Shown in pieces: positions 1 to 64,000 of a DNA stretch of 64,000 nucleotides. The notes beneath the pieces are model-generated. The model was not told where the DNA came from and did no database searches. It saw nothing but the letters and a program-made list of their open reading frames with translations. Source of the DNA: Escallonia rubra (lineage: Eukaryota; Streptophyta; Magnoliopsida; Escalloniales; Escalloniaceae). Location of the stretch: NCBI GenBank assembly GCA_033065855.1, contig JAVXUO010002601.1, forward strand, positions 310,001-374,000, written 5' to 3'. Within the stretch, counting starts at the first letter, position 1. Every line of letters begins with the position of its first letter. Made by a program: the position numbers and the translations under genes.

Positions 1-16
1 AGCACGATAGCTGAAC

Positions 17-127
17 AGGGACAGTACCGTTTATACAGTCCCTCGTAATGCCACTGGCACACACCAAGATTTCGCAGAGAGAGCTTGTTTTCTCGATACC
101 CGTCCCCAGACTCCCGGTACTGTCCCT
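17..127. repeat. Short foldback with 13-bp perfect inverted arms
   Basis: Arms AGGGACAGTACCG (17-29) and CGGTACTGTCCCT (115-127) are perfect reverse complements around an 85-bp loop. It could be a small MITE or a stem-loop in transcribed RNA. No target duplication was found and the left edge of the window is close, so the class is open. Confidence 0.5.
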
Positions 128-3100
128 TATCCCGGATTGATCCGCCATCAATATGTCATTGGCTCATTGTTCTTGATTTGTCTATTGCTGTGAACTAAAT
201 ACCGAAGCAAAAGTTCATGTACTAATTGAGTGCTGTTTGTATATCTTTTTTTGCAGGATTTGTAGAGACAAAATTCGAATTGGAGAGGTACGCCATGGAG
301 ATCCCCTTCGTTGTTTTTCTGTGCGTTGCAAACGATATATATATGCTTGCGAATTGTGTGTAAATGCAAGAAGTTATAATTTTGATCGTCCAATCCGGTA
401 TTTGTGTATGTGTTTTGGGTAAAATCTGGACCATTTTAGCTGTAGATGCGGATATTGAATCGGATTATTGTGTTTAAGCTGTACAAACTCTGCGTGAAGG
501 CTTGAAGTGGTAAGTCCACTATGGTAAACCAATACGACTTCTGGGTTAGTGGGACCTTTTCAAATCAGGCATGTTTTTTTCAGTTCAAAAGGATCATGTG
601 AACTCTGGATATTTGAACTTATCTAGTGAAATGGAGATTGATTGCTGGCCTTTGTTTATGTGCATAACGGGAATAGAAGCAAGAAGTATGGTAGGCTGAG
701 AAATTAATTTCAGTCCTAATATTTTTATCCCCTATTGGCTTTTGGTAAACGAGGGAGTACTGAATGTCTTGTACATGAGAGTGAGGATATGTGGGTTCAT
801 TATTATGAGGAATGAAATCCCATAGCACTACACAGTCAGCCACGCGAATTACATGTGTTAAACTTGCTTGCGGAGGCCCATGGTATATATAAGTATTGAA
901 TATCAACAAGTGTCTACCCTTAACTTCTCATGTCAAGATGGAGTAGAGAAATCATTCCTTTGCTTTATCGACTGGCCCTTTCCTGTTGTTGTAAATGAAA
1001 TAGCCTGATAGGATCACATAGGTTGATGTATACATATTGTCCGAAAAATGGAGCTCCAAGAAACGGGGTTTGCTTTTCACGTGTTTCTCTCACACTTCCA
1101 GTGTTTGCTTGTGCTATCTTTTCTTGCTCCTCTTGTATTTCACTGACTACTATTTTGTTAACTTTCTTGTATTTAAGACCTATGTCTATGTACCGAGATG
1201 CTAAAATTATCAGAGACTTATTTGAGATGCTTTTATCCTGTCGAGAGTTCTTTGAGTCTCTTTTATAGGACAAATTTTGACACTTCCTAGACTACATACT
1301 CCAATATCTTTCATTAAAATCTTCAGATTTCTATTTCTACATATTCTTTTGCACCAAGAGCAACTTTTACTGATATTTAAAGTACGTGAATCAACTTTTC
1401 TGCCGAGTATTCTCTCTAGCTGTGATATTCGTTTGTCGGTCTGCAAAATTGTAATGCCCCAAATGCATTAAATAGAACATAGTGGCAGGGCAGAGCAGAG
1501 CATATATAGCACCTTAGTCAGAAGCCTATAACCAAAGTATTTAAGGTTAGATCCATGTGTCTCAGAATAACCATCTGAGTCCCAAAATTAACTAATGGTT
1601 CTGATACATCTAGTTGTCTGCAAACCGAGCAGCAAATAAATAAACATTGTTGGTTATTGCAAAAATACTATCCAAAACCTTCCTTAGTAGCTTAACTATA
1701 AAACAAAGGAAGTGAGCACATATCTGATATCCTGGTACTGTCTGAGGGTCTGAGCTTGATACTTCTGCATTGATTCGCCAAATCTTTTTCTTTGCATTTG
1801 ACTTTGATGTCAGATGTTCTGCCGTTCCTGAACTATGGTTGCAGGGTCTGGCTTTTGTCCGCCCCATCCATTCTTCCCCGTTGCCTATCTCAGCAGAAGG
1901 CTGATGGTTCAAAGCACATGAGTTCCTCTTGATCTTAAAGTGAGTTACATCTCAAAATTCTGAGCACGTTATTCCTGATCTGTGGGCCATGTGTGGACCA
2001 GAACTTGAGATTTTTACACACCTCTCCAGCTCTCCTAATAATCTTCCGTGGTTTCATCATCAATGCAAGTGTGAGTTGGGAAACTATGCTACATCCATTC
2101 CCTCGTATCTCTTGACAGAAAACTTCATAGAAGACCAAACTTGGAAAAGCTTGCCATGTGAGGGGGACGTTATGGTTCTCACTCAATGTTCATGAGTCAT
2201 GCTCCACCAATGGTCTGCCTACCCAGTCATGGTGAAGGCCGCCTCTATTAGTACGCTCTGAGGCATCAACAGTCTTTTTCAAACCTTTGACCTAGGTCCC
2301 ACAGCTATGGATGGGGAGTGGAACAAATTATTGTGGAACATATACTTGCATTCTAAAAGCTATCACCATTAACTGTTTCTCACTAATTGCTTAAGCTGTT
2401 CACGACCAAATCATATATCATGTTTAGCTTTTAGCCTGGATTCTAGGGTAAAATTTGATTACGATTGCAAGTAGCTTCCGCTTCCGTTAGAGACCCTTAA
2501 TGGTGACTACTTTTAGATGTTGATTGTGGATGTGTATTGCAGTTGAGTAGGATGACTATCTGAGTGCATACCGTGGTGGAAGATGAGCCGAGGAAACAGG
2601 CATCATGAGATGCTAGACAGTCCCTCATCTTGCATCATCGTGGCAATAAGTAAGCCGTTAACCAACTGTTGCATTAACAATTTCCACAGGGCTGCAGATA
2701 CTGTAGGTTCAGAGAACGTGTCGACGATTCAGAGTAGCTGATACCTTGGAAAGTAATGAAAGACGAAAGATGGATGAACGCATAGCCTTCCAATTGACTT
2801 GGGAAGCGGATTAGTAATGAGTGAGAAGCAGAAGTCTGCTTTTATGTGGGCGGGGTTCCAATATTTGTCCTTTGGCAGTATATATCAGGGGAAAATGGGC
2901 GCGAGATTTCCTAACCTCGTCCTGGATGAGGATGATAATGTGGCAAACTATTAAGGAGAGGTCTGCAAGACTCGAGATTGCTCAAACATGGTCCATGACT
3001 CATGAGTGCTCGGAAGTTTCAGATTGACATTAGGAGGAAGCTATGCACTTTCAACCATCAACTATGCACAAATATTGGAGCGAGACAACAAGGATCTAAA

Positions 3101-3869
3101 GCTCATCTGAAATGAGTAGAATATGAAGAAAATCCTGGAATGGTAACTCATGGGTTCTCCCCCTCTGGTGGTTATGAACCATTATTATCAAAAAGAAAAA
3201 GGTAGATGAACTAGTAGAGCTGTGCCGGAAGAGCAAAGAAATGGGGTCCAAGTAGAATGAGACTATCCAATGATATAAAATCGGTAGATCATATATTTAC
3301 CTTGTGATGAAACCTCTAGATTCAAGTTTTTACTTTCAAATGATAATAGTGTCTCCATCCAGAAAATTTTATCCCCTTGTTATGTTTGGTGTTTTTTTTT
3401 TTTGGGGGGGGGGGGGGGGGGGTGTTGTCCGTGACGTTCTCTTCATTATGATATCGCATTCTTACTTTTCGACTATCCATTTACTAGTTTTTGTTGTTAT
3501 GCCCCATCTCATATTGTTCATGTGTAACGTTGAACAAAAACTGCCTGCGCTTGTTTATAACTTTCTACTTCCTGTGTGAAATCCTACAGCCCCTCTCTTG
3601 TTTATAACTTTGTCTATGTTCATTGGTATGCAAAGCTCAGATCCATGGTCGAAGTGATTACCGTGGATCTTTAGATTGCTAGAGGGCAGTCTAGTATAAT
3701 TTCATAAGAAGATATTTGGTGTGAGCTGTCCCATATGACTTACTTATCTTAGAAATAATTGTCTTATAAATTGGCACTTAGTTACATTTTTGAACAATTC
3801 TTGTCATGTTTAATCAGTTGAGATGTCCTATTTGAGCTAATATATGAAGGAATGTATTTTTAGAAAACA
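128..3869. other. Spacer and probable 5' untranslated region of SEC13
   Basis: No convincing coding frame was found. The stretch ends at a good splice acceptor (TTTTTAGAAAACAG, ending at 3870) about 30 bases before the SEC13 start codon, so one or more untranslated SEC13 exons probably lie somewhere inside it; their position could not be fixed. It contains a T12-G19 homopolymer junction at 3392-3422. Confidence 0.4.
3392..3422. repeat. T12-G19 homopolymer junction
   Basis: Twelve T are followed directly by nineteen G. Such a run can form G-quadruplex-like structures on the plus strand and is prone to length error in both replication and sequencing. Confidence 0.9.
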
Positions 3870-3901
3870 GCAAGACTTCGAACTGTGAATTGCAAGAAAT
3901 A

Positions 3902-4801
3902 ATGCCGTCACAAAAGATTGAAAGTGGTCACCAAGACACGGTTCATGATGTGGCAATGGATTACTATGGTAAGCGTCTTGCTACTGCATCTTCGGACAAC
4001 ACGATTAAGATAATTGGCGTGAGCAATTCGGCTTCTCAGCATCTCGCAACTTTGAGTGGTCACCAGGGACCTGTATGGCAAGTAGCCTGGGCTCATCCGA
4101 AGTTCGGGTCTCTCCTGGCTACCTGTTCCTATGATGGGAGGGTCATAATTTGGAAGGAAGGCACCCAGAATGAGTGGAGCCAAGCCCATGTGTTTGATGA
4201 CCACAAATCATCTGTCAACTGCATTGCTTGGGCACCTTATGAACTGGGACTCTGTCTGGCATGTGGATCCTCCGATGGGAATATCTCCGTCTTCACTGCA
4301 AAATCTGATGGTGGTTGGGACACATCACGTATTGATCAGGCTCATCAAGTTGGTGTTACTTCTGTATCATGGGCTCCGTCAACAGCACCCGGTGCTCTTG
4401 TTGGTTCTGGCCTGCTTGAATCAGTTCAGAAACTTGCATCAGGTGGTTGTGACAATACAGTGAAGGTGTGGAAACTAAATAATGGAGTTTGGAAGATGGA
4501 TTGCTTCCCCGCTCTCCAAATGCACAGTGATTGGGTCAGAGATGTAGCTTGGGCACCCAACTTGGGGCTTCCTAAATCTACAATTGCTAGTGCTTCTGAA
4601 GATGGAAGCGTTATCATATGGACTGTAGGCAAAGAAGGAGATCAATGGGATGGCAAGGTATTGAAGAACTTTGGTGCCCCTGTTTGGAGGGTCTCGTGGT
4701 CTTTGACGGGAAATATACTTGCCGTGGCTGATGGGACAAACAACATAACATTGTGGAAGGAAGCAGTAGACGGGGACTGGCAGCAGGTGACAACAGTTTA
4801 A
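3902..4801 (+). CDS. SEC13: SEC13, WD40 protein of the COPII coat and nuclear pore
   Basis: This single coding exon encodes 299 residues with no intron, as I recall for Arabidopsis SEC13A/B. Six WD40 blades can be followed at about residues 9-38, 53-85, 99-134, 147-192, 208-242 and 258-286; diagnostic stretches include DTVHDVAMDYYGKR, GPVWQVAWAHPKFGS and HSDWVRDVAWAPNLGLPKS. The family contributes to the outer cage of COPII vesicles with SEC31 at ER exit sites and to the Nup107-160 ring of the nuclear pore. The ATG at 3902 was chosen because MPSQKIE matches the family N-terminus; the frame runs a few codons upstream without an ATG. An AG acceptor at 3870 suggests a 5' UTR intron. The identification is very secure; whether the plant has further copies cannot be seen. 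Confidence 0.96.
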   Translation: MPSQKIESGHQDTVHDVAMDYYGKRLATASSDNTIKIIGVSNSASQHLATLSGHQGPVWQVAWAHPKFGSLLATCSYDGRVIIWKEGTQNEWSQAHVFDDHKSSVNCIAWAPYELGLCLACGSSDGNISVFTAKSDGGWDTSRIDQAHQVGVTSVSWAPSTAPGALVGSGLLESVQKLASGGCDNTVKVWKLNNGVWKMDCFPALQMHSDWVRDVAWAPNLGLPKSTIASASEDGSVIIWTVGKEGDQWDGKVLKNFGAPVWRVSWSLTGNILAVADGTNNITLWKEAVDGDWQQVTTV

Positions 4802-4940
4802 AGTGTGATCTTGGCATAACTCCTGTGTCAGGAACTTAACATACATTTTAGCGCCACCCCTTTAGTCGTGATTTGTCGCTCATCCTTACCAGACATAGAA
4901 GGTTTCCAAGTACTCAACGAAGTTTACTTGAATATACGAT

Positions 4941-5090
4941 AACTGTTAACCCTGCTTAGGTTTTCTTTTACCAGAATTTGGGGAATGATGTTTTCCCCCC
5001 TTAATTTTCTTCATTAACTGTTAACCCTCTTTAGGTTTTCCTGACCAGAATTTTTGGCATAATGTTTTGCCCCCTTAATTTTTTCATTTT
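4941..5090. repeat. Two-copy 75-bp tandem duplication downstream of SEC13
   Basis: Units at 4941-5015 and 5016-5090 both open with AACTGTTAACCCT and share TTAGGTTTTC, ACCAGAATTT and a CCCCCTTAATTTT stretch. They lie about 140 bases after the stop codon, so within or just past the SEC13 3' UTR. Confidence 0.75.
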
Positions 5091-8000
5091 ACTCAGTTGA
5101 TTCCCAGTTTAAGAATGGCGACTAAGCTGTTGTATTGCTGTGTTGTCAACACATTGCTCGGTTGGGTAGCTTGTACTACAATGTTCTCGGCAATTTTATG
5201 CTTTGGAAAAGTGAAGTTTCATTCACTACTATGCTACTTCATCCCTTATTTGTTGTTAAAAGGTTAATGCTTATTATATTTTTAGCAAAAAATGTAGGAG
5301 AAAGGCATACAAGCATGGAAATAGCATTTTCTTTGCTTTTTTTGGTAAAAAACTTTTGATGAACTTTGGTTTTATTGAGTTTGGCAGTATACATCGAATG
5401 ACACTCTTAGCAAACAATTGTTACATTCACATATACTCCGTATTGCTTTAGCGACTGCAAGGTAATGCTATTGACAGAGCCAAAAGGCTCAGCGAATTTT
5501 TTTTGAAGGAAAAAATAAAATTGTAAGAGTGTCTAAAAATGCTTTACATTAGTCGACTTTAAGAGTTTCACTAATACTAAAATAAAGTACAAAGACAAAC
5601 TTCATAAGTGCCCTGGTATAGATAATGGAATTGGTACAAAAATAAAAATAAAGCAACAATCCGTCGCCTAACGGTTTAACTTATGGAAGTTAAAGCCATC
5701 AACTAGACGAGTCCAAGTGGGTCAAACACCTATCTTATAAGGAGTGAATTTAGCAATTTGTCGAGTCCCTTGAAAACTCGCTTGGGAAGAAGTTTAAGCT
5801 TGCAACATTGGAAGGTGCCGGCTAAAAAAAATCTCAAGTCAAACAAGCCTGGAGCAATACTTGCTTGACCATTCTCCACCCCCTTCGGCTGATTCCATAA
5901 CCTTCAGTTGTTAAAGACTACTGTAATCCAAAGGAGACCTCGATCACGAGCCCATTCCAATACGTGGTTCATAAATGCCTACAAAGTAGAGCCGTGAGAA
6001 AGATCTTTACCAAAGGCTTTCATGGTTGCCGAGCAAGTAAAGACGCACCCACCGCTATAGACCTTGGTACGGAGATTAAACATCACTTCTAGTTGTAGCT
6101 CCTATACCTCATCCATAACATGTAGGCTTAGACCTACATCAATGTGAGCAATACTCTAAATGTCTCAAACGAGCAGAAGGCCCAACTTCGGAGAACTAGA
6201 GAACTCACAAAATAGAGCCACATGCGGAGAACACAAGAATTCCCTTACTTTTAACTTCTCTCCATAGGTTGAAGAACTCACAGACCATACTTTTCGCTAA
6301 AACAATGATCTCGTGGGATTTGAAAACTGTCTCTCTAAAAGTGCTATGACGTTTCTCGTTTCCATATTTGTCGTACGTTAATAATTGAGAAAAATCATCA
6401 TTTTGCTTCCTTTAGTCTTCGTTTAGCATCAACCTTTGTTGCTCATGCCTTCAACCTCGGACCCCTTTTAGTGCGTCAACACGTCACCTCTATTAGCAGT
6501 GCTCCCCATTAGCAAAAGTTTTACTGTTTCTGCCATTAGTCGCAAATTGACATTATCATGATTGAGAGCTTTGGGTCAAGCCCCACAGTTGAAGGTAAGA
6601 GGCACGTGCAGTTGCTCGTCATCCACGTGCTGTTCCCTTACACGTGCAGCCACGTTGGCCTAGTAGACATGCATTGCCTTGACTCACGTGTGGGAAGCAT
6701 CAAAGAAAGGGAGAAGAAACCGGATTCCTACTTCCAGTCCACAGCCCATAGCAAAATGCTTCTAAATACTTGGAATTTGACAAAACAGAAACGGAGAAAA
6801 AAGAAAATCTCGAAGTCCCAACTCTGACATACGTAAGTCATACTCAACTTATTGCCTCGCTAGATCGCTTCACAATCATGTCAAGTATCGGTTTATTTCG
6901 ACTTGTCGTTCTCGTAAATGACTGGAGAGAGATTTTTTGTTGAACGCACAAATTCTTTAAGCTTATAATTTTATTTTGTTGTTTCCTATTAACGTGATAT
7001 TCTTTAATTTTACTGAAAAAGAATTCATGCCCAGCTAATATACATATGAACATTCTCACATGGTAGCTGACAAAGGCCCCTCAGCTTTGTCACGTGTTGG
7101 GCTGGACCCATGAACCAATTGAAAAGCATACATGCATCCACTTCCACTAAAAGTGCTTTGAAAAAAAAAATGAAGGATGAGATTTTACTTTTATTCTCTG
7201 GTTATACAGAGGGAAAATAGACAGCATAAATAGCAAAGGACGAAGGCATATAGACCTTTTATAAAACAAATAAAAAAAAGTATTTGAAACAGTTAAAAAG
7301 GGAAGATGACGTTCTTTTACGAGAAATAATGTATGTTCTACTATCATATGATTGTTCTTAATTATTTATTAATATATCTTTTCTAAATTTGTCTGTTTAT
7401 CGTTTCGCTTCTTTTGAAATAAATGAAAGTATAAGTCGAACTCAATCAGAGATACGATTTAAAGTTTACATCAAAAAAAAAAAAAAGATTTACGAATTAG
7501 AATCCAAATTAACATGTTTTAAATGACCGGAATTTTGCCCTTTTTTTGGCCTCTTAATTTCTAGTTACCAAATGTGCTGATATTCATAACTTACTATAAT
7601 TACAGCAAAATTTATTTTCCTAGATATATGGCAAGGTAAATCTTGACATAGATATGACAATGTAAATGGTCACAATCTTTATCATGTTTACCTTTTATTT
7701 TATTTTTCCTTTTGCCATTGGATCCTAAATGAAAATGCAGATTAAATGAGAAAATTTAATAGCGTGACACGTGGAAAAGATCAAGACCGTTGTTTCGATT
7801 GCTTTGAGCTGTAACCATCGTGCTTTAACGTGGGTCAGGGAATTTAATAACTTGTGTGATAAGGAGTTAGCAAGTACTAATAATTTGATTAAAAAGTATG
7901 AAGAAATCAGAAGGAGGGATTAATAAATTAAAATTAGCACAAGTCCCGAGGGAAAAATAATTAGAGAGAGAGAGAGAGAGAGTGAGAAAGAGCAGGGGAA

Positions 8001-8608
8001 TACGGCTGTAAACTTGGGGCGCTTTGTGGAGGAGTCACGGCGACAAAACCTGCTAGATCGATTCTTTAGGGGCGAGAGTTGAATTTTTGAACTATTAATT
8101 AAACATTTTTATCTCCCTCAATTCCATCTATTTACTCTTCAACCCTTTTTAGCAAATATCACCAAAGATTTTGTGCCAGCTCTTGCCAACTTCACCATTG
8201 ACCACCGATTCTTTTCCTAATTCGTCATGTTATTATATTTTCTCCTATATGAAAACAAATGTTCTATTATCGAAAAAAAAAAAGATTACGAAAAAAGCTA
8301 TTTTTATCGACAAGACAAACACTAGCACGTTAAAGGGCTCGATTCAAGCGCTTAATGTAATTCAACTGTTGCATATGGTTTACACTTGGGTGTGTTCAGA
8401 ATGCCTTTATCTTATGACCAGAATGATTTACACTTTAATTTTTCTATGCTTCAGAGACTTTATAGAATCTAACTCTTGTTCAATTTACAGTTTAATTTAA
8501 GTAATTAATGAAGGTCGACTGTCGTATATGATTCACACGTAAGTGCGTTCGGAATACCTTTGAGTCTTTAACTCATGACCCGTTAACTTGTGAAAATTTT
8601 ATGGAACA
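5091..8608. other. Intergenic region with possible decayed retroposon and G-box cluster
   Basis: No host gene was recognised. Between about 5.55 and 6.2 kb the minus strand carries broken frames that faintly resemble the RNase H tail of a plant LINE (a stretch reading NHVLEWARDRGLLWITVV near 5.93 kb); this is weak. 7.3-7.75 kb is AT-rich, and an (AG)10 run lies at 7963-7982. Confidence 0.4.
6603..6690. promoter_or_regulatory. Cluster of four CACGTG G-boxes
   Basis: CACGTG occurs at 6603-6608, 6624-6629, 6641-6646 and 6685-6690, with CACGTT at 6651. Further single boxes lie at 7091 and 7768. G-boxes are the classic plant bHLH and bZIP sites. The nearest downstream gene is the GATA factor, about 2.6 kb away, so a regulatory link is only inferred. 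Confidence 0.45.
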
Positions 8609-8976
8609 TAGGCTCCGTTTGATAACATTTTCAGTTTTGGTTTTCCGTTTTCAAAAAATTAAAAACCAAAATCAGTTAAATATTTTTTTTTTTACAAAAA
8701 CAAGTGGGTGTTTATTTTGAGTTTTTTCTTTGGTTGTGGTTTGCGGTGGCGGTGAAAGGGCGTGGCAGTGGCCGGCCGCCGGCGGTGGGAGGGTGGTGGT
8801 CTCAAAATAAAAACTAAAATTGAAAATCGAAACTCATTTTTTGAGTTTTAAGCTCTGGTTTAAAAACTGATTTTTTAAACAGAATTTAAAAAAAAAAGAA
8901 AACTTTGTGCCAAACGCGTTTATTTTTTCCAATTTACAAAAATAAAAAAAAAAAAAACGGCGTCAAACGGGCGCTA
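8609..8976. mobile_element. Decayed hAT-like MITE upstream of the GATA gene
   Basis: The ends TAGGCTCCGTTTGA (8609-8622) and TCAAACGGGCGCTA (8963-8976) are imperfect inverted repeats with the CCGTTTGA core common in plant hAT-type MITEs. The interior is AT-rich with complementary AAAACTGA/TCAGTTTT-type runs that would fold back, plus a GC-rich centre. No clean 8-bp target duplication remains, so the family and exact limits are tentative. Confidence 0.5.
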
Positions 8977-9330
8977 GCTATAGTTGGATATTTTTTTTTT
9001 ATCAAAATGCAAAATTTTTGAAGATAAGATAAGGATCAAGTGCTTTGATGTAATTTAACAAGTTAAAACAAACTTTACAGAGCCGACCATTAATTAAATA
9101 GTTTGCAGTGAGAAGGTGAAAGATGCTACACAAATTTATCTTTAATTCCAATTTGACCCCTCACCTCACTCATCAAAACCCCCACACCCACTCTCACCTT
9201 TGTCCGCCTGTCATCTTCAAACGCAATCCAACCCCCCACCCTCTCTCTCTACTTTTTCTTTCTCATCCTCTTTCTCTAAAATTCCCAACAAGCCGTTACT
9301 TCGCCACACACAAACGCACACGCACGGCAA

Positions 9331-10940
9331 ATGGAGGCACCGGCCTTCTTCATCGGCGGCGGGTATTACGGTGCCGGAGACAACCAGTTCTCGCAGCCGG
9401 CCGACAACGTCAACAGCAACAACGGAAACGGCAACGCGTTCGCCATTGACGACCTGCTCGACTTCCCCAAGGAGGACGAGGTGATGGCCGACGCCTTCTT
9501 CGACAATCTCGCCGTGGACTCCGGCGACTCCTCGGCCGTCACCGCCGTGGACAGCTGCAATTCCTCCGTCTCCGGCAGCGAGCACCAGTTCTCCTCCGGC
9601 AACTTCAGCTCTGAGAGCTTCGCCGACGCTCAGTTCTCCGGCAGCGAGCTCTGCGTTCCGGTACTTGCTATTTTACTTTTTGTGCAAATTGAACACGAAA
9701 TTAACGTATCTTGCTATTTCGATTATAATGTTAGAATCTTTGTGTGATATTTCATCCGTAATTCTCGTGCAATTTTGGGCATTCAAGAAGGGTTCTTTAC
9801 TCACTCTCACCCATACATATAGTAGTATATCATCTGCTGATTACTACGATTATCGTTTCCTAAATTGTTTTCGAAATTTGTCATAGTTTCCTAATTTATA
9901 AGAAACTTTTCATATATTCAGAATTCGCGATTAAATTCACTTCCCAAAATTTTGAAAATTTCCAACAAAATTATGCACATTATACGAACTGAATGCGCTA
10001 AAACAGTACCAACCACATAAGCAGTGTTATACATTGTTAGGCATTACACCATATGAAAATGCCAGAGCAATTGAGGATTAGTCCTTGTGAATGCTCTAGC
10101 AATTTCTTGACGTGGTCACTGCAATGCATAATGATGTACACTATCATATTCAGAGCAATTTTCTCAATGTCAGAGAGTTCAAAATTATATGAATTTGAGC
10201 AAACGGTTTTTGCACTGACAATGTTGTGTATACTGAGACACATTGCTTTTGTGTTTTGGATTTAGTATGACGACTTGGCTGAGCTAGAATGGCTCTCGAA
10301 TTTCGTGGAGGAATCCTTCTCAAGCGACGACATGCAAAACCTCCAGCTAATCTCCGCCACAAAAGCAGCTCCCACCGACACCTCATCCTCCGAAACAACC
10401 CACCTCGATACCGCCACCAACCGAAACAGCAACAGCAACAGCTCGCCGATATTCCGCACCGACGTGTCGGTTCCCGGCAAAGCCCGCAGCAAGCGCTCAC
10501 GCGCCGCCCCCTGCGACTGGTCCTCCCGCCTCCTCGTCCTCTCCCCGGCCAACTCAACCGACACCCACGTCAAGACGCCGTCGTACCAGAAGAAGGAGAA
10601 TGCCGACACTCAGGGGAGGAGGTGCCTGCACTGTGCCTCGGAGAAGACCCCGCAGTGGCGGACCGGGCCCATGGGCCCGAAGACGCTGTGCAATGCCTGT
10701 GGGGTGCGGTTCAAGTCGGGCAGGCTCGTGCCAGAGTACCGGCCCGCTTCGAGCCCGACGTTCGTGTCGGCGAAGCACTCGAACTCGCACAGGAAGGTGA
10801 TTGAGCTGAGGAGGCAGAAGGAGCTGCAGAGGGCGCAGCATCAGCAGCTGCTAAGTCAAAGCGCCATTTTCGGCGTATCCAACGGTGAGGATTACTTGAT
10901 TCATCGTCAAAGTGGGCCCAGTTTCAGGCATATGATCTGA
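9331..10940 (+). CDS. GATA-type zinc-finger transcription factor (GATA9/GATA12-like)
   Basis: There are two coding exons, 9331-9660 and 10266-10940 (donor GTACTT, acceptor TTTAG, phase 0), giving 334 residues; Arabidopsis GATA12 is close to this length. Exon 1 is acidic and Ser-rich with the IDDLLDFP start found in subfamily A. The exon join restores [18 protein letters not shown], a hallmark of the group. A basic patch [10 protein letters not shown] precedes the single finger C-X2-C-X18-C-X2-C at residues 230, 233, 252 and 255 (CLHC...CNAC), followed by [12 protein letters not shown]. The tail [15 protein letters not shown] resembles the end of GATA9/12. The product should bind WGATAR sites in the nucleus. 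The leader before the ATG is CT-rich. Class is certain; the exact paralogue is not. Confidence 0.94.
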
Positions 10941-13900
10941 TGTGTGTTTGGAGTATGGAATTAGGATGGGTCCTTTAAGCTCAAGTAGTGGGTAGTATTT
11001 CTCTTTCTGTTTTTTTTTTTTCTTCACTTCAATGCTTTTAGTATTTTTGAATTCCGAGGACTAATTTAGGCGGAAAAAAAGGAGGGAGAAGATGGTCAAT
11101 CTCTAATTCTAGAATTATGCAGCATTTTCTAGCTTTGCTTATGCGTTCCTTCATTTTTTGTAATTGATGTTGCTTTTTTCTTTTCACTTTTCAAAAAAAG
11201 TAGGCGAACCTAATTTACTTTTCGCTTGTGGAGTGTGGACGAAGTAAAGTCGAGGCAAAAGCTATTGATGTAACTCGGAAGTTATAACGGGAAAAAAACA
11301 AAAAAGCGCAGAGAAATATGTACCATGCTGCCTGCTGTAAAGCAATTTTTAATTTTCTGATTTACGGAAGTAGAACTAGGAACCCCATCATGGGCCACCG
11401 CAGAAATTGGGCTGATGAAGTAATGCCCAGGTTCTACTATTTATCTCAAGTACTGACATCATATCTTACACTAAAACCTACTAATTGACAGTCCATTAAT
11501 GAATTAGGAAAGCTAAACTAATAATAGTGGCATGGGTTTCAGTGACACGGAGAGAGCTATATATCTTAGCTGGGATTCGCCAGAGTACTAAAAAAGAACA
11601 TCGTATTGTGCACGAAGTAGCTGCATGGAAGTGCGGTCAGAATCAATGTAGGAAAGGACCGAGGAGGGAAGAAGAAGAAGAAGAAGAAGAAGAAGAAGAA
11701 GCAGCAGCAGTTGAATTGAGTGAGTTTTGATGGGTTGCTCTCGTAAAATGGCGGAGCTGGATAAAGCTTATAAAAATAACGCATTGAGGATGGAACTGTC
11801 GACCCTATACTAGACATTTCCCTGCCTTAGGGGCCACTTCAATACCAAGTCAATCCGTAATCTATTCTCTATGTATAGGGCTTATTAAACCCTCGTTGCC
11901 TTATGGTGACTGTGAATCTTAATTATGGGACAAGGGTCGTAACTATTAAGTACGTTTATGTTGTCGCAAAATAGTAGCGGACCGTATTTTGTTAGAGTAG
12001 ATCGACCTTTGATAGTTGCCTGCTCGTTCAGATTAGTAACAAGATTAATGGTCACTGAGGAGGTGATGATTTGTTGCTAAAATATTTAGAAACGTATAGC
12101 TCAGTATGCTCTTTTTCCGTTTCGTTTGTATAATCTTGACAGTGCATTTCGTGGCTTGTGATATGCATGAGATATTTGAGATCTCCATAAATCAATATAG
12201 ACATTTTAGATCATGCTTATGTATACCTTATTAGCGATACAATAATCTTGTCGATAGTCGAGCCTAACTCATTTGCATCCAAGCATGATTATCCATTATT
12301 ACCCCCTCAGGAAAAAAGGGCATGATCTTTGTTTAGTTCTTCGCATTCCATGATATTAGCTCGCAGAGAGCGTAGGGGTTCTAGCTAGACAATTTTAACA
12401 TCGAATCAAAGTATATGATGCATACATTATGATGATTTCTGGGAACCAAACAATATGGAGCAGTAGAGGTAGAGATAATAATGCATAGGGGTATATGTAT
12501 TGAGCTCAACCAAGCATACATTGCCATAAATGTACAAGAGGGCTATCAACAAAATAATTGCTGAAATACGTGTATAGCGCACTATAGTCGTATAATAGTA
12601 ACTACTTCTGCTTGAATGTAATCCTTGTTCTTTTTTTTTTCTTCTAACTAAAATATGATCCTATATCTCAAACTTTTATTGTGACTTATAGTTATAGCAC
12701 GTCGAGTCCAATCCTCATATTCTTCACATATCGTGAATTTAAGACGCAACAAATAATAAAAAAAAACCAGTACTTGAAAGTACAATGTATGTACAGATAG
12801 AACTGTGGGTAATGGGAGTATGTGGGTGATGTGATGAGGGAGGGTAGAAAGGTAGACATAGATGCATGTGGAGGAGGAGGAGGAGCACATGTAGCAAAGG
12901 GACGACGTGCATGACTGTTTCTGGCAGGGCTGTTGCGGATAATATTTCCAAAAAACCCTCGGCATGGCTTAGTGTCCATGTCTTGGGATCTTTCCATGTT
13001 ATTTGGTGTGAAGTTGCAATTATTCTTGTCTCCCCCACCCCACCCATCCTCTCCTGACAAGGACTCTCCCTCCACCTTTTAAATGTCTAGGTCCTCTCAA
13101 TTTTGAACACACACAACTTAGAAAGAAAGAAAAAGAACTACAATCTTGAATCAAAGGGTATTTTTGTCATTTTGGTGGGGTGGATCTCATATTACACACG
13201 CATATATAAGAACCGATCAATTGACAGCGCTGACAACTTAAGTTAAATTGTCAGCGTTATCTGACCAGTCCATCTGTCCGTTGCCTAGGCAGACAGTGGA
13301 TCACGTCCATGTGTGTGTGTGTGTGTGTGTGTTTTTTTTTTTTCGGGGGTATCGTTGGGTGGGTCATATGTAATGGTAGGTGCTGCCTAAAAGCAAGGTA
13401 GTAAGTAATTGCTTAGCTGAATGGACAAGTTGGGTGAGGGGTTTTCTTTCTTGAGTAGTGATATGGCTCCAACCATTATGAGAAATTGCAGCTAACCCAT
13501 GGATGTCTTGATTGGACTCCAAACCTAAAGTATGGAGACAACCAACAGTTGAGGAATAAGGCCAGAGGTGCATATTATTATGTAGAGCGAAGGGGTCTCT
13601 TCTGATATGTTATGGTGTCCGCTTTTACAACATCAGTACTGATTCTTCACCATTTTTTTTTTTGTTTAACTCATTTTTCAAGTGAACATCCATAGGTAAA
13701 TATCTCTAGATGAAATGGATCCTTGCACCATGGTTTCTCATTGCTTAAAAGTTTTTCTTAATTAAAGCTTGCAAAACTTATCGTTAATAAACGATTACTT
13801 GCTTTTATTTAGTGAAAAGTTTGAGTTTTTATATAGTGAAAGTTTCTGTAGTGGTCAACTCCATACATTCATACACGTACATATAGATTGTTCGAAATTC

Positions 13901-14894
13901 TAAAGTGGACAAGACAACGCTCTTGTTCAGCATATTCACTATGTCCTCGCGTACTTTTACTGTTAAGAACTGAAAGTTGGGGCAGGAACTCATCAATGGT
14001 AACAATGTAAGAGGCCAAGGGTTCCTTTTGAAAAGGTGAAGGTTGCACTGGTATAGACAAGTCGGAAGTCACTCTCATGAACTGGGTTCTAATGTATCAC
14101 ACTCCACTCTTCACGTGGCCTAAAGATAATCAGTCAAATGGAATTAGGTTGTGATAGGAGAGTAGGTATATTCGCACACCTGGCAACACCCATGTTGGGT
14201 AAAATCAAATGGATACACCCCATGATCCCAGTCCTTGGGCACATGACAGAAATGTAGCTAATCACGCTGAAGGAGCCAGTTAAATAGTCTACTTTGACTA
14301 ATGATACTTGATACCTATGTGAAGTGATGGCAAGGGAAGAATTTTGAAGTAGATTTTTTGGGGTGACAAGCAAGAACAAACATAAGCAGGACATGAGTGT
14401 ATACACGTCTTTTACTAGATCTGGAAATGCTGATTCCAATGGTGAGATAGGCAGGTAGCTAGAAACCTCCTCACCAGATCATAATTTGGAAGCTAGAGAA
14501 TGTGGTGACAGATACGAAATATAGGTGACGCTTTAGAGATTTTGGCTTACTTAAGGTATGTTTGAAATCACGTACAACTTCAGTTTACAAAACTGGAGAA
14601 AAAACTGAAAACATAAATATTGTCAAAAGCTACCTTAGTTTTAGAAATTACAGATCGAAAAGTGCGATATCCGACAAATTCACGCTTTTAATTGTCGTTA
14701 AAATTGTAATATATGATCGCTTTTGTGTATTTGTAACGACTGAAATTTTGAAAGATGTATAAATCGCTTTGATAAACAGCCGCGCAACGGCTAGCTGGAA
14801 AGCCCAGCTCGCTTTGAAGATCCAGTTCATTTATGTGTCTAATCTACTAGGTTATCTAGATACACTATTTATGTTATTCATCTACTATATTTCA
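10941..14894. other. Intergenic region after GATA, no gene recognised
   Basis: It begins with the GATA 3' UTR. A (GAA)n run followed by (GCA)n lies at 11667-11710, and a (GT)11 tract followed by T12 at 13311-13344. The minus strand at 12692-13075 has a 127-codon open frame rich in Pro and Tyr, with no recognised domain and no homology I can name; it is not called as a gene. A near-palindrome around CAGCGCTGACAAC/GTTGTCAGCG-type sequence lies near 13230. Confidence 0.4.
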
Positions 14895-15091
14895 TTGCCA
14901 ACAAGGGTTGGTTCAGCGGTCCCCATGATCCCAATCCAGGTTTCTCACCTGGGTTCAAATCCTGCTCGCCGCACTTGTTGGTGGCAAACTTACGTCCTTA
15001 CCCTGCTTGTGCTCCACACACGGATACTCCCTGTCGGTTGGATTAGAGCCTTACGGTCCAGCCTTTTAGTTACAAAAATAAAAATAAAAAT
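14895..15091 (+). mobile_element. tRNA-derived SINE
   Basis: A pol III A-box-like TGGTTCAGCGG (14909-14919) and a B-box GGTTCAAATCC (14952-14962) sit 32 bases apart at the head of the sequence. The tail ends in (AAAAAT)n-type A-rich sequence near 15070-15090. Flanking CTACTATATTTCA (14882-14894) and CTATTATATTGCA (15092-15104) agree at 11 of 13 bases and look like the target duplication. It is not a functional tRNA gene, because the rest of the cloverleaf is absent. Confidence 0.75.
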
Positions 15092-15532
15092 CTATTATAT
15101 TGCAACTTCTCTCCTTTTTTTTGGTGGGGAAGGGAAGGTTGAACCTGTACGAGGCCTGATACTGTAACTAAGCCCATTCAAAACTATGGTCTAACATTGC
15201 CACGCTCTAACAGCAGATGGTCAGGTCCAGGGTACATGGCCAGGTCCAACAGTACCCGTCCATTCTTTGTAAGATCAAAGTATGTTCTGGAACTCAGTCC
15301 CCGAACATGTGCCTTTATAATGGAGAGACCACCACGAAGGCCCTGTCCATTCACGGTCCAGCCTCATTTGCTTATGACCTATGCTAGGGGGAAAATGATG
15401 GCAGATAACTGACCCCATTTGGTCAAGTCATTTGTAGAGAGACGACGACTCCACTGCTTATAATGATAAAGTAAATTAAAACGGTCACATTTTGCTGTTT
15501 TTCTAGGACCAAGTAAACTCAAGTTTTTCTGA

Positions 15533-16260
15533 ATAAGATAAGATGAGAAAGAGTAAACAGGCAAAACATAAAATTGTGTGGTGACCTTGCTATTGAGATA
15601 TCAATCCCACGTGAAGGATATTATAACTAATATTAGAATATACAAACTTTGTGGGCCTCTCTGTTTATTGCCGATGGTTTTGAGTTAGATGTTTTCACGG
15701 GATATAAGAACGGGTCGATCAAGTTCCAGCAGACAATAAACCGACCGACATCCAGTTTATTTCATCCACGTGTTTGGCTTAATCAGAACAAGTCTGGTCA
15801 TAAATGAAGAAGGATTGTTGAGATGTAAAGCTCACATCGGAAAAATAGCATGAGCACTTCACCATATAGGTTTTGTGGGCCTCTTCTCTCGTTGCCAATA
15901 GATTTACTTGAAGCTTTCACATGATATTAGAGCTGATCGATCAAGACTCAGCCCAAATTGAAAAATTGAATCCAACGCTACCCAGATCGATTCATCCACG
16001 TGTCTTGTCCATTCAAAAGAAGTCTGACCACACATCAGAGAGCGTGTTGAGATATAAATCCCATACCAAGAGATAATAACTGCCAATTTATTTTGAGTTG
16101 GATTGTTTTCCACGTCCTCCATCTCAAGAATTATGATACGTAAAATCTTAGATAAAATGAGCAAAAGTAGACAGGCATGTGATAAAATTGTGTGGTCGCC
16201 GTGCTACATATCGAGAATTTCACACCCCTGAGATAACGTGCTGAAATCTTTACCAAGTAT
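15533..16260. mobile_element. Tandem LTR-like fossil, TRIM or Copia-like termini
   Basis: About three diverged units of roughly 230 bp follow each other. Each carries a TGTTGAGATRTAAA-type start followed by a CCCAC/ATCGG-like stretch (near 15590, 15817 and 16048), then GTGGGCCTCT and ATCCACGTGT motifs (15769 and 15995). A motif TAAAATTGTGTGGT recurs at about 15570 and 16183. The start motif is typical of plant LTRs. No gag-pol remains between units, so a TRIM-like or recombined solo-LTR array is likely. It is old and broken. Confidence 0.5.
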
Positions 16261-16684
16261 GCCACAATAATTTCTCAACGGTTATTCTCCAACCTATTTA
16301 AAATCTCAAACGTCAATTCGCACCACAAGGAGGCCAAGGGGTTCTATCTCATAAGTCAAGATCACACCCCCAACAACAAAGTTGAAGATGGGCGTTAAAA
16401 GTAATATGCACAGGTCGAAGCACGGGATGTGAATGACATGTGTTTCACTTTGTTTCTTCACCTATTTTTTTCTTCACTCAAGTCAGATGAATCCGTGACA
16501 AATACAAGGAAAGGTAAAAGGAAAAAGTCACAATTATGGCTGGCTATTTAACGGCAAATGCATGCAAGAAACACCTGCAGTGGTGGTGGTAGCAGTGATC
16601 GATGGGTTGCAACCCTTCTGATATTTGCAACAAGTGTTGGGAGCTTCTGAGTCATCCATGTCTAACTTCTGCTGCTCCATTGAG

Positions 16685-18012
16685 ATGGAGCCTAGGACAT
16701 TAAGTGAAGGCCAAATCAGCCATGCCAGGGTACGTAATGCTCGATCATAATTTGTCTTAGTAGCACTTTCATGCCACCTTTCATTCGACTTTCAAGTACA
16801 GTTTTGTCATCAATCCGCATTTTCCTAGTTTGCATCCCCTTCTTTTGGTGCATATACAGGGAGAAAGAATGACAGTAGAAAACCTGGGCCAAAGTACATT
16901 GCCCTACTGTGCATCTAGTTAAGCATACAACTATACATGGTCGAGATGAGCGACGAGCTCGGCGCCCTCGTGATTGTGGGCTTTTCGGAGCTTCCTGTCT
17001 ATATTGTTGACGAAATTGTTCTGATGATCAAAACGTTGTGAAAAAGCTAGGCAAGGGAACTGCTACGAAAAGCTGCTCGATCAGAATGAATACTAGAGAC
17101 CTAAATAAGTAAAAAGCAATGAAGTTACGCCTTGAAAGTTCAGAGAAATGATGATTTCACTCCAAAAATCAACTTATTTGCTATCATTTTTTACATGAGC
17201 ATGATAGGTTTGAAGTTAATTAGTTCATTTATGAAACGCATTCCCCACTTCTTAAAATTTACTATATACGACATATGTTGTAGAGCTTAATCTGACAGAC
17301 TAGCGATGAATAATTTTTTGATGACTACAATTCGCAATCTTCTTAATACTGTCATACTTCAAAAAGAAGTAAGAACCTAAAATGAAATCAATCTCTATGT
17401 AGTCACAACATCCACAGATGAAATTCTTCCTCTAAGGTCCTTATATAAGAATCCTTCCTAATAGTCCGACCTGATCGACAATACGTTTTGTTTGAAAAAC
17501 TGGATTGATTGTTACTCGGTTCTACATGACATACCGGTCATCCGATTCAATGGCTAGTGATCATTATACGTGGGACATTAGCACACTTAAGCACTTATTA
17601 CATGTCTACTTGCTCTATGTTTTGAATAAATTGATCTTATTACATAGCTATTTGCTCTATGTTTTCTCTTCTCTATGCAGGAAGTTGCTGTTGACATTGT
17701 TGAAAACAAGGAATCGAATGAAGCCTCAAGTATTTTTGTTGAGGTGCCTTTCTTTCTTATCAACAACGCTTATTAGCTAAAACTCGAAAAAGAGCTGCTT
17801 ACAAAAATTTTCCTCTGCAGGGACTGAAACCAGTTATCACAGTCAAGAAAATGGCAGAGATTGTTCAAAACGGAGACTTACTTTGCAAGGTGGATAAGTC
17901 CAAGGACAAGACTGAAATCACTGGGACTTCTTGCCAGTGCTCACTCACTTCTGCCGTTATAGATTCCCCGGATCAATCTAGACTGAAGGAGCCCCTTTCT
18001 GCACCTTTTTAA
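16685..18012 (+). CDS. Small uncharacterised protein, three-exon model, 99 aa
   Basis: Exons 16685-16729, 17681-17743 and 17821-18012 have GT and AG borders and are all phase 0; together they give exactly 100 codons including the TAA stop. The product begins MEPRTLSEGQISHAR, continues EVAVDIVENKESNEASSIFVE and ends in KEPLSAPF. It is hydrophilic, with no signal peptide, membrane segment or named domain. The Ser/Cys-rich middle (TSCQCSLTS) and the terminal PLSAPF look like conserved features of a plant family, but I cannot name it. A separate 34-codon frame at 16937-17041, inside intron 1, is GC-richer than its surroundings and could belong to an alternative transcript. The model rests on reading frame and splice logic only. 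Confidence 0.55.
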
Positions 18013-19319
18013 GTCCTTTGTAAAAATGGAAAGAATTTGTAATGAGATTTGTATTGATAAACATGCATCTTCTTGAGCCAAATGCTCGTACGATTGTTTT
18101 CTACGCAGATCTATTGTTGTTAAATAAATTGCTGAATCGTGTGCATCTTCTTCGTATCGATACCACACGAAGAACAATGTTAGCTTCCAATTACATGTAT
18201 AACTTTTCGTGTGCTTAGATGAGGATTTTACAGAGGAGGAAATTTTCCCCGCGATGATGATAACACTGACAAGTGATGTTCCGTCCAGCTTCGGTGAGAT
18301 TTTTTTTTTCTAGGTAAAACATTATTTACAAAATTGTTGACGCCATCTGAGGGTATAGCACACCTTGTATAGGTTGGTGCAACTCCATATTTTGTAACTT
18401 TTATTTCGTTCGTACAGATTGAAGTTTTCAATGAACCGATTTGAAAGCATAGACGAATAACACCAATTTAAATTACTTTTTGATTGGTTGGAGGTCATTT
18501 GGGTTTAGGCTACCGAAGAGGAGATAACTCATCCTCTCTCTTAACCCTTCCAAATCTTGTTGTATGTCTGAGTAGACCATAGATCTCTGAATAAAACGCA
18601 GGACTCGAAACTGGGTTCAGAACTCGATCTGAAAACAACTTTATTAGTTAAATTATCTCACACTTAAGTCCCGCTAAACTTTTCGTTTAACTGAGCAAAC
18701 ATGTTGGACACGGGCTTCTGCCGACGGTCGACCCATGTTCATACTTTCTATTGCAAGACCAACCCAATTTATTATCTTGGGCTGAATGTAAGCCGAGACA
18801 TGAATTAACGGATCAACTTGCTATCGGATATTTATTTTTTACTATATTATGAACTAACTCCCTCCCCTTTTTTTTATATAATTCGATCATTAGAAAAATA
18901 AATATCGTTTGAAAAGGTAAATTACGAAAGAATCATGGATATAGACTAAATTAAATACTTAACACATTCAAATTATATTTTAGAAGTAAATAAAAGTTTT
19001 TCGAATTGTACTGGACCACGTATTCAGTTTGGTCCCAACTTGACCCACTTCAAATTCCGCCCACATAAACTAGGCCTTACTCCGACCCGCCCCAATTCGC
19101 AAGCCCGAGCCGTGCACCACTGTAAATTTTCCTTTCAAAAATTTGAAATCTCACTCCTAGGGTTTCCTATTTGGTACTTTTGGTCTCGTTGCTTCTACTT
19201 CAACAAAGGGGCACAGCAAATTCCCAGCTGCAGATCCCCCAAACTCAAAACCCTAACAAATCCTTCCCAGCTGCAACACCAAATTACAGCTACTGCTCAA
19301 ACACAGACACAGTATCAAA
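18013..19319. other. Intergenic region and NUP35 promoter
   Basis: No open frame of note was seen. The last ~180 bases before 19320 carry AGGGTTTCC and AAACCCTAAC, typical of promoters and leaders of plant housekeeping genes. No clear TATA box was seen. Confidence 0.4.
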
Positions 19320-22300
19320 ATGAGCACGTCGACAGTACACAGAACCCCCAAATCGGGACGGCAGTCTCTATTTTTCCACGACCTAGCCTCCCCAGTCTCC
19401 ACCCGAAGATCCGGTGGCGGCTCCTCCTCTAAGTTCACCACCCCCGGTCAAGCCGCCGCCGTCTCCGCCCTGTGGCGCGAGAACTTCGCCACCACCGACC
19501 TCCCTCCTCCGCCAGTCTTCACCCTCGAGGACCGCCACGAATTCTCCCCCGAGATCGCGCCTCCTGATTATTCCGCGTCGCCGGAAGTGAAATCATTTTC
19601 GGACCCGAGAACTCCGGTCCAGATGAGTGGCGCCAGCAGGGATTACTCCACACCGAAGAGTAAGTTGGAAGCGGCGAGCACGTCTTACGGTATAATGGGG
19701 AGGCAGCAGCAGCAGCAGCAGCAGCAGAGCTCGGCCGGGGGGTTTAGTTGGTGGTCGCCGGGGAAGATTGGTGGTGGTGGGAGTGGGGATGTTGAGGACA
19801 AGGGGAAGGGGTCACCGGTGGATGGGGTGGTTCAGGCAGGGGCGTTGGTTACAGTACCACCGCCAAGGGAGGTGGCAAGGCCGGAAATGCAGCGGAGTTC
19901 GTTGCCCGCGGGGGACCTTGATGAGGAAGAATGGGTTACCGTGTACGGGTATGGCCTACATTTTGTTGTAATTTCATTGCCTCCTTCAGTTTTTGCCATC
20001 ATATACTGTAGATTGTATTTTGTGGCGACATGCTTATGTACTGCACTATGAATTCAGTTTGACATGCCATTCATGTTAAACGAGTGATAGTATAAGAAAT
20101 GAGGACATTTGGGGCACCAATTGAGCGGCAAACAAGAGAACATTGCTTGAGATGGTTTGGCTATGTTTAACATAAGCCTTTTAGATGCTAAAATGAGGGA
20201 AAGGATTTGCATCAAGTTGATGGGGGTAGGAGGAGGTAGGAAGGACTTGGTTGCCAGTAATGAATTAGAATACGTGTGTTGGATAAGTGATTAGTTGAGT
20301 TGAGTACAATTGATACCAATCCTGTTAAAGATATTGGTTTTGAATCTAGTTTCCTTAGAGTACTGTATTTTCTAGATAAAAATGTTTTTAGTTTATAAGA
20401 TGGGCTATTTCCGTATGTGGGTGTGATTGAAAGCCTTACGAGCGCCTGACCAGAAGTTTCCCATTGTTAAAGTTGTGGGAGGTCCCCTTAGGCTGCGGTT
20501 TTCCTTGGTATCTGGAACCTAGGCACTTCTATATCTCATGGAACATTTTAATTTGGAACCACCTTTGTGGACGCATGCTTATCATACCTATGCACTTTGC
20601 AATTTTCTGTTCTTTTTCCTGTTATAAGTAGTACCAATCTTTTGTTGCTTCTTGTAACCAATCATTTGCTAACATCAATTTTAAAAATGTCGATGATGAT
20701 TGTGTGACAAACTGAAAGTGTAGCAAAGTTATAGTTGTATTTCTCAAAATCGTTTGGCATGCCTAAATATTTTGCAGAACTGGTTATAGTAGTGTTGTTT
20801 TGACTTTCCGGAAATGCAAAAGTTGTCTGGTTGGTATGGTGCAAAAGTCTTTGGTTCTACTCATATATTTGCCCAAAATTGTTTCTGTTGATGTATAGCT
20901 TTAGATAGTATTGAACTCTTTTCAGAATGAGATTTTGGAGGTAGTGAGTTAAGTAAAGTTGACAAAATGAGGCTTCAAGCTGGGCAAGAAATTGAGATGA
21001 AAGGAGTTGCTGGAGGCAAGATTTGGCTGAAATTTTGGAGAAGGTAAAAAAACTGGATATCGTCGAATGTGGTTGATACTGAATAGGTGGCAGAGCTGAA
21101 AGCTGATTGTGATAGTAATTCATCCCATTGAGCACTTGGGAGCAACCGCGAGGTAGTTTCCAGTAAGACTGTTATTGAGGTAGGCATTTTGAGCTTCTAT
21201 GGTGCATTTTTCCACAAGCCTGGATGAAATTAATTTTTGCATGCTAGCAGAGATTCATCAGATTGGTCTTCTGAAAATGAGATTTGGAGGCTTTGAAAGG
21301 CATGGAGATTGGGGTTGTGTGTATTGGCCCAGTGGGTTGTGTGTATGAGTTGATGCTTGAACTTTTAATAATTTAGACTTTGGCGAGCAGTTCAGGGTAC
21401 ATATTGGTGTCTTAAATAAAGTTTTGGGACTGGCAGATTCTTGATGCAACTCTAGTAGCTAACTCTTGGACTTCGACTCAGAGGCAGCATTCCTTTGTAA
21501 TTGTGGAAAGTAGACACTGATAAAACTAATTGGGTGTTTTTGAAAGAAGGAAAGAATAAGATTTAGGAGCTAATGGAGGATATGAATTGCTAAATACCTT
21601 AGTTTTTCTGGGGAGCTACTTTCAGGGATAAGCCAGGTTGGCGAGAATGCCATCTCAAGTAAGATTAATTTAGTTGGGGAAGCTGGAGAGATATATTTCC
21701 TGGGAATATTAAAGTGAGGTGGATGTGATGTGACTACCAGTTTTGTTCTCCATGACAAACATTATATTTGTTTGGGAGTTTAATGAGTTTCTCAATTCTG
21801 CCTTGCCTGGGACGTGGCATGAACTTATTCTTAACTGAAAGAGATGCTCCTTAATAGATTGGTAGTGGAAGCGATGTTCAGGGAGGGAGATAGGAAGATA
21901 GTCTTCAAATATTATGAGATTGCTTTACAGGATTAGTCTGTGGACCGCACTCTGGAAGGGTTGGAAATTTATTGTCGGTTTGGTGTTAGGGATGGTTTTA
22001 CTTTTTAGGGAAATTTTGGCTTGTTTGCTGTTGGAGGATTCTTATAAAGCATTCCTGGGTTTCTTCACTATGATCAAGGATAAAGGGACATGTTGTCTCT
22101 ATCAAACCAGGGGGTTGGGGACCTTTAAGACTGAGCATGTTTGTTTGACATGGAGATTTGACTGTCCTCTTGTTTTTCCCCCCGTTAATTATCCTGGTAT
22201 TCCTTATTGCCTCACGGAGAAGTAAGCCTTCTTTCCTCAGAAGCTAGTTGGAGACAAAGGCCCTTTGACATTTTCCTCGTAGAAAGCAATAATAGCTGCT

Positions 22301-24640
22301 ACCTTGACTGTTGACATTTGAGCGAGCAGAAGAAGAAAATATATCCTATAGTGTTTCATCTGCAAGAGATGGGAGAGAGTGTGATCACTTGCCGTTGCAT
22401 TATCTTTAATGGGGATCTGTGGTATTCATATTGTGCGCCTTGCAGTATGATCGGCCATGCATGGTTCTATTATATTTAGAGCTAAGCTTAAAATACTATT
22501 TGCAAAATTTAGGTGTCTTGTCATGGTTCTTTTGAAGCCAAAATTTTCGGCTCTGGGAACCTTTTTGCTATGTATAGACAGGTGGTAATGTTTTGAAATA
22601 TACATTTTTATATGCATAAGCTGTCACCCCATTACTGCTGCCATTACATATACACTCCTAGAAAAGGTAACATAAGGATTCATCATTCATGGGTTGATGA
22701 ATAAGTCCGTTGTTCTGAATAACAGAATTGCTAGATTTTGGTCTTGCTATAAGCAAACTTAGAAGGAAGGAAAAAGGATTCAAAGTATTAGTAGTTTAGT
22801 CCTTGGCCTTTTGTCTTTTATAAACGTTATACGCTAATTCTATCTAGAGGAGTCGGACAAGAAGATTTATACCACTTAAGGTTTGGCATGGTAGCAAGGA
22901 GTTATTAAACTAGAACCAATGCTTATGTATGTCTAAAGAAGCCACATATGGATGACTTGATATCAGATAGCATTGGAATTTATATCATGCATATTAGTGG
23001 AAGATATTTCTACGTAGGGGAAAATAGGATTATTTTATGTAAGGATTGCAATCACGGCTTCTATTGAGTCACATGTCTTGTTAAATGTTCTACTCATTCG
23101 CGGCTTCTAATTTAAGAAGCTTGAACATTATCAGTCTGTCTGTGTGCATTTCAGTGTATGCTGACATACTTGATGCTTTGTTCAATAGGGTTTTTGTATG
23201 AACTGCAAGAATAATATTTTCACTATTGTTCACGTTCTGGACTTCTTATACCGTTGGTTAATCTTGCATTTCCAGATTTTCTCCAGGGGACACGAATTTA
23301 GTTTTGCGGGAGTTTGAGAAGTGTGGTATCATTTTGAAGCATGTCCCAGGTCCAAGAGATGCCAACTGGATGCACATTCTTTACCAGGTTCTTCTGCTCT
23401 CCTAACTTCAAGCTTGAGCTGTTGTTATTGCGTATATTTTGAGTTCAGCTTACATCTCCAAAATCTTGTTTGTTTACGTTCTCTTCATTGTCTTGTGACA
23501 TTTACATTCTTTGAGCTAGAATAGCAAAAGTTGTGTCTGTCCTCCTCCGACAAGAAATAAACCATGATATGGAAAATATTTAATTTTCTTTGAGCTAATT
23601 AGAGAATGGCATTCTGTGAAAGTTGATATGTGTCGTATTACATGTTCAATCAAGCACTCCTTTGTTCTACACTTTCTCTTCGCTGTTGGGACCTACTTTG
23701 CTTTCGGGACCTACTTTGCTTCTTCTAGCGCCGGTTGTGTACAATAATTGTCAAGATGCCTCCACACATCTGATGCAAGGAAGGAAACTTTGTTGTCTCT
23801 TGCATTTTCTGGAGAATGCTAGGATTTGCCACCACCCCCTAAAATATTTTTATTGTACTTGTTTATGAAGAAATTGGTAAAAGTTATCTACATTAATTTG
23901 TTTGCAGTTTAAATGCACAGCTAAATTGTTATACGACTTAATACTAAATTTGCTACCATGTGCAGTACTTCGTTATCAGATTTATGTTTTCAATTTAGTG
24001 GCGTATCTCCTCAAGGGACTCAAAACAATCATTCATGTGTGGACAGCCTAAATTGCGTCTGTTTGCAATATTTTATGTCGTTCCTTCAGCAGTTGTTACA
24101 CTAAAATTTTACGTATCGAATTATCTGCACCTTGAAAACACTTTGTCCTTCCCTTTCCAATATGATTTTGGACCATGTGGTTGCAGCTTAATAGTGGAAA
24201 CTAGCAATCATATATGTCTTTATTTTGCTGTTAAATGACGAATATATGGCTTGGTTATAGGTGAAATGACACTACAATTTTCTAAGTGAAAACTAACAAT
24301 TGTTTATGTGTTTACTTGTTTGCTAAAGCAGAATCGGTTTGATGCTCATAAAGCTCTCAGCAAGAATGGAATGCAAATAAATGGTGCTCTCATTGTTGGG
24401 GTGAAGCCAGTGGATCCAATGCAGCGCCAGGCTCTGAACGAAAGGATCAACGGTCAAGGGTTCATGCCGTTACCCCCAGGACCATCTGGCAGAAGCTCTG
24501 AACCAAACGGTTTTCGAGCTTCCCCTCGCCCTTACTATCTTCAAAATGGTAGCAGCAATTCGAGGCAGTCTGCTGGGACAATTGCCACACCAGCAAAATC
24601 AGTAGTTTCCAAGGTTATGGATTTGATGTTTGGCGTCTAA
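19320..24640 (+). CDS. NUP35: Nuclear pore protein NUP35 (MPPN/Nup53 family)
   Basis: Three exons, 19320-19948, 23276-23387 and 24332-24640, give 349 residues; the Arabidopsis protein is about 330. The N-terminal half is disordered and rich in Ser, Pro and Gly, with eight consecutive Gln (about residues 129-136) from a CAG run. The Nup35-type RRM fold starts at EEWVTVYG and runs through GDTNLVLREFEKCG, HVPGPRDANWMHILYQ, NRFDAHKAL and GALIVGVKPVDP. The last residues SKVMDLMFGV form the amphipathic membrane-binding end known in this family. The protein links membrane nucleoporins to the inner ring of the pore. Intron 1 is 3.3 kb with nothing recognisable inside. The intron 2 acceptor is AAGCAG, a NAGNAG pair, so a variant with one extra Gln is possible. 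Confidence 0.95.
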
Positions 24641-26248
24641 GTTGAATGTTATTCTTCTCCTCTCCACATTTACCGTTCGTCAGTCGCGTGCTTGATTATT
24701 CAAGGATGGCAAATGTATTACCTTGCCCCTTCAGTCGTACGAGGGTTTTATTGAATCTCTTCCCTTCCTCCAATTTTTGCCCCGGCAGCTTCTATTGGTG
24801 ATAATATACTAGAGGTACTTTTCGTGTTCTCTTTGGACTCGGAGATGGAATCATACAAAGATTCCTTGTTGTGCTTAGAATGGTTATAAGGTTACAGAAC
24901 ACTGTTCACTTGATATTGGAAATTACAGTCCCTTCTTGTTGAGTCTTGAGTTGCCCGTTCAACTGAACTATGTTCGTAGGTCCATTCCGTTTCCTCTTAG
25001 AAGGGCACATTGTTAGCATAACATTCCACATGCAGATGGGGAACTTGGTTCTTAGGCCCACACCCTTTCCTCTCCCAATTCCTGAAGGGCGCTTTATCCG
25101 CGTACCATCACATCCATATGGAGAAAATGCCCACCTCAATCATTTGACAAAGTGATCTCAAACGCAGCAAGATTGCGGAAATTTGTCGCAAGGCTTTTTG
25201 GAAAACCGACGTTGTTTCTTTCTATTGGTTCGTGGTCTTCTTGTTACTTTATTTCCTTGTCTTCTTTTCTGTTTGATTCCCACTTACTCTTTGTACCATT
25301 GCTATTTGCTATTGCTTCCCGGCTATTTTTCCATGTTTCCCGTGAAATTTTGTCAAGATAATTTCCGTTAATTATGGGCATAGTAAGTTGGAGTAATTAT
25401 TGAAGTTGAAATATAAACTAAAAATCATGTTACATTTTTCAATTTCTGAAGTGCAAAAGAGGCAAGAGTTGGGGGCTTTGTTAGCCAAAAAAAAGAGTGT
25501 TCTTTTACTTCCAAAAAATAAGTTAACTTTTCAAAAATGTTGGTCCAGTAATTTGTAATATAGGAGTTAGGGATTCAATAACCTATTTAGTTTTAAATGA
25601 ATTGCTTGAGACACTATTAAGACAAAAGTCGTTCACTAAATGTGAACCTTAAAAAAGTTACAAAAAGAAAGCCAAAAAATGTAAAAAGCAATCACACCTG
25701 TACATAATACCGAGATGAACAAACAAATCAGGAGAGGTAGCGTGATCGTGTAAAAAATTACTATCCAACAGATCCCGTACAATTAAACGCTACACTATCT
25801 TGCCATGACCACACTCTATTAAAACTTCAGAACGCGCTATTTATCCTCGTCTCGAAAGCCAAACCCTACTCCCAAAAATGAAAGAGACACAAAAACCATA
25901 ACCTAACCCTGAACACCCTTCTCGATGGTAATGGTGCATCGAGAAGGATGTTAAGTCTGAAGCAGAATTGAACATATAGTGACAAAAGAAGCTGGGGAAA
26001 TAGGCAATTAGACTGGTGTTAATTCCAAGAGAGCGTGAAAGTAAAAAAGACTGAAACAGAGCAAGGAAAATACAAAGCATCAATTCCACCGTACTGTTCA
26101 ATCACGGGTTACACTAGATCTTCGCCACGTGTCCCGCTCTCTTGCTTCCCCCGGTCACCCACCATTTTAAAACCCCCACTCCTTCTTCCTATTCACACAC
26201 ACACACACAAGTCACAACCCAAAAAAAAAGGAGCACACCCCTTCAAAC
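24641..26248. other. NUP35 3' UTR and CASPL3A promoter region
   Basis: No gene is seen. A G-box (CACGTG, 26126-26131) lies about 120 bases before the CASPL3A start codon, and a (CA)n run at about 26193-26208 lies in the probable leader. The minus strand from 25841 to 26101 is open but resembles nothing known. Confidence 0.4.
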
Positions 26249-29200
26249 ATGATGAACGGCCGGAAAACTCCCCCGGAGGTTGCTGTACAGCTGCCGGAGG
26301 CAAAGGTGGCGGCAGAGAGCGGGCAACTCGTGGCGGCCAGGCCTGAAAAGAGTGTTCGTCGGAAAGTGGAGCTTTTACATGTCATTATGCGGCTGCTCTG
26401 CTTGTTCACTTCGGTGGCGGCGCTTTCGTCGATGGTGACTGCAGAGGAAGCAGCCACCATATCCATCTACGGCTTTAACCTCCCTGTTTACTCCAAGTGG
26501 TCCTTCTCTGACTCCTTTGAGTAAGCTTTCCCCTTGACCAGTACCCTTTTCCTAATGTTGGTATTCAGTTTTGGGAACGTGCTGAGTAGAGCGTGAAAAT
26601 AGACATTCCTTTCGACATTTACTACCATTTTAGCTGGCGGCCTTTATGGCCCCTTAAACGGTTGGGAATCACGAGTTTTTTTCAGGCTTTGCATCATGTC
26701 AGTACTTATCAACGCTGTAATGGGTGTTTTCTCTTTTGACCGCTGAGCAACTTGACGAAAAGAAAAAGCTGTCATTTTTATATGTTTATCTCACTTCCAC
26801 TCCCATTTAAAACCAAAAATGTGCAGGAGTAATTATTGCAACTCTTGCATAGATGCCTTTACAAGGAGTGCGATTTGCAAGTTTGGGAGTGTCAGTAGAC
26901 TTTTCCACCATATTTTATGTTTTCAGTTTGTAGTACTTACTCGGAATCAAAATGCCCCTGTATTTGTCTTTTAGAAACAAGATGTCCCTCTTTCTTAGGA
27001 GTTTAATTTGTGGGTGTCGGTTCAAATGACCCGTGAAAGTGGGGTCTTTGGTATTTTTGTTTAGTTGTCTGTCATGTTATTGTGTTTGTTAATCTGCCTC
27101 AGTTGACTGTAATTGATTACTGATATATAGATTCCCCTTGTGGGCTGATGACTCACCGAGGAGTGCCAAATTTGATTACTGTCTCCCAAGCTTCATGCCA
27201 TTTGAATGAACAAAAAACACACACCCTTGAGGGTATTGTTTTCTATCTTTTACAGACAGGGACAATATTGTGATTAAAAGTCAATGAAATCTCTGTATTC
27301 CAAGTCAGTTTCCGTTAGGCTAGTAGTAGGGGTGACCATTTTTGGACCTTGTTCACTTCTTTTAGGTGTTTTACCTAGATTTGACGAGGGGTCACGTTTT
27401 CTTAGGCGCAGTAATTTAGTGAAGTTCATGCAATTAGTATGCTGACAAAGCCGAGGACTAATTTATAACGGGTCTCCCAAGCATCATGCCATTTGGATGA
27501 ACAAAGTCAATGAAATTCCTGTGTTTTGAGTCAATTTCTGTTAGGCTATTAGTTTGGGCGACCATTTGTGGACTTTGTTCAGTTTTAAGGTGTTTTACCT
27601 AGCTCTCGAGGGCCAAATTTGGTACATGCATTAATTTAGTAAAGTTCATTAATTAGTATTATCACATGTCGAGGACATAAAAAATTGTTAGAAATGTTTT
27701 CTTGATTATTAAAAAGTTGTTCTTTCGAACAATATAATTTGCTGAGCAGGTTCCTGGTCGGGGTTTCGGCGGCTGTTGCCGTTCACTCTCTTCTTCAACT
27801 GCTAATTGGTTCATCAAGGTTGCTGCGGAAGTCTCCGGTCATCCCATCTCACAATCATGCATGGTTTATTTTTGCTGGTGATCAGGTAAAAGATGTTTAT
27901 AGAGTCTAGTTTTATCCTGGTAGCGGACTTGATAATCAGAAGTAATCAAGCAAACTTGCGTTTCTTAGAACTTGCATTATTTTATGTCTGATTTTTGTTT
28001 TTAATGAGTTGCATTCTTGTGTGTGTTCCTGTATTTCCATTATCAGAGTACTTTGAGGTTCGTCGTACGATGGTGATGAGGAGAGTTCATAGGTTGCTTG
28101 CCCTTTGTGCGTATAGCTTTGCACCTAAGCCCGACCACCTTGCTTTTGTTGATTGTCGATGACCTCGTAAGAGCATATAAAACTGGGGGAATAAAGTAGA
28201 TCAAAAAAAAAAAAAAAAAAACCAGCATGATTGCATTTCATAAATCACGTTTCAGTTGGGTTTGGGGGCGGAGTGGAAAAATTTGGCTACTTGTGAATAG
28301 CTCAGTTTAAACTTTATGGTGGGCAAAAAATGATTCTATAAATCCTAGCAATACTGAATGGCTTCTAACAGAACATGGATTAATCATTTCAAGGAAGGGC
28401 CACCTTGGCTCAGAAAATGCCAAAGTAACATATTGGATATATCTTGCCTAGGTTCAGCTTCAGCATAACTCGTCGGTGTTGCTGTATTTCTAAGTTAAGA
28501 ATTCCTTTACTTCCATGGTTTTGCTCCGTACAGGTGACATGCATTCTAGTCCTATTGTTGTTATTATTGCTTCAGCATTTGTGGTTCTGGATATCGACTT
28601 AGAATTTATTGGCTTGCTTTGGACTATAGCCATTCAGAGGAATTAAGATAGAGCAACTGATAACATGCACATGTTCTGGTAATATGATTTCTCGTGAGTC
28701 ATTAGGTATATGAGTTTAGTTGTAATAGACTTTATACAAGGGGAAGTATAGATTATGCAGCAGGAGTAGAGGATCACGACAGTGCCGAGAGAACAAGATT
28801 AGATTTCGCGAGATCATTAGAGCTCTCTGTTAATTGAGAGTTTCAGTTGTAGTAACTGAGGGGGTCCTTTGTGATTTAGATGGCATAATTTGAAGCTGGA
28901 ACAACCCAGCCCCAGTATTTATAGGGTTAGGGCTCCACTGGTCATCTGCGCCTGGGCTGAACCCAGCTCACCAAACTTGCACGCTCAAGGGGTCATGCAA
29001 GGGTTCAAACTTCGAAGGGTAGCCAACTGCGCAAGATGGACAAAGCCTTATTGGGCCAGTGTGGCGCATCGTCATTACTGCCACGACATTGGAACATCTC
29101 GAGGTCTGAGTGTTCAGTTGCGTCACTCGCTTAGTATTGCATGAAAACTCTTGATGAAACTTCCAAAACACGTATCTCCTGGTTCCAATCAAGGTGAACT

Positions 29201-29944
29201 GTCACCACTGCAATTTAGCACTTTTCCAAAGTGTGACATTTTGCATGTCATGGTCCCAATGATGGAGGAATACTGCTTAGGTTAAGACAGCTGGTTGGCG
29301 GGAGAAGTTATTCAACAAAAAGATACATATAAGCGATCAATTCCTCTAACCCCCTACCATCTCATCACCTGGCTGCCACTGCTCTTGCTGCCAAGATGAT
29401 TAAGAGTTTATTAGATGCGGTTCAGGAGATGAGTTACATTACAAGTTTCAAATCGTTAACTTAAAAGCACAAATAAGGTTCAAAGAAGTTTGCTGTTTGT
29501 TTAGCTCCAATTAGTATAAACCTGATGAGTGTTGTATGTTGATAGAGCATGGGTGGCAATGGTAACGCACACTGAAAGTTTTGGTTGTCTAATTTGTATA
29601 AGATGTTGAAGCAGGTTTTTTTTTTTAACAAAATCAAATATGATATTTGACTTGGGATTGCATAGGATTTTTTGACTTCATGTCTGGCCCATATATTCTT
29701 ACAAGTATTTGATTGTTGATTCTTGCAGGTATTTGCGTATGCAATGATGAGTGCTGGATCAGCTGCATCAGGTGTCACCAACCTGAATCGCACGGGCATC
29801 CGACATTCATCTCTACCGAATTTCTGCAAATCCTTGCACGGTTTCTGTGATCGTGTTGCCGTCTCAATAGCCTTCACTTTCTTCAGCTGCTTCCTGCTTG
29901 CCACCTCGACGGTTCTCGATGTAGTTTGGCTTTCTAAGTACTGA
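26249..29944 (+). CDS. CASP-like membrane protein, CASPL3A type
   Basis: Exons 26249-26520, 27750-27885 and 29729-29944 (donors GTAAGC and GTAAAA, acceptors GCAG) give 207 residues. Four membrane spans can be placed: about residues 43-63, 92-111, 128-150 and near the C-terminus ([18 protein letters not shown]). The family's conserved Arg in span 1 (R48) and Asp in span 3 (D135 in FAGDQ) are present. [14 protein letters not shown] and the final VVWLSKY match the 3A subgroup as I remember it. CASP-like proteins are four-span plasma-membrane proteins related to the Casparian-strip scaffold and to MARVEL proteins; the role of 3A members is not established. Two ATGs are adjacent (26249 and 26252), so the first residue is ambiguous. 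Intron 1 carries a diverged tandem duplication and intron 2 an A19 tail. Confidence 0.94.
27120..27680. repeat. Diverged tandem duplication in CASPL3A intron 1
   Basis: GTCTCCCAAGC-TCATGCCATTTG-type sequence occurs at 27181 and 27472. TTAGGCTA, GGTGTTTTACCTAG and TTTAGT-AAGTTCAT follow in the same order in both copies. The first copy holds about 65 extra bases between 27215 and 27280. Confidence 0.65.
28190..28221 (+). mobile_element. AATAAA plus A19 tail inside intron, retroposon-like 3' end
   Basis: AATAAA (28190-28195) is followed after seven bases by nineteen A (28203-28221) in intron 2 of the CASP-like gene. This is what the 3' end of a retroposed transcript looks like. No parent sequence or 5' limit could be recognised upstream, so only the tail is recorded. 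Confidence 0.35.
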
Positions 29945-30402
29945 ATCTCCTTGCCTCCCGCAAACTTTATGTCAAGCATCCTTCAGTTAACTACGTGAAT
30001 ATATTTGGTACTTTCTCTACATCATTGCAAAGAGTGTTTGTGCAGTGTAGTCGAACCTTGGGCTGCCATCAGTCGAGCTGTATTCAGATTGAACTGATAT
30101 GCAAAACAAAGAAAATTGAAAGAAGTTAGGAACTTGGTTTGAAGTCTAGTTGCAATCTTGTCCACCCAGCAGTTGATTTCTACCGGTATACCACCAAGAG
30201 AGCCTCAAACACTACAAGGAATGTCTAGCCTTTGGTGACACTTAGCAGAGTATACGCCCAACTTGAATAAAGAAGCGATCAATAAAGCAAGTTTTTAACA
30301 ATGAGTTTACTTTTAGCCTAGGAAAGAAAACACAAGAACCATAGGTCAACCAGTTAAAGCAGAAGAAGTAGATAGAAAGTTAGAAACGTACGGTGTGGGT
30401 GT
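29945..30402. other. CASPL3A 3' UTR and spacer
   Basis: No gene or repeat is recognised here before the hAT-like ends starting near 30403. Confidence 0.35.
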
Positions 30403-31087
30403 GGAGGTGTCAAATGGGCCGGCGCAGCCCAGCCCGAAAGGATTTTCAATGTAGCGGGTCAGACTTGGCTTTGGTTCAAGTCAGAACGGGCCGGACAGGG
30501 CCTAACTCCCATTATGAAGGTCCAACCCAAGCCATGTCCTTTGTCCGACATATATGCTTGGGCCGACCCACTTGTCGTGAAAAGATTGAGAGGTTTTAAC
30601 AAATAACAATGCAGAAGAAAGCCTGCAATGCAGAGTAAGATCGGAGTAGTGAATTGTACTTAAGGTGGAAAAATATTTAAGGAATGACTCATTTCATTAA
30701 ACTTTCAAGCCTCACGGAAGACCAAAATACCTCATGAAAGAATTTTCAACTGCATAAAACAGTTGATGCACTAAGGTTGGACAAATATATCCTTCAAAGT
30801 ACTGTTGGAAGGGCGGGGCGTGGGTGGGTGGGTGGGTGGGGGGGGGGAGATGATATTATGAAAGACGAACTTAAACAATCTTTAAGGGCCGCTCGAGCCA
30901 GGTCTCGGCTCAGGGGTGTGTACAGGCTGAACCGGACTGGGCATCTGTTGGAAAATTGGAAGTCCAGTCTAAGCCCAAGCAATGTCCTTTAGCATTTGTA
31001 GCCCGATAGTGCACTGTTGATCATAGTGTGAAGCTATTTTTGGGTTGGAATCAACGTCCATAGGTCGCCGGCCCATTTAACTCATCT
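30403..31087. mobile_element. hAT-like non-autonomous element
   Basis: The left end contains GGAGGTGTCAAATGGGCCGG (30403-30422), of the kind found in many plant hAT elements. The right end carries CGCCGGCCCATTTAA (31066-31080), the inverse of 30410-30424 at 14 of 15 bases. The interior has the GGGCC/CCAAGCCC-type sequence common to this family and a G-rich run (about 30810-30850). No transposase frame and no clear target duplication were found; the limits are approximate. Confidence 0.55.
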
Positions 31088-31557
31088 AAATGGGTAGGGC
31101 GCCCAAATTACATGTAGGGATCTCACCTCACCTGGTCCTTGGAGTGCCTAACCCACCAAATGGGGCCACCCGACGCTCTTTAGACGACCTTGGTTTGCAC
31201 CATTGCTCTAACGTGCCACTCATCCTTCTATCACTGGGTGCCTACATTAAGCTAGTCAATGCCCTATGCACCCAATGCAACAAGCAGCCCCTATTGAGTG
31301 TTTTTGTCTCCGAGATTTCCTGTCACGTAGGTAGGTATGAAAACTCTTCGAAAGTGCTACCTCCATTTTCAGGTGAATTATGCGGTGTTAGGGATATTTA
31401 TGGGCTTTACGTTTACACAACTTGTTTTCATGTTTTGTCTTCTGTTTTGTTTTTCAGATTTTGGTATTCAATTCTAAAATTGTATTGTGTACTTTTAGTT
31501 TTTTCAGTATCTATTTTTTTAGTTTTTTTTGCACATTTACTATTTTCATTTTTACCA
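31088..31557. other. Spacer between hAT-like element and Pack-MULE
   Basis: A moderately GC-rich part (31088-31330) has an open frame but no recognisable protein; it is followed by a T-rich stretch. No feature is called. Confidence 0.3.
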
Positions 31558-31566
31558 ATTTTTTTA
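31558..31566. repeat. Left 9-bp target-site duplication of the MULE
   Basis: ATTTTTTTA at 31558-31566 is identical to 32965-32973. A 9-bp duplication is typical of Mutator-like elements. The word is low in complexity, but its position exactly next to both inverted repeats supports it. Confidence 0.75.
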
Positions 31567-31789
31567 GGGTTAATTACACTTATGTCCCTGAGGTTTGGGT
31601 GAAATTACAGTCAAGGACACTAAGTTTCAAAAGGTAATAGACTGTGACCACAAATGTTAAAAAGGTAACACTTATGTCCATCCGTTAGGTATCCGTCCAA
31701 AAATTGTATTTTTTGTGACGTCATCAATGCGTATTTTCAAAATATGGCAATTCTACCCCTAGATTACTGTTACCTCTCTTCTTTCCTTC

Positions 31790-32121
31790 TTTTTCACGAG
31801 CTCGCTCTCTCTTCCCCTTATCTCTTTCTTCCATTAGATACAGGTAAAGTTCCACCTTCCTCACAACCACTCTGTTATTGCTAAAACCCACATCCCAAAA
31901 CAGTAGAATATCCAGACTTGTGTGTGTTTCTTGGGGTGAATTCTTGATGGGACTGTAAATGGGTTCTGTGGAGAATGGTCTGGCAGTGAAGAGAGATCTT
32001 CACCTGCTGCGTTCTTCATCAGTGACTAACGAGAATGGGAGGAACCCATTTGGTCAAAGACCCAGATCGAGATTGGCAAGATTTGTGCTGTTCAAGAAGA
32101 TTGACAACCTGCAATGGATTT
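31790..32121 (+). pseudogene. Captured 5' piece of a glycosyltransferase gene (At5g04480/At4g01210-like)
   Basis: From the ATG at 31959 the frame reads MGSVENGLAVKRD, then RSSSVTNENG, then QRPRSRLARF and FKKIDNLQWI. This order matches the cytosolic N-terminus of a plant family-4 glycosyltransferase that in the full protein runs into a membrane anchor just after LQWI. Here it stops at that point and passes into unrelated sequence. The stretch before the ATG looks like part of the parent leader, with a splice-donor-like CAGGTAAAG near 31850. Parent identity is from memory and not searched. It lies wholly within the MULE. Confidence 0.6.
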
Positions 32122-32605
32122 CTTCCCTCCACCTCACCCCGTCGTCCCCTGCCCTTCCCCTACCCCGCCTCCTTCCCTTTCCCCCTACCCCGCTTGAATC
32201 TCAATTACAAAGATGGTGGACGTCGACCAACAACAGCAACGGCACCAACAAGACCACTTAATAGGCACCTACTTCCTCGAGCTCTGGCGACAGAACTCAC
32301 GAGCCTCGATGACGTCGGACGCGCAAAGGAAGGGTGAAAACGAAGACATGGAGGACGATCCGACGGAGCTGGACACGGTAAACAGCTCCGGCGGGTTCTC
32401 GGTGGTATTTCCCGACAAGTTGACGGTCCAGTACCCGAGCGTGAACCTGCACGGCCACGATGTCGGCGTGGTCCAGGCCAATAAGCCCGCCCCAGTTAGG
32501 AGGCTCGTCTACTACTTCGAGGTTTTCGTCAAGAACATTGGGGCCAAGGGCCAAATCGGCATTGGATTCATCGCCGAAGGCTTCAAGATGCGTCGACAGA
32601 ATATG
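32122..32605 (+). pseudogene. Captured 5' piece of a RanBPM-like SPRY-domain gene
   Basis: The frame from 32213 includes GTYFLELWRQ and then NSSGGF, FPDKLTVQYPSVNLHGHD, VGVVQANKPAPVRRLVYYFE and GAKGQIGIGFIAEGFKMRRQ. This is the N-terminus and the start of the SPRY domain of plant RanBPM proteins, which serve as scaffolds in the CTLH/GID ubiquitin-ligase complex. The similarity stops right after KMRRQ, where the parent has PGWE as I recall, so the capture probably ended at or near an exon border. The SPRY core and the LisH, CTLH and CRA regions are all absent. An open frame to 32629 would fuse it to non-homologous residues. Transcription is unknown. Confidence 0.8.
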
Positions 32606-32609
32606 GAGA

Positions 32610-32800
32610 TAAATGAAACCCTAGCTTGAAAATTAGGGAGATAAATAAATAGCTTGAAACCCTAATTTTCAAATTAGGGTTTCAATTCTTATTAAAATTG
32701 AAATCCTAATTTGAAAATTAAGGAGATAAATGAATGACTTAAATCCTAATTTAAAAATTAGGGTTTCAATTCTTTTTGAAACCCTAATTTGAATGGCATG
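32610..32800. repeat. AAACCCTAATTT palindromic repeat cluster inside the MULE
   Basis: Alternating AAACCCTAATTT and AAATTAGGGTTT words, separated by GGAGATAAATRAATG-type spacers, occur in about two and a half units. They can fold into several short hairpins. They lie between the RanBPM piece and the right inverted repeat. Confidence 0.7.
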
Positions 32801-32964
32801 GCAAATAATTTACCTTTCAAATCATGGGCAATATGGTCATTTTGACCATTCCGTTATGTATTTGGGTAGTCCGTTAGGTCAAAGGACATAAGTGCCTATT
32901 TTCCAAACTTATGGACACGCGTGTAATTTCACCCAAACCTCAGGGACATAAGTGTAATTAACCC

Positions 32965-32973
32965 ATTTTTTTA
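32965..32973. repeat. Right 9-bp target-site duplication of the MULE
   Basis: ATTTTTTTA, identical to 31558-31566, directly follows the right inverted repeat. Confidence 0.75.
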
Positions 32974-34670
32974 GATCCATTCTTAGATGTTTAGCATTTT
33001 CTACACTATTTATACACATTTCTTTCCATTTAACCGTACTCTTAACCTAACAAATTATTTTTATACTTTCCATTTATCATCCCAATCTTTTTTACTTCTC
33101 ACAATAAAACCATCACTCAACACTACACAATGTCTCCACGTAGGGCCCACCCCAACTCAAAGAATAGAGAACAGAGTTACGTTGGTTTCCCTCCCCCTTC
33201 CCCTTCCTTTCTTCCCTGAGCCCACATTTGTGTGTGACATGACTGACATCCCCTTCCCCTTCACGTGTTCATGTAATTCCCTCTTTTCTTTCCCTGTTCG
33301 TGGAAAATGGCAGAGATCCTCTTCCCCTTCCCCTTCCCTGTTCGTGGAAAATGGAGGAGATAAATGAATGAATGAGAGAGAGAGAGAGAAAGAGAGGGGG
33401 GAGAGCTAGCTAGGGGCTCTCTGACGTGACGTTGCAGCTAGGCGTCAGAGGACAAGTCAGAAAATTGTGAACAGTTGACACTTGCTTTGGTATTCTGAGA
33501 AGCGAGAAAATGTGAAGTGTTTTCATTTATTTCTGTTCTATATCGATTTTTTTATTCAAAACGAATACGAAAAAAGATAAAAGTACACAAAAAAGTATCT
33601 TTTCATCATCATTACAAAAACGAAAACAAATCCTGTAAACGTATAGACCCTAAGGCATTGACGAAATCGCGCCAACACTACCCGATGCTCATCGACTTAT
33701 ATGGGGGTGATGACCCCATGGCCATTCCCCACATCACTGCAAGTCGTTGATGTGCTTGTAGCCTGACATGCTTGGCTGTCCGATAGAGGATATACTCTTC
33801 ATGTTTAGATTCACTTGCATCACCTATTGTGTTGTTTTACGAGACAATACAAAAGGCACCAAGCTTAATGCTGAGACAAGGGATGCTCAGTTGCTCACAG
33901 AAAGGGTTCCTACGGTCTAACATTTGCCAAACTCTTGGGCAGGAAGAGGTGAAGGTACAGAACAAGGCAACTTAAGTATGACAATGCATTGACAGCTGAT
34001 GACCCCAAGACTTTTTACTAATTGGCACTACTACTTGTTACAAGGAAAAGAATCTCGGGTGCTTATAAATATAACGTCTCAAAAGATAAACATATATCAA
34101 TAGTTACTTGTTACTTAAATAATATTATTTTTCACCGTACCAATGTGATTATATAATTTTTTTTTATTTTTCTTCCCAATTAACAACTCAGTAATAGTAT
34201 CGACGAATTCATTAATGGTAGAGTAAGATACTGTTTTGTTTTTATGACCGTAAATTGTAAGTTACATGCCTAAGTCAATAATATAAATACCGTTAGTTAT
34301 TAACAATTTTACAAACTACTCATCGATCTACCCAAGATCATATTCGTTACAAGATCGTTAGATCGCGATAATTAAATAATATACTCACTCCAAAAAAAAG
34401 TGAAAAATGGATCAATTTTAGAGCAAGAATATATGAACTTTCCTGCCAAAACCTGTACTGTCAATCAGTTCTTATAACGACTATTCTATCGTCAGGAGAT
34501 AAAAATAAATGTCTACCGCCACAAGACCACTCCCGCCCAGTAATCGGGAATTTGGGGGCTCACGCTGGAAACCCTAATCAGCATCATGCTCTTCCAATTT
34601 CAGCGTCAAATTCGGTAAACATCGTACAATTCCGATAATGTAAAACACACTTTCCTTGTATGCAACTCTC
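32974..34670. other. Spacer and FTSHI2 promoter
   Basis: No gene is seen. A TTCCCTGTTCGTGGAAAATGG word is duplicated at about 33290 and 33337, set in (CCTTCC)n sequence. A GA-rich run lies at 33374-33400. GGGGTGATGACCCC at about 33705-33718 is a perfect short hairpin. The final 200 bases contain GGAAACCCTAATC, typical of a plant leader. Confidence 0.4.
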
Positions 34671-44491
<9,821 letters not shown>

Positions 44492-45851
44492 CAAATGGAC
44501 AAGACCTATCAGGTGGCTAATATTTTCTTTTTGTCCTTTAATAGGTTATTTTTGTTATCTGGGTTTGGAGGTGTTAGCTTATGAGTACTATAGAATATTA
44601 TAGCTATCCATAGTTCAGTTGTGCTAAGGTGGGGAGAAATTTTCACAATGCTTTGGCCATAGATGTTAAAAGTGCATTCCAATTATGAAAGCCATTTCTG
44701 TCGATAAAACTGTCCCTGTTACTTTCTCGGTAGGGCATGTCAAAGCTTGATAGTTCAGCCCATAAAATATACCTAATATCGTGGTTTGCAAATTTTGTAT
44801 GAAGAGCAGTTAAATAATGTTACCAATTGCAAAATCATACTGCACCTAATTTTTTTCTTGGATTGAATGTCGTAATGTGAAGTTGGTTATGTTCCATTGA
44901 GGATGTTAGGTCATAATAGTAGATCTCCTTCCCAGAAGAATGAAATGGTGTTATATTTGTCCCTTTCAGCTTTGCTCTGACGGAAAAGAGGTGATGGTTT
45001 CGTTTGATGCAACAGTTAATGGAAAATTTCCTTCGAGGTTCCAACTTCCAAGAGCATCATTTTTGTTTTCTGCAAGCAAGATTCTTTGCAGTATTGATTG
45101 GCGGCATGAACAGATGCTCAACTTTTTGTGTGAAGGCATCGGATCTGCTACCCAACAAGTGTTATACACCTCGAAACAGGGAGGATATATGCCGCAGTGA
45201 AGAAAGGGCAAGCTTTTTCACAAGGCTTGGTACCGAGTCCAGGACCGGTCAAATTATTTTAGTAATAGCTTATATTTTGTTAGATTAGTTTCACTTCACA
45301 AGAAATGTACTCGATGTAGCTTTTAGGTTGAGAATATATATTCTTACTCTCGGTGGAGATTGAACTGATTATAGAGCGAGCTGTATAGTACTACAAATGT
45401 TCTGCAGGACGAACAAAGCATTTCACAAGTTTGACATAGTTGGTCTTCAGAGTTCAGACAGCCTTCCTGTCAATTTTTTTGCTAATTCTACTCACTTGTA
45501 CGCTCCTCTATTCGTCGCTGAAGGCTGATTATTGTCATTAAAGCAAACTTTTAGCCACAGAAAGATTGCAGAAAAGCATACAAGGGATTGAAATAGCATT
45601 CCCTTAAATTTGTCACTTTTTCCCTCTTTTATGCCTAAGTTTTATAAGTCCAAAATATAAATCAGGAAAAAGGAAAACAATGAAAACCAGGGCGGCTTTG
45701 TTCTCTTTGAATCCGGTCAAGTTTTCAACCGTAAGTAACTACCTCGCACGACCCTCCACTACGTAGAATATATCTTTGTAACTGTCAATAACTGCCACGT
45801 TCACCACTTCGGCTCCAAATTTGAAGTTCCCTCTTCAGCAACTCGTCCCTC
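44492..45851. other. FTSHI2 3' UTR and spacer
   Basis: The stop codon is followed by CTATCAG|GTGGCT near 44510, and a polypyrimidine-AG acceptor lies near 44969. A spliced 3' UTR is therefore possible but unproven. No other gene was seen. Confidence 0.35.
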
Positions 45852-45859
45852 TATATAAA
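45852..45859 (+). promoter_or_regulatory. TATA box of the phytocyanin gene
   Basis: TATATAAA lies 103 bases before the start codon at 45962, which would place the transcript start near 45885 and leave a leader of about 75 bases. Confidence 0.7.
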
Positions 45860-45961
45860 CACTCATCTCAGGCCACCCCATTAACTGATTCTGAGTAGCT
45901 TGTGCAGTGAAATATCACGTCCGGTACTTTGTGAAGGAGAAAAGTTCGAAGAAACACAGCC

Positions 45962-46983
45962 ATGGGTTCGGCTTCCATCTTCTTACGTCTCTTCTGCACC
46001 ATCATACTCGTCCTTGCCACCGCAAACACCCCTCCTGTCACGGCGTCCGAGGAGTTCAAAGTCGGGGACGCGGAGGGTTGGCGACAGCCCGGCTTGAATC
46101 ACACTGAGATGTATAACCACTGGGCTGCAAGGAGGCGATTCCACGTCGGGGATTCTCTCCGTGAGTTTATCATGCTCCTTTTCTTTTTAAACTCCATGTC
46201 GTACGTGGTATAGACTGTAAATCAGTTTGTGTTCCTACAATTATGTAGTTTAATGATTTGGAAAATCTGCGTTAATATATTTGATCAGTTTACTAGAAAT
46301 TCTTTGTTGAAAAGAGAGAGAGAAGAGAATGATTGGTTGTGTTATAGATGCTATGTTCTTATGCAGAAATCACTCGGGAGCAAGTTACGAAGTCTCTAGT
46401 TATATATAGGATATCCAACGATTCTTTGTAGCACAAACACGTTGTAAAGAAGTCTATACATTTCGTGTGACGTTTGTAAAACTTTTAGCAACAACTTTAT
46501 GGCATCACATTTGCTACTAGAGGTGTTAAAGAAGTGCCATCTTTGAATAAATGCTGTTAAGAAATGGGCACTTGATTCCATGGATCGACTTGATATTTTT
46601 ACTTCTGCACAGGTTTTGAGTACAAGAACGATTCAGTCCTGGTGGTGAACAAATGGGGGTACTACCACTGCAACACAAGCAGTCCAATCTTTGTCTTCAA
46701 CGATGGAAACACTGTTGTGAATCTTGACAGGCCTGGGCCAAGCTACTTCGTCAGTGGCGACCCAGATCATTGCAGAGACGGCCAGCGTTTACTGGTGGAG
46801 GTGATGAATCTGCACCCACCAGTTTCACACACTCCTCCCTCCATTGCCACCCCACCGCAGCCCTATTTGCCATCGTCTCCTGCACCATCTCCACTCGGTT
46901 CCGGTTCAGCAGCTCCATCGGTTTCCTTGAAAGTGATTTCAGTACTCTTGATGACTCCTCTTCTAGTTACCACCATAGCATAG
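45962..46983 (+). CDS. Early nodulin-like protein (phytocyanin, copper site lost)
   Basis: Two exons, 45962-46160 and 46613-46983 (phase 1), give 189 residues. A signal peptide covers about residues 1-28 (cleavage likely after PVTA). The phytocyanin fold runs from EEFKVGDAEGW to RLLVEVM, with the structural disulfide pair C86 and C120. At the type-I copper positions, His is replaced by N72 and Cys by S114, while H119 and Q124 remain; early-nodulin-like proteins typically lose copper this way. A Pro/Ser-rich arabinogalactan-like stretch (SSPAPSPLGSGS) and a hydrophobic tail (SVLLMTPLLVTTIA) predict a GPI anchor at the plasma membrane. The lone intron sits where phytocyanin genes usually have it. 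The subfamily member is not fixed. Confidence 0.93.
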
Positions 46984-49571
46984 GCATTCCGCTGCCAATG
47001 TTTCAGTATTCTTCTTTTGGAGTTCAATTTATTTGGATGATTTAGGTCGAGTTGGTTTCATTCTTGTGTTTAAAGACTTTAGCTAGGTATGCTACTTACT
47101 ATTGCTGTTATTCGATGTGGGTTGAACTACTTTATCACTTGTGCTATCACAGTGGCATTGGATTTGTTTTGTTTCATTACGAGTGTCAACTATTGCTTTT
47201 TGGGTTGGTATTTTTCTTCGGAATCTTCCCAATACCAAAGGGAGTACCGATGCAGCTCCATTAGTTATATTTCAAGTCATCTGGTGCCAATAGTGGTTGG
47301 AAATACATGTAGAGATCGTTGAAGGTTAAATAGTTGGTTCTAGCTCATTAAAATCTTTTCAATTGTCCTTTGGAAATGGATATACTATTAATTGCACAAA
47401 AAAGGGTCAAAGAGCAGCCAATCTAAACATGATGGCTCGGGAAATGATCTAAAAAAAGTTGAAGCGTGTAAAATCAATTAAGGAAAAAAAAATAAGGCAT
47501 TGAAAAAGCAGCAAAAAGAAAAAAGAACGAACGAAAAAAGAAAAAGAAAGGGAAGGTAACATATAGCGCGAATTAGAACTGAAAATCGGTTTAGTTATTT
47601 CAGTTGGAGTTAGGCTACGTGCTCTGAATTTTGCATTTATGGTTGTTCTTCGATGGCTGATCGTATTTTCTTCTGAATTTTCTTCCATGCTTTGTGGGTT
47701 CATCCTCGATGAATACTATTAGGGTATGAGACATACTCAAATCGGTTTTACTTGCGAGAATCAAAGTAATCGATCTTTTCGAGATCCATATTAGTTACGA
47801 GCCGGGAAATCTGGAATTGACGGAATTGGTTGAAAAAAATTAGAAAATAACTTCACCTTATATGAATTCTTTGTTACCATTTTTTGAGTGTATATGGTTT
47901 TGTATTTACTATGAACCTCAAATGCGAAGCTTTTCATAGAAACATAGCTAATTTGTATGCTTAATTATTCTTCAACTACTGATGCTTCTCTATCAGTAAT
48001 GGTTGTTAATTAATAAAAAGGACAGCTATAGGGATTAATCAAAACAACATACATGATCACATCTTAACTGCAATGGAACGGCAGATAACATGTAGTAGTT
48101 AAATAGGCTTCTTCTCTTATGGAATTTGTGTTTTTGGTTTGTTGAGTGCGAGGGAAGTGTGATATATTTATAATAATGAATTGGGGTTTATGGGATATTC
48201 CTGATGTATTTTTTTTATGCTTAGAGTTATTGAACAATGGATCAAGCTTAGACCACTTTGTCAGAAAGAAACTGGTTGTTATGCCTCACTTGAAAATTTT
48301 CGGAAATGATTCTGAGTTAACTAGGATTCCATGTTAAGATTTCCTCCTTATATGTAATTCTTAAAGCTCAAATGAAATTACAAAGACCTTTACCACAAAG
48401 AGAAATCTTTGTAAATTAAGGTGAAACCTCACCAAGCTTCTAAGTTCACTTATACAATAACTTTCTTAAGTAATTGTATTTACCAAGCACCTTATAATGT
48501 ATTATTATTATGAAGCAAGATTATACATGTAAGAATAAAGAGTATTGTATATGCTCCAAAATGCGTATTATATATGCATAGGTATGTCGCAGTAAGAGTA
48601 GAGTAAGCATAACGAATAGCAAAATGAAAAGGAGTGCATATGCACTCGAGTTCCATCATTGAATGCCAAACCATTCTTGCAGAATGCGCAAGTGTAATGG
48701 CTCTTAGTCTTTTACTCTTCACTCAATCAGTAAGAAAGCCCAAACAACTATTCATCTCGAATTTATACTATAACAACTTTAATAGTTTACAACATAGACA
48801 TAAATTGCTTCTTTCAATTTCTCCATTGGCTTTTCTTTTTACCAACACACATTTTTTTGATACAACGTCTTGCAAACAAGATCTCCAAACATTCAACAGA
48901 TCACAAGAGATAATGATATGACTTAAAAATTTACTTTCACTCACATTACTTCATTCTAGTTCCCTTAAAAGCATAAACTTTTGAAACGACTGGTGACGCA
49001 TTCTTCGCGCTATTGATTAGCGTCGAATCTTGTGTCACTAAATTCCGTCGTGTATATGTAACGGCGTTTACTATTTTGTAAAACGGATTCATCTTATCGA
49101 TTGACTAAAGAGTCAACCGTTAATTACGTCCACGACCACCTCCAATTAAAGAAACACGAATAACAAATGAGAAATATACGAAAACTTTCATTTTAAATGG
49201 ATCTTAATACATCATGAAACGTAATTAAAATTTACATGAAGTAATAAGAAAATCATAAATAAAAGAGAAATGAATTGATTCACCTTGACCCCATTTTTTA
49301 TTTATTTATTTGCTTTCCTTCTCCCCTTCTTTTCTTTTCTTCTCTCTCTCTCTCTTTTCCCCCTTTTTCTTCTTGTTTTCTTTCTGCCGAAGCAGCCTTT
49401 CCTATCTTTTTTTTTCCTTTGCTGAGTCTTGAGTCTTCTGCTGACTTCACCCTCTCTTTTTTTGTTCCAGTTTTTTCCTGCGGAGAGAGACCCTTCTTCC
49501 TCTCTTTTCTTATTCCTTTTTCCTTTTTGTTTCTGACTTCTCTTCCCCTCTATAACTAGAACTCTAGCTAT
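46984..49571. other. Intergenic, no gene recognised
   Basis: AT-rich sequence with short open frames only. 49310-49560 is a pyrimidine-rich (T/C) block that produces long spurious frames on both strands. Confidence 0.4.
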
Positions 49572-49629
49572 CAGGGGCGAATATGATGTAGGACCCGGGG
49601 GGGTGTATGGTCCCCCCCCCACCCCCTGA
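49572..49629 (+). mobile_element. Possible third terminus of the CAGGGGCG hAT family
   Basis: CAGGGGCGAATATG is followed by a G7...C9 hairpin around GTATGG, a layout very like the left end of the element at 60537. The short block could close at ACCCCCTG near 49629. No matching right end or target duplication was established. Confidence 0.35.
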
Positions 49630-51647
49630 AATGAATAAGCTGTGTTCAAACCTTTCTGTCAAATTTATGGAGTTGCGGAACTGGAGAGGAGAGGAATAGA
49701 GGTAGAAGATGGGTCTTAATAGAGGAAGTTACCATACAACCCTCACTTATGACATTAAAAGAACAAAAGTAAGGGGCATCTGGGTAAATTTCCGCAATCC
49801 ATCTTTATTCTTAGACTTTATACTATTACAAGAATGTCATTGGCGAATGAAATATACATATATGTTAGTTTGCTTTATTTTTCCTTTTAAAGGTCATTAA
49901 TAAGTCTCTTTCTAAACTGCTAAAAATATGTGCCACTAAAGTTTAGTGGCTAAACACACTATTTTATGCAAAGTCAAAATATTTTGTTGCTAAAATTATA
50001 TTGAAGAGACTTTTTAATTCGATATAGTGATAATTTGCTCTCATATCCGGTTGAAAAGATGAGTAAGATAGACTTCAAAATTGGAACTGGTTATATATTT
50101 CATAAAGTACTTGAAAGCTCCGTGCTTTTTGTTTTTCACTACAATAGGTGAAAATTCTAATGCTCATGCATTTTATATTTTCCTATTAATATGCAAATTT
50201 TGATGAAGTAGATGATCGTTTCTATGCTATACAAATCAATAACTTTGTATGCGTGTTTGATCCCCCCGAATGCACATCCTATAACCAACTCAAGTCTTTT
50301 TGGCTTGGAGGACACTTCATGGATAATCGCCACATTTTATCACATGTGATAATTCTTCAACTTTTATCACTTTTAATGAGCATTTATCCCTTTAATTTTG
50401 TTGAAATGTCTCCAATTCTATTTCACCACAAATGCTATAATCCAGTTATATGAGTCCACTTAAAAAACCTGAATATTTGGGCTTCTTTTGAAAAGCCCCC
50501 AACAAAAATATTGAGCTTGCTTGTTAACCGATATCTTTTGTTGGTCAACATTTCGCTGCCAACCACGACGATGTAACTTGACATAATCCTAGACCTCTTG
50601 TTGTATCTTGGATTCAATTCTTTCTAATTGTATTGGACTTCATTCATTCATTTCTCGTATTTGTGCAATTACTAGTGGACTAGTTGTGCTTCTTGACTTA
50701 ATATGATAACACTGTTACTGCAAGATTGCATCTTGACCAAGCATCATAACATTGTTACTGTAACCTTGCATGTTAATTAAGCATGATAACATTATTGCTA
50801 TAATTTGGACCTAAAATTATTAAGAAATTACCAAAAAGTCCTTAAATTTTACTTATTTAATATGAAAAAAGCCCAAAAATTTGTCTAACCGAAAAACTGA
50901 GACTTGAATTTTTGTCCACAATAACCTTAATTATTGAACATATGTATGCACGTTCGGATGGTGCCGATGCCGCTGCCTCTGCCTCCACCTCCACCGCAAC
51001 GGAAGTTATTTCTATCTCACAGCCAACATTCAATTGTATCACAGTTGAAAGTACTGCTGTTGTGACTCTTGAAGTTGACAAGGCCCATGTTTACCATATT
51101 TTTTGGGCCGAAAATTCACTTTATAGTGACAAATTCATAGCTTTGTTGCTTAAAGGCTGTACGGACAAACACCGCCCTGATGTTACTTCAGCAAGAAGGA
51201 TCCATTTTGGTGGTATGCGCTAAGATAGTACAATATTTGATAAGTTTAGTGTTATGGTGAAATTTACTCCGTAATACATAAAGAAAAAAAGGTAAAAGTT
51301 CTCAAATAAGAATGTGGTAATTAATAAATTGAAGCTTGATTTTTTTTTTTTCATGTGGTTCTCCTATTTGGTTCATATCTCTAATTATAAGTTTGTTTGT
51401 TTTTTCTAAGCTTAGGCCTAAAGGACTAACGTGATACTTTCCAAATACGATAGATGATTTAGAACATCTATACAAATTTAAATGACCAAAAATATACATT
51501 ATCCAAAAATTAGAATCATGAGCAAATATTAGAATTAGTCGGTTATTTCTCCCGTGATAAACTGTCATAATTGGAAAATGATGGAAATCCATGAAGACAT
51601 ATTCAATCATGGTATGAGGATGAGGTAGTGTGAAGAATCCATCGACT
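49630..51647. other. Intergenic, one unexplained open frame
   Basis: A palindrome GCCACTAAAGTTTAGTGGC lies at about 49932-49950. An open frame at 50912-51223 (104 codons) is more GC-rich at its start and encodes an Ala/Ser/Thr-rich stretch, but carries no recognised domain and is not called a gene. Confidence 0.35.
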
Positions 51648-51655
51648 CCTAGCAC

Positions 51656-52307
51656 CAGGGGCGGACCACGCTCATGACCAGGAGGGGCCATGGCACCTCT
51701 CAACATGTTTTGGAATTATATTTTAGTTTCTTAAATGATAGTTAAATATATTTAAAATATTTACGAAAATGTCACTATATTGTAACATTAATTTATTAAG
51801 ATTTTATTTTCTTGTGTTCTTTTACTCTTTGTACCCTGTCATAATCTTTGTCTTTGTCATTTTCTTACTCTATCTTCATTCTTCCAAATCCCAATTTCTA
51901 AATCACTAAATTGCAAAAAAATAATAAAAAAATTTGGTTAGTTCTTTTATTTTTAAGTATGAATTCTTATAATTTGTGAACTTATACGTGACTAATGTAC
52001 TCATACAATTAATAATTACATTAGAAATATATTTATACAGTAAGAGTTAATTTTTTTCATGTAAAATTAGTAATTTATTAACAAGTTAAATAAATCACTA
52101 TGCATAATGAAAATATATTGTGAGTAGTCAAATTGAACAATTTATTTTGTATTAAATGTATTTAATAGAGACGCTAATTATAATATATATATTTTATTAT
52201 TCGTGTATTAAGTGAACTTGAACTTTCTGAATTCTTTTATGTTAGTCATCAAATCTTTTTTATTATTTTTTGACACTTCCCGACTAGACTTTCTAAGTCC
52301 GTCCCAA
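51656..52307 (+). mobile_element. Tip100-like hAT non-autonomous element, copy A
   Basis: It starts CAGGGGCGGACC and ends in GTCCGTCCCAA, a worn inverse of the start. CCTAGCAC (51648-51655) and CTTAGCAC (52308-52315) flank it as an 8-bp duplication with one difference. The 652-bp body aligns along its length with copy B at 60537-61201 in the same orientation. There is no transposase. The worn terminus and duplication suggest it is the older insertion. Confidence 0.8.
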
Positions 52308-52315
52308 CTTAGCAC

Positions 52316-52770
52316 AATAAACCCTAAGTAGTCATGTATTCATGGTAGAAACCTGAGATTGCTTCTCAACTTCTTACAATTGGGGAGGTTCAAGGCTAGA
52401 GTAGGTAGCTTCATTGTGAACCCAGTATTGCCCTCTCTATTTACTTTTCTTTGTGGTGTAGTACTGTAGTCGCAAGCGATGGGAAGTATATCATCGTCCT
52501 CATTTGTTTAGACAAAGATAAAGTTATAAGATAAAATAACAGTTCATGATAAACTTATATCAAATAAAATAATAGTTCTCATTTTCTTTTCTCAAGCTTA
52601 AACATTTAATTTTTAATTTTTTAAGCATCACATGTTATCGGAAAGTGTACTATATGTCCCGCAAGGAAATGCGTTACAACCAACAAAAAAAAAAAAAGAG
52701 CTCTTGGCTTTATTATATTCTTCATGTATTATCAACTACAAAATCACCTTTTATGTCCTAATAAAGATCA
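52316..52770. other. Spacer upstream of the 184-aa gene promoter
   Basis: AT-rich, with no feature recognised. Confidence 0.35.
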
Positions 52771-52777
52771 TATAAAA
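52771..52777 (+). promoter_or_regulatory. TATA box of the 184-aa protein gene
   Basis: TATAAAA lies about 28 bases before the first leader-like segment at 52801. This fits a transcript that starts near 52800, splices at 52862 and rejoins at 55848. Confidence 0.5.
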
Positions 52778-52800
52778 CGTGCGCGGTTCCATATTTCCAA

Positions 52801-52861
52801 TTCAAGCCAAGAAGCGGCAAGCTGCAGAGAGCAGTAACTAGCGACACCTCACTATAGCAAG
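52801..52861 (+). other. Probable leader exon, copy R1
   Basis: It contains GAGCAGTAACTAGCGACA-like sequence and ends at a good donor (CAAG|GTAAAT at 52862). Related segments recur at 53160 and 54276. It is inferred to be an untranslated first exon of the gene whose coding part begins at 55861. Confidence 0.45.
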
Positions 52862-53159
52862 GTAAATTCTCCACCCCGTTTCTCTGTGTATCCCATTTTC
52901 TCTTTGAAAATTGATTTGGGGAGTGGCGGTGTTCTGTAGTGTTGTGCAATGGGTTTTGCGTTGGTACCGAGTTTTTGTTGGCCTTGTTGCGCTTTTTATA
53001 GTTTTCATCCAAATGCAAATGACTAGGGTAATGCTTCAAAGACTAAGAAAGTGAGTAATCACTCGGAACATCAATGTTTCAATTCATGAGCTACCAAATG
53101 GGCCTCTTAAATCATATTGAAAGATGCAATTTCTAGGGTACTCATTACCGGCTTTTTTT

Positions 53160-53210
53160 CAAGCAATAGCAGCAAGCAGATGGAGAGCAGAAACTAGCGA
53201 CAACGTCCTT
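53160..53210 (+). other. Leader-like segment, copy R2
   Basis: CAAGCAATAGCAGCAAGC is followed by GAGCAGAAACTAGCGACAAC. It is homologous to R1 and R3, but no strong splice donor follows, so it may be inactive. Confidence 0.45.
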
Positions 53211-54275
53211 CCATTTTTTCCCATGTCTCTTACTATCTCTTAAGTTATGTTTCCTTGAAGATTTGATGTGGGTATGGTTGGGTTGATGGTACCTGAAACT
53301 TGGTTTATATATGCTTGAAGAGAATGGGTTTCCGCTGAGATTTTAGTTGTTGGCATTATTGGATCTGCTTATGGTTTTTAACTGGATGGATAATTTTGTA
53401 AGTTTTATGACGGAAATGTAAGCAACTTAAAAGTACTTTGTTTGTAAGTTTTATGATGGAAATATATAGTTCCAAGATTCATTTGTATTGAGATAGTGTT
53501 TGTCTTAGCATTCAATGCTTTGTTTGCGAGTATGGATACTGGAAGCATGTACGTGCACTTTCATTTGTTTGTTTTCCTCTCTTTCAAGGCATACTTGTTC
53601 TTCTCTTAATCTATGGTCCCTTTTGCCACAATTAACCGCTTCCTGCTTGGATGGAGTACAAATGTATAGGGGCCTGGGAGCAGTTGTAACTTTGTTTTAG
53701 CTTTGACCTTACTAACAGAATAACATATAAGATGGCCATGGCCCTAAGAGTACCCATTTGTGAAGGCTGAAGCTAGTGCCACATTTAATGCCCTATCGAG
53801 CAGTGCTGTACACAGTTGTATTGTATCAACTGCATTATCAATTGTGTGCTCCTATGGCATTAAAGATTTCTGCACTGGATTTTTCTCTTCCTAGATTACT
53901 TGGGGTCTTCTTCTGACATTTTTTTCGTATCAACTATGTTACCGCTTTTAGAGTTAAACTTTCCTTGTTGTGGTTGGACTTTCTCTGTAATTGATTATGC
54001 TTGATATTTGAAGACATTCAACACGGATTTTACATCACCCTTGAGATTCTTTTGTTTGCATTAGCAAATCTTTATGGTTTCATCTGGATGCAAATGGTAG
54101 ATGTGGGATTGGAGGGTGACTTTTATACTGGAGTAAGAAATGTATGCAATACTCTTGTAGTGTGTAGAATTTGAGCTGCAAATGGTTGTTAGATATTTGC
54201 AAAGGATTTGATGCGTGAGGTAACCGATCACTGGCTTTGCCTCAGCTTTGTGTTGTTATTTTCTCCGTGTTCAGC

Positions 54276-54357
54276 TTAAGCAATAGCAGCAAGAGGCAGA
54301 GCAGAAACTGGCGAGAAGCGACAAACAGCTTCTCTTTTTAACTCTTAATATCTGAAG
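54276..54357 (+). other. Probable alternative leader exon, copy R3
   Basis: AAGCAATAGCAGCAAG is followed by AGAGCAGAAACTGGCGAGAA and ends at a good donor (GAAG|GTAAGTTC). Splicing to the acceptor at 55847 would remove a 1490-base intron. Confidence 0.45.
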
Positions 54358-55860
54358 GTAAGTTCTTGACCCTGTTCTTCTAATATTTTTGTCTTCTCTC
54401 ATATTGGTAAAGTGAATTTTTGGAGAAGTGAATTAGGTATGTATGAAGTCTTAGTACTTGAAACTTGGTGTATGCTTCGTATTTCGGGGATGTTTTGCTT
54501 AAACCCCTATGGCCTATTCTGTATCATAAGTCTTATACTTGTGGTACCTTGTGGTTGGATTGTAAGTGCACTTGAAACTTGGGTATCGATTTATGCTTTG
54601 TGGCACAAGTCATATATTGCTTGAATTTGTTCATGGTAGTGCTTTTGTTAAGCCCCTTTGTCCTATTTTTGCTATGAAAACTAGATTTCTTATTTGCTGT
54701 ACCTTAAGAAAATGGCTCGAATCTGCTGGCCCCAATCGCTGCACAGCACCTGAAACCATTTAAACCATACCATCCCTTTTCTCTCTGTAAATCAACTCTA
54801 CTCTGGCAGCAGTCGAAACCTGCTGACAAAGCATGCCGAAGGGTGGGACCAATTGTGGACATGATTGTTTTTCCCTCTTTAGTGTCAGTAGTCAAGACAA
54901 ATGAAAATTTTCACTGCTGAGATGCTATGAAGATCCATCACATTGTTGGATTGAAATGGACACTTTTGGTCACTAGTGCAAGTGGACAACAATGGTTTGT
55001 GAAGATAGATTGTATATTTTGATTTCTGCTTGTACAGAAGATGCATAAGGCAAAGAGAAATTGATGGGTGAAAATATTGTTACCTCTGTTCTTCCAACAA
55101 CCCCACCTCCTCCATCTCTCTATTAACAGCCTTCTTCACCTTTGATAGAGTCAAAAGTTTATACTGTTATGGACAACATCTTTACATGGTAATTTACAAT
55201 TGCTGATGGGTGTTATCCTTTTTATTGGTGGAGAGAATGAGTTTACTATGTTGTCGTAGTGATAAACCTTGGTATAGTTATCTACTTATCTAGGACACAT
55301 GGTGATGATTTAGTGATGGGGCAGGATCTTTGCAGAGCAGATTCTGAGCCCGAGGTTGCAACTGTGTGTTAGATGGTTTTTTTTTTAAGTGACCTACAAT
55401 TGTCAGTTATTAACGCTTGTAGAATGTTAGACTGTATGCGTCTGGTAGTCCAGTGCTTAAGTGACTGGTTTCTTGTTTGGGTAAAGTACACAGACTGCAA
55501 AGTGACCGAGTAATTCGATGAGTTCATTTCACAATGCTAAGACAAACACAAATAAGTGGCACATACATATCACCCTGTTGTCAAACACCCCAACCCAGGA
55601 CCCACGCCTCTTGTGGCCTATACCCTCAGTATGCTCTCCATTGATAGGCATGCAGACAACTCATATTTATGACGGAATTTTGCGAAGTCAGCTTAAGATA
55701 CGAGGGTTGGGAAAGGCGCGCGTGGGGGTTGTTGGGGTTTTGTCGGGGGAGGGGGTTGGGTTGTTAACTTACCGTTTTGCTACTAATGTTCAGTTGTGTA
55801 TTGACTTGTCTCCCAAATTATTATGGTAACAGTTTTCACTAATTTAGGCATTGTAAGAAG

Positions 55861-56502
55861 ATGGTGGGACGACGAGCTGCTGCTGGTGCTGCCGCATATC
55901 TCCTTCGAAGGCTCAAATTACAAGTATGAGACAAACTTTTTTCCAAGTGAGAGTCAACTTCTAGAATATGCTATCTTATACTCACGTTTTTTTGTCCTTG
56001 TTGTATGCAGAAGGAGAGATACGAGGGGACGTGCTTGTGGAGAAATTTGGAAAAGATGAAGCTAGTACCACAGCAAGCGGAGGATGTTCAACCCGGCTCC
56101 GTGCAAATTGTACTCAATCCCGAGGACTTGAAGAAGGTGCAATGGGAGGACGATGTGAACGCTGCTGTTTTTCAGAAGCTATCGGAGCTTGAAAAAGGGA
56201 CTGATTATGAAGCTTTTCTGAAGAAAGTGTCGGACATTGTTGTTTTGAGCTCGGTAACGGAGATGGGGTTGTATGGAGCAGGCCTTGCATCTCAGCTGTA
56301 CAAAGATGGAATTCCAAAGACGGCTGAGACCGTATTTAGGAAGGTTGTAGGTGACTTTGAGGTGGAGAAAGCGTCCCTCCAGAAGCTTATTGACGAGCAG
56401 ATTAATGAGATAAATGCTGTCATGGAGAGATTGGACAAACTTAAGGAGGCCAATCAAGATGGGAATGGGGAGGAGAATGGCGGCGGAGGGCAGAGTTCTT
56501 AG
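55861..56502 (+). CDS. Uncharacterised small protein, 184 aa, possibly organellar
   Basis: Exons 55861-55923 and 56011-56502 (donor GTATGA, acceptor TGCAG, phase 0) give 184 residues. The start ATG lies 13 bases after a splice acceptor at 55847, matching spliced leaders upstream. The N-terminus MVGRRAAAGAAAYLLRRLKLQ is Arg/Ala-rich with no acidic residue, as in mitochondrial presequences. The body includes EDVQPGSVQIVLNPEDLKKV, a helical region ELEKGTDYEAFLKKVSDIV, then GLYGAGLASQLYKDGIPKTA and a long C-terminal coiled coil (KASLQKLIDEQINEINAVMERLD-type heptads), ending in a Gly/Glu-rich tail. Codon use and frame support a real gene. I do not recognise the family. Confidence 0.75.
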
Positions 56503-58684
56503 AGAGTACCTGCTAGGAAATTAGTTCTTTCAGATGGGCATTTTCAGGTGGATTTAGTGTTACTAGAAAATTGTTGCTAAGTTTTTACTGTTTGGTACTC
56601 GCATCCAATTCTCTGTGGAGAGGAAGTTCCTCAAGGTGGATATCATTTTCTGTGTCGTTATGCCTTGAAAAAGTCCTCTGTGACCTGCTTCTAAATGACG
56701 TAATTTGGATTAGTTTTTTCTATGAAATCACAAGAGTAGACAACTTACTTTCCTGGAGTGCTACATCTTCTTAGTGGACTTTTTCAACTTGTAGCATGAC
56801 AAAGCATGTATCCCTATGTACATCTCTCTCACTCTGCATGTATCTATCTCTCTGTTCACATATGGCCCTCCGAATACAACAGAAAAACATTTGACTATAG
56901 AGCCGACATTTGTTCTTACCTTCTCTCTTCCTCTTAAACCGGCCAACATCTAATTAACGATGCAGTCTACGGCAACAATTCTGCAATCGGCGGCAACCAT
57001 CAAAACACTCGCTTCACAACACTTGCTGGGGTCTATTAGAGAATTTGAGGCGTTTCAAGTGCACTTTTTGTTTATCGTAAAACACATGGGAACGGTTTTG
57101 ATGTATTAGAGCTTTAATATTATCTTGGGCTACATGACAATGCATATATGTGTTTCATTTTGTCCAGGCATATTGAAGCAACAAAGGAAAGATGGAAAAA
57201 CCAAAATGCTCATCATTCCATAATCTACCCCTACAACTTAGAACCACCAGATTAATTCCCATCCACTCGGAGGGAAAATGAATCACAGGTTTTTGGATGG
57301 ATTCATTATTTCATTTCACGATTTCCTTCTTATACATAGTTAAAAGTGTTTGTCAATTTGCTTTTCACTCGCTCTTTGTTGTAGTCCACAGCAATGATTC
57401 TTGCTCTATGGATTGGAACGGCTAATGGTCATTTGAAAAGCATCATTAGGATTTCAGTCCTTCAGCGAGTTTCAGGTCACCATATAAAGGTGAATTGAAC
57501 ATTATCAATTTGCCTTTTATGAACTTTTGTGCTCCATCATGAAGGTTTGAAGCAAAGATCCACTTTTGTGGCTTCAAGCGATTATAATCTTTTGCCCTCT
57601 TTCTTCTTGAACGGCCACCAACTAGATATATATTAGGGCATTCAGTAGTTAAACCTGAGGTTAGTTTCTAGAAATCTTTGAGAGTTCAACTTCTGGACAA
57701 TTAACTAAAATAGACTGACCACCACACACAAGTGTTGCCGGATATATCATTGTAGATAAACACAATGACTAAAAATGGTACCTTGAATTTGGCTAAACGC
57801 AAAGCGTGTTGTGGAGCCTATCATTTATTTGGTTGTATATTCTTTTGGGTCACACATTCCTGTTACATTCAGAAGGAGCATGAAGATCAAGGGCAGACTG
57901 TTGGGTTTGTTACTATGTTTCTGCTTAAGTTCTTACGTCCTGGGTCTGACTGTGTTTAGACATATGGACGGTATTCTGATTTAGGAGTTACAGCTTACCA
58001 CTATTAAATTAAAACTACCCAATTAATATGAAAAAGCTGTTCTCTTATTTTCTGATGATTTTGTGATGCTTTTATTCAGTTTTTACCGTTTTTTGTTTTG
58101 CGATTTGGTGTCGGTGTCGTAGTTGTGCGTGGCAAAGAGGAGTTATGTTCCCAGGTTTTGCAATTCGAGGTTTGATCGATGACGGAAATATTTTCATTGG
58201 AATTATCATGATTTGCAACGCTTTTGATTTTCGTTGTTGGATGTCGTTTGGTAAATTTTCTGAACTTGATTCTATTTTCAGCAAAAGATTTCCTTACAAG
58301 GTTCTTCTTATTGATTTTGAGTTTCAAACATGATTATTGTATCATCTTATATGTGATAGGTCCCAGATTCGTGGCATATTTTGGAGTACGAAGATGTTGC
58401 ATTAAGGACACTGTTGGTAAATTTGAGGATTGGGGGGGTGCATTTCTATTTGTTCTTTTAGTACCAATTTTTTTCTGAAGAAGTGAAACTGGAACCTTAA
58501 GAGTGACCGCGTAAGATCGTTGAAAAATTAAACCCATCGTCCTCATAAAGAAAGGAAAATCCATTTTTATCGATTTAATTCATACCGATCATAGGACACT
58601 AGTGGCCAAGCGAGAGTAACGACCAATAAGAAAACACTCGTGGGTAGAAGAGAAGAGAACCATGGCCTTGGGATCCATAAACCT
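56503..58684. other. 3' UTR and spacer, no gene recognised
   Basis: Short open frames only. Nothing could be assigned between the 184-aa gene and the AN1 remnant. Confidence 0.4.
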
Positions 58685-59040
58685 TCAATCCAAGACTACC
58701 CTAGATTTTGTCGATTTCTGAGCCTTGACAACTAGCTTGGCTCCAACTATAGCATCCCGGGGTGTAGCGCGACAATCAAAGGTGCAGCCATGTTTGCCGG
58801 AGTAGCGATGAACAGAACAGAACATGTTTCCACATCTATAGTTGAAAGTCGTTAAACCAACACGCTTCCTGCAAGTGCTGCATCTGTTCGAACCTTCTTT
58901 TCTCTTCTCAGTGTTCTCACCAACTACTGAAACACAGGATGCTGATGTTAACAAAACCCCAATGCCTAATGAACCAGGCCATACATCAATAGCTGCACAA
59001 AGATCCGACTCCTTTGCACCTACATTGAAGCATGAGCATC
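58685..59040 (-). pseudogene. Decayed stress-associated protein (AN1 zinc finger only)
   Basis: The minus strand encodes [35 protein letters not shown] and [15 protein letters not shown], the C-terminal AN1 finger of plant SAP (A20/AN1) proteins. The frame can be followed upstream to about 59030 ([11 protein letters not shown]), but the A20 finger is missing. The third AN1 cysteine of the FNCRCG motif is Tyr (FNYRCG), so one zinc ligand is lost. It has no introns, but neither do many real SAP genes, so a retrocopy is possible but not shown. Intact SAPs act in stress responses as ubiquitin-binding proteins. This copy is most likely nonfunctional. Confidence 0.72.
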
Positions 59041-59080
59041 AAGGGTAGAGTGCGGAAGAAAATTAGGACTTTGGGATGGT

Positions 59081-59740
59081 AGAATAAATGGAGCGCATTT
59101 TAGTCAAACGCACTATTTAGAAGCATGAGCATCACATCCCGCTAATTTGGACGATTTGTTTTTTAAAGTTGTAATAGATTCGTCACTCTAGGCTTTCTTT
59201 GCCACTTTCCTTGAGGGGCTTTTTGCAATGATCCCAAACCACAAGGGTAGTTGTCGTAATTTCCCCAAAAATCTACTAAAACTATTACGCAAGAGTTATG
59301 GACAATAGGATAATCATTTCCATGGGCCTAACACAGGCGAAGGAGAAACCTGTCACGACCAAATCCAAAGCTCGAAAGGAGCTGTTCACATTTAGAGACA
59401 GCTTCACTTCTAGGCTCGGGGGCAAAAAGTCATAAACATGCTATTACCACAAATTTAAAGAGATAAAAAACAATGTATTTCACGTCACAGGAATTCTCGA
59501 AAAACATAACAAAGGCTGCATTTTGATCCCGTGAGAGAAGACTGAAAACTGCATACTTGGCTTACCGGTGACCGCTAGATCTTACCTGACAGTTGTGATT
59601 AAGAGGGTATAGAAAAAGAGGTGCCGCACGCCCGTACCTACGATCTGCATTGTCAGTTAGTATTGAAATTTTTTTTGCTATTATGCGAGTTGAAAGAAAT
59701 CTTCTTCCTACTTTCCATAAAGCGACAATTAATGGTCACT
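59081..59740. repeat. Dispersed repeat, copy 1 (uninterrupted)
   Basis: It runs from AGAATAAATGGAGCGCATTT through CAAATCCAAAGCTCGAAAGG and GGCTTACCGGTGACCGCTAG to AAAGCGACAATTAATGG. The whole stretch is repeated, diverged, in copy 2 starting at 59862. Confidence 0.75.
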
Positions 59741-60503
59741 AAATATATTTAGTGACTTTTATTCAATGACGTTCAAAAATGCTGCTAATAGTTGTCGCCG
59801 AAAATGTTATCAGAAAAGACACAAAATATTTAACGGCTATTAATTGTCACTTTGGAAGTGAAGAATAAATGGAGGGCATTTTAGTCATTTCTTTGAATCA
59901 ATTTCTACCAAACGCACTTCTTATCCACATAAGCATCACATGCCGTTAATTTGGACAATTTACTTTTTACGATCATAACAGATTTGTCAACCCCAGGAAT
60001 TTCTTTGCAACTTTCTTGACCCCAAGGGTTTTGCAAAGACCCCAAACCACGGGGGTAGTTGGCATAATTTTTCCTAAAAGCTACTAAACTATAACGCAAG
60101 AGTGTTGAACAATAAACGATCATTTCTATGGACCTAACACAAGTGAATGAGAAATCTCTCACGATCAAATCCAAAGCTTGAAGGGAGCTGTTCATATTTA
60201 GAGGCAATTTCACTTCTAGGCCCGGGGACAAAAATTCATAAGCATGCCGCTACCTGGAATCTATAGAGTTCAAAAGGCTTTTTTTAATGCCTTTTTAACT
60301 TTTTTCTTTTTAAGATGGACAAACAAATTTTAACTTCAGTCCAGCTTATACTAGATCCTACAAATCTTTATATAAAGGCCTAGGTGGGCTACAGGAAATT
60401 CTTTTCTAAAAATAATGTAATTTCCACATCACAGGAATTCTTGAAAAACATAACAAATGCCGCATTTTGATCTTGTGAGAGAAGACTGAAAACCACATAC
60501 TTT

Positions 60504-62411
60504 TTTTTTTGGGATAAAAATCGAGAATAGTATTGACAGTGGCGGAGCACAAGCATGACCGGGGGGGGGCCATGGCACCCCCCCCCCACCCCCCACCCCA
60601 CCCCACCCCCCACCCCACCCCACCCCCACCCACCAAAGTTTCAGATTTTTTTTTTGTTGTTTTAAATAATGGGTAATTATGTTTAAAATATTTACTAAAA
60701 TGCCACAATATTATAAATGAATGTATTAGAGTTTTAATTTTGTTATATTTTTACTTTTTGTGACACCGACCGTCGTAGTCTTTATTTTTCTCGTTCTTTT
60801 GTCTATCTTCATTATTTCAAATTCTAAATCTCCAGATCATAAAGAAAATACTAATAGATCATGGTTAGTTATTTTTTTTTTTCATTTTTTAGTTTAAATT
60901 CTTATAATATGTTATACGTGACTATTGTAATCATACAATTGGTAATCGAACCGGTGATACATATATACAATAAGAGTTATGTTTCTTTTATGCAAGATTA
61001 GTAGTTTGTTGTACGTTGACTAACTTTATCAGGTTAAATAAATCACTACGAATAGTGATATAATATGATTATTAGTCAAATTGAGCAATTTATTTTGCAT
61101 TTAACATATTCAATCGTGACGCGAATTCTTTTATGTTGACCATCAAAATTTTTTTAAGACTTTTTGGCCCCCCCCGGTTGAACTTCCTGGATCCGCCCCT
61201 GAGTATTGATAAAGAGCTTTTGCAGCAATTACATCCGCCAAACGGCATAAAGGTCACGACAAACCCGTGACTCTGTCTACTCATAAACTTTAACAACTAG
61301 CCTCGTAAACCTATACACATTACAATTGAATTAAAGCAGAGCAAATTCAATACTTTAACTCAACTTAAGGTAACATGCCCAATCTACAGATTAGCAAACG
61401 AAAAGAAACGAAACATAAAATAAAAAGCACAAAAACAACGTGATAACAATATAGCCGATAACGGGAACCGCACAAACTAAAGGTGAGTAAACTGTTAAAC
61501 ACGACGCAACACACCACCATGATCGTCAACACCGCAAATTTAATCCTTCTACTATCCTTTTCTCAAATCTGAACCAACTTTCTCGAGACATGGCGAAAAA
61601 CAACACTACTCACCCACAACAGATCACGGTAGGCACATGACGCTAAACCACCGAAAGGAGCCCCCCACCCCCACCCAAGAACAGATTGCCCGAACCCCAG
61701 ATAGAGCTCCCCCCACCCCCCCCCCCCCCGCCCCAAAGCCTCAAATACCCCATTTTTCCCAACAGAGCGCACCCTACCCCACCCCCGAGACCTTATCCCC
61801 CTCACCTTACCCGCCCAAGACCCCAGGATCCACCAAACAATCCATAACTTATGGCGAAGCCCCTTAAAAAACACAAGCCCTCCTACAACTACCAAAGATC
61901 ACACAACCAACCACAAACCCAATATCCACCATTTGTACAACAGGGAACAGATAGGAATTAAGAGCGTAAAAAATGAAGGATTTTTTTAGAAATGTCAGTC
62001 AAGTAACACCGGCGTAATTCCGATCACCATCGGCAAAGATCCGATCACCTCCGGGGGAGGTGCAAAAGAAGACGAAATGGCCAGATCTGTTTGGATCTAC
62101 CAAGATCGATCGAGATCGGAGACTTACCGAGAGCTCGCCGTCTCTGATCAAATTTGTTGAGACGCGCACCGCTACCATCCGCCCATCCGTTGCGTCGCCG
62201 GCCACCTATTGATCAGGCCGTAAAGATACCACCACACCAGACGAAATCAAGGAAAAACAAGACTACACGCCGAAGAGGCTGCCGCCCCACGCGCGCGGGA
62301 GCACGGTTGGGCTGCCATGGTGGCTGTCTGTCGGGCTTTGTTCTTTAGAGAGAAGGCAGAGAGAATTGTTTTTTAGAGAGAGGAAATTCGAGATTTAAAA
62401 AAAAAATCGCA
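60504..62411 (-). mobile_element. LINE-like or retrocopy insertion, minus strand
   Basis: On the minus strand it starts near 62411 with a GC-rich leader-like region and ends with an A10 tail (T10 on plus at 60501-60510) after a sequence ending TTTTTATCCC. CCACATACTTT on the left and TCGCACACTTT on the right agree at 8 of 11 bases and may be its target duplication. Without the nested hAT it is about 1.24 kb. No reverse transcriptase frame was seen, so it is either an internally deleted LINE or a retroposed transcript. C-rich runs at 61683-61730 are part of it. Confidence 0.45.
60537..61201 (+). mobile_element. Tip100-like hAT non-autonomous element, copy B
   Basis: It starts CAGTGGCGGAGC and ends GGATCCGCCCCTG. 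AGTATTGA flanks it exactly on both sides (60529-60536 and 61202-61209), an intact 8-bp duplication. The body aligns with copy A at 51656. It carries a G9...C10 hairpin around CCATGG, followed by a (CCCCA)n tract that copy A lacks. It sits inside the retroposon-like insert, so it is the youngest layer of this nest. Confidence 0.88.
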
Positions 62412-62585
62412 CACTTTGCTTACCGATGACTGCTAGATCTTACGATTGCAATTAAGAGGGTACAGAAAGAAGTGTTGTACCTATGATCCGTATCGTTAGT
62501 TAGTATTGAAAAAAAATTAACTGCTATTCAGATCGAAAAAATCTTCATCTTACCCTTTACATAGTGACAATTAATGGTCATTAAC

Positions 62586-63277
62586 AACACAGTACACGTA
62601 TCTATGGAGAGATTATAACGGATCAAAGATAAATCCTAATATCTTTAACAGATGACATGCACCTTAAATTCTCCATTTTCCAATAAATTGTCTTGAAAGT
62701 TACTACGAGTACTCCATAAACTAATTTCAAAATATATCAGTTTTCATCATTTTCTTCAAAACTGTTTCCCAAAACTATCAAACAACACAGTACACGTATC
62801 TCTGGAGATATTTAATTTATTACCAATTCCAGTTCAGGCGATATACAGGCTCTTCGTGGCCATTTAATGGAAAGGCCAGAGCTCGGTGCCTTTTTCCAGT
62901 TCTCTGCCGCTGGAAATGGGGGCAGAGAGCAAAAGTAAAAGGAGCTAACAGCTAAATTAGTACCGTAGAGTGGTCAGTACGTGTAGTCTCTCGTGTCTCG
63001 AAGGGATAGAGATGTTTGCATTGTCCCGTTGCTGTATTCTCTCCTCCTGTCCCGCTCTGTTCCTCCATTCTAACCACAAAGAATTACAAACGCAAAGCAT
63101 GTCTGTGGCTTCGAAACTGAAACGCCATTCTCTCGGGCCTCGCAATCGCTCAGGCTTTCTCTGCAACAACTCCCACTTGCTTAAATTATCAGCAAAAGAA
63201 GGCATAAACAATGGTCCGTTGCGAATGTTCATGACCAGTGAGGCAGGCAGTACACTTGTCCTAACCATACGTACACC
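62586..63277. other. Spacer with overlapping open frames on both strands
   Basis: Plus 62970-63332 and minus 62957-63289 are both open for more than 100 codons. Neither contains a known domain. The minus frame has a more protein-like composition (WELLQRKPERLRGPREWRF) and might be an exon of a gene running off the window, but no splice partners were found. Confidence 0.3.
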
Positions 63278-64000
63278 TAGGGATAGCAATCACAACCCAA
63301 ACCCGTTTATCCGTCCAAATTCGCCCACTTAAAAGTTACCCAAACTCATTCATTTATATAATTGGGTATAAATGGATCAAAGATTTTACAACTCACCAAC
63401 CCATTGATTTTCATGGTTTATAAATGGGTGCCCATTTACCCACCAATACTTTTTTACTTGTTTGACTTATAACTCTCGACAGAACTCAATCCCTCACTCA
63501 TCCGTTTATTCTTTTTCTTCCCGGAGCAAACCACCAAGGCCGTCGTCGCTTGCCGCCACTTCCTCACCCAACACCATCGTCATCTCCACTTGACGGCCAC
63601 TCACCTCCACTCATCTGCCACCACTCCCTCGTTATTCGCCAACATCAGCGGCTTCATCACCACCGATGTCACTACATCGACACCACCTACTGATTCCGGC
63701 GAAGACATGGATCTTTGCTCAGATCTGCAATTCTACTAGATTTTTACATAGCTCAGTATTTACGAAAGCCCACATATACAGGCTGACCCAAATATGTGGT
63801 TTTTTGGGGGAAGGATGATCGATTTTCAACATGTGACGTTTGGATCTGAAATGGGTGTGACGTTTGCATCTGAAATGGTGGCGGTGGCGCTCGTAGTGGT
63901 GGTTCCTGTGGGTGTGATGAAGGCAACAATGGCGGGGCGGTGGTGGAAGTAGTGGGTGGTGGTCGCGGTATTGCGTCGGTGGTGGTTTTGGTTGCGGTAT
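63278..64000. mobile_element. Possible hAT-like element running past the window end
   Basis: TAGGGATAGCAATCACAACC is a typical plant hAT end, followed by the CCCAAACCCGTTTATCC and AAATGGGTGCCCATTTACCC words common in such elements. The rest is GC-richer (CCACCA/GGTGGT runs from about 63530). The right end is outside the window, so the call is tentative. Confidence 0.4.

Follow-up and report, generated by a model that had tools for sequence, protein, structure and literature searches.

A likely Pack-MULE carrying host-gene pieces, probably from two parents, in Escallonia rubra

The window analysed here, the whole 64-kb stretch of Escallonia rubra DNA, contains an element of 1398 bp at 31567-32964. 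Its site of insertion is apparently intergenic, about 1.7 kb upstream of a long open frame that starts at 34644. The element and its immediate borders are made up as follows.

31558-31566, unstranded: left target-site duplication ATTTTTTTA, an exact copy of 32965-32973
31567-31609, plus strand: left terminal inverted repeat (TIR), 43 bp, complementary to the right end at 43/43 positions
31610-31775, unstranded: left subterminal AT-rich element sequence; the inner boundary is inferred and approximate
31776-31958, plus strand: putative 5' UTR of the first captured gene, the leader preceding the ATG; the boundary is inferred and approximate
31959-32120, plus strand: putative glycosyltransferase-like N-terminus MGSVENG...LQWI, 54 aa; an open frame, tentatively labelled
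32121-32212, plus strand: GC-rich spacer of 92 bp (GC 0.609), probably the 5' UTR of the RanBPM parent
32213-32599, plus strand: RanBPM-like 5' coding fragment ...GFKMRRQ, from phmmer against the PDB and GC by codon position
32609-32800, unstranded: 3' subterminal palindromic repeat module, 192 bp, with nested direct and inverted repeats
32922-32964, minus strand: right terminal inverted repeat, 43 bp, complementary to the left end at 43/43 positions
32965-32973, unstranded: right target-site duplication ATTTTTTTA, an exact copy of 31558-31566

The 43-bp perfect inverted ends and the exact 9-bp target duplication claimed in the preliminary description are both borne out by these coordinates. 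Apart from the ends of the element, no two separate stretches of at least 20 nt in the 64-kb window are perfect inverted repeats of each other; the window holds one self-palindrome of that kind besides, at 59736, and the longest perfect inverted repeat in each of 10 mononucleotide shuffles was 15-18 nt. When the first 27 bases of the TIR were searched for with 8 mismatches permitted, they were found in the window solely at the two element ends. Past 43 bp the two ends align weakly, with many gaps, and over 31567-31775 the GC content is 0.364. MULE TIRs are usually long, and these, at 43 bp, are short by that measure.

Among duplication lengths of 2-11 bp, 9 bp alone gives a word that abuts both ends, as fits a Mutator-like transposon. 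Agreement of a 9-mer pair by chance occurred in 1/400,000 draws taken locally and in 3/400,000 taken window-wide. However, ATTTTTTTA is a low-complexity T-run that occurs 6 times on the plus strand of the window, the two copies of the duplication included, and further copies at 31513 and 33546 both lie less than 600 bp from the element; for this word a fair chance of a match is closer to 1 in 1000 than to one in a million. Given that the word recurs in the window, the duplication is good, not overwhelming, evidence, and the inverted ends are the stronger evidence of the two. The exactness of the duplication, together with the undiverged ends, suggests a fairly recent insertion.

Pack-TYPE elements occur across all the main plant TIR superfamilies (PMC8903248, in its available sections) and it could be argued that the element belongs to the hAT, CACTA or PIF/Harbinger superfamily instead. 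This is very unlikely for two reasons: first, duplications of 8 bp and 3 bp fail to abut both ends whereas one of 9 bp does; second, the termini read GGGTTAAT and begin GGG, not CACTA. Duplications are 8 bp long in hAT elements and 3 bp long in CACTA and Harbinger elements. A hAT-type Pack element was rejected on the 8-bp abutting words, which differ (TTTTTTTA / ATTTTTTT), and a CACTA or PIF/Harbinger Pack element on its 3-bp words, which also differ (TTA / ATT), and on the sequence of the ends. The element at 31567-32964 is very likely of the Pack-MULE type: a non-autonomous, Mutator-like DNA transposon that carries pieces of host genes. It is classed as non-autonomous because neither of the two interior ORFs scanned, of 138 aa and 99 aa, matches a transposase, with no Pfam family found for either at E<=1.

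The better supported of the captured pieces is the RanBPM-like fragment. Its ORF, the only one of at least 110 aa that lies wholly within the element (143 aa from stop to stop), runs for 138 aa from the ATG at 32213. A phmmer search of every PDB chain sequence gave four matches at E<=0.1, each of them RanBP9 or RanBP10, the best being RanBP10 (5jia_A, E 4.9e-5), with RanBP9 5ji7_A at E 1.3e-4, and the RanBPM-like 5' gene piece of the preliminary description is upheld accordingly. The alignments cover query residues 68/69-128 of 138 and, in the best match, residues 44-103 of the 210-residue RanBP10 chain, which we take to be roughly the first half of SPRY. The ORF stops 10 residues past the last aligned residue: the peptide ...KMRRQ ends at 32599, and the frame continues for 9 codons beyond this to a stop that ends at 32629 and falls in AT-rich element sequence. 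Given that Pfam at E<=1 returned no family for this piece, SPRY included, the support for RanBPM comes from one search that is consistent over four matches. GC at codon positions 1/2/3 of the piece is 0.61/0.33/0.77, against 0.398 for the window, and a 403-bp stretch over the piece remains open in 14/2000 composition shuffles. No copies of the captured fragments were found elsewhere in the window. A functional RanBPM gene was rejected, as the piece holds neither a complete SPRY nor LisH/CTLH/CRA. Set beside AtRanBPM (At1g35470; PMC3464593, as far as its available text goes), the captured piece represents an N-terminal portion that extends into the region matched by the RanBP9/10 SPRY chains, and an ORF of 138 aa, compared with a protein of 467 aa, has no room for LisH, CTLH and CRA.

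The first captured piece is less readily assigned. The ORF from the ATG at 31959, which is preceded within the leader by a 3-codon upstream ORF at 31947-31958, is about 99-100 aa long; LQWI closes its first 54 aa, and the frame meets TAA-TAG at 32259, the stop ending at 32261. The peptides of both pieces read as had been quoted, with the correction that LQWI ends at 32120 and not at 32121. The peptide MGSVENG...FKKIDNLQWI is presumed to be similar to the N-terminal end of At5g04480-like glycosyltransferases of plants; no match to this identity was found in PDB, Pfam or paper text. The 297-bp frame (99 codons) stays open in 45/2000 composition-matched shuffles and its openness is therefore weak evidence when taken alone.

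Given this frequency in shuffles and a glycosyltransferase label for which PDB, Pfam and text searches gave no match, it is possible that RanBPM alone was captured, and that the first ORF is fortuitous or was itself part of the RanBPM parental locus. This is nevertheless judged unlikely: the first peptide is presumably like an At5g04480-like glycosyltransferase N-terminus, and it ends at the point where GC shifts from 0.463 to 0.609. The element is probably a chimera of two parents. Of the two-parent Pack-MULE that had been proposed, the ends, the duplication and the RanBPM 5' fragment stand, while the glycosyltransferase label is the part that found no counterpart in the searches.

The two pieces had been described as joined directly; a GC-rich spacer of 92 bp in fact separates LQWI from the RanBPM ATG. 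The ATGs of the two pieces lie 254 bp apart and, as 254 mod 3 is 2, their frames differ, so that a fusion protein is ruled out as the sequence stands. A fusion transcript of both pieces may be made. In view of the early stop to the RanBPM homology and of the two pieces being out of frame with each other, the element most likely has no protein function, and its transcript, if made, would be a non-coding or short-ORF RNA.

Downstream of the RanBPM piece lies the palindromic module, a feature absent from the preliminary description. TRF identified within it an 84-bp unit in 2.0 copies at 32614-32781, and of the 11 occurrences in the window of the words AAACCCTA/TAGGGTTT, taken to be the telo-box, 5 fall inside it. 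Folded as RNA, 32602-32800 has a minimum free energy of -58.6 kcal/mol (z -6.84), and none of 200 shuffles was as stable. The module probably belongs to the subterminal sequence of the element rather than to a gene. Outside the element, a 25-bp stretch at 33347-33371 matches the module at 92%.

The strength of this fold, the resemblance of both pieces to sense-oriented 5' ends and a RanBPM ORF that is open over 138 aa raise the possibility that the element acts as an expressed and selected chimeric gene, or as a trans-acting regulator of its RanBPM and glycosyltransferase parents. Such a role, read from sequence features, is very unlikely. The two pieces are read in different frames and the RanBPM homology stops early; the hairpin falls outside both captured pieces, so that by itself it would yield no RNAs against the parents; furthermore, a young capture would have an intact ORF anyway. 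Small RNAs against the parents had also been suggested. They could arise if the element were transcribed in antisense from its right end, or they could come from the 3' hairpin module; in the latter case transcription of the hairpin would give double-stranded RNA, which might spread into the two captured 5' ends. That the chimera and its 3' hairpin together would serve as a small-RNA source silencing the RanBPM and glycosyltransferase parents is very unlikely. If it were so, one insertion would couple the control of RanBPM (CTLH complex) and of an unrelated glycosyltransferase. Reservoirs of siRNA are described in maize (PMC13317346, in part).

As to how a Pack-MULE with two parents could have come about, the interior of a parental MULE may have given way to copies of parts of two host genes, made during repair or by template switching. 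Each copied piece would be the 5' end of a gene, with leader and start codon, and both would have entered in the same orientation. MULE transposase supplied in trans would then have moved the element to its present site. In the available sections of PMC8277862, gap-filling is proposed for Pack-MULEs; for the multicopy Pack-TIRs of animals the model is fork-stalling with template switching, which is suggested to be worth testing in plants.

The rarity of a two-parent Pack-MULE in a dicot, which had been offered as a reason for interest, is a weak argument: the accessible text of PMC3310237 counts 220 Pack-MULEs in tomato and 46 in Arabidopsis, beside 2853 in rice and 276 in maize, and in rice captures from two parents are commonplace. 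Within the excerpts available, at least two parents are found in 5-10% of MULE-derived putative genes in an 11-genome rice-group set (PMC4858842), and material from several loci in rice Pack-MULEs and Arabidopsis Pack-CACTA elements (PMC8903248). A non-exhaustive search of the literature, which drew on partial texts, found no dicot for which Pack-MULEs with two parents had been counted.

The following comparisons draw on the same partial texts. The element resembles the Pack-MULEs of tomato and Arabidopsis (PMC3310237) in being non-autonomous, in a duplication that falls within the 9-11 bp given for MULEs, and in a gene fragment held between inverted ends. It differs from them in its two apparent parents and its 43-bp TIR, and at 1398 bp it is slightly above the size peak of tomato Pack-MULEs at 1000-1200 bp. 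With the chimeric MULE-derived genes of rice (PMC4858842) it shares GC-rich captured sequence; unlike those genes it has no chimeric ORF, its pieces being in different frames. Captured fragments are reported in MULEs of Arabidopsis, Lotus, melon, rice and grapevine (PMC2528002), and the transduplicated MULEs of grapevine, Lotus and melon are likewise dicot MULEs that captured gene fragments, although other genes were taken, such as a putative cellulose synthase in grapevine. Every ingredient of the element is already known; it is a well-made example of a common kind of element, and knowledge of Pack-MULEs is unchanged by it. What it offers is a clean and probably young specimen: the target duplication and both ends are legible, as are at least one gene fragment and perhaps two capture junctions. 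The host genome would allow both captures to be dated and would reveal which repair junctions built the chimera.

Searches beyond the window returned nothing that could be tied to the element. In viral contigs the TIR had 0 matches, the RanBPM ORF 3 pattern matches and the glycosyltransferase ORF 34, of which 0 were confirmed in either case; 0 of 105 pattern matches to the RanBPM peptide were confirmed in a collection of genome contigs, and the whole element had no match in plasmid and phage collections. These collections are prokaryotic, viral or plasmid, and the negatives are for that reason silent on plants. The TIR strings and the peptides of both pieces were not found in a full-text search of papers, and Rfam gave 0 matches over the window at the gathering threshold.

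The window holds 40 stop-to-stop ORFs of at least 110 aa. In a Pfam scan of 10 of these, 4 had no match and the other 6 matched as follows.

3848-4798: WD40
10266-10937: GATA zinc finger
24290-24637: Nup35-type RRM
26171-26521: CASP domain, slightly below the cut-off
46594-46980: plastocyanin-like
58688-59038: AN1 finger, slightly below the cut-off

As a group these ORFs have a plant-like appearance. The ORFs at 34644-35999 and 31090-31602 gave no convincing match in the Pfam scan; the long ORF at 34644 is presumably FtsH-like.

Just upstream of the element, at 30404-31086, inverted ends of 21 nt (86%) enclose about 680 bp. The core of these ends is GTCAAATGGGCCGGCG (15/16), and their flanks have in common just a 5-bp word that does not abut the arms; we assume this to be a degraded hAT-like non-autonomous element. 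Further away, a cluster of diverged direct repeats (71-94% identity) occupies 59105-62812, with one unit also present at 51715-52179, and these repeats are possibly remnants of other transposons. C-rich low-complexity tandem tracts lie at 36667-36721 and 60578-60634, in an AT-rich region.
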